Origin: Myxococcaceae bacterium
GTDB taxonomy: Bacteria > Myxococcota > Myxococcia > Myxococcales > Myxococcaceae
Direction of reading: 5' to 3'
Length of the DNA: 46,906 nucleotides
Assembly: GCA_019694595.1 (NCBI GenBank)
Contig: JAIBBQ010000026.1
Location: forward strand, 1-46,906
Part shown: one piece after another, positions 1 to 46,906 of the stretch
Layout of the letters: every line of letters starts with the position of its first letter
How positions within the stretch are numbered: position 1 is the first letter of the stretch
Notes under the pieces: generated by a model
Seen by the model: only the letters and a program-made list of their open reading frames with translations
Database searches by the model: none
What the model was told of the DNA's origin: nothing
Made by a program: the position numbers and the translations under genes

Positions 1-1270
1 GGGCGCGCTCCTGCTCTGGGGGCTGCGTCAGCCGGTGTGGCACCTCACCTCGTCGGTGGTGGGCGCGAGCGCACGGCTGCCCGACGACTTCGCCGTGCAG
101 GTGACGCTGCTGCAGTTCGGCGTCGAGCCGTTCCTGATGACCTTCATGCTGGTGGAGCTGGTGGCGCTGCTGGTGCCTGCGCTGCGGCCCCGGCGCGTGG
201 GCTCGGCGGCGGCGCGCTCGCCGCTCTTCTGGGCCGCGATGGGGCTGGGGACCTTGGCGATGGGCAGCCGCATCGTCACCCTGCTGCAGTGGGCGCGCGC
301 GAGCGATTCTGGCGACCTCTTGCCTGCGCCTCCGGTGCTCGCGGCGCAGCTGGCGATCGCCGCGGTGGCGATGCTGGCGCTCATCGTCGCCAGCACCCGG
401 TACGGCCTGCTCGACGGCTTCGCGTTGATGGCCGTGGTGGAGACGGTGAGCCTGGGCATCACCCAGCTCGGCCGCCTCGCCCGTGCGGTGGAGATGGAGA
501 CGATGGCGCCGGCGGGGTTCGCGGTGCACCTCGCGGCGCTGGGCGGTGCGGTCGCGTTCGCCGTCTGGCGCGCCAGGCGCACCCGGCCGTCGGCGGCGGG
601 GCCCGAGCAGCTGGACGTTCCCGCGCCGGCGTCGGGCCTCGACCCGTGGGTCATCGGTGCGTCCGCGCTCACCCTGCCCACCACGCTCGCCACGCTCTTC
701 ACCGGCCGGGCCAATCGCTTCTCGGTGACCGACTCCGGCCTGGGCGTGGTGCTGGTGGCCTTCCTGGCGCTGAACGCGACGCTGCTGCTGGGCTTTCTCT
801 TCTTCCGGCCCAAGGCGGTGGGCGCGCTCTGGGCCCGCTGGGTGAAGGGCGTCGACGAGGTGGGCGTGGTGCTGGCGGCGAGGGCGCGCCTGCCGCGCGT
901 GCTGCTCGAGGCCGGGGCCGTGGCCGTGGCGGCGCCGCTGGTGGTGTCGGTGGCGATGACCTGGCTGCACCTCCCGTCGGGGGGCTGGCTCGGGGTGCAG
1001 GCGATGGCCTCGGGCCTGGTGGTGCTGGACGCCGTGGAAGAGTGGAGCGTGCGCCGCCGGCTGGGGCCGCTCGTGACGGTGCGGCCGGTGCACCGGATGG
1101 CGGAGCTGCAACCGCTTCTGCACCTGCTCGCGCGCGAGGGCATCGAGGCGTTCCCGCGCTCGGCGTCGTACCGCGCGGCGCTGCAGTTCTTCGGCCCCCA
1201 GGTTCCGGTGGAGCTGCTGGTGCCGGTGACCCAGGCCGACGCCGCGCGGCGGCTCCTCGATGGCCGATGA
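1..1270 (+). CDS. SecY-like multi-pass membrane protein with DUF2007-like C-terminal tail (5' truncated by window)
   Basis: The frame is open from the left edge (reading G-A-L-L-L-W-G-L before the first GTG at 35), so the gene starts outside the window; about 422 codons are visible. It encodes many hydrophobic helices. Three blocks resemble SecY: a GVEPF...VELVALLVP segment like SecY TM2 (G-I-x-P-Y-I...QLL), an FFRPKAVGALWARW segment like the FFDPKEIAENLKK of the SecY TM8 loop, and VVLDAVEEWSVRRRLGPL like the last SecY helix (VALDTVRQIES.LMMRRYEG). After this, the last ~60 residues (MAELQPLLHLLAREGIEAF...LLVPVTQADAARRLL) look like a DUF2007 ferredoxin-like fold. Homology to SecY is inferred from these patterns only. 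It is too divergent to be the housekeeping translocon and may be a SecY-fold paralog. Its stop overlaps the next gene by 11 bp. Confidence 0.6.
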   Translation, partial: GALLLWGLRQPVWHLTSSVVGASARLPDDFAVQVTLLQFGVEPFLMTFMLVELVALLVPALRPRRVGSAAARSPLFWAAMGLGTLAMGSRIVTLLQWARASDSGDLLPAPPVLAAQLAIAAVAMLALIVASTRYGLLDGFALMAVVETVSLGITQLGRLARAVEMETMAPAGFAVHLAALGGAVAFAVWRARRTRPSAAGPEQLDVPAPASGLDPWVIGASALTLPTTLATLFTGRANRFSVTDSGLGVVLVAFLALNATLLLGFLFFRPKAVGALWARWVKGVDEVGVVLAARARLPRVLLEAGAVAVAAPLVVSVAMTWLHLPSGGWLGVQAMASGLVVLDAVEEWSVRRRLGPLVTVRPVHRMAELQPLLHLLAREGIEAFPRSASYRAALQFFGPQVPVELLVPVTQADAARRLLDGR

Positions 1271-1658
1271 GATGAGCGCCCCGCGGTGTCCGGCGCACCC
1301 GGACGCCGACGCCGTCGGGACCTGTGCGCGCTGCGGGCGCTTCACGTGTGCGCAGTGCGGGCGCGTGAGCTTCGGAGCGCACCTGTGCGACGGCTGTCTG
1401 GCGCGGCCCGAGGCCCGGCTCGCGGTGTCGGCGCGCGCCAAGCAAGCGCTGCTCTGCGCCGTGCTGGGACTGCTGGGCGTGGTGGTGCTCCTGCCAGTGG
1501 CTGCCTGGCTTGCCCGCAGTGAGCTGCGCGAGGTGGCTCTCGGCAGGAGTCCGGAGGCGGGCCGGGACGTGGCAAAGGGGGCGCTCACGCTCGCCGCGGT
1601 GGCGACGGTGGCCTGGCTGGTCACCTTCGGGGTGCTGGCGCTGCGTTCGCTCGACTGA
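1260..1658 (+). CDS. B-box-type zinc-finger protein with two membrane helices
   Basis: A 132-residue protein whose ATG lies inside the end of the SecY-like gene, suggesting translational coupling. Residues 10-46 hold the zinc-binding pattern CPAHPDA...CARCGRFTCAQCGR...HLCDGC, the short bacterial B-box-like finger often found in front of membrane segments. Two hydrophobic helices follow, at about residues 63-85 and 107-128. The finger is probably cytoplasmic and the protein anchored in the inner membrane. The specific function is unknown; the coupling to the upstream gene suggests that the two proteins work together. Confidence 0.7.
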   Translation: MADEMSAPRCPAHPDADAVGTCARCGRFTCAQCGRVSFGAHLCDGCLARPEARLAVSARAKQALLCAVLGLLGVVVLLPVAAWLARSELREVALGRSPEAGRDVAKGALTLAAVATVAWLVTFGVLALRSLD

Positions 1659-1825
1659 GCGGGCCAAAAGTCGACGTGATTCAAGGAGCTTGCGGCCTCG
1701 TCTCGCCCGGGTCTCACTTTCGGAGAAAACGTATCGGATCACTGCACAACCCGCCCGGTCGCCCCCCGCGGCCACTTCGATACTTCTACAGGTTGTCCCA
1801 CTGCGCTTTCCCCGAAGGAACTTCC
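1659..1825 (+). other. Intergenic region upstream of the 61-residue small protein
   Basis: This 167-bp gap is less GC-rich than its surroundings (it contains cggagaaaacgtatcggatc). A Shine-Dalgarno-like GAAGGAA at 1813-1819 lies just before the ATG at 1826. No convincing hairpin or -35/-10 pair was recognised. It probably holds the promoter and leader of the small gene. Confidence 0.4.
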
Positions 1826-2011
1826 ATGAGCCTGCTCGACCCCTTGAAGAAGCTTGCCGGCATCGCCCTCAACCCGCTCGGCACTGGCCTCAGCCTCTTC
1901 AAGAAGTTCCTCGATACCGCCGAGAACCTGGTGAAGCCCATCGTCAGCCAGCTGCCGCTCGGCAACGAGGCGCTCAAGGTGCTCGACACCGCGAAGCAAG
2001 TGGTGCCCTGA
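1826..2011 (+). CDS. Small hypothetical amphipathic protein (61 aa)
   Basis: The start is ATG 1826, preceded by GAAGGAA with normal spacing; the open frame extends further upstream but has no better start. The product (MSLLDPLKKLAGIALNPLGT... ending TAKQVVP) has no Cys, no clear signal peptide and a repeating hydrophobic/Lys pattern compatible with amphipathic helices (LKKLAGIAL, LSLFKKFLDTAENLVKPIV). It has its own leader and is followed by a hairpin-forming sequence, so it is probably a stand-alone transcription unit. The family was not recognised. Confidence 0.55.
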   Translation: MSLLDPLKKLAGIALNPLGTGLSLFKKFLDTAENLVKPIVSQLPLGNEALKVLDTAKQVVP

Positions 2012-2048
2012 CCTTCGATTCGAACCCCTCCCTCCTGGCTGCACCAGC

Positions 2049-2095
2049 GGCGAGCCTCGAGCGTGCCCCGATGAGGGGACGACCGAGCGCTCGCC
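2049..2095 (+). terminator. Bulged hairpin after the 61-aa gene
   Basis: Arms GGCGAGC (2049-2055) and GCTCGCC (2089-2095) are perfect complements. Inside them CTCG pairs with CGAG, and CCCC (2066-2069) pairs with GGGG (2075-2078) around a GATGA loop. It begins 37 nt after the stop codon. There is no U-tract, so it is either a Rho-independent-like terminator of the GC-rich type or another structured 3' element. Confidence 0.3.
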
Positions 2096-2126
2096 GCGGC
2101 GCGTTTGGGCTACAACGACGAGAACC

Positions 2127-2564
2127 GTGAGCACGCTGCCCCCTGCCCTGCGTGGAGCCGAGCTGGCGAACTGGCTGCACGACCAGCTCGTCTCGCCCGA
2201 GCTCAAGGTGTCGTGGAACGAGCAGGGCCTCGACGGGGCCCGCACCGCGCTGGCCGCGGAAGACGACCTGCGCACCCTGCGCGCTGCGGTCGAAGGACTG
2301 GCCGCGCTGGCGGCGTACCTCACCGAGAAGCTCAAGCAGCCGCAGCTCGCCGACGCGGTGCTGGCGCTCATCGTCGAGGTGGGGCCCCGCTTCAACACCG
2401 CGCTGGGGCAGAAGCACCTCGCCGGCACCCAGGCGAAGATCGAGAAGGCCCGCGGCGCCGGGGTGAAGCTGGGGGTGCCCGAGAAGCCCGCCCAGGCCCC
2501 CGACGGCACCGCCAAGCTCGAGTGGAGCGCCTTCCGCGCCGGGCGCGGCCCGATGAAGGGCTGA
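2127..2564 (+). CDS. Hypothetical protein (145 aa)
   Basis: Start GTG 2127; a weak TACAAC hexamer lies 10 nt upstream. The protein is soluble and mostly helical, with no signal peptide, membrane helix or Cys. The central region (LRTLRAAVEGLAALAAYLTEKLKQPQLADAVLALIVEVG) is Leu/Ala-rich and the C-terminus is basic (GRGPMKG). The codon pattern is that of a real gene. Family not recognised. It ends 48 bp before the large flavoprotein gene on the same strand. Confidence 0.55.
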   Translation: MSTLPPALRGAELANWLHDQLVSPELKVSWNEQGLDGARTALAAEDDLRTLRAAVEGLAALAAYLTEKLKQPQLADAVLALIVEVGPRFNTALGQKHLAGTQAKIEKARGAGVKLGVPEKPAQAPDGTAKLEWSAFRAGRGPMKG

Positions 2565-2599
2565 GGCACAGCACCCTTGCACCAGCGGGCGGGCACGGG

Positions 2600-2605
2600 T
2601 AGCTC
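2600..2605 (+). promoter_or_regulatory. Possible -10 element (TAGCTC) for the large flavoprotein gene
   Basis: TAGCTC lies 7 nt before ATG 2613, the same spacing as the TANNNT hexamers in front of other genes here, although the last base departs from the pattern. It supports ATG 2613 rather than TTG 2577 as the start, with a leaderless transcript. Confidence 0.25.
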
Positions 2606-2612
2606 CCGGGCC

Positions 2613-5600
2613 ATGCTTGAGCTGGGAATCGACGGATTCAGCTTCGAAGACCTCTACCGCTCCGAAGGCCTGGAGCGCCTGCACGCGCGCTTCCTCAAGG
2701 ACCTCGAGAAGGCCGACGGCGCGCTCGCCGCCCGCTTCGCCGCCTACCGCGCGGCCCACGGCGAGAACGAGAAGGGCCCGGCGCAGTCCGAGCTCCTCAT
2801 CCAGGTCGCGGCCCACGTCAGCCGCTTCGTGGGGCAGCTCTTCGGCGTGCACGGCCAGCTGGGCGCCCTGCAGAAGGAACTCACCGACGAGTTCAAGCTC
2901 TTCGAGTTCAAGACCGAGTTCGTCGCCCGCCGCGCGTTCAAGAAGGGCGCGACCGACCGGCCGACCAAGGACGAGGCACCGGACCTCGACCGCCGCATGC
3001 AGCTGCTCTTCGCGCTCGGCTTCCCCCGCGCGGGCAGCGACCGGGAGCGCGCAGTGGCGGAGTCGATCCTCACCCTGCACCACGTGGAGCGCGAGCTCGC
3101 CGGCCAGCTGACCCCGCCGCGCCCGGAGCTGCGCGCCACCTGGGCGGCGCTACGCAGCCAGCTGCTGGCCACGCCCGAAGGCACCGCGGCGTTCGGCAGT
3201 ACGCTGGTGGGCGACGACGTCACCCAGGTGCGCGGGCTCCTGTCGCTCGCCGACCGGTGGACCTGGGCGCGCGCGACGTACGCCCACGACTTCCACGGCT
3301 GGAGCACCATGCTGCTGCCCAAGCCGCTGGTGTACGACAAGCTGGTCGAGCTCAAGTTCCCCGAGCCCACGATGACCGAGGTCATCGAGGGACCCGACCA
3401 GCACCTGCGCCGCCGCGACGGCTTCAAGCTCACCGACCGCCGCATGGACCACCGCGCGGTGATGGGCGAGGTGAACTACTGCGTCTTCTGTCACGAGCGC
3501 GAGAAGGACAGCTGCTCGTCGGGCTTCCCCACCAAGGACCCCGTGAAGGAAGGCAGCTACAAGCCGAACCCGCTCGGCATCCCCCTCGCGGGCTGCCCGC
3601 TCGACGAGCGCATCAGCGAGATGCACGTGCTCAAGGCGAAGGGTGATTCCCTGGGCGCGCTGGCGATGGTGATGCTGGACAACCCGATGTGCCCGGGCAC
3701 CGGCCACCGAATCTGCAACGACTGCATGAAGGCCTGCATCTTCCAGAAGCAGGAGCCGGTGAACATTCCGCAGACCGAGACCGGGTCGCTGACCGACGTG
3801 CTGGCGCTGCCGTACGGCTTCGAGATCTACGGCCTGCTCACCCGCTGGAACCCACTCAACGTGAAGCGGCCGTTCGCCGCCGCGCACAACGGCAAGAACG
3901 TGCTGGTGGTGGGCCTCGGCCCCGCCGGCTACACGCTCACCCACTACCTGCTCAACGAAGGCTTCGCGGTGGCGGGCATCGACGGCCTGAAGATCGAGCC
4001 GTTCCCCGACGAGCTCACCGGCAAGAACGGCGCGGCGATGCGCCCCATCAAGGACTGGAAGGAGATCGCCGGCGAGCTCGACGAGCGCGTGCTGGCGGGC
4101 TTCGGCGGCGTGTCCGAGTACGGCATCACCGTGCGCTGGGACAAGTCGTTCCTCACCCTGCTCCACCTCACGCTGGCGCGGCGCGAGCACCTGCGCATCT
4201 ATGGCGGCATCCGCTTCGGTGGCACCCTGTCCATCGACGACGCGTGGGGCCTGGGCTTCGACCACATCGCCATCGCGGCCGGCGCCGGCAAGCCGACCAT
4301 CGTGCCGATGAAGAACAACCTGCTGCGCGGCATCCGCGCGGCGAGCGACTTCCTGATGGCGCTGCAGCTCACCGGCGCCTTCAAGAAGGACTCGCTGGCG
4401 AACCTCCAGGTGCAGCTGCCGGCCATCGTCATCGGCGGCGGCCTCACCGGCGTGGACACCGCGACCGAGCTCTTCGCGTACTACCCGGTGCAGGTGGAGA
4501 AGACGCTGGCGCGCCACGCGCAGCTGGTCGCGATGCTGGGCAGCGAGCAGGCGGTCTTCGCCAAGATGGATGCCGAGGAGCTCGCCACCTACAAGACGTT
4601 CCTCGAGCACGGGAAGGCCGTGAAGGCCGAGCGCGAGCGCGCGGCGAAGGCGGGCGAGCAGCCCAACTTCGTGCCGCTGGTGCGCAGCTGGGGCGGCGTC
4701 TCGCTCTGCTACCGCCGCGGGCTCATCGACGCGCCCGCCTACCGCCTGAACCACGAGGAAGTGGCCAAGGCGCTGGAAGAAGGCATTCGCTTCATCGAGC
4801 GCGTCTCGCCGGTGGAAGCCATCGCCGACGACACCGGCGCGGTGAAGGCGCTCAAGCTCGAGCGCATGGCGCTGAAGGACGGCAAGCTCAAGGGCACCGG
4901 CGAGTACTACGAGCTGCCTGCGCGCACGGTGTGCGTGGCGGCCGGCACCTCGCCCAACGTGACGTACGAGCGCGAGTACCCGGGCACCTTCGCGCTCGAC
5001 GCCGACGGCTCGTTCTTCCGGGGCTACCGCCGCGAAGGCGACGCGCTGGTCGAGGTGGAAGCGCACGAGGACCTCGGCAAGCCGACGGGCTTCTTCACCA
5101 GCTACGCCAAGGGCGGCCGCTTCATCACCTTCTACGGCGACAACCACCCGACCTACGCGGGCAACGTGGTGAAGGCGATGGCGAGCGCGAAGGACGGCTA
5201 CGTCGAGGTGGCGAAGCTCTTCGAAGGCAAGACGGTCGCGGGGGTGAAGCATTCCAGCACCGAGCTCTTCCGCCGCCTCGACGACGCGTTCCTCGCCAAG
5301 GTGGAAGCGGTGAACCGCCTGACGCCGACCATCGTGGAGGTCATCGTCAAGGCGCCGTTCGCCGCCGAGCACTTCCACCCTGGGCAGTTCTACCGGCTGC
5401 AGAACTTCGAGCGCCGGGCGCCGCTGGTCGACGGGGCGCGGCTGACGATGGAAGGGCTGGCGCTCACCGGCGCGTGGGTGGACAAGGCGAAGGGCCTGAT
5501 GAGCACCATCGTCCTGGAGATGGGCTCGAGCTCGCGGCTGTGCGCGGCGCTGAAGCCGGGCGAACCGGTGGTGCTGATGGGCCCCACGGGCACGCCGACC

Positions 5601-6269
5601 GAGATTCCCAAGGGCGAGACGGTGCTGCTCGCCGGCGGCGGCCTGGGCAACGCGGTGCTCTTCTCCATCGGCCAGGCGCTCAAGGCGGCCGGGTGCACGG
5701 TGCTGTACTTCGCCGGCTACCGGAAGAAGGAAGACAGCTACAAGATGAGCGAGGTCGAGGCGGGCACCGACCAGGTCATCTGGTCGGTCGACGCGGGTGA
5801 GCAGATCCACGCTCGCCGGCCGCAGGACGCGAGCTTCGTGGGCAACATCGTGCAGGCGATGGTGGCGTACGCGAAGGGTGAGCTCGGCGTGAAGCCGGTG
5901 ACCTCGCTGGCCAAGGTCGACCGCATCATCGCCATCGGCTCCGACCGCATGATGAAGGCGGTGAAGGAAGCGCGGCACGGCGTGCTGCAGCCCTTCCTCA
6001 AGCCGGGCCACGAAGCCATCGGCAGCATCAACTCCCCGATGCAGTGCATGATGAAGGAGATCTGCGCGCAGTGCCTGCAGCGGCACGTGGACCCCAAGAC
6101 GGGCAAGGAGAGCTTCGTCTTCTCCTGCTTCAACCAGGACCAGCAGCTCGACCACGTCGACTTCGGGCACCTCAACTCGCGGCTCAAGGCGAACAGCGTG
6201 CTCGAGAAGCAGACAAACCTCTGGCTGGAGCAGGTCTTGAAGAAGCAACCCGAGCTGCTGCGGGTCTGA
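2613..6269 (+). CDS. Giant FAD/Fe-S NAD(P)H oxidoreductase, fused GltD/NfnL-like and PyrK/NfnS-like flavoprotein
   Basis: A 1218-residue soluble protein. Residues 1 to ~280 form a helical N-terminal extension of unknown family. Residues ~285-385 are a GltD-type iron-sulfur domain: NYCVFCHEREKDSC, then AGCPLDERI and CNDCMKACIFQKQEPVNIPQTE. Residues ~427-890 hold two Rossmann folds (VLVVGLGPAGYTL near 428 and AIVIGGGLTGVDTATEL near 603), as in GltD/NfnL. Residues ~892-1218 resemble PyrK/NfnS: a ferredoxin-reductase-like FAD domain (HPGQFYRLQNF), an NAD-binding LAGGGLGNAV near 1003, and a Cys cluster CMMKEICAQC...FSC near 1145-1171 for a [2Fe-2S] centre. Separate NfnL and NfnS chains form NADH-dependent reduced ferredoxin:NADP oxidoreductase, so electron transfer or bifurcation between NAD(P)H and another carrier is plausible but inferred. 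It stands alone, with no ferredoxin gene beside it. Confidence 0.8.
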   Translation: MLELGIDGFSFEDLYRSEGLERLHARFLKDLEKADGALAARFAAYRAAHGENEKGPAQSELLIQVAAHVSRFVGQLFGVHGQLGALQKELTDEFKLFEFKTEFVARRAFKKGATDRPTKDEAPDLDRRMQLLFALGFPRAGSDRERAVAESILTLHHVERELAGQLTPPRPELRATWAALRSQLLATPEGTAAFGSTLVGDDVTQVRGLLSLADRWTWARATYAHDFHGWSTMLLPKPLVYDKLVELKFPEPTMTEVIEGPDQHLRRRDGFKLTDRRMDHRAVMGEVNYCVFCHEREKDSCSSGFPTKDPVKEGSYKPNPLGIPLAGCPLDERISEMHVLKAKGDSLGALAMVMLDNPMCPGTGHRICNDCMKACIFQKQEPVNIPQTETGSLTDVLALPYGFEIYGLLTRWNPLNVKRPFAAAHNGKNVLVVGLGPAGYTLTHYLLNEGFAVAGIDGLKIEPFPDELTGKNGAAMRPIKDWKEIAGELDERVLAGFGGVSEYGITVRWDKSFLTLLHLTLARREHLRIYGGIRFGGTLSIDDAWGLGFDHIAIAAGAGKPTIVPMKNNLLRGIRAASDFLMALQLTGAFKKDSLANLQVQLPAIVIGGGLTGVDTATELFAYYPVQVEKTLARHAQLVAMLGSEQAVFAKMDAEELATYKTFLEHGKAVKAERERAAKAGEQPNFVPLVRSWGGVSLCYRRGLIDAPAYRLNHEEVAKALEEGIRFIERVSPVEAIADDTGAVKALKLERMALKDGKLKGTGEYYELPARTVCVAAGTSPNVTYEREYPGTFALDADGSFFRGYRREGDALVEVEAHEDLGKPTGFFTSYAKGGRFITFYGDNHPTYAGNVVKAMASAKDGYVEVAKLFEGKTVAGVKHSSTELFRRLDDAFLAKVEAVNRLTPTIVEVIVKAPFAAEHFHPGQFYRLQNFERRAPLVDGARLTMEGLALTGAWVDKAKGLMSTIVLEMGSSSRLCAALKPGEPVVLMGPTGTPTEIPKGETVLLAGGGLGNAVLFSIGQALKAAGCTVLYFAGYRKKEDSYKMSEVEAGTDQVIWSVDAGEQIHARRPQDASFVGNIVQAMVAYAKGELGVKPVTSLAKVDRIIAIGSDRMMKAVKEARHGVLQPFLKPGHEAIGSINSPMQCMMKEICAQCLQRHVDPKTGKESFVFSCFNQDQQLDHVDFGHLNSRLKANSVLEKQTNLWLEQVLKKQPELLRV

Positions 6270-6285
6270 GCACGGCGCTGGGCAC

Positions 6286-6313
6286 CGCGACGGGAAAGTC
6301 GGCGACCGTCGCG
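6286..6313 (+). terminator. Hairpin downstream of the flavoprotein gene
   Basis: CGCGACGG (6286-6293) and CCGTCGCG (6306-6313) are perfect 8-bp inverted arms around a 12-nt loop, starting 17 nt after the TGA at 6267-6269. There is no T-run. It is a likely transcription end or 3' stabiliser. Confidence 0.35.
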
Positions 6314-6389
6314 CTCGTAGCGCCGGGGTGACGCCACCTGGAGGTGTCGGGGTGCGCGGCGGGGCCACGCCGGGCTAGTCCTTCCGGGC

Positions 6390-8165
6390 ATGACACCACT
6401 GGTCGCGCTCACCGCCGCGGTGCTGGCCGCGGTCACGTCGCCGTTTCCGGGCGTGAAGCTGGTGCGGCAGGGCAGTTCGGCGATGGTGGTAGCGAACCTC
6501 TGTGCCCCGGGGGTGAGCGTGCGCACCACCGCGTACGCGGAGCGCCGTGGCACGCCGCAGACGTGGGCCGGCCGGGTGGGCGCTCAGGTGGCCATCAACG
6601 GCGACTTCTTCGACTTCCCGGGGTGGACGTGGGTCATCGGGCGGGCGCGCGGCGCGGGGCAGGACTGGCCGGCCGGCCTGCAGAACCGGGAGCCGCGGCC
6701 GTACTGGGAGTTCGGGCCGCACCTGGCGCAGTTCGTTCCCACCGGGGCCATCGCGCCGCCGTCGACCGCCATCGCCTCGCAGATCGTCGCCGGGCACAAC
6801 ACGCTCATCCTCGACGGGCGCTCGCGGGGCCCCGCCTTCGACGGCGACGGCGTCATCCTCACCGCGCACCGGCGCACCGCGGTGGGCCTGTCGAAGGACC
6901 GGCGCACGCTGTTTCTCTACGCGACCGACCGCTCGCTCGACGGCAACGGGGTGGTGGCGGAGCTGGTCGCCATGCAACGCGAAGCGGGCGCGCCGGCCAT
7001 CGACGTGGCGACCAACATGGACGGGGGCGGCTCGAGCCAGCTGTACGTGCAGGGGCTGGGGCAGATCGTCACCAGCGGCCGCGAGGTGAACAACCACCTC
7101 GGCATCCTCGCGCGCGGCGGCACGGCGGTGGGCGGCATGTGCAACCAGGTCCCTCCGCGCGGCGCGGTGGACTCGGCGACCTGCACCGGCGTCACCGGCT
7201 GGGCGCAGGACACCAACACCTCCGACGCGCCGGTGCAGGTGCACGTCTATTACGGCGCCGCCGCGGGCGCGGGCGTGCCCGGCAAGTCGGTGCCGGCGAA
7301 CATCCGCCGCGCGGACCTGTGCACGCCGCTCGCCGGCAGCTGCAACCACGGCTTCACCGCGCCGGCGCCGGAGTCGTGGTTCGACGGCAAGCCCCGCCCG
7401 GTGCACACCTATGCGCTGGACACCGAAGGCGGCCCCACCAAGGAGCTGCCGCTCAAGAACCTCACCTGCACCGTGCCCAACCCCACCGGGGTGAAGCGGC
7501 ACATCGTGAGCGGCGCCTCGCTGACGGCGTGGAAGCTGTCGGCCTTCTGGAACGTGCGGCCGGTGACCGACGCGGTGCTCGCGGCGCTGCCCGAGGACCT
7601 CGCCTGGCCCACCACGCCGGTGATGGTGCGCGCGACCGGCGACACCAAGGTCTACCTGCTCGACTCGGGCTTCAAGCGGCACGTGCAGAGCTCGGCCATC
7701 GCCGCGGCCTGGTCGCTCGACTTGACCACCGTGCAGGGCCGCACCGCGGCGCAGGTGGCCGCGATTCCCACCGGGCCGCCGCTCCCGGCCAAACGGGTCA
7801 TCGTCAAGGGCACTGGCCCCGCGGTGTACGCGATGGACGTGGCGCTCCCGGTGGCGGACGCGGGGGTCGACGCCGGCCTCACCGACGGTGGCCTGGCCGA
7901 TGCGGGCGCCGAGGACGCGGGTGTGGACGACGCCGACGCCGGGGAGCTCGACCTGGACGCGGGCCTGCCGCCGGAGGAGGACCTCGACGGCGGCGAGCAG
8001 CTGCCCATCGCCCCCGACGACGACGCGGACGCGGGCACCGAGCCCATCTTCCCGACGGATCCGGCGCAGCTGTCGGAGCCCGGGTGCGGATGCGGCGCGG
8101 GCAGCGGCGGCGTAGCAGTGCTCTTCGCGCTGCTGGGCCTTTCGCGGCGGCGCCGGGCGCGCTGA
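6390..8165 (+). CDS. Secreted phosphodiester glycosidase (NAGPA/DUF2233 family) with MYXO-CTERM tail
   Basis: A 591-residue protein with a short N-terminal hydrophobic stretch (MTPLVALTAAVLAAVTS) as a signal peptide. Residues ~15-250 carry the hallmarks of the phosphodiester glycosidase/DUF2233 fold: VAINGDFFDF near 69-75, HRRTAVGLSKD near 155, and the signature NMDGGGSSQLYV near 209. Family members cleave sugar-1-phosphodiester links, as in uncovering GlcNAc-phospho-mannose, or act on exopolysaccharide. A C-terminal half of unknown function follows, with several Cys, then an Asp/Ala/Gly-rich linker (~489-560) and a MYXO-CTERM tail: CGCGAGS, a hydrophobic helix and RRRRAR. The protein is probably displayed on the cell surface. 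ATG 6390 lies 8 nt after a TAGTCC hexamer. It converges on the next gene with 3 bp between stops. Confidence 0.8.
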   Translation: MTPLVALTAAVLAAVTSPFPGVKLVRQGSSAMVVANLCAPGVSVRTTAYAERRGTPQTWAGRVGAQVAINGDFFDFPGWTWVIGRARGAGQDWPAGLQNREPRPYWEFGPHLAQFVPTGAIAPPSTAIASQIVAGHNTLILDGRSRGPAFDGDGVILTAHRRTAVGLSKDRRTLFLYATDRSLDGNGVVAELVAMQREAGAPAIDVATNMDGGGSSQLYVQGLGQIVTSGREVNNHLGILARGGTAVGGMCNQVPPRGAVDSATCTGVTGWAQDTNTSDAPVQVHVYYGAAAGAGVPGKSVPANIRRADLCTPLAGSCNHGFTAPAPESWFDGKPRPVHTYALDTEGGPTKELPLKNLTCTVPNPTGVKRHIVSGASLTAWKLSAFWNVRPVTDAVLAALPEDLAWPTTPVMVRATGDTKVYLLDSGFKRHVQSSAIAAAWSLDLTTVQGRTAAQVAAIPTGPPLPAKRVIVKGTGPAVYAMDVALPVADAGVDAGLTDGGLADAGAEDAGVDDADAGELDLDAGLPPEEDLDGGEQLPIAPDDDADAGTEPIFPTDPAQLSEPGCGCGAGSGGVAVLFALLGLSRRRRAR

Positions 8166-8168
8166 CCG

Positions 8169-9956
8169 TCAGGGCTCGAGGAGCGCACCGCAGAGCGCCG
8201 CGGCCTCACCCACCACCGGATCGCTCTCGGCGCCCGCGGTCACCCGGCCATCGGGCCACAGCAGCCCCGCGGGGTGGGGCCCATGCCGGCCGAGGGTGAA
8301 GAGCACGGTGTGCTCGGGCCCGAGCACGCCGTAGCCGGCGGCGCGGTCCACCCCGTAGGAGCCGACGAGCGGCAGGCCCTGGCCAGGCGACGGCGAGAGC
8401 AGATCGCGGCCGAACGCGGGCTCGCCGGGGGCGGGCTGCGCGCCCAGGTACGCGAGCAGCGTGGGCAGCACGTCCTGGTGGAGCGAGGTGGTCTCCACGG
8501 TGCGCGCGCCGACGCCGGGCAGGTGCAGCAGCAAGGGCACCCGGAGCTGGTCGTCGTCGAGCCGACCGCCGTGGCCGAAGCCGCGCGCGTCGATGGACTC
8601 GCCGTGGTCGCCAGTGACCACCACCACGGTGGAGTCGAGGCGCTGGGCGCGCTCGAGTGCCTCGAGCACCTGGCCGAGCCGCTCGTCGACCTCCTGCACC
8701 GACTGCCGGTAGCGCGCCCGCGCCCGTTCCACGTCGGCCCCTCCGCCGACCAGCCCGACTGCGCTGGGCGCCTCGGTGCGGCTCCAGTACGGATAGTGGG
8801 TGGAGTCGTAGAAGAGGACGAAGAGCGAAGGAGCGGTCCTCGGCGCGGCGGCCCAGTCCAGCGCGAGGCGGGTGTTGTGGTCGTCGAGTTCCACGGGGGA
8901 CAGCGACGGCGGGGCGCTCAGCGTGTGGCCAGTGCCGGGCGCGAGCACCTTGGTGTCCACCCCCAGGTCGAGCGCCGCGCTGTGAGTGAGCGCGAGGTCG
9001 TAGCCGAGCGCGGCGAGCGCGGTGAGCCCGGCGGGCGAGCGGTGCGCCTCGCGCGCCAGCCAGTAACAGGGCGGCAGTCCAGTGAGCAGCGAGAAGTTCC
9101 CCAGGAAGGTGCAGTTGCCGGCGCTGCGGTGCCCGGTGAAGACGAGCGAGCTCGAGGCCAGGCGGGCGAAGGCCGGGAGCCCCGAGGCCGCGTCGGCCCG
9201 GAAGCTCTCCACCACCACCAGGAGCACGTCGGGGCGACGCTGCGCGCCGGTGGGCAGCGGGAAGGTGCGCAGGCGTGAGGGCACCTCGCGCCGGAAGGTC
9301 TGCCGCGGGAAGTGCTGACGCGGGTGCAGCTCCGGCGCCGGCGCGCCGAGCCAGGCCTCGAGCCGCTCCGCGTCGACCGCCGAGAAGCCCACCGGCAGCG
9401 CCTCGCCGAGCTCGTCGCCGTCGCGCAGCCCGCGGAAGGCCGCCACCGCGCCGCCCGACGCCAGCGCGACGTCGAGCGCCACCGCGGCCAGTGCCAGGCC
9501 CACGGTCGGCCGCGGCGGCGGCGGGCTGGCGAAAGCCCAGGCGCCGAGCGCGAGGAAGAGCAGCACCACCAGTGCCAGCTGCGCGACGTCGGAGCCCTGG
9601 AGCCCCAGCGTGTAGCGGGCGCGCTCCTCGAGCAGGTAGTCGAGCGCGCGCGGGGTGAGGTGCTGCGAGGTGAGCGCGTAGACCCGGCCGTCGACGGCGA
9701 CGAAGGTGAGCGCCAGGGTGGCGAGCACCGCCATGAGCCCGCGCACCAGCCCCGCGGGGAGCACCCGCGCCAGGCCGGCCGCCGCGGCGAGCACGACGAG
9801 CGCCAGTGCCGCCGCGTGGGCGACGAAGCGCAGGGCATCGAAGGCCGCCCACCCCGCGGCATCGGGCAGCCCGACCTGGGCGAGGCAGGTGCTCGAAGCC
9901 GCGGCGAACAGGAGCGTCCACAACAGCGCTCCCCACCGTTCTCGAAGCCGGGCCAC
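8169..9956 (-). CDS. YejM-like inner-membrane sulfatase/alkaline-phosphatase superfamily protein
   Basis: A 595-residue protein. About five membrane helices lie in residues 1-165, then a short linker and a periplasmic catalytic-type domain from ~240. Motifs: [13 protein letters not shown] near 245 (metal-binding Asp/Glu region), [24 protein letters not shown] near 275-298 with the candidate nucleophile Thr in NCT, and [10 protein letters not shown] near 445-453 followed by GHGG. The GN-x-T...SLLTGLP-x-x-YW pattern is closest to E. coli YejM/PbgA (LapC), which controls LPS synthesis, rather than to Cys-type arylsulfatases. A role in envelope lipid or LPS homeostasis is inferred. Start GTG 9956 was chosen because TACGAT lies 6 nt upstream. 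Longer frames to 10175 would overlap the divergent gene and have non-coding-like, Arg/Ser-rich composition. Confidence 0.72.
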
Positions 9957-9962
9957 GGGCGC

Positions 9963-9968
9963 ATCGTA
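9963..9968 (-). promoter_or_regulatory. Candidate -10 element TACGAT for the sulfatase-family gene
   Basis: On the minus strand TACGAT ends 6 nt before GTG 9956 and there is no Shine-Dalgarno sequence. It fits the leaderless pattern seen elsewhere in the window. Confidence 0.35.
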
Positions 9969-9984
9969 GAGCCGCGAGCGGCGG

Positions 9985-11076
9985 TTGTGCGCGCCGTGCG
10001 TGGTACGGTCGCGCGCCTCAAAAAGCGAGTCGCACCTGGTTCGAGCCGCCCCGCCCCCATCGCCCTTCCGCCGGTTCGCCCTGGCCGCCATCGCGCCGCT
10101 CGCGGGAGCCGCGTACGCCTTCGCCTTCGAGCTCGCCTGGTTCGACGGCGTGGTGGAACGCGAGTCGAGCGCCATGGTGCTGCTGCGCCTGGTGACCGCG
10201 GCGGTCGCGGGCGGCGCGCTCTTCGCGATGGTGCGGCGCTGGCTGGGCCAGGCGTTGCTTCGCCTGCTGCGGGACCAGCCGTTCGAGCCGCAGGGTGTGC
10301 TGACGGTGCACGCGCTGGGGTACCTGCCGCTCCTGGGGCACGCGGTGCTGCTGTGGTTCTACGAGCTCGGGGCGGAGGCGACCTGGGCGGCGGGGCTCCT
10401 GATGGTGGCGGTGCACCTCGCCGGGGTGGTGCCGGCGCTGACGCCGGACCGGCGGCGCGGCTTCCTGGTGTCGCGCACCTGGCTCGCGGTGCTCTTCTTC
10501 CTCTCCGGGCTGGCGGCGCTCGTCTACCAGGTGACCTGGCAGCGCTCGCTCTTCACCGCGTTCGGCATCAACATCGAGTCCATCACCGTGGTGGTGACGC
10601 TGTTCATGCTCGGGCTGGGGCTGGGCTCGCTCCTGGGCGGGGCGCTGTCGCGGCGGGCGCCGGAACGCATTCCGTTCCTCTTCATGGCCTGCGAGGTGGC
10701 GATCGGCGCCTTCGGGGTGGTGAGCCTGCCGCTCATCCGCGCCACCGGGGCCTGGGCCGCGGGCTGGGGCACCGCGGGGACCATCGCCGCACTCTTCACC
10801 CTGCTCCTGCCGCCCACGATGCTCATGGGCGCGACCCTGCCCTTGCTCGTCGAGTACCTCGACGCCACCTGGCGCCACGTGGGCCGCACGGTGGGGATGC
10901 TGTACTTCGTCAACACGCTGGGCTCGGCGTGCGCGTGCTTCCTCACCGCCGACCTGCTCTTCGTCTTCAGCGGGCAGCAGCTCGCCGTGGTCTTCGCCGC
11001 GGCCTGCAACGTGACGGTGGGCGTGCTGGTCTACCGCTCGCTGCGCGGCGCCGCCGCTCCGGAGGCCGCGTCATGA
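9985..11076 (+). CDS. MFS-like membrane half of a spermidine-synthase-like system
   Basis: Up to 363 residues and about ten hydrophobic helices. The segment [48 protein letters not shown] (middle) and the later [16 protein letters not shown] are typical of the MFS-like N-terminal region of large bacterial spermidine-synthase-like proteins (G-x-x-A-L-x-Y-[QE]-V-x-W). It lacks the methyltransferase-like domain, which is in the next gene. That gene starts within this stop (ATGA overlap, 11073-11076), so the two products are coupled and probably form one complex. The start is uncertain: TTG 9985 and GTG 10000 are possible, but a -10-like TACGGT sits at 10004-10009, which would place the true start further down. 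Substrate unknown. Confidence 0.72.
10004..10009 (+). promoter_or_regulatory. Possible -10 element TACGGT
   Basis: TACGGT resembles the hexamers found 6-12 nt before other starts, but no ATG/GTG/TTG follows in frame at that distance. It either marks a short-leader transcript with an unusual start codon or is coincidental. Confidence 0.2.
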
Positions 11077-12650
11077 GGCCCTGGGTGGTGCTGCTGCTCT
11101 CGGCGCTCGGCGGGTACCTGGCGCTCAGCCAGGAGATCATCTGGGTGCACGCGCTGTCCTTCGCGACGGGCGGGCGGCCGCAGGTCTTCGCCCACGTCAT
11201 CGGCATGTACCTCCTGGGGGTGGCGCTCGGCAGCCTCTGGGTGGGCCGGCACACGCTGAAGCCGGGGCGGGACGGGCGCCTGGCGCTGCCCTGGGTGCTC
11301 GTGGTCTCGGGCGCGCTCTCGTACCTGGCGCTGCCGGTGCTGGCGCGGCTCTTCGTCGCCGTTCCCGAGCACGCGATGCTCGCCGCGTGGCTCTCGGTGG
11401 CGGCGCTGGCGTTCGCGAGCGGCTCGGCCTTTCCGCTGCTCTGCCACCTGGGCATCGACCGCGAGCGGGCGGTGGGCGCGTCGCTGTCGCGGGTGTACTT
11501 CGCGAACATCGTGGGCTCGGCGGGCGGGCCGCTGCTCACCACCTTCGTGCTGATGGACGTGCTGCCCCTCGCGGAGCTGGTGCGCTGGGTGGCCTCGGCG
11601 ACGGTGGGGCTGGGGCTGCTCGCGGCGCTGGGCACGCGGGTGAACGGGCGGGCGCTGGCGGGCCTCGGGGTGGCGGCGGCGGCGTTCGCGGTGCTGGTGG
11701 GCGTGGCGCACGGGCCGCTCTACGCGCAGCTCTACGAGCGGCTGCAGAACAAGGACATCTACTCTCCGCGGCACCCGTTCCAGCGGCTGGTGGAGCGCCG
11801 CGGGGGCGTCATCAGCGTCGACGACAACGTGCCCCCGATGGTGGCGGGCGGCGGCATCTACGACGGGCGGGTGTCGGTCGACCCCATCCACGACATGAAC
11901 ATCATCCGCCGCGCGTACCTGGTGGCCTCGCTCCACCCCGCGCCGGCGAAGATGCTGACCATCGGGCTGTCGACCGGGGCGTGGGGCAAGGTGATGCTCG
12001 GCTACGAGCCGGTGCGCTCGCTCGACGCGGTGGAGATCAACCCCGCCTACCTCGACGTCATCCGCAGCTTCCCCGAGCAGGCCTCGATGCTCGACGACCC
12101 CAAGCTCGTGATGCACGTGGACGACGGCCGGCGGTGGCTCAACAAGAACGCCGACCGGAAGTTCGACTTCATCTTGAGCAACACCACCCTGTTCTGGCGC
12201 TCGTCCATCACCAACCTGCTGTCGAAGGAGTTCTTCGAGCTCTGCCGGCGGCGGCTCGAGCCGGGCGGCGTGGTGTACGTGAACTCCACCCAGTCGCCCG
12301 ACGTGGCGGCGACCGCGGCCCGGGTCTTCCAGCACGTGGTGGTCTTCAAGCACATGGTGGCGGCGAGCGATTCGCCCTTCGCGCTCACCGAGGACGAGCG
12401 CCGGGCGAACCTGCGCCGCTTCGTCATCGACGGCCGCCGGGTGCTCGACGGCGACGAGCCCGAGGTGGCGGCGGTTCGCGAGGAACTCGCCACGGTTCCG
12501 CTGGTCGACCAGCGGGAAGCGCTGCTGCGCGACGAGCGGCGGCGGGTCATCACCGACGACAACATGGTGACCGAGTTCCAGCCCTTCGGTCCGGTGGCGC
12601 GGCCGCGCGGCGCGCTGGAGCGGCTGTGGGCGAAGCTGTCGGGGCCGTGA
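11073..12650 (+). CDS. Spermidine-synthase-like protein: membrane domain plus Rossmann aminopropyl/methyltransferase-like domain
   Basis: A 525-residue protein translated from an ATGA overlap with the upstream membrane gene. Residues 1 to ~215 form about six helices ([18 protein letters not shown]...[16 protein letters not shown] is the family hallmark). The soluble part resembles spermidine synthase: [46 protein letters not shown] (SAM-type glycine region), [27 protein letters not shown] and the DFILSNTT loop. In true SpeE a conserved Asp lies in the GGGDG-type and D-A/D-Y motifs; here the glycine motif is GLSTGAWG and the catalytic DxxD is changed to SNTT, so polyamine synthesis should not be assumed. 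The reaction is unknown. It ends 6 bp from a convergent gene. Confidence 0.75.
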
Positions 12651-12656
12651 CGGGCG

Positions 12657-13052
12657 CTACCGGCTCGCGTCGCGCAGGGCCTTGATGATCTCCTGCAGCC
12701 CACCGAGCAGCCCGCGCTGCTGAATGGCTTCCAGCTCGCCGCGGTCGAGCCACACGTGCTGGCAGTGGTGGCAGACGTCCATCACCACCCGCTGGTCGCG
12801 CAGGGAGACGATCTTCTCCATGGGCATCGCCTCGGGGCACTCCGGGCAGAGCAGGATGCGGCCCTGCGTCTCCATGCCGGGGAGGTTGCGCCAGCGCAGG
12901 AAGCGCAGGTCGACCACCGACTCGACCGTCTTCAGGTCGCCGAGCGCGATCCAGTGCCCGGTGCACTTCTCGCAGCTCTTGGCTTCCACGGCGACGCCGC
13001 CGGCGTCCAGGGTGTCGGCGGCGAGCCAGGTCCGGCAGCGCGGGCAGTTCAC
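12657..13052 (-). CDS. TFIIB-type zinc-ribbon protein (zf-TFIIB family)
   Basis: 131 residues. Two related zinc-ribbon units: CPRCRTWL...CEKCTGHWIALGDL (residues ~3-43) and CPEC...DVCHHCQHVWLDRGEL (~73-108). The C-x2-C...C-x2-C-x-x-x-W-[LI]-x-x-G-[ED]-L pattern defines the bacterial zf-TFIIB family, whose function is largely unknown. No membrane helix or signal peptide. GTG 13052 was chosen as start because a TAAGGT hexamer lies 8 nt upstream and the longer frame (to 13115) runs into the end of the neighbouring gene. Confidence 0.7.
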   Translation of the reverse strand: MNCPRCRTWLAADTLDAGGVAVEAKSCEKCTGHWIALGDLKTVESVVDLRFLRWRNLPGMETQGRILLCPECPEAMPMEKIVSLRDQRVVMDVCHHCQHVWLDRGELEAIQQRGLLGGLQEIIKALRDASR

Positions 13053-13060
13053 GGAGTCGA

Positions 13061-13066
13061 ACCTTA
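13061..13066 (-). promoter_or_regulatory. Candidate -10 element TAAGGT for the zinc-ribbon gene
   Basis: TAAGGT on the minus strand lies 8 nt before GTG 13052, with no ribosome-binding sequence between. It suggests a leaderless transcript starting at or next to the start codon, even though an upstream gene reads in the same direction. Confidence 0.4.
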
Positions 13067-13074
13067 GCGGGCGC

Positions 13075-14466
13075 TCAGCTCGGCTGCGCGGGCTTCTCGG
13101 CGACGAGGAGCGCATTGGTCGCCGGCCACGGCACCACGGCTCCGTGCTCGTCGGTGAGCACCACCTGGCCTTCGTAGCGGTGCTCGCGGATCCACGGGTT
13201 GACGTACCCCTTGGCGACCACGGGGCGGAAACCGGAACGCTCCAAGGCGTGCACGTACCCGTCGAGGGTGTGGGCGCCGAACTCCTCGTGCACCTCGATG
13301 TGCCAGTTCTTCAAGTAGTCCTTCTTGCAGATGAACTCGTTGGCGTCGTGCGCGTCGAGCTCGACCTCCAGCGGGCCCAGGCGGGCGAAGCGCGCCCCGG
13401 CACCGTGCTTGAACTCCTTCGCGAAGCGCTCGAAGACGTCGTTCACCGCCGCGGTGGCGAAGCGCAGCCGGCGCACGCCGTGGCCGGGTGACACCCCGTC
13501 GCGGATGAGGACCCGCCCGCCGACGTCGAGCTCGCGGAAGGCGCTCTGGAAGGCACGGTCGAGCGCCTCGAGGCTGTAGCCGTTGTACGAGTAGATCTCG
13601 TGGGTGACGGACGAGAACACCACGGTGCTCGCGCTGCCGTCGGGCACGCTCTGCGCGGTGATGTCGCCGAAGAGCAGCGACACGTCCTCGGTGGCGTAGG
13701 TGTTCTCGTCGCAGCGGCGCAGGAATTCCCGCGAGAGGTCGACGCCCACCAGCGCGGACGCCGGGAAGAGCCGCGACAGCTCGACCAGCAGCTGCCCGGT
13801 GCCGCAGCCCTTGTCCACGATGCAGCCCGGCTTCACCCAGGGCAGGAAGTCCTCGAGCTTCTGCTTGAGCGACGCGTCCATCTGCGCGCCGTAGGAGTCG
13901 AAGTCGCGCTGGTGGCCGAGCTCGCCGTCGTCGGTGAGCAGTTGCTGCCCGAAGATGGCCCGCAGCCGGGTGAGGACCTCGGGGCGCCCCAGCACCGCGC
14001 GGCTGGCCTCGGAGGCGAGCGGGGCCCAGTCCTTCTGCTCGGCCACGCGGCGCAGGAGCTCGTGCGGCGTGAGGCCTTCGACCTGCTCCGCGGTGACGGT
14101 GAAGCCCTGGGCCTCGAAGAGCGCCCGCACCTCGTGGTTCGCCGAGTAGACGTGGGTGTCGGCGGGGCCGGGCGCCCGGCCGAGCGCCCGCTGCACCTGT
14201 CCTTGCACGTGCGCCACCCACGCCGCGCTGTCGGGCACGTCGTCGATGGGCACCACGTCGTACGGCTTGCCGGACGCGCGCAGCGCCGGCTCCAGCATCG
14301 CCAGGCGGGTGCGCAGGTCGAAGGGGTTGCGGCGGGTGCCGTCGAGGTTGGCGGAGGTCACCACGCAGACCAGCCGGTCCACCGGCGCGTCCCGCAGGGA
14401 CTCGAGCCAGCGGGCCTGGCCGAGGGTCACCGCATGAAACCGGCCGACGAGGAGCGCGCGCACCAC
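13075..14466 (-). CDS. NadM-like nucleotidyltransferase domain fused to a SAM-dependent methyltransferase
   Basis: About 463 residues. The N-terminal ~165 residues follow the NadM/NMN adenylyltransferase layout: ALLVGRFHAVTLGQARWLESL at the start (normally GRFxPxHxGH), CVVTSANLDGTRRNPFDLRTRLAML, IDDVPDSAAWVAHVQ, and GLTPHELLRRVAEQKDWAPLASEASRAVL where the family has SGTEIRRRM...W..LVP..V. The (H/T)xGH motif reads TLGQ, and the SxTxxR motif reads TPHELLR, so nucleotidyl transfer may be lost. From ~200 on it is a class I methyltransferase: CIVDKGCGTGQLLVELSRLFPASALVGVDLS near 212-243, then VVFSSVTHEIY and LDVGGRVLIRD. GTG 14466 or 14463 is the start, behind a CAGGGTGG sequence. Function unknown; a nucleotide-linked methylation is conceivable. 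Confidence 0.65.
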   Translation of the reverse strand: MVRALLVGRFHAVTLGQARWLESLRDAPVDRLVCVVTSANLDGTRRNPFDLRTRLAMLEPALRASGKPYDVVPIDDVPDSAAWVAHVQGQVQRALGRAPGPADTHVYSANHEVRALFEAQGFTVTAEQVEGLTPHELLRRVAEQKDWAPLASEASRAVLGRPEVLTRLRAIFGQQLLTDDGELGHQRDFDSYGAQMDASLKQKLEDFLPWVKPGCIVDKGCGTGQLLVELSRLFPASALVGVDLSREFLRRCDENTYATEDVSLLFGDITAQSVPDGSASTVVFSSVTHEIYSYNGYSLEALDRAFQSAFRELDVGGRVLIRDGVSPGHGVRRLRFATAAVNDVFERFAKEFKHGAGARFARLGPLEVELDAHDANEFICKKDYLKNWHIEVHEEFGAHTLDGYVHALERSGFRPVVAKGYVNPWIREHRYEGQVVLTDEHGAVVPWPATNALLVAEKPAQPS

Positions 14467-14530
14467 CCACCACCCTGCGCGACGGCGGCGGGCGACGTCA
14501 ACCAGCGTGGTGGGTGGTGGGCGCACCTTC

Positions 14531-14536
14531 TAGGCT
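14531..14536 (+). promoter_or_regulatory. Candidate -10 element TAGGCT upstream of the 585-aa membrane protein
   Basis: TAGGCT ends 12 nt before ATG 14549 in the 82-bp divergent gap (14467-14548). There is no Shine-Dalgarno sequence; the transcript would have a leader of only a few nucleotides. Confidence 0.35.
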
Positions 14537-14548
14537 CGGCTCCCCGCG

Positions 14549-16306
14549 ATGCAGGCCCCTTCCCCACCCTCTCCCTTCGGCGCGAAGCGACGCGCGGTGC
14601 GGCGACACCTCCGGGTGGCCGACGCGCTGACGGCGGTGGCCTTCGCGGCCTTCTTCGCCTTCGTGGTGGTGAGCAACGACTTCGACTGGGACCACTTCCT
14701 CGCAGCCACCGAGGTGGACCTGCGGGCCTGGCTGGTGGACCACGAAGCGCCGCTGTGGTCGTACCAGCTGTGCGGCGGCGTCACCCGGCTGGGCGACCCG
14801 CAGGCCTCCGGGCTCTCGCCGCTCTTCGCGGTGGTGCTCCTCTTCGGCAGCTTCTGGGGCCTCAAGCTGCTGGTCCTCGGCCTGGCGCTCGTGGGCTTCC
14901 TCGCTCTGAGCCGCACGCTCGAGGTGGTGGCGCGCCCCGGCGGCATCGGTCGGCCGGGGCCTGCGACGCGAGGACTCCTGCGCTCGCTCAGCGCCGCGTA
15001 CGTGCTGGGGAACTTCTTCCTCTGGCATGCCCACCACGGTCACGTGACCTTCGCGCTGGGGCACCTCGCGCTGGTGCTGGTGGCGCTGGTGGTGACGGCG
15101 CTGGTCCGGCCGCTGACGTGGCGCCGCGGCGCGCTCGCGGTGGGCGCGTCGTTCACCTTCTTCTCCGCGGGCTTCTACGGCGCGCTCGTCTTCTTTCTCC
15201 TGCCCGTCACGGTGGCGCTCGCTGGCTGGGTGGCGTGGCTCCTGTTCCAGCGCCGCGGCGCGGAAGTGAAGCGGACACTGACGATGGCGGGCCTGGCGGC
15301 GCTGGGTCTTGGCCTCGCCGCGTACAAGCCGCTCGGCGTGCTGGCCTACCAGGGGGCGTTCCCGCGCGTGGTGACGGCCGCGCCGGCCGAGGGGGTCGAC
15401 GGGACCACGCCCTGGCACACGCTGGTGTACCAGCTGGTCCCTTCCTTCGATTACCAGTTCGCCGGGCTGTGGCGCGGCGCCGGGCCGTATGCGCTCTGGG
15501 AGTACAGCGCCTTCACCTTGGACGCGTGGCTGTGCGTCGTCGGCGCGGGGGCGCTCGTGGTGGCCAGGCGGCGGCGTGCGGTGCGGGAACGCGCCTGGGT
15601 GGTGCTGGGGGCGCTGCTCGTGGCGGTGGCGTCGCTCTTCGCGCTGGGAGACCACGCGTCCTGGTCGTTGCTGTCGCTGCTCAACGTGCCGCTGGAGCAC
15701 TCGGTGCGGGTGGCGGGCCGCTTCCAGGGCGTGTTGCCGCTGGCGTGGGCGGTGCTCGGCGCCGTGCTGCTGGGGCGGCTGCCGGCGCTGCGGCGCGCCT
15801 ACTTCCGTCAGGCGCTCTGGCTGGTGCCGGCGCTCCTGACGCTGAACCTCGCCACGTTCCGCGCGTCGCTGCGCCCGGGCTCGGCGGCGGAGGTCCTCTC
15901 GCAGCCCGCGGAGCCGCTCGCGCGGATGCACGCGCTGGTGACGGTGAAGCCGCGCGCGCTGACCGCGTCCTTCATGGGCGCCGCGGTGCAGTCGGGCCTG
16001 GGCGTGCTCAACTGTTACGATCCGCTCGCCCGCGACCACCGCATGACGTCGGAGAAGATCCCGGTGCAACCCGAGCTGCGTGACGCCTCGGGCGCGCTGC
16101 GCACCGGAGTCCTGCTCCCGCTGGTGGAGCCGGCGCCGGGCCCCGGCGCGGAAGCGTGCCGCGAGGACAGCCACTTCACCCAGCAGGAGGTGGTCCTGAG
16201 CGACGCGTGCGCGCCCGGCACCTGCGTCAACCTCAACGGACTCGACCTCTACCGTCCGCAGCACCTGGTGCTCGACCCCGCGCGCGGCAAGTTCTGCCTG
16301 CCCTAG
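14549..16306 (+). CDS. Polytopic membrane protein, possible GT-C-type glycosyltransferase
   Basis: 585 residues with a basic N-terminus and roughly ten to twelve helices up to ~residue 435, then a ~150-residue soluble C-terminal domain with several Cys. A first extracytoplasmic loop contains DFDWDHFLAATEVDLRAWLVDHEAPLWSYQLCGG, and SPLFAVVLLFGSFWGLKLLVLGLALVGFLALSRTL follows. This is the arrangement of GT-C/YfhO-like polyprenol-sugar transferases, with an acidic loop after the first helix. No decisive catalytic motif was found, so the assignment is tentative. It is convergent with a TMTC-like gene (1 bp between stops, CTAGgCTAG containing both), and the pair may act on surface glycans. Confidence 0.6.
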   Translation: MQAPSPPSPFGAKRRAVRRHLRVADALTAVAFAAFFAFVVVSNDFDWDHFLAATEVDLRAWLVDHEAPLWSYQLCGGVTRLGDPQASGLSPLFAVVLLFGSFWGLKLLVLGLALVGFLALSRTLEVVARPGGIGRPGPATRGLLRSLSAAYVLGNFFLWHAHHGHVTFALGHLALVLVALVVTALVRPLTWRRGALAVGASFTFFSAGFYGALVFFLLPVTVALAGWVAWLLFQRRGAEVKRTLTMAGLAALGLGLAAYKPLGVLAYQGAFPRVVTAAPAEGVDGTTPWHTLVYQLVPSFDYQFAGLWRGAGPYALWEYSAFTLDAWLCVVGAGALVVARRRRAVRERAWVVLGALLVAVASLFALGDHASWSLLSLLNVPLEHSVRVAGRFQGVLPLAWAVLGAVLLGRLPALRRAYFRQALWLVPALLTLNLATFRASLRPGSAAEVLSQPAEPLARMHALVTVKPRALTASFMGAAVQSGLGVLNCYDPLARDHRMTSEKIPVQPELRDASGALRTGVLLPLVEPAPGPGAEACREDSHFTQQEVVLSDACAPGTCVNLNGLDLYRPQHLVLDPARGKFCLP

Positions 16307-16307
16307 G

Positions 16308-17960
16308 CTAGCGTGGCTGCTGGGCGAGCCGGGCCTGGAAGCGCGCTTCGTTCCAGGCGGGGCCGGCCTTCGCGCGTACCGCGGCAGTTCGCTCCGCACA
16401 GTCCACGCGGCCGTCCTGGAGGCACAGCAGGTGGGCTTCCGCCGCCACCGTCGCCACCTCGGCCTTGAAGGGCGTCGCATCGGCGAGCGCCTCGTCGAGC
16501 GCCGCGCCGGCCTCGACGCGGTGTCCGCGCTGCAGCTCCAGCAGCCCGGTGAAGTAGGCGGGCCACCCGCCGCGGAGTCCCGAGGCGTGGAGCAGCTCGA
16601 GCTTGCGCTCGACGTCGAGCGTCGAGTCCAGGAACACCGCCCGCGCGAGCACCAGCGGGTACTCGGGGTGCGACGGCTCCCACGCGCCGAGGCGGGTGGC
16701 GACCTCGAGCGCCTCGTGCGCCCGGCCCTGCTGGGCGAGGTAGTAGGCGTGCTTGGCGAGCGCGTTCGGCGTCGGCTCCACCTCGGCGGCGTGCGCCCAC
16801 AGTGCGCTCTCCGAGCTCCAGGTGGGGACCAGGGCGTGCGAGGCCACGGCGAAGGCCAGCGGCACCAGCGCCAGCGCGACCTGCGGAGCACGCACCTTCC
16901 TCTCCCCCGGGAGCCAGAGGGCGAGCAGCCACGCCACGCCCACCGACGGCACCAGCAGGTACGGGTCGGACAGGAAGATGGAGGTCATCCGCACCGTCAC
17001 CACCAGGAGCGGGAAAGCGAAGAACCCCAGCGCGCTCAGCACGTCGCCGCGCGGGCGGAACTTGAGGCTCACCGCCGCGACCAGGACCAGCGCGGCGAGG
17101 CCCACCAGGTTGAGCACGCTGCCCGGGGAGTACTGGGTGGCGAGCGCGACGGGGAACACCAGGTTGGCGAAGGCACGGCCCACCGAGAGCAGGGCCACGC
17201 CACCGGTGCCTTCCGCGTCGACGAACTTCTCCACGCCGACCTGCTGCACGTACGCGCCGCGGTAGTAGAGGAAGTTCACTGCGGCCGCGAGGAGCAGTGA
17301 CGGCACGCAGGCGAGGAAGAGCTGCACCGCCGAGCGGCGCTCCGTCGGCCCGCGTCGCCACAGCTCGGCTGCGCCCCACAGTGGCCACAGCAGCGTGATG
17401 GGCTGGGACGCGACGGCCAGCGAGTACAGCGCGGCGGTCGCGGCGGACTTGCCCGCGCTCCAGTGCTTCGCGCGCACCACGAGGACGGTGGCGCCCAGGG
17501 TGAAGACCGCCGACAGCAGGTGCTTGCGCGCGGCGACCCACGCCACCGAGCCGACGAAGACGGGGTGGAGCGCGAAGAGCAGCACCAGGAGCCACAGCGT
17601 GAAGCCCTGGTGGCGGACCGCGAGCAGCCGCTGCACGAGCGCCACCGCGAGCAACCACAGCAGCACGTTGGTGGCGTGAAAGGGCGTGAGCCCGGTGGCG
17701 GCCTCGAAGCGCAGCTCGAGCCAGTAGGAGAGGTCGCGCACCGGCTGCACGTCGAGGATGCGGCCGGCGCGCACGGCGTCGACATAGTCGCCCGGTCCGG
17801 CGAGCTTCCGCAGCGGCTCGACGAGGCGCTGGTCGTCGCGCTCCAGCAGGCGGGTCTGGGGAATCAGCGGACCGTAGAGCGCGAGCACCGCCAGCAGCAC
17901 GAGTGCAGCGCCCGCGAGGTCGGGCCACCGAACCCCGCTCGACTCCACCGTGGCGGCCAC
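16308..17960 (-). CDS. TMTC-like membrane protein with C-terminal TPRs (putative O-mannosyltransferase family)
   Basis: 550 residues. An N-terminal helix is followed by an ERDDQRLVEPLRKL loop, about nine more helices, and a C-terminal tetratricopeptide region from ~residue 395 (SSESALWAHAAEVEPTPNALAKHAYYLAQQGRAHEALEVATRLGAWEPSHPEYPLVLARAVF). Motifs such as ATGLTPFHATNVLLWLL, LFALHPVFVGSVAWVAARKHLLSAVFTLGA and YRGAYV match bacterial relatives of TMTC O-mannosyltransferases (Pro-x-x-x-x-x-V-x-W-x-x-x-R-K/D). The start is GTG 17960, preceded by GAGGGG at good spacing. A 7-codon open frame ends one base before this start (see the separate entry). It probably glycosylates exported proteins; this is inferred from family resemblance. 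Confidence 0.7.
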   Translation of the reverse strand: MAATVESSGVRWPDLAGAALVLLAVLALYGPLIPQTRLLERDDQRLVEPLRKLAGPGDYVDAVRAGRILDVQPVRDLSYWLELRFEAATGLTPFHATNVLLWLLAVALVQRLLAVRHQGFTLWLLVLLFALHPVFVGSVAWVAARKHLLSAVFTLGATVLVVRAKHWSAGKSAATAALYSLAVASQPITLLWPLWGAAELWRRGPTERRSAVQLFLACVPSLLLAAAVNFLYYRGAYVQQVGVEKFVDAEGTGGVALLSVGRAFANLVFPVALATQYSPGSVLNLVGLAALVLVAAVSLKFRPRGDVLSALGFFAFPLLVVTVRMTSIFLSDPYLLVPSVGVAWLLALWLPGERKVRAPQVALALVPLAFAVASHALVPTWSSESALWAHAAEVEPTPNALAKHAYYLAQQGRAHEALEVATRLGAWEPSHPEYPLVLARAVFLDSTLDVERKLELLHASGLRGGWPAYFTGLLELQRGHRVEAGAALDEALADATPFKAEVATVAAEAHLLCLQDGRVDCAERTAAVRAKAGPAWNEARFQARLAQQPR

Positions 17961-17961
17961 G

Positions 17962-17985
17962 TCAGCCCCTCGCCAGCGCGTTCAT
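17962..17985 (-). CDS. Possible leaderless 7-codon upstream ORF (MNALARG)
   Basis: On the minus strand ATG 17985 opens a 7-codon frame, MNALARG, ending TGA at 17964-17962, one base before GTG 17960 of the TMTC-like gene. A TACAGT hexamer lies 9 nt before this ATG, exactly the leaderless spacing. The GAGGGG ribosome-binding site of the main gene lies inside the small ORF. It may couple translation to the downstream gene. Confidence 0.3.
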   Translation of the reverse strand: MNALARG

Positions 17986-17994
17986 GCCGAACGC

Positions 17995-18000
17995 ACTGTA
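17995..18000 (-). promoter_or_regulatory. Candidate -10 element TACAGT (minus strand) of a divergent promoter pair
   Basis: TACAGT is 9 nt upstream of the upstream-ORF ATG at 17985 and 34 nt upstream of GTG 17960. The divergent TAGGGT of the opposite gene begins 12 bp away. Confidence 0.4.
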
Positions 18001-18011
18001 GCGCGCGCTGG

Positions 18012-18017
18012 TAGGGT
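18012..18017 (+). promoter_or_regulatory. Candidate -10 element TAGGGT for the SAF-domain gene
   Basis: TAGGGT ends 7 nt before ATG 18025 and no ribosome-binding sequence intervenes, as expected for a leaderless mRNA. Confidence 0.45.
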
Positions 18018-18024
18018 CTCCGGC

Positions 18025-18624
18025 ATGAACGTCTCCGGGGGAACTCCGCCGTCGCAGGGCGGCTCACCGATGCCGTGGATGGTGGGGCTCCTCGTGGGCG
18101 GCATGGTCGGCATGGTGCTCGCCGGCGGCGGCGGCTACGTCCTCGCCAAGCGCCAGGCGAACAAGATGCGCCAGGGGTGGAACCTGGTGCCGGTGGTGGT
18201 GGCCGCGGTGGACCTCGCCGAGGACACCGTCGTCACCTTCGACATGATCTCCCAGCGGTCGGTCCCCGAGCAGTTCGTGACCGGCTCCGTCGTGAAGCCG
18301 GACAGCGCCAGCTACATCGTGAATCAGAAGATCCTGGTGCCGGTGCTGGCGGGTGACCCGCTGCTGTGGAGCCAGTTCGAGACCAAGAAGCAGCCGGTGG
18401 TGCTGATCGCCGCCCAGGACATCCCCACCGGGGTGGTGCTCGACACCCAGGACCTCATCGAGCGCCGCATGCCGCAGGAGCTCGTGACCCCCTCTTACGT
18501 CCCGAAGGAGGACCAGCCCAAGGTCGTGGGCCGGACCGTCTCGGCGCCCTTCCGCAAGGGCGACCCCATCCTGTGGACGCACCTGCAGACCGAGCCGGCG
18601 CCCGTGGCTCCCAAGCGCCGATGA
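18025..18624 (+). CDS. Membrane-anchored protein with two SAF-type repeats (CpaB/FlgA-like)
   Basis: 199 residues. The N-terminus is short and Gly/Pro-rich, followed by one helix (residues ~16-40, MPWMVGLLVGGMVGMVLAGGGGYVLA). Two similar SAF-like units follow: LVPVVVAAVDLAEDTVVTFDMISQRSVPEQFV (~53-84) and QPVVLIAAQDIPTGVVLDTQDLIERRMPQELV (~123-154), each followed by a ...G(D/N)P(L/I)LW(S/T)xxxT segment. CpaB and FlgA are periplasmic assembly factors of tight-adherence pili and flagella. No other pilus gene is visible here, so the substrate is unclear. Its last codons overlap the next gene (ATGA), so the two are co-translated. Confidence 0.7.
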   Translation: MNVSGGTPPSQGGSPMPWMVGLLVGGMVGMVLAGGGGYVLAKRQANKMRQGWNLVPVVVAAVDLAEDTVVTFDMISQRSVPEQFVTGSVVKPDSASYIVNQKILVPVLAGDPLLWSQFETKKQPVVLIAAQDIPTGVVLDTQDLIERRMPQELVTPSYVPKEDQPKVVGRTVSAPFRKGDPILWTHLQTEPAPVAPKRR

Positions 18625-19862
18625 AGCGCCGCTGGCCGCTGGTGGTGCTGGGGGTGGTGGCGATCGCGGTCGCGGTGCTGCTGGTGGCGACCGCGCCTCG
18701 CCTCGATGAGCCGGCGGAGCACCTGCTCCGGGAAGTGACGGCGCTCACCTCGAAGGAGTATCCGCGGCCCTCGCACGTCGATGCGCCGCTCCCGGGAAGC
18801 TTCGGGGAACGCGCGGCGGCGCCGCTCACCGCCCTCTCCAAGGTGACGCCCCTCATGGGCGCCGTCGACAAGGAGCCCGTCCGCTGTGTGGACCAGGCGG
18901 CCAAGGGCCAGGTCTTCTGGCCTGCCTGCCAGACGCTGCTCGACGCCGCGAGGGATGGGGCCAGGGGCGTGCTCGAAGCGACGAGGGCCGAACGCGGCGG
19001 TGTGCCGATCACGCTGAGCGCCATCACCTCGCTCACCCAGCCCACCCAAGCTTCCGAGCTCTACGTGGCGTCGACCACGGCGGTGCTGGAGATCTCCCGG
19101 CTGCAGCGAGAAGGCCACCTCGAGGAAGCGCTCAGCTGGTGCCTCGACGCCTACGCGCTGGCGCGCGACTCCTCGTTCGGCAGCGGCCTTCTCGGTCACA
19201 TGCTCTGCGTGGCCAACACCACCCGGCTCCTCAAGGTGTGCCCGGCGGTGCTGCAGGCCCTCTCGCCCCCGGCGCGCGCCGACGCCCTGGCGCGCATCGA
19301 CCGCATCTACGCCGGGGTTCCCCCGCTCGCAGACACCCTGCTGATGGAAGAGAACGCCATGGGCCTCGTCAGCCATGCGCAGCTCCTGTCCGACGAGCAG
19401 CGCGGGCGGCTGCCGCTGGTGGCGCAGAACGCCATCCGTACCTTCGCCCCTGCCGGGCGGTTGGGCTACTGGTTCGCGAGCCTCACCAGCAGCGAGGCGC
19501 GAGAACTGCTGCGCGGCTGGGGGCCGATGCAGCGCTACTTCCACGAAGCCCAGGAAGCGACCCGGCTCCCGCCAGCGGAGCGCGAGTCGCGCATCGTGCG
19601 CGCCCGTGAGGAGCTGGAGCGAGACCTCGGCAGCCCGTCGCTGCTCGCGCCGGACCTGCTCAAGTTCACCCAGCGGGCGGACCGCATCGGCGCGAGCCAG
19701 GAGCTGCTGCACGAAGCGGTGCGGCTGATGGACGCGCCGGGCGACGGCTGGGGGGCAGTGTCGAAGGACACCTTCACGCTGAACAAGGCCGCCGACGGCA
19801 GCGCGACCCTGACCCTCGCGGCGCCGGCGGGCGAGCTGTCCATCGAGCTGCGACCGCGCTGA
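18621..19862 (+). CDS. Hypothetical exported/membrane-anchored helical protein (413 aa)
   Basis: ATG 18621 overlaps the upstream stop by ATGA. An N-terminal signal anchor (KRRWPLVVLGVVAIAVAVLLVATA) precedes a mostly helical, extracytoplasmic domain with four or five Cys and a short beta-like C-terminus (DGSATLTLAAPAGELSIELRPR). The central segment EGHLEEALSWCLDAYALARDSSFGSGLLGHMLCVANTTRLL resembles helical repeat proteins, but no family was recognised. Coupling to the SAF-domain gene suggests a shared envelope role. It ends 6 bp from a convergent gene. Confidence 0.6.
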   Translation: MKRRWPLVVLGVVAIAVAVLLVATAPRLDEPAEHLLREVTALTSKEYPRPSHVDAPLPGSFGERAAAPLTALSKVTPLMGAVDKEPVRCVDQAAKGQVFWPACQTLLDAARDGARGVLEATRAERGGVPITLSAITSLTQPTQASELYVASTTAVLEISRLQREGHLEEALSWCLDAYALARDSSFGSGLLGHMLCVANTTRLLKVCPAVLQALSPPARADALARIDRIYAGVPPLADTLLMEENAMGLVSHAQLLSDEQRGRLPLVAQNAIRTFAPAGRLGYWFASLTSSEARELLRGWGPMQRYFHEAQEATRLPPAERESRIVRAREELERDLGSPSLLAPDLLKFTQRADRIGASQELLHEAVRLMDAPGDGWGAVSKDTFTLNKAADGSATLTLAAPAGELSIELRPR

Positions 19863-19868
19863 CGCGCT

Positions 19869-20855
19869 TCAGAACTCCCAGCCAGCGCCGAGCGAGAGGA
19901 GCGCGGCGAGCCGGCGGTACTTGTCCTGCCCCGAGACGAAGTACTCGGCCGCGATGTCCGCCGAGAAGTGGATGTGCTGGTAGGTCAGGCCCGCGCCCAG
20001 GGCGCCGCGCGCGCCGAACGCCGCGCCGAAGAGCGTGCCGCCGAGGGCCACGTACGGCCGGACGAGCGTGTCGGGCAGCGGAGTGAGCCGGCCCTCGAGG
20101 CGAACCCCGGGCGTCGGCGCCACCACGACCATCGCCGCCGCGCCGACCCACCCGGTGAAGACCGTGAAGCTCAGCGCCGGAACGATGGCCGCGTTTCCTG
20201 CCGCGAGCCCCGCGAGGTCGGCCTCTCCGCGCACACCGACCACCGCGTGCCACCCGCCGTGGTCCTTCGGAGCGTCACTCTCGGCCGTGGCGGTCGACGG
20301 CGGCGGCGCCGGCCCGCTCAAGGGGACCACGGCACCACCGGTGCGCTCGGACCACGCGGCGGCGGCCGTCTGGGCCGGCGCATCGGCGGAGATGAGCTCG
20401 CGCAGCACCACGTCCACCGCGTCGAGTGCGTCGTCGAGCGTGCCGCCCTTGAGCCGGGTGCCGGCGCGCTTGAGCGCCGTGCCGGAGCGCGCATCGACCA
20501 GCGCCACGTTGAGGAGCAGCGACTCCCCGACCTTGGAGATGCTGGCGTTGAGCAGCCGGTCCACGTCGAGCGCGCCCGCCAGCTCCGCCATGCAGCTGCT
20601 CGCCGCATCCGAGCACCCGAGCAGCGTGCGCTGACGCTCCATGCCGATGATGGCGCTGACGTCGGCCGAGCTGATCAGCTGGTAGTAGTTGAAGGTGCTC
20701 AGGCGCGTCTGGAGGTACTCGGAGATGGAGCGCGCCGCCGCCGCGTCGATGCCGCTGGATTCCGACAACCCCGGGTACGCGAGCTTCAGCCGCTCGGTCT
20801 TCGGCTGGGCGCTCGCGACACTGCCGACGAGCGCGAGCAGCAGCGCGAATCCCAT
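19869..20855 (-). CDS. Secreted envelope protein with GxERQ-GC motif and C-terminal barrel-like region
   Basis: Read from ATG 20855, preceded by GGAAGG at normal spacing, this is a 328-residue protein with a clear signal peptide (MGFALLLALVGSVASAQ). The first domain (KLAYPGLSESSGIDAAAARSISEYLQTRLST...) contains IIGMERQRTLLGCSDAASSCMAELAGALDVDRLLNASISKVGESLLLNVALVDARSGTALKR, closely matching the protein encoded at 29115-29921. The C-terminal part (VVGVRGEADLAGLAAGN... to AALLSLGAGWEF, ending in Phe) alternates like an outer-membrane beta-barrel. The same frame continues upstream without a stop into the MYXO-CTERM tail of the preceding gene, so whether it is made separately is an inference from the signal peptide and ribosome-binding site. 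Confidence 0.6.
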   Translation of the reverse strand: MGFALLLALVGSVASAQPKTERLKLAYPGLSESSGIDAAAARSISEYLQTRLSTFNYYQLISSADVSAIIGMERQRTLLGCSDAASSCMAELAGALDVDRLLNASISKVGESLLLNVALVDARSGTALKRAGTRLKGGTLDDALDAVDVVLRELISADAPAQTAAAAWSERTGGAVVPLSGPAPPPSTATAESDAPKDHGGWHAVVGVRGEADLAGLAAGNAAIVPALSFTVFTGWVGAAAMVVVAPTPGVRLEGRLTPLPDTLVRPYVALGGTLFGAAFGARGALGAGLTYQHIHFSADIAAEYFVSGQDKYRRLAALLSLGAGWEF

Positions 20856-21009
20856 CGGGACCTTCCGACGCGCCCGCCGAGCCACGAACGCCAGGAAGGG
20901 CAACAGCAGGAAGCCCGGGGCGCTCCCGCTCGAGCAGCCGCAGCCGCTGCCCTGGTCCCAGCCGTAGTGAGAGACCGAGCCTTCAGGAACGCCGGCATCG
21001 GTGGTCCCC

Positions 21010-21235
21010 GCGTCGGCAGCACCACCGCCAGCAGCACCACCCGCTGCGCCGCCACCGGAGCCGCCGCCCGCCGCGCCGCCGCCCGCAGCGCCACCGCCGG
21101 CCGAACCGCCACCCGCTGCGCTACCGCCTGCTGCGCCGCCGCCCGCGGCACCGCCGCCACCGCCCGCCGAGCCGCCACCCGCAGCGCCACCGCCCGCTCC
21201 GCCGCCGCCCCCTCCACCACCGCCTCCCGCGCCAC
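21010..21235. repeat. Gly/Ala low-complexity coding repeat
   Basis: Short imperfect repeats of gccgccacc/gcagcgcca type encode a GGGAAGGG-like linker on the minus strand. The repeat lies just before the MYXO-CTERM tail of the large secreted protein, where a cell-wall-spanning stalk would be expected. Confidence 0.7.
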
Positions 21236-24002
21236 CATCGACACCGCCGTCCACGCCACCGTCGACGCCCGCATCCGGGCCGGCATCCGGCCGCGCACAG
21301 GAGAGTGGATCGCCGGTGACGTTCGAGATGCAGCACGCGTTGAAGTCACACATGCCGTTGCCGCCGCCGCAGGTCTCCCCGCTGGTGAGGTAGCGCGCCG
21401 GACACGCGGTGCTGGTGCCGTTGCAGACGTCGTCCTGGTCGCAGTCGCCGGCCGCAGGCAGACACACCACGCCGGGGCGAATCGGCGTGCACTGGCCCGG
21501 AGGCCCCTGCGAGCCCGCGTCGGAAGAGCACGCCTGGCAGTCGGCCGGGTTGCTGTTCCCGCAGCTCGTCGCGCAGCAGACCCCGTCGACGCAGGCGCCG
21601 GTGGTGCACTGGGCGTTGCCCACGCACGGCGAGCCGACCGCGGTCTTCACCGAGAGCTTGCGCAGGTGCGCGGTGACGCCGCCGCCCGGGCCATCGAGCC
21701 GGTTGTAGACGGCCACCACGCCGGTGGTGCCCTGGGGCGACAGCCGCACCGCGAGCTCGTTGTCGGGGTTCGCCGACAGCACGTCGCCGGTGGAGTCGTT
21801 GCCCACCACCCCTTCCCTGGACACGGTGGTGTACGCGAGGTCGGTCGGGAGGTGCTCCGCCGCCGCGCGCTCCCAGGCCACCACGTACTGTCCGTTGACG
21901 TAGGCCACCGAGGGGTGAGCGTGGTGCCCCGCCATCGGCGAGATGGTGAAGCCGCCGTCGTCGGGGTTGAGCCCTCCGTCGGGGCGGACGAAGACCCCGA
22001 GCACCCGGCGATCGGTCCCCACGAAGTCGTCGAACACCACGAGGTAGTTCGTGCCGTCGGTCGCCACCACGGGGTCGTTGGCAGGCATGCGCTGGGCGGC
22101 GGCGGTGAGGCGCCGCACGGGGTCGAACCCGCCGTCGGGCTTGAAGGCGATGGCCTCCACCCGACCGATGAATTGCTCGCGCCAGGCCACCAGCGCGTCG
22201 CTGCCGCGCGAGGCGATGCCCACGTTGCGGTACGGCCCGCCGCTGAAGGTGCTCGCGGTGGTGGTGAGCGTCAGTCCGCCGTCGGTGAGCACGAACATGC
22301 GGACCGAGTTGATGCCGGTCGCCGCCACGACGTCGTCGCCCATCATCGCCAGGTCCATCGGCGGGATGCCGTAGAAGTTCTGGGGAATCTGGTCGGGCGC
22401 GCGCACCGCGCCGGTCAGCTCGTCGACCGCCCGCAGGAAGCCGTGGTTGGTCGCGGTGGTGTAGCCGACCCAGAAGGTGCCGCCCTTGTAGACGACCCGC
22501 GGGTACAGCTCGTCCTCGTTGGGCGCACTCGAGAGCACGGTCGCGCCCGGCTCGGCGAAGCCGGTGCCCAGGTCGAAGCGACGGAAGTAGAGGTCGCGCT
22601 GGGTCGCCTCGGGGCCAGCCTGCATCCACGCCACCAGGCAGTACTGCACGCCGCAGGCGACGGCGGGCGCCTCGTCGGAACTCTGGATCGTGGTCAGCCG
22701 CTGGTGATGCCGGCGCACGCCGTCGCGGGTGAAGATGGACAAGGCCACGTGGCCCGCCCCGCCGACCTGCGCGAGCTCGCTCACCACCGCGGCGAGCTGG
22801 CCCGGCGACGTGGCGAGCACCGGCGCGTTGCTGTTCGGCTGGAAGTTGCCGCTGTACTGGCGCACCGGCGGAGCGCCAGCATCGGACAGCTCGTAGACGA
22901 GGCTCTGCTGCAGGTCGGGCGTCAGCTGCTGCAGCTCCATCGTCGGCGGCGTGCGCGTGTATGGCTCCAGGCGCCACGCGGTCCACCAGCCGTCGTCGGC
23001 CCCGAGGATGTTGACGTTGAAGTTGTAGAGGTCGCCGTTGAGCCCGCTCGAGAAGTGTTGCCACCAGATGCCGCCGTCGGTCATCGGCGTGCTCACGGTC
23101 TCGAAGTCGTTGACCAGCGCCCCGGCGATGTGGAGCCGGAAGTTCTCGCCTGCCACCATCGTCACCAGTACCCCGCCGTCGGGCCGGGCACCGGCGGTGG
23201 CGAAGTCCTCGCCGGAGTACCCCGGGAGGTCGATGATCTTGAACAGGTACCCGCCGTCGGACAGCGGCACCGCACCGCCGTCGGCATCGAAGTAACGGCC
23301 CACGGTGAACCAGGTGCCGGCGACGTCCACGTACACCATCAGGAAGCGGCGCCCGTCCCACACCACGCGGGGCGGCGTGCGCCCTCCGCCGTGCACCGCG
23401 CGAGCCGGCTTCCCGTTGAACGACGCCCAGACTCCCGAGTTGGTGGTGGTCACCCCCACCATCTCCGCGCCCGGGCCCACCGCCACGAAGGGCACGTTCT
23501 GGAAGCCGTAGCCGACCTGGAGGTCCTTCCCGTTGGGCGGAAAGACGCCGCCGTCGAGCGTCACCGTCGCGGAGAAGAGCGCGTTGCGGTCGGTGCCCAC
23601 GTGGCGCGCGTCGCTCCACGCCACGGTGAAGGCTCCGTTCGAATACGCGACCGCGGGCCAGCCCTGGTCCTCGGACGCGTTGCAGATGGGAAGCCGGTCG
23701 GGTCGAGCACCCCGCCGTCGAAGAGCACGCGCGCGCCGTAGATGTCGCTGCCGCGCAGGCCGTTCGCGCGGTCGTCCGCCCAGACCACCAGCCAGCGGTC
23801 GGGGCCTTGCGCGATGACCGCGTTGCCCTGGCTGAACGAGCCCGGCCCCGTCGGCGGCACGCTGAGCTGCAGCTCGGGCTGCACCACCGCCTGCGCCACC
23901 GCCGCCGGACCTTCGCTCTCGATGCTCGACTGACACGCGGTGACGACGGCGAACGCCGCCAGGACACTCCGACGCATGTGGCCCCTCCCCGAGGAGCTGA
24001 GG

Positions 24003-24008
24003 ACTCTA
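24003..24008 (-). promoter_or_regulatory. Candidate -10 element TAGAGT for the large secreted protein gene
   Basis: TAGAGT lies 25 nt before ATG 23977. The predicted leader of about 18 nt contains GGGGAGGGG as ribosome-binding site. Just upstream CCGTC-N4-GACGG (24009-24022) can form a small hairpin, possibly ending transcription of the preceding gene. Confidence 0.35.
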
Positions 24009-24045
24009 CCGTCCGCCGACGGGAGGATCGGAACTCAAATTGCCT

Positions 24046-24534
24046 TCACCACAGGCGCCGCAGCGCATTGAAGGCGAAGGTGAGGATCACCCCTGCGAGC
24101 AACACCCACACGAAGACACGCCCGGCTCCGCCCCGGCCAGCGGGCGCAGTGGCCTCCGCGGCGAGGCAGCTCTCGCACACCGGCGGGTTCCCCAGCGTCT
24201 GACACCCGGCGCAGAGGAACGTGCCGCAGCGCGCGCAGGTCCCCACCGCCTGGCGCTCGTGCACCGGGCAGACCGCGCCGTCGAAGACCTGCCCGTCCTG
24301 CGACTCGGGGCTGAGGTCCGACGCCAAGAGCGCCCGGGCGCGCTCGAGGTCCCGCCGCGCCACCAGCACCCGCGGCACGATGAGCGCGCCGCCCAGCGGC
24401 CCGGGGATGAGCGCGGCATGCGCCTCGCCCTGCACCACGTGCTCGATGCCGTGCGCGGTGAGGAAGGAGGTGAGCTGCGCGGCCTCGATGGGCGTGGCGC
24501 ATTCCTGCAGGAGCTCGAAGGCGTCTCCGGCCAC
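24046..24534 (-). CDS. DUF2007-like domain plus B-box zinc finger and C-terminal membrane helix
   Basis: 162 residues from GTG 24534, one base after the NUDIX gene's stop. Residues 5-72 (FELLQECATPIEAAQLTSFL then HGIEHVVQGEAHAALIPGPLGGALIVPRVLVARRDLERARALL) fit the DUF2007 'putative signal transducing' fold. Residues 89-123 form a zinc finger, CPVHERQAVGTCARCGTFLCAGC...VCESC. A hydrophobic helix at ~139-158 ends the protein (NALRRLW). It is a tail-anchored cytoplasmic zinc protein. The same two domains occur as adjacent genes at 1-1658. The function is unknown. Confidence 0.7.
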   Translation of the reverse strand: MAGDAFELLQECATPIEAAQLTSFLTAHGIEHVVQGEAHAALIPGPLGGALIVPRVLVARRDLERARALLASDLSPESQDGQVFDGAVCPVHERQAVGTCARCGTFLCAGCQTLGNPPVCESCLAAEATAPAGRGGAGRVFVWVLLAGVILTFAFNALRRLW

Positions 24535-24535
24535 G

Positions 24536-25276
24536 TCAGGCCGCGCGGCCGGGCCGGAAGCGGTACACCGTGGCCGGCTTCGACGTGGTGATGCGCTTGC
24601 CCGGCGCCTTCTCGAGCACGCCGTCTTCCAGCATGCGGTTGAAGCGGCGGCGGAAGTTGCCCGGGTCCATCTCCTTGCCGAGCACGATGGCGTGCACGCT
24701 GCGCAGCTCGGGAATGGTGAAGGTGGTGGGGACCAGGTCGAAGGCGATGTTGGAGTACTCGAGCTTGCCGCGGATGCGCTCCAGCGCCTTCTCCACGATG
24801 TCGCGGTGGTCGAAGGCGAGCTCGAGCTTGTGCAGCCCTTCGGCGAGCACCCACTCGGCGTGCGCCGCGTCTCCACCGGCGCGCACCAGCGGCGCGAGGT
24901 CCGGCCGCACCAGCGCGTAGTGCGCCACCGAGATGACGCGCATGCGGGGGTCCCGGCCGGCGCGCCCGAAGGTGTAGAGCTGCTCGAGGAACACCCGGTC
25001 GGCGGTGAGCCCGGTCTCCTCCGCGAGCTCGCGGCTCGCCGCGGCGTCGAGGTCCTCGCCCTGCTCCTTCTGCCCTTCGGCCACCCGCACGAAGCCGCCG
25101 GGCAGCGCCCAGGCGCCCTTGAAGGGGTGGTCCTGCCGCTTGATGAGCAGCACCCGCAGCTTGGCGTCGAGGATGGTGAGCACCACCAGGTCGACCGCCA
25201 CCGCGGGGCGCGCGTAGTCCTTCGGGCGGTAGCTCGAGAGGAAGGCCTTCTCGTCGTCGCCCCCCCGCTTGGTCAT
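24536..25276 (-). CDS. NUDIX hydrolase with NrtR-type winged-helix C-terminus
   Basis: 246 residues. The NUDIX domain spans ~20-160, with the box reading GGFVRVAEGQKEQGEDLDAAASRELAEETGL; the catalytic RELxEE helix is intact near residues 82-88. The C-terminal ~85 residues (YSNIAFDLVPTTFTIPELRSVHAIVLGKEMDPGNFRRRFNRMLEDGVLEK) match the winged-helix part of NrtR regulators, which sense ADP-ribose and control NAD metabolism; similar proteins are also ADP-ribose pyrophosphatases. Its ATG overlaps the topA stop (ATGA), so it is co-translated with topoisomerase I. With a retained NUDIX box it may be enzyme, regulator or both. Confidence 0.8.
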   Translation of the reverse strand: MTKRGGDDEKAFLSSYRPKDYARPAVAVDLVVLTILDAKLRVLLIKRQDHPFKGAWALPGGFVRVAEGQKEQGEDLDAAASRELAEETGLTADRVFLEQLYTFGRAGRDPRMRVISVAHYALVRPDLAPLVRAGGDAAHAEWVLAEGLHKLELAFDHRDIVEKALERIRGKLEYSNIAFDLVPTTFTIPELRSVHAIVLGKEMDPGNFRRRFNRMLEDGVLEKAPGKRITTSKPATVYRFRPGRAA

Positions 25277-28047
25277 GACGCCTTGGCCTTCTTGCCCTTC
25301 CCCTTCGCCGGCTTGGCCTTGGCGGCCTTGCCCGCGCTCTTCTTCTCCGCGGCCTTGAGGAGCGCGGCCTTCGCGGCGGTGGCCGCCTTGTCCGCGGCCT
25401 TGGCGAGCGCCTTGGGCTTCACGGAAGCGACCGCGGCCTCACCCTTGGCGGCCTTCTCGGCCTTGGGGGCCTTCGCCGCCTTGGGCGCCTTGGCGGCCTT
25501 GGCGCCGCGCTTGCCCTTGGGCGGCCGGCCCTGGCCCGAGGCCACGTACTCGCGGCGCAGCTGCAACAGCTCCGCGGCGCGCTCGGGCGAGAGCGACTCC
25601 GGCGCGTCGCCCTGGCGCAGCGAGGCGTTGGTCTCACCGTCGGTGACGTAGAGCCCGAAGCGGCCTTCCTTGAGGATGATCTCCCGCCCCGACACCGGGT
25701 CGGGCCCGAAGACGGCGAGCGGCGGCTTGGGCGCCCCGCGGCCGCGGAACTGGCGCGGCTGCTTCAGCACCTCGAGCGCTTCCTCGAGGGTGATGGTGAG
25801 CAGCTTGGCCTCGGCTTCGACGCCCAGGTTGCGCGTCTCGTCGCCGTGCTTGAGGTACGGGCCGAAGCGGCCGTTGTGCGCTTCCACCGGCTTGCCGTCG
25901 GACACGCCCACGGTGCGCGGCAGCTCGAGCAGCTGCAGCGCGTCCTGCAGGGTGAGCTTCTCCAGCGCCATGGTGCGGAAGAGCGACGCGGTCTTGGGCT
26001 TCTCCTGGCCGTCGACCATCTCGCCCAGCTGCACGTACGGCCCGAAGCGCCCCTGCTTGGCGTAGACGTTCTTGCCCGTCTTGGGGTCGACGCCGATGGG
26101 CGTGTCGCCCTTGGGCGCGGCGAGCAGCTGCGTCGCCTTCTCGATGGTGAGTTCGTCGGGCGCGAGGTTCTCGGGCACCGACGCGGTGTCCTCCCCGCGC
26201 TTGACGTACGGGCCGTAGCGCCCCGGCTTGACGATGATCTCCTCGCCGTTGGCGTCGGGCCCGAGGTGAATCGAGTTCACCTCCGCGGCGTCGATCTTCT
26301 CGATGTTCTCCTTCACCTGGGTGTGCAGGCCGGGGAGCCCCGCCTTCTTGTCGCCCCAGTAGAAGGACTTCAGGTACGGCACCTTCTTCTGCTGGCCGCC
26401 AGCGATCTCGTCGAGATCGTCTTCCATGCGCGCGGTGAAGGCGTAGTCGACCAGCCCGCCGAAGTGCTTCTCCATCAGCGCCACCACGGCGAAGGCGTGC
26501 CAGCTCGGCACCAGGGCGCTGCCCTTCTTCCAGACGTACTTCGCCTGGAGCGTGCCCATGATGCTGGCGTAGGTCGACGGGCGGCCGATGCCGAGCTCCT
26601 CGAGCTTCTTCACCAGCGACGCTTCGGTGTAGCGGGCCGGGGGCGAGGTCTGGTGGCCCTTGGCCTCGAGGGTCGCCACCGGCACCTGGTCGCCCACCGC
26701 GAGCTTGGGCAGCGGCGTCTCGCGGTCGTCCAGCTCGGCGTCGGGGTCGTCGCTGCCTTCCACGTACGCGCGCAGGTACCCGGGGAAGGTGATGGTGCGG
26801 CCCGAGGCAGACAGCTCGACCTGCTCGCCGCTCTTCGCCTTGGTCTCGAGCTTGGCCGACACGCTCACGCCGATGGCGTCGGACATCTGGCTCGCGAGGG
26901 TGCGCTTCCAGATGAGATCGTAGAGCTTGAGCTCGCCCGCCTGGAGCTCGCCCTTGAGCTCCTCGGGGGTGCGGAACGCCTCGCCCGCGGGGCGGATCGC
27001 CTCGTGGGCTTCCTGCGCGTTCTTCACCTTCTTCACGTAGCTGCGCGGCTCGGCGGGCAGGAACTCCTCGCCGAAGAGCTCCTTCACCTGGGTGCGCGCC
27101 GCGTTGAGCGCGGTGGTCGACAGGTTGGTGCTGTCGGTGCGCATGTAGGTGATGTAGCCGCGCTCGTAGAGGCCCTGCGCCACGCGCATCACCTGCTGCG
27201 CGCTCATGTTGAGCTTGCGGCCGGCTTCCTGCTGCAAGGTCGACGTCATGAACGGCGCCTTGGGGCTCGAGCGGCTCGGCTTCTCCTCGACGCTCTTCAC
27301 CGTCACCGTCGCGCCCTGGAGCGCGTCGACCAGCGCGCGGGCCTTGGCCTCGTTCACCACCACCACGTCGCGGGTGGGCTGGCCCTTCTCGTCGAAGTCC
27401 TTGCCCTGGGCGACGCGGCGGCCGTCGAGCGCGAAGAGCTGCGAGCTGAAGGCGGGCGTGGTGGGGTGCTGGGCGGTCAGGTCCCAGTACGCCACGGTGC
27501 GGAAGCGCATGCGCTCGCGCTCGCGGGCCACGATGAGGCGGATCGACGGGCTCTGCACGCGCCCCGCGGACAGGCCGGTGCGCACCTTGCGCCACAGCAC
27601 CGGCGAGACCTCGTAGCCGTAGAGGCGGTCGAGCGTGCGCCGGGTCTCCTGCGCGTCGACCAGGCCCTGGTCGATTTCCCGGCCGTGCTCCACGGCGTGG
27701 GCGATGGCGCCCTTGGTGATCTCGTGGAACACCATGCGCTTCACCGGCACCTTGGGCTTCAGCTGCTCGTACAGGTGGGAGGCGATCGCCTCGCCCTCGC
27801 GGTCTTCGTCGGTGGCCAGGTAGAGGGCGGACGCCTTCTTCAGCGCTTCCTTGAGGTCCTTGATGACGTCCTTCTTGGTCACCTCGTAGGTGAGCTCGAA
27901 GTCGTTCTCCACGTCGACGCACAGCCCGCTCGAGGGCAGGTCGACGACGTGGCCGATGCTGGCCATCACCGAATATTGGCCACCGAGGAACTGTCCGATG
28001 GTCTTCGCCTTCGCGGGCGACTCGACGATGACGAGTGGCTTGGCCAT
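25273..28047 (-). CDS. topA: DNA topoisomerase I (type IA) with Lys/Ala-rich tail
   Basis: 924 residues. It relaxes negative supercoils by single-strand passage. The Toprim domain starts at the N-terminus (KPLVIVESPAKAKTIGQFLG, with YLATDEDREGEAIASHL near 76-92). The active-site motif YITYMRTDSTN places the catalytic Tyr at about residue 301. Further core motifs are LSAGRVQSP and GIGRPSTYA. The C-terminal region has four or five Toprim C-terminal repeats (GRYGPYVKRGE, GRFGPYVQLGE, NGRFGPYLKHGDE, EGRFGLYVTDGET) instead of Cys4 zinc fingers. The last ~90 residues are a histone-H1-like Lys/Ala tail (KAPKAAKAPKAEKAAK... KGKGKKAKAS), common in high-GC bacterial TopA. It is followed by the NUDIX gene in an ATGA overlap. 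Confidence 0.96.
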   Translation of the reverse strand: MAKPLVIVESPAKAKTIGQFLGGQYSVMASIGHVVDLPSSGLCVDVENDFELTYEVTKKDVIKDLKEALKKASALYLATDEDREGEAIASHLYEQLKPKVPVKRMVFHEITKGAIAHAVEHGREIDQGLVDAQETRRTLDRLYGYEVSPVLWRKVRTGLSAGRVQSPSIRLIVARERERMRFRTVAYWDLTAQHPTTPAFSSQLFALDGRRVAQGKDFDEKGQPTRDVVVVNEAKARALVDALQGATVTVKSVEEKPSRSSPKAPFMTSTLQQEAGRKLNMSAQQVMRVAQGLYERGYITYMRTDSTNLSTTALNAARTQVKELFGEEFLPAEPRSYVKKVKNAQEAHEAIRPAGEAFRTPEELKGELQAGELKLYDLIWKRTLASQMSDAIGVSVSAKLETKAKSGEQVELSASGRTITFPGYLRAYVEGSDDPDAELDDRETPLPKLAVGDQVPVATLEAKGHQTSPPARYTEASLVKKLEELGIGRPSTYASIMGTLQAKYVWKKGSALVPSWHAFAVVALMEKHFGGLVDYAFTARMEDDLDEIAGGQQKKVPYLKSFYWGDKKAGLPGLHTQVKENIEKIDAAEVNSIHLGPDANGEEIIVKPGRYGPYVKRGEDTASVPENLAPDELTIEKATQLLAAPKGDTPIGVDPKTGKNVYAKQGRFGPYVQLGEMVDGQEKPKTASLFRTMALEKLTLQDALQLLELPRTVGVSDGKPVEAHNGRFGPYLKHGDETRNLGVEAEAKLLTITLEEALEVLKQPRQFRGRGAPKPPLAVFGPDPVSGREIILKEGRFGLYVTDGETNASLRQGDAPESLSPERAAELLQLRREYVASGQGRPPKGKRGAKAAKAPKAAKAPKAEKAAKGEAAVASVKPKALAKAADKAATAAKAALLKAAEKKSAGKAAKAKPAKGKGKKAKAS

Positions 28048-28090
28048 GAGGCGCGCGTCGATAGGCGCTCCGGACCGGGCGCGTCAAGCA

Positions 28091-28113
28091 CGGTGACTCT
28101 TTCTCGATCACCG
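28091..28113 (-). terminator. Hairpin at the end of the prolyl aminopeptidase gene
   Basis: CGGTGA and TCACCG form a perfect 6-bp stem around an 11-nt loop; one arm contains the aminopeptidase TGA (28110-28108). It lies in the 60-bp gap before topA and may end or attenuate transcription. There is no clear U-tract. Confidence 0.3.
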
Positions 28114-29058
28114 GAACGCGTCGGTGAGGCTCACCAGCTCGTGCACGTTTCCGGGCTCGTGGGCCGAATGGCCGGCGTCGGGAACGATGCGCAGGTCGGC
28201 TTCCGGCCAGGCGCGGTGCAGCGCCCAGGCCGACTCCGCCGGGCACACCACGTCGTAGCGGCCCTGCACGATGCCGCAGCGCAGGTGGCGGATCTTGTGC
28301 ACGTTGCGCAGGAGCGCCCGCTCGCCGTCGACCCAGCCGTGGTGCACGAAGTAGTGGCACTCGATGCGCGCGAAGGCGAGCGCGAACTCGTCCTGCCCGG
28401 TGCGCGCCACGTTGTCGGCGTTGACGTGGAGGTAGCTGGTGCGCCCTTCCCACACGCTCCAGGCCTTGGCGGCGGCGAGGCGCACCGCGCCGTCCGGGCT
28501 GGTGAGCCGGCGGTGGTAGGCGTGCAGCAGGTCGCCGTGCTCCTCGGGCGGAATGGCGGCGAGGTACTGCTCCCACGCGTCGGGGAAGAGCGCGCTCGCG
28601 CCGCGCTGGTAGAACCAGTCGATCTCGCTCTGGCGCAGCAGGAAGATGCCGCGCAGCACCAGCTCGGTGCAGCGGTCGGGGTGGGTCTGCGCGTAGGCCA
28701 GCGCCAGCGTCGAGCCCCACGAGCCGCCGAACACCTGCCAGCGCTCGATGCCCAGGTGCGCGCGCAGGGCCTCGATGTCGTCCACCAGGTCCCAGGTGGT
28801 GTTGTGGTCCAGCGACGCGTGCGGCGTCGAGCGGCCGCAGCCGCGCTGGTCGAAGAGCACGATGCGGTAGGCCTGGGGGTCGAAGAAGCGGCGCTGCTTG
28901 GGCTCGCTGCCGCCGCCCGGCCCGCCGTGGAGGAACACCACAGGCTTGCCCTGCGGGTTGCCCGACTCCTCGAAGTAGAGCGTGTGACCGTGGCCCACCG
29001 GGAGCATGCCGGTGCGGTACGGCTCGAGCGGCGGGTAATACGTGCGGCGTTCACTCAT
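28108..29058 (-). CDS. pip: Prolyl aminopeptidase (proline iminopeptidase)
   Basis: 316 residues, the usual length for family S33 proline iminopeptidase, which removes N-terminal Pro from peptides in the cytoplasm. Alpha/beta-hydrolase features: VVFLHGGPGGGSEPKQRRFFDPQAYRIVLFDQRGCGRSTPH (oxyanion region), the nucleophile elbow GGSWGS with Ser near residue 113, the late Asp in GRYDVVCP and the His in DAGHSAHEPG. WSVWEG and the CHYFVHHGW cap motif are specific to this subfamily. ATG 29058 has a weak TATGAC hexamer 9 nt upstream. It precedes topA on the same strand, separated by 60 bp. Confidence 0.93.
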   Translation of the reverse strand: MSERRTYYPPLEPYRTGMLPVGHGHTLYFEESGNPQGKPVVFLHGGPGGGSEPKQRRFFDPQAYRIVLFDQRGCGRSTPHASLDHNTTWDLVDDIEALRAHLGIERWQVFGGSWGSTLALAYAQTHPDRCTELVLRGIFLLRQSEIDWFYQRGASALFPDAWEQYLAAIPPEEHGDLLHAYHRRLTSPDGAVRLAAAKAWSVWEGRTSYLHVNADNVARTGQDEFALAFARIECHYFVHHGWVDGERALLRNVHKIRHLRCGIVQGRYDVVCPAESAWALHRAWPEADLRIVPDAGHSAHEPGNVHELVSLTDAFR

Positions 29059-29083
29059 CGCGAAAGGTCATAGCGCCTTTCGG

Positions 29084-29089
29084 TACACT
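29084..29089 (+). promoter_or_regulatory. Candidate -10 element TACACT for the 29115-32645 operon
   Basis: TACACT lies 25 nt before ATG 29115. A G-rich GGGGGG at about 29100-29105 could serve as ribosome-binding site in the short leader. Confidence 0.35.
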
Positions 29090-29114
29090 CGGCGGCCCCG
29101 GGGGGCCCACGACC

Positions 29115-29921
29115 ATGCGCACCGTCTCCATCTGCCTCATGCTCTGCGCCAGCCTCGCCAGCGCGGAAGCGCCCAAGCTGGTGGTGCTCGACCTCTCGCC
29201 CGGCGGCGGGCTCGACCCCACCGTGGCCGCGGCGCTCACCGACGCGGTGGCGGCGGCGGCGGCGCGCGGCGGCCAGTTCTCGGTGACCTCGTCGAAGGAG
29301 ATCCAGACGCTGCTCGGGGTCGAGCGCCAGAAGCAGCTCTCGGGGTGCAGCGACGGCGGGGCGTGCCTGGCGGAGATCGGCAGCGCGCTCGGGGCCCGCT
29401 TCATCCTCTCGGGCTCGGCCACCCTCATCGGCCAGAGCTACCAGCTGAGCCTGCAGATGCAGGACTCCGACAAGGCGCAGACCATCGGCCGCGCCACCCG
29501 CCTGGCGGGCGACCTCGACGGGCTGCGCGCGCTGGTGCCTTACGCGGTCGCGGAGGCCACCGGCACCCCCGCCCCGCAGGAGCCGAGCCGGGTGCTCCCG
29601 CTGTCGCTGACCGCCGGCGGCGTGGTGAGCGCCACCGTGGGCGTCTTCCTGCTGGTGCAGACCGCCTCGCAGGTCAGCGTCTACCAGCGCGAGCTGGAGC
29701 TCGGCCTCACCTCGCCCCAGGTGCTCAAGTCGCTCGACTTCTACCAGGACGAGCAGCGCCGCCTCACCACCCAGCGCGTGGTGTCCTTCGTGCTGCTGGG
29801 CGCGGGCGCCGCGCTCGCCGCCACCGGCCTCTTCCTCTACCCCTGGCGGGCCGGCGGCCTGTCGGGCACCGCGGCGCTGGTGCCGACCGGCCAGGGCGCG
29901 GCCTTCGCGGGGACCTTCTAG
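29115..29921 (+). CDS. Secreted/membrane envelope protein, paralog of the 19869-20855 product
   Basis: 268 residues with a signal peptide (MRTVSICLMLCASLASAEA). Residues ~20-150: KLVVLDLSPGGGLDPTVAAALTDAV..., then LLGVERQKQLSGCSDGGACLAEIGSALGARFILSGSATLIGQSYQLSLQMQDS. The GxERQ(K/R)xLxGCSD..C(L/M)AE(I/L) core with two Cys is shared with the protein at 19869-20855. The fold resembles TolB/FlgO-like N-terminal domains that bind envelope partners. Two hydrophobic helices follow (~172-190 and ~223-245). The next gene starts directly after its TAG, so the two form an operon. Confidence 0.65.
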   Translation: MRTVSICLMLCASLASAEAPKLVVLDLSPGGGLDPTVAAALTDAVAAAAARGGQFSVTSSKEIQTLLGVERQKQLSGCSDGGACLAEIGSALGARFILSGSATLIGQSYQLSLQMQDSDKAQTIGRATRLAGDLDGLRALVPYAVAEATGTPAPQEPSRVLPLSLTAGGVVSATVGVFLLVQTASQVSVYQRELELGLTSPQVLKSLDFYQDEQRRLTTQRVVSFVLLGAGAALAATGLFLYPWRAGGLSGTAALVPTGQGAAFAGTF

Positions 29922-32645
29922 ATGAGACGCCTCGCGACCTTCGCCTTCGCCGTGCTCGCCGGGTGCTCGACCCTGGACCTCACCACCGAGCGCCAGTACC
30001 CCTGTGACAGCGACGGCGGCCACGACCAGCCGGCCAAGTGCGCCAACGGCTGGCAGTGCTACCGCGACGGCTACTGCCACCCGCCCGGCGTCGGCGTGCC
30101 GCTCGAGTGCCGCGACGAGAGCGACTGCCCCGGCGGCTGGCACTGCGGCGTCGAAGGCCGCTGCTACGACCGCGACGCCGGCACCGACGTGGCCTGCCGC
30201 CGCGACGCGGGTGTCGAGGACTGCGCGCCCGGCTGGACGTGCGGGCTCGCGCTCACCTGCCTCGACCAGGCGAAGGGCGCGCCGGTGGAGTGCGCCCGCG
30301 AGAGCGACTGCCCGGGTGGCTGGCACTGCGGGGTCGACGGCCGCTGCTACGACCGCGCCGCCGCCGGCCCGGTCGGCTGCCGCCGCGACGCCGGCCTCGA
30401 CGACTGCGCGCCCGGGTGGCGCTGCGGGCTCGAGCTCACCTGCCACGACCGCGACGCCGGCGCGGACTACCGCTGCGCGGCCGACCTCGACTGCGAGCAG
30501 GGCTTTCGCTGCGGCCCCGACGGCCGCTGCCTCGACGCGCGCGCCGAGGCGCTCGCCCCCACTCCGCCCGACACCGCGTTCCACGGCCGCCGCGTGCACC
30601 CGGAGTTCCTCGACGGGCCGCACATCGACGCGGTGGGCGGGCTCTTCGAGAGCCAGTCGTCCGGCATGTCGTACGCGGTGCAGCAGCTGGGGCTGCTGCG
30701 CGGTCAGGATCTGACCTTCTACGACTTCGGTGGCGTCTCCTTCCGCCAGTCGGTGCAGCACTTCGCTGCCCCGCTGACCGCGCTGTCCTTCGGCCCCGGC
30801 TACGCGGTGGCGGCGCTCGACGGCGGGCTGTGGTCGGCCAGCAGCGGGTCCTTCGTGAGCAACGAGCCGGTGACGCGCCTGTCGTCCACCGGGGTGGGCC
30901 AGTTCGGCGGCATCGGCCTCACCCAGCGCTTCACCGTGGCCTCGGGGGGCCAGCGCGTGGTGGGCCTGCGCGGCAAGGACGTGCTCTTCACCGTCGACGG
31001 CCCCGCGGGCGCCACGCTGCTCCAGGTGGTGGCGGTCAACGGCAGCAGCAGCAACAACAACAGCCAGTACTCGATGATCGCGCTCACCACCCAGGGCGTC
31101 TTCTGGGCGTCCTACGACGACGTCGGCGGTCAGTTCTGGCTCCCCAACGGCACCAAGCAGCAGACGGTGGCGTGGTCTCCACTCGCCCGCACCGGCCTGC
31201 CGGCGCCCGGCTGCGGCGACTCGTCGGCTCCGACGGTGGCGATGCTCGGCGCGTCGGAAGGCGCGAGCGCGCCCGCGCGGCTGCACTTCGTCACCCCCCA
31301 GGGCGTCTACGGCTTCGCGGAGCTGGACGTGCCGGGCACGCCGCCCGGCGGCCAGTGCCTCGGCGGCAAGGGGTCGACGGTGCCGCTCGGCGGGTGGTGC
31401 ACGCCGGGCGAGGTGGTGGGCTTCTGGCGCGAAGGGCCGCTCTGCCGGCGCGCGGACGCGGGCGTCACCCTGACGGCCCTGCGGGTCAACACGCGGGTCG
31501 ACGGGCTCGAGCTCTCCCGTCAGGACACCGCCGCGGGCGAGGTGCTCTACGACACCGACGCCACCGCGTCGGGCGTCATCGGCCTCGGGCTCACCCGGCT
31601 CGACCTGCTCAACGGGGCGCTGTCCTTCTCGCTGCCCCCGAGCTTCGGCCCCGCGGTGCCTCCGTGGCCGACGACCGGACAGTCGGCGGTGGTCGGACAT
31701 TCCGACGGAGGGCTCGTGAGCTACGTCTCGGGCATCGCGTCCGGGCTGGGGGGCCCGTCGCCGGGGCCCTTCGTGCAGCGCCCCGGGTTCGGGCTCACCT
31801 TCCGCAGCGCGAACGGCGACCTCCTGTGCACGCCGGTGCGCGGGCGCCCGAGCCAGGCGCTCCTGCGCAGCAACGGCGTGCTGGTGCTCGCCGACCTGAA
31901 CGAGTTCCGCAACACGCCGGGCGCCTCGGCGACCGCGCTCGCGCAGCTCGACAGCAGCGCGGCCTACGCGTCGCAGCCCTGCAGCGGCGAGCAAGGCCTC
32001 ACCGTGCACGCCGCGGCCGGCCGCAACGGCGACGGCGGCACCACGGTGGTCATCGCCGACCCCGACCTGCTGTGGTCGACCGAGGTCAACGCGCCTCCGC
32101 CCGACGGGGGGACGCACCCGCGGGTGCCTCGCCGGCTCAACACGCCGGGCACGCTGACCGCGCTGGCCATGGCCGACGTGGCGCCGGGAGAGCCGCTCTT
32201 CGCCCGCGGCTACGCCATCGCCGGCGAGCGGCTCTACGAGGTGCGCGCCGAGAGCAAGAACCGCTGGGCGATGGTGGAGCTGGTGACGCCGGTCACCGAG
32301 CCGATGGGCGTGTGGACCGACCACTCGCGCGGCCGCGCGCTGCTGGCCGACGGCACCGCGCTCGGGCTGCCCACCGGGGTGGTGCTCGCCGGCCCGACGC
32401 CCGCGGCGCCGCTGGAGGTCGACTCGCTCTGCGGCCAGGGCGTCGTGCGCACCGCGCAAGGCCTGCTGCGGCTCACCGCGGCGAGCGATGGCGGCGTGCT
32501 CGGCACGTGGGCCAGTCTCCCGGTGCAGGTCCCCGCGGGCTTCTCGTGGACCACCGCACGCATCCAGGGCGAAGGCGACGAGCTCTTCGTGCTGGGCGCC
32601 GCCGGTGAGATCTACAGCGTGCGCGACGGCACCTGCGTGCCCTGA
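29922..32645 (+). CDS. Large Cys-rich surface lipoprotein
   Basis: 907 residues starting immediately after the upstream stop. Lipoprotein signal MRRLATFAFAVLAGC, with Cys15 the likely lipidated residue. Residues ~25-205 contain tandem Cys-rich units (ECRDESDCPGGWHCGVEGRCYDR alternating with CRRDAGVEDCAPGWTCGLALTCLD), built from a 183-bp duplication. The remaining ~700 residues are beta-rich with repeated AVAxLDGG, VxSVNG-like stretches, consistent with a propeller or similar repeat fold, and scattered Cys. Probably outer-membrane or surface exposed. No enzyme motif was recognised. It converges on the next gene with a 20-bp palindrome spanning both stops. Confidence 0.7.
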   Translation: MRRLATFAFAVLAGCSTLDLTTERQYPCDSDGGHDQPAKCANGWQCYRDGYCHPPGVGVPLECRDESDCPGGWHCGVEGRCYDRDAGTDVACRRDAGVEDCAPGWTCGLALTCLDQAKGAPVECARESDCPGGWHCGVDGRCYDRAAAGPVGCRRDAGLDDCAPGWRCGLELTCHDRDAGADYRCAADLDCEQGFRCGPDGRCLDARAEALAPTPPDTAFHGRRVHPEFLDGPHIDAVGGLFESQSSGMSYAVQQLGLLRGQDLTFYDFGGVSFRQSVQHFAAPLTALSFGPGYAVAALDGGLWSASSGSFVSNEPVTRLSSTGVGQFGGIGLTQRFTVASGGQRVVGLRGKDVLFTVDGPAGATLLQVVAVNGSSSNNNSQYSMIALTTQGVFWASYDDVGGQFWLPNGTKQQTVAWSPLARTGLPAPGCGDSSAPTVAMLGASEGASAPARLHFVTPQGVYGFAELDVPGTPPGGQCLGGKGSTVPLGGWCTPGEVVGFWREGPLCRRADAGVTLTALRVNTRVDGLELSRQDTAAGEVLYDTDATASGVIGLGLTRLDLLNGALSFSLPPSFGPAVPPWPTTGQSAVVGHSDGGLVSYVSGIASGLGGPSPGPFVQRPGFGLTFRSANGDLLCTPVRGRPSQALLRSNGVLVLADLNEFRNTPGASATALAQLDSSAAYASQPCSGEQGLTVHAAAGRNGDGGTTVVIADPDLLWSTEVNAPPPDGGTHPRVPRRLNTPGTLTALAMADVAPGEPLFARGYAIAGERLYEVRAESKNRWAMVELVTPVTEPMGVWTDHSRGRALLADGTALGLPTGVVLAGPTPAAPLEVDSLCGQGVVRTAQGLLRLTAASDGGVLGTWASLPVQVPAGFSWTTARIQGEGDELFVLGAAGEIYSVRDGTCVP
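30105..30470 (+). repeat. Tandem duplication, two 183-bp (61-codon) units
   Basis: The units at 30105-30287 and 30288-30470 encode nearly the same Cys pattern (E-C-x5-S-D-C-P-G-G-W-H-C-G-V...C-R-R-D-A-G...D-C-A-P-G-W-x-C-G-L). A partial third unit follows (CAADLDCEQGFRCGPDGRCLD). They are in frame within the lipoprotein gene. Confidence 0.75.
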
Positions 32646-32658
32646 AGGCCTTCAGGGC
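32639..32658. terminator. Perfect 20-bp palindrome between convergent genes
   Basis: GCCCTGAAGGCCTTCAGGGC contains the TGA of the plus-strand lipoprotein gene and, on the other strand, the TGA of the minus-strand gene. It could act as a bidirectional terminator hairpin. Confidence 0.4.
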
Positions 32659-33644
32659 CCGAGCGCGCGCCCCCGCCGCGACGCCCTGCGCGCGGCGCTC
32701 AGCACCAGGCACGCGAGCACGACTGCCGCGGCGCCCGGTCCGCTGGCGCACCCGCCTTCGGCTTCCGCGAACCCGCTCACCCCGGTCGGCGCGGGCGCGC
32801 TCGTGCCGGGCATCGCGGGCCTCGGGCTGACGGCGGCGGCGTCAGCAGCAGGCTGGACCTCTCCCGTCGGGCCCGGCGGTGTCTCGGGCAGGCCCGCGTC
32901 GAGAGTCACCGCGGCGTCGGGCCATTCGACGGCGGCATCGGTCGCTCCCGGCACGCCGGCGTCGCGCGGCCCGGCATCGCGGCCTCCCGCGTCCGCCACC
33001 GCGGCATCGGCGACCGAGGCGTCAGCCGGCCCCGCGTCCAGCCGTGGGCTCCCGGCATCGAGGCCCGCATCGGGCGGGTCGACCGGCATCACGAAGGTGC
33101 CGCCCTTCTCGACGGCGATGATCTGCACCCGCATGGTGAGCGGGTAGTAGGCGGCGTAGCTCGGCTCGCCGATGAAGCCTTCGCCCAGGTCGAGCTTCTT
33201 CTCGTTGGAGTCGCGCTGGATGATGGAGATGGAGTCGAACCGCTTGGTCCAGTCGACGCTGCTGAACTGGTAGAACGACGGCACCGCCTGACTGAAGTGC
33301 ACGCGCCCCGGCGTGGTGAGGTTCGCGTAGCCCAGGCAGGTGTAGTTGCCCTGCAGGAAGCAGGCGGCGGTGAGCATCTTGGTGGCGGTCGGCTTGGCGA
33401 GCACGTCGATGACCACGTGGAAGGTGCCGTCGCGGTAGTCGACCGGGCTCACGTAGTTCGACGGTGAGAGCGTCGACGGCGCGAAGAAGGCGTGCGAGCC
33501 CTTGAGGCTGCTCGAGGCGCCGAAGGGCGCGTTGAACTTCGTGTTGTCCGAGGTCTGGGTGAAGGTGACGTCGAGCACCACTGCCTGGGCCGCCGACGCC
33601 GGCAGCGAGGCCACCAGGGACACCGCGAGGAAGGCAGCGCGCAT
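32652..33644 (-). CDS. Secreted hypothetical protein with Asp/Ala-rich linker and single-Cys MYXO-CTERM-like tail
   Basis: 330 residues from ATG 33644; signal peptide MRAAFLAVSLVASLPASAAQA. The N-terminal ~165-residue domain (VVLDVTFTQTSDNTKFNAPFGASSSLKGSHAFF...VDYRDGTFHVVIDVLAK...) looks like an all-beta secreted domain with two Cys and is not recognised. A DAG/DAA-rich linker (~185-290) follows, and the tail GGCASGPGAAAVVLACLVLSAARRASRRGR has one Cys, a hydrophobic helix and an Arg cluster, like MYXO-CTERM but with one Cys instead of C-x-C. The promoter region carries a sigma-54-like element (33658-33673), divergent from a similar one for the DUF1592 operon. Confidence 0.65.
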   Translation of the reverse strand: MRAAFLAVSLVASLPASAAQAVVLDVTFTQTSDNTKFNAPFGASSSLKGSHAFFAPSTLSPSNYVSPVDYRDGTFHVVIDVLAKPTATKMLTAACFLQGNYTCLGYANLTTPGRVHFSQAVPSFYQFSSVDWTKRFDSISIIQRDSNEKKLDLGEGFIGEPSYAAYYPLTMRVQIIAVEKGGTFVMPVDPPDAGLDAGSPRLDAGPADASVADAAVADAGGRDAGPRDAGVPGATDAAVEWPDAAVTLDAGLPETPPGPTGEVQPAADAAAVSPRPAMPGTSAPAPTGVSGFAEAEGGCASGPGAAAVVLACLVLSAARRASRRGRALGP

Positions 33645-33657
33645 GCGGCGCAGACGA

Positions 33658-33673
33658 AGCAAGGCGCACGCCG
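33658..33673 (-). promoter_or_regulatory. Sigma-54-like -24/-12 promoter for the secreted protein gene
   Basis: On the minus strand CGGCGTGCGCCTTGCT matches 14 of 16 positions of TGGCAYRN4TTGCW, with GG and GC separated by exactly 10 nt. It ends 13 nt before ATG 33644, placing the start of transcription a few bases before the start codon. Confidence 0.5.
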
Positions 33674-33677
33674 CGTG

Positions 33678-33700
33678 CAGCCACCGGCCGCAAGTGGCTG
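33678..33700. promoter_or_regulatory. Inverted repeat CAGCCAC-N9-GTGGCTG
   Basis: Perfect 7-bp arms lie directly upstream of the minus-strand sigma-54-like element and about 165-190 bp upstream of the plus-strand transcription start. It could be an activator site or a local operator. Confidence 0.3.
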
Positions 33701-33737
33701 ATCCACGCCGGGCGGACCACCTCTCGCCCCTCCACGC

Positions 33738-33757
33738 TCGTCGCATGGCCGCGACGA
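33738..33757. promoter_or_regulatory. Candidate shared enhancer: TCGTCGC-N6-GCGACGA
   Basis: Perfect 7-bp inverted arms lie roughly 90-110 bp from one predicted start and 110-130 bp from the other. This is the usual distance for a sigma-54 activator binding site serving divergent promoters. Confidence 0.4.
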
Positions 33758-33840
33758 AGGGCCGCGCCGCGTCGGCCAGTGCGCACCCGGGCCCCCTGAC
33801 GAACCCGTGTCGCTTCGCACCTTTGGCCCCTCAGGAGGCC

Positions 33841-33856
33841 CGGCGCAGCGCTTGCT
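33841..33856 (+). promoter_or_regulatory. Sigma-54-like -24/-12 promoter for the DUF1592-DUF1552 operon
   Basis: CGGCGCAGCGCTTGCT matches 14 of 16 positions of TGGCAYRN4TTGCW with the correct 10-nt GG-to-GC spacing. It ends 12 nt before ATG 33869. It shares CGGCGYR-N4-TTGCT with the divergent element. Confidence 0.5.
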
Positions 33857-33868
33857 CAACGAGCCCCC

Positions 33869-35683
33869 ATGCGGCGAATCATTCCAGGACTTCGAAGCGT
33901 CGTGCTGCTGCTCGCGGTCGCGGGGTGCGAAGGGGAGATCTTCTCCGTCCCCGCGGACCACACCGGGCCCCAGGCCGCGACGCCCCCGCCCAGCCAGCCC
34001 GTCTCGCCGACGATGCCGGGCATCCCGCCGCCGACGCCGACCCAGCCGTCGACCCCGTCGAACCCGACCAACCCCACTCAGCCGGCGGTCCCCAAGCAGA
34101 AGGTGTACGCCTGCGCCGCGAGCCAGGAAGCGCTGCGCGGCACCACCCACCGGCTGCGGCGGCTCACCCAGCTCGAGCTCTCGAACACCTTGAGCGCGCT
34201 GCTCGGCCCCACGGTGATGGCCGACGCCACCCTGCAGCAGAAGCTCGCCGGCTTGCCGGTCGACCAGACGGTGCTGCCGGGCGACTTCAACGAGGCCACC
34301 CCGGTCTCGCTGGGTCAGGTGCTCTTCGACGTCTCCAAGCGCGCCGTCACCCTGGCGATGGCGGACGCCACCTGGAAGACGCAGCACCTCGGCGCGTGCG
34401 CCGCGCAGGCCACCATCTCCGACACCTGCGTCGCCTCCGCGCTGCGGAGCTTCGGGGCCCAGGTCTGGCGCCGCGACCTCACCGACGCCGAGGTACAGCT
34501 GCTCACCGCGCAGGCGAGCCAGGCCGGCGGCGGCGCCCAGGGCCTCACCTTCGCGCTGCGGCGGCTCTTCCAGTCGCCGGCGCTCGTCTTCCACCTCGAG
34601 GTCGGCGGCACGCCCGGCACCGACGGGCGCGTGCGGCTCACCGACTTCGAGGTGGCCTCGCGGCTGTCCTACCTCGCGGCGGGCGTGCCTCCCGACGACG
34701 CGCTGATGGCCGCCGCCCGCGCGGGGCAGCTGTCGACCGCCGCGCAGCTCGCGCCCCACGCGCGCCGCTTGCTCGCCACGCCGCAGGGCCAGGCCAAGGT
34801 GAAGGACTTCTTCCGCTACTACACCGCGCTGAGCCTGGTGCCCGACCCTTCGCCCACCGCCGCGGCGCTGCTGGGGCTGAGCTCCACCAGCGGGCTCGGC
34901 GTGCAGATGCGCACCGAGGCCTTCGACTTCATCGACGCGGTCTACAGGTCGCAGGGCGGCTTCGCCGAGCTGATGGGCTCCACCGCGGCGTTCCCGCGCT
35001 CCTCCGAGCTCGCCAAGGTGCTCGAGACCACCATCGCCCCCGCCGGCGGCGCCTCGGCGTCGGCGAGCCACCCGGGCCTGATGCACCGCCCCGCGCTGCT
35101 GATGTCCACCGGCCCGCGCACCAGCCCCATCGTGCGCGGCGCGCACCTGCGCAAGCTCTTCCTCTGCGACTCCTTCGGGCTCCCCGACCCGGCGCTGGTG
35201 AAGGCGCGGCAGGAGCAGGTCGGCGACGTGGAGAACATGCCCAACCGCGACAAGGTGGCGACCCTCACCTCGTCGACCACCTGCAACGGCTGCCACTCGC
35301 AGGTGAACCCGGTGGGCTTCGCCTTCGAGGGCTTCGACCAGCTCGGCGCGCGCCGCACGGTGGAGACGGTGCCCGACCCGGCCGGCGGTGCGCCGAAGAC
35401 CTGGCCCATCGTGACCAAGGTGGACAACGTCACCCTGGAGCCGGGCGGCCCGGGCAGCCTCGCCGACTCGCTGGCGCTCGCGCAGGCGATGACCGAGAGC
35501 TTCAAGGGGCGCGCCTGCTTCGCCCGCCGCGCCTTCGAGTACTTCCAGCTCGCCACCGTCGACGCCACCAAGGACGGCTGCGCCCTGTCCGGCGCGGAGA
35601 ACCAGGCGCACGTCGGCTCGCTGGAAGCCGTGGTGGTCGCCACCCTCGCCAACGACGACGTCTTCTACCGGAGCGCACCGTGA
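33869..35683 (+). CDS. DUF1592/DUF1588-family lipoprotein with CxxCH motif
   Basis: 604 residues. Lipoprotein signal RRIIPGLRSVVLLLAVAGC, then a Pro/Thr/Ser-rich linker (~25-75). The core resembles the DUF1587/1592/1588 series known from planctomycetes and myxobacteria: THRLRRLTQLELSNTLSALLG, GFGAQVWRRDLTDAEVQLL-like (RSFGAQVWRRDLTDAEV), LRRLFQSPALVFHLEVG, LTDFEVASRLSYLAAGVPPDDALM, HPGLMHRPALLMS...TSPIVRGAHLRKLFLC, and TTCNGCHSQVNPVGFAFEGFDQLGARR. CNGCH (Cys472-His476) is a c-type heme-binding signature. The function of these families is not established. The stop overlaps the GTG of the DUF1552 gene (GTGA), so both are co-translated; a sigma-54-like promoter precedes it. Confidence 0.82.
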   Translation: MRRIIPGLRSVVLLLAVAGCEGEIFSVPADHTGPQAATPPPSQPVSPTMPGIPPPTPTQPSTPSNPTNPTQPAVPKQKVYACAASQEALRGTTHRLRRLTQLELSNTLSALLGPTVMADATLQQKLAGLPVDQTVLPGDFNEATPVSLGQVLFDVSKRAVTLAMADATWKTQHLGACAAQATISDTCVASALRSFGAQVWRRDLTDAEVQLLTAQASQAGGGAQGLTFALRRLFQSPALVFHLEVGGTPGTDGRVRLTDFEVASRLSYLAAGVPPDDALMAAARAGQLSTAAQLAPHARRLLATPQGQAKVKDFFRYYTALSLVPDPSPTAAALLGLSSTSGLGVQMRTEAFDFIDAVYRSQGGFAELMGSTAAFPRSSELAKVLETTIAPAGGASASASHPGLMHRPALLMSTGPRTSPIVRGAHLRKLFLCDSFGLPDPALVKARQEQVGDVENMPNRDKVATLTSSTTCNGCHSQVNPVGFAFEGFDQLGARRTVETVPDPAGGAPKTWPIVTKVDNVTLEPGGPGSLADSLALAQAMTESFKGRACFARRAFEYFQLATVDATKDGCALSGAENQAHVGSLEAVVVATLANDDVFYRSAP

Positions 35684-37140
35684 CCATCTTCCTTCGCCGT
35701 CGGTTGTTCCTGCAGGGCGCGGGCGCGAGCCTGGTGCTGCCGCTGTTGCCGTCGCTCCTGCCTCGCACCGCCCAGGCCCAGACCGCGCGGCCGGTGCGCT
35801 ACGTGCAGGTGATGAACGTGTACGGCCCCAACGAGCGCACGTTCTTCGGCTCGCGCAGCACCAGCATGCGGCCGATGCCCAACGTGAACGTGAAGCCGCT
35901 GTCGGAGATCGCCGGCGACTTCTCGCCCATCATCGGCGCCGCCTTCAACCCGCTCAAGGCCAAGTTCTCGGTGCTGCGCGGCATCGACACGCTCATCGCC
36001 AACCCCAACCACCACAGCTGCTTCGCCACCTGCGCGTCGAGCTACGCGGGCGGCCTCGACGGCGACAACTACCCGCCGGTGTCGGGCCAGGAGTCCATCG
36101 ACGTGCTGCTGTCGAAGTCGGCCAAGGTCTACGGCGCGTCGACCCCGCTGGCGCGCCGGCTGGTGAGCCTGAACCCCGTCACCAACGACGACTACAGCGA
36201 CGGGCGCAGCTTCTCGTTCCAGCGAAACGGCAACAACCTGCAGATGGTCTCGCCGCTGCGGCAGACGCAGGCGCTCTTCGACGCCTTCTCCTCGGGCTTC
36301 GGCATGAGCACCACCACCACCGACACCCGCGAGGTGGACCTGATGCAGGCGGTGTACGGCGACTACGTGCGCACCCGCGACAGCGCGCGCATCTCCGCCG
36401 CCGACAAGCAGAAGCTCGAGGCGTACATGGCGCTGGTGAACGACGTCGCCAAGTCGGTGCAGCCCACCACCAGCACCACCACCACCTGCGCCGCGCCCAC
36501 GCGCGCCACCGAGAGCGACGTGGAAGCGGCCATCACCAACCAGTTCAAGATCCTCGCCGCGGCCATGGCCTGCGACCTCACCCGGGTGGCCAGCGTCACC
36601 CTGGGCATGTCGCAGGGCTACGGCGCGCGGCACACCGAGCACCACGCGGTGGGCGCGCAGGACGGCATCAACAACCCGTCGGGGCTGGTGCAGGACCTCA
36701 AGGCCATCGGCAACCGGGTGGCCCGGCTCATCTCCATCTTCGACAGCGTCGCCGACGGCAGCGGCACGCTGCTCGACAACTCCATCATCTACTGGAGCCA
36801 GCAGTACGGCATCGTGAAGCCGAGCGGCGAGCACGAGCCCGACAACATGCCGGTGGTGGTGGCGGGCAAGGCGGGCGGCGCGCTGCGCCAGGGCAACTAC
36901 ATCGACTTCCGAAACGAGGGCTCGTCGGGCGAGAGCCGCGGCCTGCCGATGAACAACCTGCTGGTGACCTTCATGAACTGCATGGGGCTGTCGTCGAGCG
37001 ACTACGAGAAGACCGCCGGCCAGGGCTACGGCTACTACAACGGCAACTTCCAGGACCGGCCGGGCGGCACCACCTGGAGCGCGACCGCGGGCCGCCGCAG
37101 CGCGCTGCCCTGGTTCTACGCCGGCGCATCTTTGGGGTAG
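35680..37140 (+). CDS. DUF1552-family secreted protein with Tat-like signal
   Basis: 486 residues from GTG 35680, overlapping the DUF1592 stop. The N-terminus FLRRRLFLQGAGASLVLPLLPSLLPRTAQA has a twin-arginine-like RRRLFLQG motif and hydrophobic stretch. The body matches DUF1552, a sulfatase/alkaline-phosphatase-like family: VMNVYGPNERTFFG, KFSVLRGIDTLIANPNHHSC (His-rich), SGQESIDVLLS, MACDLTRVASVTLGM, HTEHHAV, NSIIYWSQQYG...EHEPDNMPVVVAGKAGGAL and RGLPMNNLLVTFMNCMGL. DUF1552 and DUF1592/1588 genes regularly occur as a pair, as here. A folded, cofactor-containing export product is suggested by the Tat signal. Biochemical role unknown. Confidence 0.83.
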   Translation: MTIFLRRRLFLQGAGASLVLPLLPSLLPRTAQAQTARPVRYVQVMNVYGPNERTFFGSRSTSMRPMPNVNVKPLSEIAGDFSPIIGAAFNPLKAKFSVLRGIDTLIANPNHHSCFATCASSYAGGLDGDNYPPVSGQESIDVLLSKSAKVYGASTPLARRLVSLNPVTNDDYSDGRSFSFQRNGNNLQMVSPLRQTQALFDAFSSGFGMSTTTTDTREVDLMQAVYGDYVRTRDSARISAADKQKLEAYMALVNDVAKSVQPTTSTTTTCAAPTRATESDVEAAITNQFKILAAAMACDLTRVASVTLGMSQGYGARHTEHHAVGAQDGINNPSGLVQDLKAIGNRVARLISIFDSVADGSGTLLDNSIIYWSQQYGIVKPSGEHEPDNMPVVVAGKAGGALRQGNYIDFRNEGSSGESRGLPMNNLLVTFMNCMGLSSSDYEKTAGQGYGYYNGNFQDRPGGTTWSATAGRRSALPWFYAGASLG

Positions 37141-37156
37141 GCCCCCCGAGCGGCAC

Positions 37157-37162
37157 TAGAGT
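37157..37162 (+). promoter_or_regulatory. Candidate -10 element TAGAGT
   Basis: TAGAGT ends 9 nt before ATG 37172 in the 31-bp gap after the DUF1552 gene; leaderless spacing. Confidence 0.4.
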
Positions 37163-37171
37163 GACTCCCCG

Positions 37172-38023
37172 ATGGTGCTCGTCCTCGCGTGGGCCGCGCT
37201 CGCGGCCGCCAACCCGTACCTCGAGCAAGGCCGGGCCGACTTCAAGGCGCTGGAGTTCGAGCGCTCGCTCGGCCCCCTGGGCCTCGCCACCGAGGTGAAG
37301 GAGCAGACCAGCGCCGAGCGCCACGAGAGCTACGACCTGCTCGCGCAGTCGCTGCTCGCGCTCGGGCGCACCCGCGAGGCCGAGGAGACCTACCAGCGGC
37401 TGCTCGCCCAGGAGCCGATGGCCCCGGAACCCAGGGCCTCGCCCAAGGTCGCCGCCGCCTTCCTCGCCGCCAAGGAGCGGCTGTACCCCCGGCCGTCGGT
37501 GACGCTGCGGCGCCAGCCCGCGCCGCCCGAGCGGCTCCTCGTCGAGGTGCGCGACCCGTGGGCGATGGTGCACCACCTCATCGTGCGCTCGGGAGAGCAG
37601 GAGCAGCGGCTCCCCGCGCCGGCGGATCACCTGCTCAACACCGCGCTCCCCGAAGGCGCCACCGCGCTGGTGGCGCTCAGCCAGAAGGAAGCGCTGCTCG
37701 CCGAGCTGACGCTCGACGCGGCCGCCGGGGTGGCCGGGCGCGCCACCGGCCTCACGCCGGCGGGCGAGGTGCGTGCGGCCCCGTCCCACCGGCTCCCCTG
37801 GCTCAAGTGGGTGCTGGGCGCGGTCGCCGTGGGCGCTGCCGCGGCCGCGGGGCTCTTGCTCTTCGATGCCTTCCTGCCCCGGCCGGTTCCTCCCGGCATC
37901 ACCGCGCGCAGCGCCACCCTGGCCAACGCCGACGCCCGCGCCAAGGCCGCCGCCGGCTGGTCCTTCCTCGGTCTCACCGGCGCGGCCGCCGTCGGCACGC
38001 TGGTGGTTGCAAACCTGGACTGA
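37172..38023 (+). CDS. Periplasmic TPR-like protein with two C-terminal membrane helices
   Basis: 283 residues; short signal sequence (MVLVLAWAALAAA). Residues ~15-95 resemble a TPR pair (NPYLEQGRADFKALEFERSLGPLGLATEVKEQTSAERHESYDLLAQSLLALGRTREAEETYQRLLAQEP). A beta-rich middle domain follows (~110-190), then two hydrophobic helices, ~213-232 and ~265-280. This layout (TPR, Ig-like domain, two helices) is frequent in myxobacterial genes beside Ser/Thr kinases. The kinase gene follows after 49 bp on the same strand with its own candidate promoter. Confidence 0.6.
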   Translation: MVLVLAWAALAAANPYLEQGRADFKALEFERSLGPLGLATEVKEQTSAERHESYDLLAQSLLALGRTREAEETYQRLLAQEPMAPEPRASPKVAAAFLAAKERLYPRPSVTLRRQPAPPERLLVEVRDPWAMVHHLIVRSGEQEQRLPAPADHLLNTALPEGATALVALSQKEALLAELTLDAAAGVAGRATGLTPAGEVRAAPSHRLPWLKWVLGAVAVGAAAAAGLLLFDAFLPRPVPPGITARSATLANADARAKAAAGWSFLGLTGAAAVGTLVVANLD

Positions 38024-38057
38024 CGCCGAGGGACCTCGGAGTCGCCGAGGGGCGTAC

Positions 38058-38063
38058 TAGGTT
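38058..38063 (+). promoter_or_regulatory. Candidate -10 element TAGGTT for the kinase gene
   Basis: TAGGTT ends 9 nt before GTG 38073, with no Shine-Dalgarno sequence. It supports GTG as start and leaderless transcription of the kinase-activator operon. Confidence 0.4.
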
Positions 38064-38072
38064 CGAGGACGC

Positions 38073-39850
38073 GTGCAGGGCACCCCCTTCGGCCGCTTCC
38101 AGCTCTACGAGCGCCTCGCCGTGGGGGGCATGGGCGAGGTGTTCGTCGCGGTGCAGACGGGCATGGGCGAGTTCCGCAAACCGCTCGCGCTCAAGCTGCT
38201 GCTGCCCGACCTCACCAACGACCCCGAGCACGTGCGGCTGTTCCTGTCGGAGGCCCGCCTCGCGGCGCGGCTGCAGCACCCGAACGTGGTGCAGGTCTTC
38301 GACGCCGGCGAGGTCGACGGCCGCTACTTCCTCACCATGGAGCTCATCGACGGCGTCTCGCTGTCGACGCTCATCGACCACCTCGTTCACACCCAGCAGC
38401 AGGTGTCTGCGGAGGTGCTGGCCCACGTCGCCCGGCAGGCGCTCGAAGGCCTGCACTCCGCGCACACCGCCCGCGGCGAAGACGGCAAGAGCCTCGAGCT
38501 GGTGCACCGCGACGTCTCGCCGAGCAACATCCTCATCTCGCGGCGCGGCGAGGTGAAGCTCGCCGACTTCGGCATCGCCACCGCACGCGGCGCCGACACC
38601 CAGGTGGGCACGCTGCGCGGCAAGCTGGAGTACCTCGCCCCGGAGCTCTTCCAGGGCGCGCGGGCCACCGCGTCGACCGACCTCTACGCGCTCGGCGTGA
38701 CGCTCCACCGCTTCGCGACCCTGCGCTCGCCGTTCGTCGGCGACAGTCTGCTGGGCCCGAAGCGGGAGCTCGGCCCCGGTCTCGCCGCGTTGCGCCCCGA
38801 CCTCGGGGAGCTGGCCACCGCGGTGACCCGCGCCTTCGCGGCGGCTGCGAGCGAGCGCTTCGCGAGCGCGGCGGAGATGCGCGAGGCGATTCCCCGCGGC
38901 GACTTCGAAGCCCGCCAGGAAGCGCTGCGGGCCCTGGTGGAGGCCGCCGAGCAGTCCGTCGGCCGGGCCTCCGCACCGTCCACCCCGCGGCCGCCGACCC
39001 TGGACATCGACGCGCCTGCGCCCACCGAGGCGGTGGCCCACGTCTTCGCCCCCGAGCCCAAGACCCAGCTCACGAAGATGGAACCGCCGCCCGGGGCGAC
39101 GCTTCCCGCCACGACGCTGCCGGGGGCGACGCTTCCCGGTGCGACCCTGCCCGGCGCGACGCTCTCGCCTGCGGCCGACTCGCTCGGCTTCGACTCGCTC
39201 AGCTCCGAGTCGTTCGACTTCGAGCCGCGGGGCTCGAGCCCGCAAGGCGCCGGCTCGCTCGACGACGCACCGGTCACCGAGCCAGGCCACCAGCGGCGGG
39301 CGCCGCTCGCCACGGTGGCGCTGGCGCTGGTGCTCGCCGCGGTCACCTGGTGGGCCCTGCGCAGCCCGGCGCCCACGACGCCCGACGTCGTCGAGGTCCC
39401 GATCGTCGCCTCGCCCACGCCGAGCCCGCGCCGGGAGGCCGCACCGCAGCCCTCGCCCGCTCCTGCGCCGACGCCCGAGTTCGTGCCGACGCCGGTGGCG
39501 CCCGAGAGCGCCCACCCGGCGCCGGCGCCCGAGGAGCCGGCCCCCGTCGCCCCGCCCCGGCCGGTTCACCCTGCACCGCGGCCCCGGCCCAGGCCTCCCG
39601 AGGTGAAGGTCGCGCGCAGCGAGGCGCCCGCCAAGCTCGACTCGCCCGCCCGGCTCACCGTGCAGGCCGAGCCATGGGCCAACGTGGAGATCGACGGCCG
39701 CGTCGTGGGGCAGACGCCGATGGCCGACTTCCCCATCGAGCGGTCGCGCATCGTGGTGCGGCTGCTCAACCCGGGGTTCCGCACGATGCAGCTGACGCTG
39801 GAGCTCAAACCTGGTGAGACGGTGAAGCTGATGAAGACCCTGGTGCCCCG

Positions 39851-39854
<4 letters not shown>
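38073..39854 (+). CDS. Membrane-spanning Ser/Thr protein kinase with extracytoplasmic PEGA domain
   Basis: 593 residues. Kinase domain ~8-270: Gly loop LAVGGMGEVF (~15-24), ATP-binding Lys in LALKLL (~41), HRDVSPSN (His ~144), DFG (~165-167) and APE (~189). All catalytic residues are present, so it should be active. A Pro/Thr/Ser linker with five PGATL-type repeats follows, then one membrane helix near 409-430, a Pro-rich stretch, and a C-terminal PEGA domain (~523-593: RLTVQAEPWANVEIDGRVVGQTPM...VRLLNPGFRTMQLTLELKPGETVKL). It can sense the periplasm or envelope through PEGA and phosphorylate cytoplasmic targets. The FHA sigma-54 activator gene overlaps its stop (ATGA) and is the obvious partner. 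Confidence 0.93.
39090..39167 (+). repeat. 15-bp tandem repeats encoding PGATL
   Basis: Five near-identical units (ggcgcgacgctgccc type) encode PGATLPATTLPGATLPGATL-like sequence in the linker between the kinase domain and the membrane helix. The Thr-rich repeats could be autophosphorylation sites read by an FHA domain. Confidence 0.6.
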
Positions 39855-41098
<1,244 letters not shown>

Positions 41099-41117
41099 CG
41101 CGGCATGCCCCAACGGG

Positions 41118-41123
41118 TACGGT
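41118..41123 (+). promoter_or_regulatory. Candidate -10 element TACGGT
   Basis: TACGGT ends 8 nt before ATG 41132 in the 33-bp gap after the activator gene; leaderless spacing, no ribosome-binding sequence. Confidence 0.45.
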
Positions 41124-41131
41124 GCGCCGCC

Positions 41132-42427
41132 ATGGGTCCGGCGCGTTCGCTTGGTGTCCTGGTGGCGCTGGCCGCCTTGAGCGCCTGCCCGGTGGCGATC
41201 CCCCTCGACTGCCTGCCCTGCACCGAGGACCAGGACTGCGCGGCCGCCGGGCTCTTCTGCCTCGAGGGCCGCTGCGCCGGCGAGCGCGTCGTCTGCCCTC
41301 CGGCGAGCGCCGAGCCCGCGGTCGAGCCGGTGGTGCTCGCCCAGGACGACTTCGAGTCGGGCACCGTGCTCACCTCGTCGACGCCGCCGGGCAAGGCCGA
41401 CCGCATCGAGCTCAAGGAGCAGCCGTCGACCACCGCCAGCGCGACCGCCGCCGCCGCGCTGGGCGGACGCTTCGGGCTCGAGGTCGTCGACACCGATGGC
41501 TCGGGCAGCGGCTACGGCTCGAGCACCTTCGCGGTGTACGAGGTCGACCCGCTCGCCACCACCGACGCGGGCCGCGACTTCGCGGAGTTCGACCTGCGGG
41601 TGCACCTCAGGCTCAGCTCGACCACCACCACGCCGGGCATCATCCCGCTGCAGCTGCACGGCAACATCCCCGAGGCCACGGTCGCCCAGTTCGTCATCGG
41701 CGGCGAGCCGCCCACCGCCTTCGGCTCGGCCAAGGGCATGGGCGCCCAGGTCTCGTGCCCTTCCGAGGTCCCCTTCACGCTGGGGCAGTGGCACACGCTG
41801 CACTACCGCCTCACCGGCCTGGGCGGCCAGGGCAACGCCAGCTTCTTCCTCGACGGGGTGAAGACCTGCTCGCTGCCGATGGACTTCGCCGGCGTGCAGG
41901 TGGAACGGCTCCTGGTGGGCACGCCCGCGGTGGTGCTGCCCTGGCGCGGCACGGTGCACGTCGACGACCTCGCGCTCACCGCCCACGCACCGCCGCCGGG
42001 CGCGCTGCGGCTCCTGGGCCCTGCAGCCCCCACCGCGGGCGCATGCGTGCCGCTGCGGCTGGAAGCAGTCGACGTGCTCGACGCCGGCCTCACCCGGCGC
42101 CCGGTGGTGCGCACCACGCCCACCGCGCTCGACGCAGGCGTCGCGGCCCAGATCTTCCCCGGGCGCGACTGTTCCGGCACGCCGGGCGCCCCGGTGCTCG
42201 ATGCGGGCACCTCGAGCGTGGACTTCGCGGTGCGGCTGCCGACGCAGGGGCCGGTGCACCTCTCGGCGGTGGACCTGACCGGAGACCTCGACCCCGCGGC
42301 GCTGGAATTCCAGGTGGGCGCGCCTCGGAGCGCTCAGGGCTGCGCCTCGACGGGCCTCAGCGCAGCGGCGCTGCTCGCCGTGCTCGTCGCGCGCGCGCCG
42401 CGGCGACGAAGGCCACCATCGCGCTGA
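41132..42427 (+). CDS. Secreted lipoprotein with concanavalin-like domain and single-Cys MYXO-CTERM-like tail
   Basis: 431 residues from ATG 41132; lipoprotein signal RSLGVLVALAALSAC. A Cys-rich segment follows (LDCLPCTEDQDCAAAGLFCLEGRCAG). From ~70 there is a lectin-like beta-sandwich (AQDDFESGTVLTSSTPPGKA... RFGLEVVDTDGSGSGYGSSTFAVYEV...FDLRVHLRLSS...FTLGQWHTLHYRLTGLGGQGNASFFLDGVKTCSL...GTVHVDDLALTA). An Ig-like region and the tail QGCASTGLSAAALLAVLVARAPRRRRPPSR end it. The DDFE(S/T)GT(V/L)LTS opening is shared with the convergent gene at 42357-43823, so these are paralogs. The last 71 bp overlap that gene antisense. Confidence 0.68.
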   Translation: MGPARSLGVLVALAALSACPVAIPLDCLPCTEDQDCAAAGLFCLEGRCAGERVVCPPASAEPAVEPVVLAQDDFESGTVLTSSTPPGKADRIELKEQPSTTASATAAAALGGRFGLEVVDTDGSGSGYGSSTFAVYEVDPLATTDAGRDFAEFDLRVHLRLSSTTTTPGIIPLQLHGNIPEATVAQFVIGGEPPTAFGSAKGMGAQVSCPSEVPFTLGQWHTLHYRLTGLGGQGNASFFLDGVKTCSLPMDFAGVQVERLLVGTPAVVLPWRGTVHVDDLALTAHAPPPGALRLLGPAAPTAGACVPLRLEAVDVLDAGLTRRPVVRTTPTALDAGVAAQIFPGRDCSGTPGAPVLDAGTSSVDFAVRLPTQGPVHLSAVDLTGDLDPAALEFQVGAPRSAQGCASTGLSAAALLAVLVARAPRRRRPPSR

Positions 42428-43823
42428 GCCACCAGCTGCTCCCCGGCGCGGCGCCGTGCTCGCACTCGCAGCCGACCGCCAGCGTCCCCGGCGTGCCTGC
42501 ATCGACGTTCCCGGAGTCGACGGGGCCGCCGTCGCGCTCGCCTGCATCGCCTTGCCCCGCATCGCTCGGCCCGGCGTCGGTTCCGCCGTCGGGCGCCCCC
42601 GCATCGGCCGGGCCCGCATCGCTCGGCCCGGCATCTGGGCTGCCGCCGTCTGGCCCCGCGTCGGGCGGGCCGGCGTCGGGGCCCGGCCGCACGCCACCGT
42701 CGGGCAGCCCGCCGTCGCTGAGCGCGCAGCGCCCACCCACGCACTGCAGTGACCCGCAGGCCTGAGGGCTGCCGCAGGTGGCATCGAGCGGACGCGCCGT
42801 GAAGGTCACCTGGGTCGGCGGAGCGCTCAGCAGGTCGGCGTGGCTCACCGACACCTGGAAGGTGCCGGGGATCGGAGCGCTCACGCCGAAGGTCACCTGG
42901 CTCACGCCCGCGTCGACGCCCACCGTCGCCGTGGCGCCGGTGCAGGAAGCGCCCGCGAACGCGGTGGCCCCGCCCGCATCCACGTCGAGCGCCAGCAGGT
43001 ACGGCGCGACCGGCGCGCCTCCGGTCGAGTCGCGCAAGGCCACCGTCACCGTCGCGCACCCTTCGGCGAGCGCGCTGGTCGACGAGAGCGCGAAGGTGCT
43101 GACGTGCGGCGTCGCCGCCACCCGCACGTCGTCGTAGTCGGTGGTGCCGGTGTACCCGGACGACGTGGAGTATTCCCCCAGCGAGAGGAAGCCGACCTGA
43201 CCACCGCTGAGATCGGCCGCGGCATCCACCACCTGCACACCGTCGAGCCAGGCCCTGCGGCGTCCACTCGAAGACCCCGCGCCGAGCTGGGCGAACTCGA
43301 CGAGGTGCCAGCTCCCTGAGGTGAGCGGCTGCGACGCCGTCACGCCGCTGTAGGAGTTGGGCTGGGAGTAGCCGTCGAGGTTCCAGGTGCTGCCGTTGAG
43401 CTCGATCTCCGTGCTGCACTGCTGATTGAGGCCGCTGAAGAGGCCCAGCAGGTAGTTCGACTGACTGGTGGGGCTGGTGAGGCGCAGCCAGGTTCGCACG
43501 TAGGTGTCGCCGGTGCGGGTCGCGAGCGTCGCGACGAGGTACTCCTGGCTCGAAGACCCGCCGCCGCTGCTGGAATCGACCACCCGGGCGCCACGCAGAC
43601 CGCGGTGGGCGGCCGCGGCGCTCGAGGTCGGCGGGGAACCCGCGCCGGGGTTGGAGCGAGAACTCCAGCGACCCGCGGGCGCATCACTGGTGAGCAACGT
43701 CCCGGTCTCGAAGTCGTCGCTGAACTCGGCGACCTGGGCGAACGCGCCTCGTGCGGCGAGCACCAGCCCGAGCAGAAGCCTGGGAGCGGAGCCGCTGCGC
43801 TGGACACGAGACGACCGGAACAC
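42357..43823 (-). CDS. Secreted concanavalin/LamG-like protein with MYXO-CTERM tail
   Basis: 488 residues from GTG 43823, 10 nt after TAGCAT. Signal peptide RSGSAPRLLLGLVLAARGAFAQ. A lectin-like domain occupies ~35-240 (EFSDDFETGTLLTSDAPAGRW...RGLRGARVVDSSSGGGSSSQEYLVATL...YVRTWLRLTSP...SGSWHLVEFAQLGAGSSSGRRRAWLDGVQVVDAAADLSGGQVGFLSLGEY...DYDDVRV). An Ig-like region, a short Cys motif (CGSPQACGSLQCVGGRC), a long DAG-rich linker (~390-445) and the tail VGCECEHGAAPGSSWWLSAMVAFVAAARARRARRAAPLR follow. C-x-C plus helix plus Arg cluster is MYXO-CTERM. It may bind surface or matrix carbohydrate; this is inferred. Confidence 0.72.
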   Translation of the reverse strand: MFRSSRVQRSGSAPRLLLGLVLAARGAFAQVAEFSDDFETGTLLTSDAPAGRWSSRSNPGAGSPPTSSAAAAHRGLRGARVVDSSSGGGSSSQEYLVATLATRTGDTYVRTWLRLTSPTSQSNYLLGLFSGLNQQCSTEIELNGSTWNLDGYSQPNSYSGVTASQPLTSGSWHLVEFAQLGAGSSSGRRRAWLDGVQVVDAAADLSGGQVGFLSLGEYSTSSGYTGTTDYDDVRVAATPHVSTFALSSTSALAEGCATVTVALRDSTGGAPVAPYLLALDVDAGGATAFAGASCTGATATVGVDAGVSQVTFGVSAPIPGTFQVSVSHADLLSAPPTQVTFTARPLDATCGSPQACGSLQCVGGRCALSDGGLPDGGVRPGPDAGPPDAGPDGGSPDAGPSDAGPADAGAPDGGTDAGPSDAGQGDAGERDGGPVDSGNVDAGTPGTLAVGCECEHGAAPGSSWWLSAMVAFVAAARARRARRAAPLR

Positions 43824-43833
43824 GAGAGGCGCG

Positions 43834-43839
43834 ATGCTA
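43834..43839 (-). promoter_or_regulatory. Candidate -10 element TAGCAT
   Basis: On the minus strand TAGCAT ends 10 nt before GTG 43823, supporting this start and a near-leaderless transcript. Confidence 0.4.
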
Positions 43840-43875
43840 CGCGTTGGGGCGCGCCTGCCAAGCCGGCGACCGATG

Positions 43876-43902
43876 CCGTGCGCTCGCGGAAACACCGCAC
43901 GG
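43876..43902. repeat. Inverted repeat CCGTGCG-N13-CGCACGG
   Basis: Perfect 7-bp arms in the 192-bp divergent gap, just upstream of the plus-strand TACACT. A possible regulator site between the two divergent promoters. Confidence 0.35.
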
Positions 43903-43915
43903 GCGGCGACGCGGC

Positions 43916-43921
43916 TACACT
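43916..43921 (+). promoter_or_regulatory. Candidate -10 element TACACT for the 486-aa lipoprotein gene
   Basis: TACACT predicts a start near 43928, giving a leader of about 88 nt before ATG 44016, much longer than in other genes here. The leader begins inside an inverted repeat. Confidence 0.3.
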
Positions 43922-43922
43922 C

Positions 43923-43949
43923 GGCCACCTTTCGGTAGGTCAGGTGGCC
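43923..43949 (+). promoter_or_regulatory. 8-bp inverted repeat overlapping the predicted start of transcription
   Basis: GGCCACCT (43923-43930) and AGGTGGCC (43942-43949) are perfect arms with an 11-nt spacer, directly after the TACACT hexamer. It is either an operator or a hairpin at the 5' end of the leader. Confidence 0.4.
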
Positions 43950-44015
43950 CGTTCGAGCCCCCAGACCGCGCGCGACTCGAGCTGTGCCCCGTTGAAATCG
44001 CTGGAGCCCACGCCC

Positions 44016-45476
44016 ATGACGCTTCGCCTCGCTGGACTGCTGCTCCTTGCCGGCTGCGCGGCGGATCCTCCGCAGATCTCGTTCCAGGTGTCCCCCGCCT
44101 CGCTCCCCGAGGGCGGCGGCAAGGCGACCCTGACCTGGGACGTGACCGGCGCGGACACCGTGACGCTCGCGCCCCCGGACACCAAGGTGTCGGCCAAGGG
44201 CAGCCAGGACGTCACCGTCACCCGCACCACCGGCTACACGCTCACCGCCACCGGCCGCGGCGGGACCACGAGCGCGGCGGTCACGCTCACCGTCGCCAAC
44301 GTGCCGGTCGTCGACGTGAAGGGCCGGGTGGTCGACGACAGCGGCGCCGCGGTCGCTGGCGCCCAGGTCTCGGTGTCCGGAGGCGGCAGCGCCACCACCG
44401 ACGCCGCGGGCGCCTTCACCCTCACGGGCGTGCGCACGCCGTACCGGGTGGTGGCGGTCACGGCGGACCAGCACGGTGCCGTCGACGCCGACGGGCTCAC
44501 CCGCACCGACCCGACGCTCGTCGTTCCCGGGGTGGCGCCGGCGCGCGCGGTGCCCGGCGTCACCGGCCAGGTCACCTTCGGCGGCCCCGACAGCGGCACG
44601 GCGTACCCCGTGCCGGCGCAGGTGGTGACCCAGGCCTTCCTCACCGCCGATGTGCTGGGCACGGTGACCCTCGCGGTGGACCAGGCGGGCGCGGTGAGCG
44701 CGAGCGCGCCCATCACCTGGAAGGGGCCCGCCGACCTGCCGGCCACGCTGCGCGTCTTCCAGCGCGACTTCCGCGGCCGGCAGAGCGGCCCCATCACCGC
44801 CACCGCGCAGGTGCCGGTCACCCTCCACGACGGTGCCGCGCTCCAGGTGCAGGCCGCGCTGTCCGCGCGCGCGAGCAACGAGAAGCTGCAGGTGAACCCC
44901 ACGGCCCAGGCGCCGGCCGGCTTCGCGCTGCAGTGGCAGGCGCTCGAGGTGCAGCTCGACGGCGGCGTCTTCCTTCCGATGACCACCGACACCACCGGCA
45001 CGGCCACCGCCATCCTCTTCCAGGCCTTCTTCTCGGGAGAGCTGGTGAGCTGGACCGCGGTCGCCACCTCCGACGCCGGCGCGGAGACGCACGCGGGGCG
45101 GCGGCTGGTCGCCGACACCGACGTCTTCACCGTCGCGCTCCCGGCAGCCCCCCGGGCCACCGCGCCGGCACAGGGGGCGAGCGCCTCGTGGGCCTCGCTC
45201 GACCTCGGGCTCCAGGGCCCGAGCGACGGCGGCCAGCAGTTCGAGCTGCGCTGCCCCCAGCTGAGCCTGCGCGCCAGCGTCACCGGGGCACACTACGCGC
45301 CCGACTTGCCCTCGCTGCGCAGCCTCACCACCGCCACCGGCAGCTGCCAGTGGCAAGGCCGCACCACCGGCCGCTCGGCCGACGCGCTGGTCGACGCCGC
45401 GATGCTCCGCGTCTCGCAACGGCTCCAGCTGCCGGGCGGCACCACCGAGCCGCGCGCGCTCACCCTGACGCCCTGA
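44016..45476 (+). CDS. Lipoprotein with Ig-like and carboxypeptidase-regulatory-like domains
   Basis: 486 residues from ATG 44016, with GGAG about 10 nt upstream. Lipoprotein signal MTLRLAGLLLLAGC. Residues ~20-95 form an Ig-like fold (QISFQVSPASLPEGGGKATLTWDVTGADTVTLAPPD...GYTLTATGRGGTTSAAVTLTV). Residues ~98-170 form a CarboxypepD_reg-like unit (VDVKGRVVDDSGAAVAGAQVSVSGGGSATTDAAGAFTLTGVRTPYRVVAVTA). The remaining beta-rich region has no recognised family and contains only two Cys (FELRCPQ and GSCQWQ). Likely anchored to a membrane and involved in adhesion or the surface. It converges with the next gene, with six bases between stops. Confidence 0.7.
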   Translation: MTLRLAGLLLLAGCAADPPQISFQVSPASLPEGGGKATLTWDVTGADTVTLAPPDTKVSAKGSQDVTVTRTTGYTLTATGRGGTTSAAVTLTVANVPVVDVKGRVVDDSGAAVAGAQVSVSGGGSATTDAAGAFTLTGVRTPYRVVAVTADQHGAVDADGLTRTDPTLVVPGVAPARAVPGVTGQVTFGGPDSGTAYPVPAQVVTQAFLTADVLGTVTLAVDQAGAVSASAPITWKGPADLPATLRVFQRDFRGRQSGPITATAQVPVTLHDGAALQVQAALSARASNEKLQVNPTAQAPAGFALQWQALEVQLDGGVFLPMTTDTTGTATAILFQAFFSGELVSWTAVATSDAGAETHAGRRLVADTDVFTVALPAAPRATAPAQGASASWASLDLGLQGPSDGGQQFELRCPQLSLRASVTGAHYAPDLPSLRSLTTATGSCQWQGRTTGRSADALVDAAMLRVSQRLQLPGGTTEPRALTLTP

Positions 45477-45482
45477 GCGGCG

Positions 45483-46466
45483 TCAGAGGCCGAAGGGCGC
45501 GTCGCCGTCGGGCGCCCCCGCCTTGGCCGCCGCGGAGCGGAAGGCGGCGTTCCCCACGTCGCTGGGGTCGTACCCGTTGTAGGTCCATGCCCCCGCCGAC
45601 GGGGTGAAGCCCTTGGCGACGAAGAGGTCGCCCTCGAAGTGCCCGTAGAGATAGTGGCGCTGGCCCATCGCCGTCGCCGCGAAGCTCGACTCCGGCATCG
45701 CGCACTGGGCGCTCTGGCCGTGGGCGAGCTGCAGCGTCAAGGTCCGCGTTCCGCCGGGCGGCCCCGCCGTGGGCTGCGCCCCGTACGCGTACCCCTGTCC
45801 GGCGAGGATGTAGAAGTCGTCGGGCCGGCCAGCGTAGCTCCACGCGTCGCCCTTCTTGGTGACCGCCCCCGGCAACACCACGCCCAGCTTGTCGAAGCGC
45901 CCGAGCGCCGCGGCGAGTGCCTTGTCGGTCACCTTGACCAGCTTGTCCGCGCGCACCCGGATGGTGACGTCGGTGCCCGAGAGCGAGATGCGGCCGCTCA
46001 CGAAGTCGCTGCTCTTGCCGGGAGCGAACTCCTCCACCGCGAGCTTCGACTGGCCGGGCTGCCCGGGCTGCCACCCCTGCACCGGCCAGCCGCGCACCGT
46101 CACCACCTTGCCCGTGAAGGCCTGCACGTCGGTCCCGCCCAGCGCGTGCAGGCTGTCCTCGACGCCCGACGGGTTCACGATCTCGAACGTGCCCGCCTTC
46201 GACGTCAGCACCGGCACGCCGTTGACGAGTGCCAGGGTCCCCGTCAGCGAAGGCGGGGTCTTGGGGTCGACCGGCGCCTTGGCGGCATGCTTCACCGCGG
46301 CCGCGGCCTCGGTCTGCACCGGGCGCCGGGTGGTGGTGCGGCGGGCGCGGGGCTTGGCGGCGGGCTTGGCCTTGGCCTTCGCAGCAGGCTTGGCCTTGGT
46401 GGTCGCCGCGGCGCGGGTGCGGTGCGCGGCTGCGGTCCTCGGGGTGCGGTGAACGGTGGTCGCCAT
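45483..46466 (-). CDS. Hypothetical protein with histone-like Lys/Ala/Arg-rich N-terminus
   Basis: 327 residues from ATG 46466 (a GTG at 46478 is the alternative). Residues ~1-55 are strongly basic and low complexity (RTRAAATTKAKPAAKAKAKPAAKPRARRTTTRRP), resembling histone H1-like tails and the TopA C-terminus. The rest is a beta-rich domain (TLALVNGVPVLTSKAGTFEIVNPSGVEDSLHALGGTDVQAFTGKVVTVRGWPVQGW...) followed by a C-terminal half containing GQRHYLYGHFEGDLFVAKGFTPSAGAWTYNGYDPSDVGNAAFRSAA. No signal peptide or membrane helix. The function is unknown; DNA or polyanion binding by the tail is inferred. Confidence 0.6.
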   Translation of the reverse strand: MATTVHRTPRTAAAHRTRAAATTKAKPAAKAKAKPAAKPRARRTTTRRPVQTEAAAAVKHAAKAPVDPKTPPSLTGTLALVNGVPVLTSKAGTFEIVNPSGVEDSLHALGGTDVQAFTGKVVTVRGWPVQGWQPGQPGQSKLAVEEFAPGKSSDFVSGRISLSGTDVTIRVRADKLVKVTDKALAAALGRFDKLGVVLPGAVTKKGDAWSYAGRPDDFYILAGQGYAYGAQPTAGPPGGTRTLTLQLAHGQSAQCAMPESSFAATAMGQRHYLYGHFEGDLFVAKGFTPSAGAWTYNGYDPSDVGNAAFRSAAAKAGAPDGDAPFGL

Positions 46467-46517
46467 GGCGGGCGGCACCTTGCCCGAGCCACCGACGCAC
46501 CGGCAACCTGCCCCCGG

Positions 46518-46906
46518 TCAGCGCGTCATCGCCAGGCGACCCTTCCACCGCGCTTCGGTGAGCGGGTCGAGCCGGTTGCCCGACAGCTCGAGCCGCACGT
46601 CGCGCAAGGTGCGCGACTCGAGCAAGGCCCGCGCGCCGGGCTGCTTGAGGCCACAGCGCGACAGCGAGAGCTCCTCGAGCCCGGCGAGCTGGCGCTCCGC
46701 CGCGAGCGCCCGGGCGCCCTCGTCGCCCAGCGGGTTCTCGTCGAGCACCAGCGCCTTCGACGCGCGCGCCGCCAGCGCGCCGATGAGCGACGCCATCGCC
46801 TCCGCGCCCCGCAGGACGTTGCGCGGCAGCGACACGCCTTCCAGCGCGCGGAACCATCTCGCGCCCGAGAGCACCTCGGCGCCCACCGACGACAGCTCGT
46901 CGCCCG
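46518..46906 (-). CDS. Leucine-rich-repeat protein, C-terminal part (5' truncated by window)
   Basis: The frame is open to the right edge (…GDELSSVGAEVLSG), so only the last ~129 residues are visible. The pattern FRALEGVSLPRNVLRGAEAMASLIGALAARASKALVLDENPLGDEGARALAAERQLAGLEELSLSRCGLKQPGARALLES...DVRLELSGNRLDPL shows ribonuclease-inhibitor-type LRRs (LxxLxLxxNxLxxxGA). Such proteins in myxobacteria are common and usually of unknown binding partner. Confidence 0.7.
   Translation of the reverse strand, partial: GDELSSVGAEVLSGARWFRALEGVSLPRNVLRGAEAMASLIGALAARASKALVLDENPLGDEGARALAAERQLAGLEELSLSRCGLKQPGARALLESRTLRDVRLELSGNRLDPLTEARWKGRLAMTR

Follow-up and report, generated by a model that had tools for sequence, protein, structure and literature searches.

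A MYXO-CTERM tail followed without a stop by a signal-peptide-like helix: candidate secreted polyproteins in Myxococcota

The window gene and its two predicted proteins

The DNA analysed here (the window, 46,906 nucleotides of a Myxococcaceae bacterium) holds on its minus strand one open frame, GSGCGCSSGSAPGFLLLPFLAFVARRARRK-VP-MGFALLLALVGSVASAQ, in which a MYXO-CTERM tail passes directly into what looks like the signal peptide of a second protein (Table 1). This passage had been noted in the preliminary description, and indeed a single frame runs on to the stop at 19869-19871, the whole stop-to-stop frame (24005..19869, minus strand) comprising 1378 aa. The tail scores 25.9 bits with TIGR03901 against a curated cut-off of 20, and in place of the C-terminal position usual for MYXO-CTERM it is followed by 331 further residues in the same frame. 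The loop RKVP-M closes the MYXO-CTERM and would double as n-region for the signal peptide that follows. Read by eye and by script, the features of a type I signal peptide follow in order, namely RRARRK, then GFALLLALVGSV and the predicted cleavage site ASA/Q, and after MGFALLLALVGSVASA there are 312 residues, beginning with the Q, up to the stop. Two predicted mature proteins thus lie in one chain with zero stops between them, which is the layout of a polyprotein. A GGAAGG said to lie just before ATG 20855 is also present, five bases upstream of it. Because the join falls inside a single continuous tblastn segment shared with L032, a locus from another genus (23702..19872, E 1e-164), we regard it as more than a product of chance.

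Table 1. Features of the window gene and of the stand-alone relative of its second part
Feature	Position	Strand	Basis or remark
Whole predicted polyprotein gene	19869..23977	-	ATG 23977 in frame -3, the rest in frame -2
Predicted N-terminal signal peptide MRRSVLAAFAVVTAC, lipobox-like	23933..23977	-	Sequence reading; beyond the apparent frameshift
First protein: VVWADDR-type repeat region, Cys-rich stretch, Gly/Ala-rich linker	20990..23690	-	tblastn
MYXO-CTERM: Cys motif, transmembrane helix, Arg cluster	20865..20951	-	TIGR03901
Short loop RKVP-M, putatively cytoplasmic	20853..20867	-	Contains ATG 20855
Internal signal-peptide-like helix MGFALLLALVGSVASA, predicted site ASA/Q	20808..20855	-	Relatives also have a hydrophobic segment and AxA
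Domain 1 of second protein: TolB-N/LpoB/PelC-like alpha/beta	20340..20789	-	Weak DUF3280 match, model comparison
Domain 2 of second protein: predicted eight-stranded outer-membrane-type beta-barrel, protein ends in F	19875..20252	-	Model
Sole stop codon after the MYXO-CTERM	19869..19871	-	Frame reading
Stand-alone paralogue of domain 1, own signal-peptide-like N-terminus	29115..29921	+	Sequence comparison

The 5' end of the gene sits in a different frame from the join, a correction to the preliminary description. In tblastn the homologues L032 and L033 match frame -3 on the upstream side of about 23690 and frame -2 on the downstream side, and from this change we infer an apparent one-base frameshift in the assembly at 23690-23702, some 2.8 kb away from the join. 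Either misassembly of a C run or real damage may lie behind it, so that the window copy could be a damaged one. The likely start codon is ATG 23977, which gives the N-terminus MRRSVLAAFAVVTAC. Lipobox-like signal peptides also open the first proteins of L032, L033, L035, L039, L041 and L042, and such first proteins, having a MYXO-CTERM as well, might carry lipid at both ends. By tblastn the first protein of the window is homologous to those of L032, L033 and L031; it had zero Pfam domain matches, and no NCBIfam model matched it for TraA-type Cys repeats. Low-complexity linkers of Gly/Ala/Ser directly precede the MYXO-CTERM in the window (21000-21270) and in its relatives, with different repeat units and high variability among the relatives.

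An AlphaFold2 run on an alignment of the window and 34 related sequences returned a model with a mean pLDDT of 83 and a pTM of 0.52, in which both helices of the hairpin formed by the MYXO-CTERM and the signal-peptide-like segment have low confidence (pLDDT ~44-53). The modelled alpha/beta domain (model residues 67-216) compares with FlgT (Z 12.0), TolB (Z ~11) and PelC (Z 10.8), and in Foldseek also with LpoB. The modelled barrel (residues 246-371) compares with OprF (Z 15.8, rmsd 1.9, 116 residues aligned) and OmpW (Z 15.3), and its eight strands within 246-371 and final F are those of an OmpA/OprF-like barrel. Scanned against NCBIfam with E up to 1, the second part matched no model, TraB (NF033763) included. 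The preliminary description had also pointed to a paralogue at 29115-29921, and this is a separate gene on the plus strand with 30% identity to the second part over 174 aa (E 8e-14); the alignment, however, stops short of the C-terminal barrel. TolB-N/LpoB-like (DUF3280-like) domains are plentiful in these bacteria: the genome of the window has 19 matches and one relative up to 30, and the family includes many stand-alone genes of about 270-300 aa.

Recurrence of the join in relatives and across the phylum

With the second part as query (E up to 0.001) we found matches in 37 of 60 related genomes, many of them stand-alone relatives. Eighteen loci were taken for reading, mostly around long open frames, and the stop-free join is present in 13 of them (L031-L037, L039-L043 and L046), one being a paralogue within the window's own genome. 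These loci share the same order: a surface-type protein, Cys motif, helix, Arg/Lys cluster, hydrophobic segment, AxA-like site and second part. For the 11 of the 13 that were aligned, identity to the window from the hairpin to the end is 24-43%. A six-frame scan found no hairpin in L038, L044, L045, L047 and L048, and the same scan missed those of L034-L036. A profile of the hairpin alone gave many more matches in the same 60 genomes, from which 58 further loci were drawn and 56 read (L135 and L136 were left out); several of the 56 reach the contig end before any stop. The pooled 70 loci yielded 68 hairpins, with L090 (contig end) and L113 dropped for short downstream sequence; L113 is not a fusion, ending 8 residues past the hairpin match.

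Orthologues consistently carrying a stop at the join were not found among the closest relatives. A regular-expression search for two-gene counterparts returned mostly false frames, and only L166 and L193 looked real. At L193:5898-7037 a MYXO-CTERM gene ends in a stop and is followed, after a 3-base gap and in the same frame, by a stand-alone TolB/LpoB-like gene; at L166:2972-3889 a MYXO-CTERM gene, a stop and 45 bases precede another such gene. Both pairs occur in one MAG, whose contig names give low coverage, and both are of a different subfamily in which no barrel was seen; they possibly represent the unfused state.

The second parts vary from locus to locus, from the TolB/LpoB-like domain and barrel of the window to TraB-like barrel-OmpA proteins, other barrels and a second MYXO-CTERM protein. 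In L104, L117 and L084 a barrel is followed by OmpA and the best NCBIfam model is TraB, which also matches the shorter second part of L103, where OmpA is missing. All four matches (E 3.5e-26 to 2.5e-71) lie under the curated 700-bit cut-off of NF033763, with the top score, that of L084, at 240.3 bits; these fused second parts are TraB-like, not TraB. L092 has a barrel of the MXAN_2562 family that scores above cut-off, and L035, L036 and L086 read as TPR followed by a barrel-like region, with no NCBIfam model matching the second part of L035. Other second parts, such as those of L085 and L116, are Ig/CARDB proteins of about 880 residues with a MYXO-CTERM-like tail of their own at the end. Tandem surface proteins in one ORF with such a second tail were seen in L085, L091, L095, L097, L108, L116 and L134. 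Small second parts occur in L093, L098, L099, L130 and L132; that of L099, the one scanned, gave no match.

Since the loci above had been chosen as stop-free, we also sampled all 82 TIGR03901 matches above the curated cut-off in five genomes and recorded the distance from each to the next in-frame stop. The stop comes within 0-11 residues in 70/82 and at 15-41 residues in 5/82, and in the remaining 7/82 the frame stays open for at least 326 residues, with nothing between. Long run-ons make up 3/19 matches in the window's own genome, 2/18 in G028, 1/16 in G007, 1/13 in G022 and 0/16 in G011, and in all seven a further hydrophobic segment follows the tail, closed by an AxA-like site. Some of these run-ons come from complete single-contig genomes, in two of which the frame was traced to an OmpA C-terminal motif. 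TIGR03901 had zero matches in 14 control genomes. Chance read-through in a GC-rich genome was considered and rejected, as stop distances are bimodal (0-41 versus at least 326) and known families of second protein continue in the same frame.

A second profile built from 64 hairpins and run on 146 genomes of the phylum (E up to 1e-5) matched 89 of them, a count that includes ordinary MYXO-CTERM tails. Among the matches listed, at least 81 are stop-free and reach model position 43 or beyond, in at least about 38 genomes, and at least three reach that position with an internal stop (both by hand count). When 17 loci from this search were read, 16 ran on and one (L333) proved to be an ordinary tail with a stop. 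The run-on loci extend to other families, to another class (G107) and to other parts of the phylum (G091, G079, G093, G082 and G098), with no clear AxA seen after helix 2 in G082. Genes that join a cell-surface protein to a second envelope protein are often found in myxobacteria and their relatives. The join in the window is real, and it is neither a one-off nor the result of faulty sequencing at this spot: a stop lost or masked by a sequencing error, as the preliminary description had allowed, is contradicted as a local accident by the recurrence of the stop-free join in divergent genera.

Sites, start codons and selection at the internal signal-peptide-like helix

Of the 68 hairpins, 54 were selected by a profile that contains helix 2 and by absent stops, and the other 14 were chosen for long open frames and themselves built the profile, so the site frequencies and start-codon counts given here are partly selected and the sample of 82 matches is the independent one. 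Within this set the motif [AVSTG]xA[QED] follows helix 2 in 49/68 hairpins, compared with 535/4362 (12%) background windows of 20 residues taken out of the same proteins. A looser AxA-like site is found in 15/68, among which that of L112 looks lipobox-like, and a canonical lipobox in 4/68 (L096, L118, L125 and L131); in L327 and L331, which are of another family, helix 2 ends in VASGC and AAGC. Among members with a lipobox or lipobox-like site, L096 has a VWA domain in its second part, L118 has PD40 repeats and L112 has an RHS piece. As a lipobox would be pointless in an uncut chain, we read helix 2 as a real, cut signal peptide, which can be of the signal peptidase I or of the lipobox type. 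In 68/68 hairpins the last basic residue lies 0-7 residues from the core of helix 2, a distance so short that a single basic cluster can serve both signals. From the basic cluster to the start of helix 2 there is no ATG, GTG or TTG in 27/68 hairpins and no ATG in 53/68, which argues against an internal start as the general case.

Across the 67-codon hairpin of L103 and L106 there are 15 synonymous differences and 1 nonsynonymous difference (dN/dS 0.022); in this one close pair, the protein is under selection across the join. The hairpin of L035 and L036 has a dN/dS of 0.55, rising to 0.97 in the loop and helix 2, and the frame is unchanged. Such looseness is as expected where hydrophobicity alone matters, and is no proof of a signal peptide.

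Precedents, proposed processing and its alternatives

Few bacterial polyproteins are known. Signal peptidase splits the FbcH cytochrome b/c1 polyprotein of Bradyrhizobium into two proteins at a signal peptide inside the chain, and viral glycoprotein polyproteins likewise contain internal signal peptides at which signal peptidase releases their products. In both, however, the first protein is without a terminal sorting tag, and FbcH is a single gene family. An archaeosortase substrate with a tripartite tag that is not at the C terminus was reportedly still processed, in work of Abdul Halim from 2017. It resembles the window gene in having its sorting tag inside the protein, but it belongs to another enzyme family and another domain of life, and we know of no second signal peptide in it. 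We are not aware of any description of a recurrent and modular class of polyproteins in which a C-terminal sorting tag is combined with an internal signal peptide.

MXAN_5598 of M. xanthus is a single ORF with a large adhesin region, an internal MYXO-CTERM, an outer-membrane barrel and an OmpA domain; in passages of Guo, Haft and Wall (2025, PMC11980579) it is termed 'atypical' and perhaps a fusion of two genes, with processing and anchoring proposed for its N-terminal part, and 'rare cases' are mentioned. An entry in a membrane-vesicle proteome lists it as an OmpA domain protein (PMC4158809). Like the window gene it places an internal MYXO-CTERM before an outer-membrane partner in one ORF; no internal signal peptide or second cut is named in those passages (PMC11980579), and the genes described here go beyond it as a recurrent class with candidate type I or II sites and several families of second part. 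A motif search found no FtsZ signature near the fused genes L334 and L335, and so we do not call them MXAN_5598 orthologues. The outer membrane exchange pair TraA and TraB is similar in that a MYXO-CTERM surface protein has a barrel/OmpA partner, both proteins bearing a signal peptide of their own. In contrast to the genes described here, a stop separates its two ORFs, and the fused second parts score far under the 700-bit TraB cut-off. According to passages of the respective reports, the traA and traB genes overlap by four bases (PMC3325183) and their proteins form 1:1 complexes (PMC12045341). In the literature searched, neither the internal signal peptide nor its lipobox form nor the class as such was found described. 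A single case (MXAN_5598) and 'rare cases' are already in print, and relative to the literature searched it is the class and its internal signal peptide that appear to be new.

The genome of the window encodes the myxosortase MrtX (L302; NF040593, 304.8 bits against a cut-off of 180), an enzyme that has been shown, both in M. xanthus and in E. coli, to cleave MYXO-CTERM close to the C-terminus (PMC11980579), with TraA as a substrate in E. coli. We consider it likely that the window gene specifies a secreted polyprotein from which myxosortase and signal peptidase release two partners in a 1:1 ratio. Ribosomes would translate through the join uninterrupted, the N-terminal signal peptide would export the first protein, and the MYXO-CTERM helix would keep this protein anchored in the inner membrane. 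Remaining in the cytoplasm, the Arg-rich loop would be MYXO-CTERM tail and n-region of the second signal peptide at once, and the second signal peptide would re-insert and export the second protein. MrtX would then cleave at the Cys motif and send the first protein to the cell surface, and signal peptidase I (or LspA for the lipobox members) would cleave after helix 2, freeing the second protein with its predicted TolB/LpoB-like domain and eight-stranded barrel for the outer membrane; the remaining helical hairpin would be degraded. The outcome would be two partners produced 1:1 from one chain, as for TraA/TraB, and fusion of the genes would take the overlapping arrangement of that pair one step further.

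Other accounts of the join can be given. The two proteins might normally be separate genes, with the stop lost through an error of sequencing or assembly or through a recent mutation of this lineage only. The window assembly is a draft of 394 contigs, an apparent one-base frameshift lies elsewhere in the gene, and the adjacent pairs L193 and L166 of another MAG do have a stop, but this account is highly improbable given that the stop-free join is found in many genera, in complete genomes and once more, in a paralogue, in the genome of the window itself, that the stop distances in the sample of 82 are bimodal, and that the two stop-bearing pairs are of a different, apparently barrel-less subfamily. 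It is also improbable that one frame gives two translation products by way of an internal start such as ATG 20855, the stop having been lost since read-through costs nothing. The GGAAGG is well spaced from that ATG, so that initiation inside the frame could supplement or replace a product in the window, and some ATG, GTG or TTG is present near the loop in 41/68 hairpins; the 27/68 that lack any start codon there and the 53/68 that lack ATG speak against it, however, and a relaxed read-through would not preserve the frame and purifying selection across the join.

The fusion might alternatively stay uncut, as a tether that spans the envelope from inner to outer membrane, or be cut once, by myxosortase alone. 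The hairpin could act as a stable membrane anchor, and for the published internal tag processing is proposed, in passages of PMC11980579, for the N-terminal part only. In an uncut chain, however, the AxA-like sites of most members and the lipoboxes of others would have no purpose, and the families of second part also have members that stand alone and bring a signal peptide of their own, so that we hold this account to be unlikely. Cutting of one polypeptide by both proteases would fit all of the observations. More broadly, it seems fairly probable that Myxococcota reuse phylum-wide a cassette of about 50 residues, in which a sorting tag and a signal peptide stand head to tail around one shared basic cluster, to build modular genes (a surface protein, the cassette, and an envelope partner or second surface protein) from which two membrane proteases would free 1:1 partners. 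Gene finders and signal-peptide programs that are limited to N-termini overlook the second protein of such genes. If the proposed processing is true, myxosortase and signal peptidase would be testable on one built-in substrate, and the fused genes would reveal which surface protein pairs with which outer-membrane partner, as TraA does with TraB.

Follow-up and report, generated by a model that had tools for sequence, protein, structure and literature searches.

What drives the two divergent genes on either side of positions 33645-33868? This 224-bp region belongs to the stretch of DNA analysed here (46,906 nt from a Myxococcaceae bacterium, contig JAIBBQ010000026.1; hereafter the window) and separates a gene for a secreted protein from a DUF1592-DUF1552 operon. 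A sequence-only reading had proposed back-to-back sigma-54-like promoters in it, with a central inverted repeat as enhancer and an activator encoded nearby. Sigma-54 promoters are a tightly switched, activator-dependent class, and a start codon 12-13 nt after the -12 element, as found at both genes here, is odd for them and normally counts against such a promoter. We find the proposed interpretation supported, partly on better grounds than those first given, and understated: that reading overlooked that the start-codon spacing implies near-leaderless transcripts and that the two sites belong to a class with the same geometry across the genome and the order.

Two divergent elements in one intergenic region

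Both 16-mers lie where they had been placed. The element ahead of the operon, CGGCGCAGCGCTTGCT, occupies 33841-33856 on the plus strand, and that ahead of the secreted-protein gene, CGGCGTGCGCCTTGCT, occupies 33658-33673 on the minus strand. Each reads GG-N8-TTGC followed by T, has the sigma-54 core of GG at -24 and GC at -12 with ten bases between, and scores 12.1 on a sigma-54 matrix whose weights are approximate and serve for ranking only. The published consensus used for Myxococcus (PMC7910581) is TGGCACG-N4-TTGC(T/A). Both -24 boxes are imperfect, with CGGCG instead of TGGCA, and the 14/16 consensus match credited to each site is right as a total but includes four N, leaving 10/12 informative positions. 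As had been reported, 12 nt separate the end of the plus element (-12 C at 33855) from the ATG at 33869, and 13 nt separate the minus element from the ATG at 33644 on the minus strand. With the -12 C as reference, promoter geometry predicts transcription starts at ~33867 (plus) and ~33647 (minus). The upstream stretches of both genes lack TANNNT, which bears out the earlier claim; Shine-Dalgarno-like GGAG, GAGG or AGGA is absent upstream of both ATGs, and we found no sigma-70 promoter-like site in 33500-34000. The region also has another perfect inverted repeat, CAGCCAC-N9-GTGGCTG, at 33678-33700, close upstream of the -24 element on the minus strand.

The secreted protein (32652-33644, minus strand; signal peptide MRAAFLAVSLVASLPASAAQA) matches no Pfam or NCBIfam family. 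On the plus strand, the operon begins with a DUF1592/DUF1588/DUF1595 lipoprotein (MRRIIPGLRSVVLLLAVAGC...; 33869-35683; Pfam PF07631 and PF07627, with PF07637 just under the cut-off), one of 22 DUF1592 family members in the sampled contigs, and continues with a DUF1552 (HXXSHH) protein (35680-37140, plus strand; PF07586) whose GTG start overlaps the DUF1592 stop codon. On contig C275, DUF1592-DUF1552 is followed by a paralogue of the secreted protein (g617, E 5e-24). The putative divergent promoter thus seems to keep together a pair that shares an operon elsewhere.

Our statistics draw on 1.34 Mb of the genome taken as stretches, a sample picked partly around DUF1592 and activator loci and called with a home-made gene caller, together with pattern searches of the whole genome (7.28 Mb). 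Counting consensus matches alone proved uninformative, as the window holds 5 where 12.3 are expected; by count such matches are not rare, so the earlier reading's own caveat, that such scores might be frequent in random sequence, applies by half. But when the 224-bp region was shuffled 4,000 times with dinucleotides preserved, a score of at least 12.1 arose 0.016 times per shuffle, and on both strands in 0/4,000. Among 172 divergent gene pairs in the 1.34 Mb, only the one around 33645-33868 carries suitably spaced sites of this kind ahead of both genes. The window has just one other high-scoring site that was called intergenic, 10244-10259; it appears to fall inside a coding frame whose start the gene caller set too late, and we rejected it; the claim that no other intergenic region here carries such an element thus holds as far as tested.

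The best explanation overall, and in our judgement a probable one, is an enhancer-driven divergent sigma-54 pair giving near-leaderless mRNAs for the secreted protein and the DUF1592 lipoprotein operon. Sigma-54 polymerase would bind each GG-N10-GC element and then wait, until DNA looping brings an AAA+ activator from the common dyad (33738-33757) to either promoter, which it opens. With 12-13 nt between the -12 elements and the ATG, transcription from both promoters would start 2-3 nt before it; both mRNAs would then be near-leaderless, which we likewise think probable, and would be translated without a Shine-Dalgarno site. The candidate activator is the FHA-type protein encoded at 39851-41098, which a neighbouring Ser/Thr kinase may switch through phospho-threonine binding, and the outcome would be joint expression of the secreted protein and the DUF1592-DUF1552 operon.

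The inverted repeat and the candidate activator

The dyad TCGTCGC-N6-GCGACGA (33738-33757) is the proposed upstream activating site common to both promoters. Its centre lies 107 bp from the plus -12 C and 88 bp from the minus -12 C, or about 119 and 100 bp from the predicted plus and minus starts, in agreement with the roughly 100 bp claimed for both. We rejected the significance of the dyad by itself, since some inverted repeat of this kind (7-7, gap 0-12) is present in 56% of intergenic regions of at least 150 bp, and the 224-bp region itself has another at 33678-33700. What speaks for it is recurrence near other sigma-54 sites. The 7.28 Mb contain one other exact copy, on contig C357, whose centre lies 106 bp upstream of the -12 at a leaderless sigma-54 site preceding a gene for an esterase-like lipoprotein. 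On C324, a copy with one mismatch has its centre 107 bp upstream of the -12 at a strong sigma-54 site; this site has an ordinary 38-nt leader and precedes the gene for another lipoprotein. The distances at the three loci are therefore 107 (window plus promoter), 106 and 107 bp. The combined pattern of dyad and promoter occurs at 3 loci in this genome and gives 6 matches in 59 others; the window had suggested the motif before the test, which leaves just the two other loci to count in its favour. It is reasonably likely, judging from this spacing, that the dyad serves as an activator site.

Downstream of the DUF1592-DUF1552 genes lies a kinase/activator operon on the same strand. It opens with a TPR-like protein (37172-38023; a weak TPR match below the Pfam cut-off), followed by a Ser/Thr protein kinase with a PEGA domain (38073-39854; PF00069, PF08308) and by the FHA-AAA+-HTH sigma-54 activator (39851-41098; PF00498, PF00158, PF02954). 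The identity given earlier to this last protein stands, as it has all the features of an FHA-type activator, namely FHA, AAA+ with a GAFTGA motif and a Fis-type HTH. We discarded its position 6 kb away as proof, because Sigma54_activat has 60 matches at threshold in the 7.28 Mb, about 50 of them full-length, which makes one activator within 6 kb weak evidence. Stronger evidence comes from the recurrence of FHA-type activators at DUF1592-DUF1552 loci: they adjoin 5/22, several of the other loci being cut by contig ends, and 4 of the 5 also have a kinase. The closest paralogues of the window kinase, g740 and g626, are also beside DUF1592 operons, and a relative of the TPR-like protein, g682, lies on C357 near another DUF1592 locus. 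The 22 paralogous DUF1592-DUF1552 operons include ones on C46, C275, C7, C161, C122, C168, C357 and the window, several of them beside kinase, FHA-activator or TPR-like genes. On whether the 39851-41098 protein is the activator for the dyad, the sequence leaves us evenly divided.

It is quite possible, though we lean slightly away from it, that a different one of the ~50 activators acts in trans on a regulon containing the dyad and its promoters and that the FHA neighbour controls something else, a reading that keeps the promoters and differs only in the activator. It would account for the finding that, in the stretches read, no activator adjoins the dyad-bearing promoters on C357 and C324, and for the fact that the genome holds only two exact copies of the dyad, which means that it is missing from the other DUF1592 loci with FHA activators. 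Against it are the TPR-like, kinase and FHA-activator genes directly downstream of the operon and the presence of the same kinds of gene beside paralogous operons. Under either activator, the divergent sigma-54 promoters themselves would stand.

Sigma-54-type sites next to start codons

The short distance to the start codon turned out to be a property of a class. In 672 genes with upstream gaps, 24 TTGC end 12-16 nt before the called start, and 15 of these have GG at N8 before them, compared with 0-6 for GG at other spacings. In the 1.34 Mb, 21 start codons have a site scoring at least 9 that ends 11-15 nt before them, vs 0.68 expected from the background 60-133 nt before starts; a second, broad group of such sites lies about 22-60 nt before starts, like ordinary sigma-54 promoters. 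Whole-genome pattern searches, which are independent of gene calling, gave the same picture: with the correct spacing, ATG mostly follows TTGCT by 10-15 nt, and with the elements set one base further apart there is no comparable ATG peak. The genome has one sigma-54 gene (RpoN), which carries a canonical ARRTVAKYRE box.

Members of the class mostly encode exported proteins. A signal-peptide-like start is found in 24/31 members vs 434/1,061 other genes (P 6e-5), and a lipobox in 14/31 vs 120/1,061 (P 4e-6). In class members the codon 11-15 nt after the element is also the first of the signal peptide, which makes the start codons credible. In the sampled contigs, 8/22 DUF1592 genes have the class geometry vs 32/1,088 other genes (P 3e-7). 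Shine-Dalgarno sites occur in 5 of the 31 members and in 282 of 1,061 other genes, a depletion in the right direction that is not significant (P 0.22).

This last figure could be taken to favour a reading in which the sigma-54 promoters are real and the true start codons lie further downstream, giving ordinary leaders with ribosome sites, as could the gene caller's choice of GTG 33902 for DUF1592. That GTG, however, would trim the signal peptide to MLLLAVAGC, which lacks a positive N-region, whereas across the class the codon 11-15 nt after the element opens a complete signal peptide, and the sharp distance peak also appears in searches that use no gene calls; we consider downstream starts unlikely. 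Less likely still is that the two sites match by chance, the genome being 71.6% G+C, and that another sigma factor drives both genes: the scarcity of consensus matches in the window relative to shuffles and the commonness of inverted repeats would fit this, but position, double occurrence, the spacing control, class enrichment and dyad recurrence, together with the negative search for a sigma-70 promoter-like site in 33500-34000, all argue against it. Both elements are very probably functional sigma-54 promoters, and near-leaderless transcription from them remains the reading that we prefer.

TANNNT hexamers peak 6-12 nt before called starts in the 672 upstream regions of this genome. Near-leaderless genes may therefore form a second class here, of sigma-70 type; in the window, TAGAGT at 37157-37162, which ends 9 nt before the ATG of the TPR-like gene, is an example of the peak.

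Conservation and comparison with known systems

Conservation in related genomes, which the sequence-only reading had put forward as a check, is divided. The closest relative of the window DUF1592 gene is in genome G005 (47-51% identity over two segments), and there GG-N8-TTGC is kept, 15 nt before the ATG. The G005 relative of the secreted-protein gene has no -24/-12 element, and the two relatives are on separate contigs; the divergent arrangement was found only in the window genome. On the G005 contig with the secreted protein's relative (C198; L106 about 2660-2690), TACCGT lies 7 nt before the GTG, as though one promoter class had replaced the other. Across other genera, 5/28 DUF1592 loci have the class geometry, that of the G005 relative included. 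Among named genomes, a search for closely related DUF1592 genes gave one distant match only.

The window promoters resemble canonical RpoN promoters with an upstream activating site (NtrC, NifA, Nla28 type) in their GG-N10-GC core, TTGC at -12, dyad about 100 bp upstream, GAFTGA AAA+ activators and single RpoN in the genome. They differ in that only 12-16 nt separate the -12 element from the start codon in this class, too few for the mRNA to include a Shine-Dalgarno site, and in that the window has one dyad between two divergent promoters. FHA-domain enhancer-binding proteins paired with Ser/Thr kinases are known from myxobacteria (M. xanthus), and the FHA-AAA+-HTH architecture beside a Ser/Thr kinase in the window is like them. 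Among the papers searched, we found no recurring link of such proteins to DUF1592-DUF1552 operons. Leaderless mRNAs with a -10 hexamer next to the start codon are described for Deinococcus-Thermus (PMC12340547), and leaderless starts for Sinorhizobium meliloti (PMC3616915). As at those -10-hexamer promoters, the core promoter here would set the start at or just before the start codon, and this genome has the TANNNT peak as well; unlike theirs, the core element in the window belongs to the activator-dependent sigma-54 class.

Extent across the order

We searched 60 genomes of the order for TGGCAC-N5-TTGCT-N5-34-ATG. Among the matches listed, 70/150 have 12-16 nt to the ATG, with a peak at 13 nt (28 of the 150), and those at 12-16 nt come from 35 of the 46 genomes with listed matches. 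Outside the order, in matches from elsewhere in the phylum and mostly from one family, there is no such peak: 30/150 among the matches listed vs 25 expected if flat. The difference between the two sets of listed matches (P about 1e-6) is strong and not exact, owing to repeated near relatives and differences in base composition.

We think it somewhat probable, on these genomic patterns, that across the order sigma-54 drives a standing near-leaderless class, chiefly of exported lipoproteins, one branch of which would be a kinase/FHA-activator regulon of DUF1592-DUF1552 operons that includes the window pair. This recurring layout seems undescribed: the openly available abstracts and passages covered on leaderless mRNAs with sigma-54/RpoN or Myxococcus contain no description of it. 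If the reading is true, a large share of one order's sigma-54 promoters would make near-leaderless mRNAs, joining two fields that are usually separate, and sigma-54 targets could be found by a simple start-codon-anchored rule where sigma-54 is vital, as it is in M. xanthus (cited in PMC12316311). It would also give a first regulatory handle on DUF1592/DUF1552 proteins, on which our literature search found almost nothing.

Sigma-54 sites about 29-31 nt before an ATG were seen in G003, G007, G011, G014, G015, G027, G028 and G029; the leader at these sites is conserved (CTTGCTCAAT...GACGCGTGATG), and they apparently belong to one orthologous gene.
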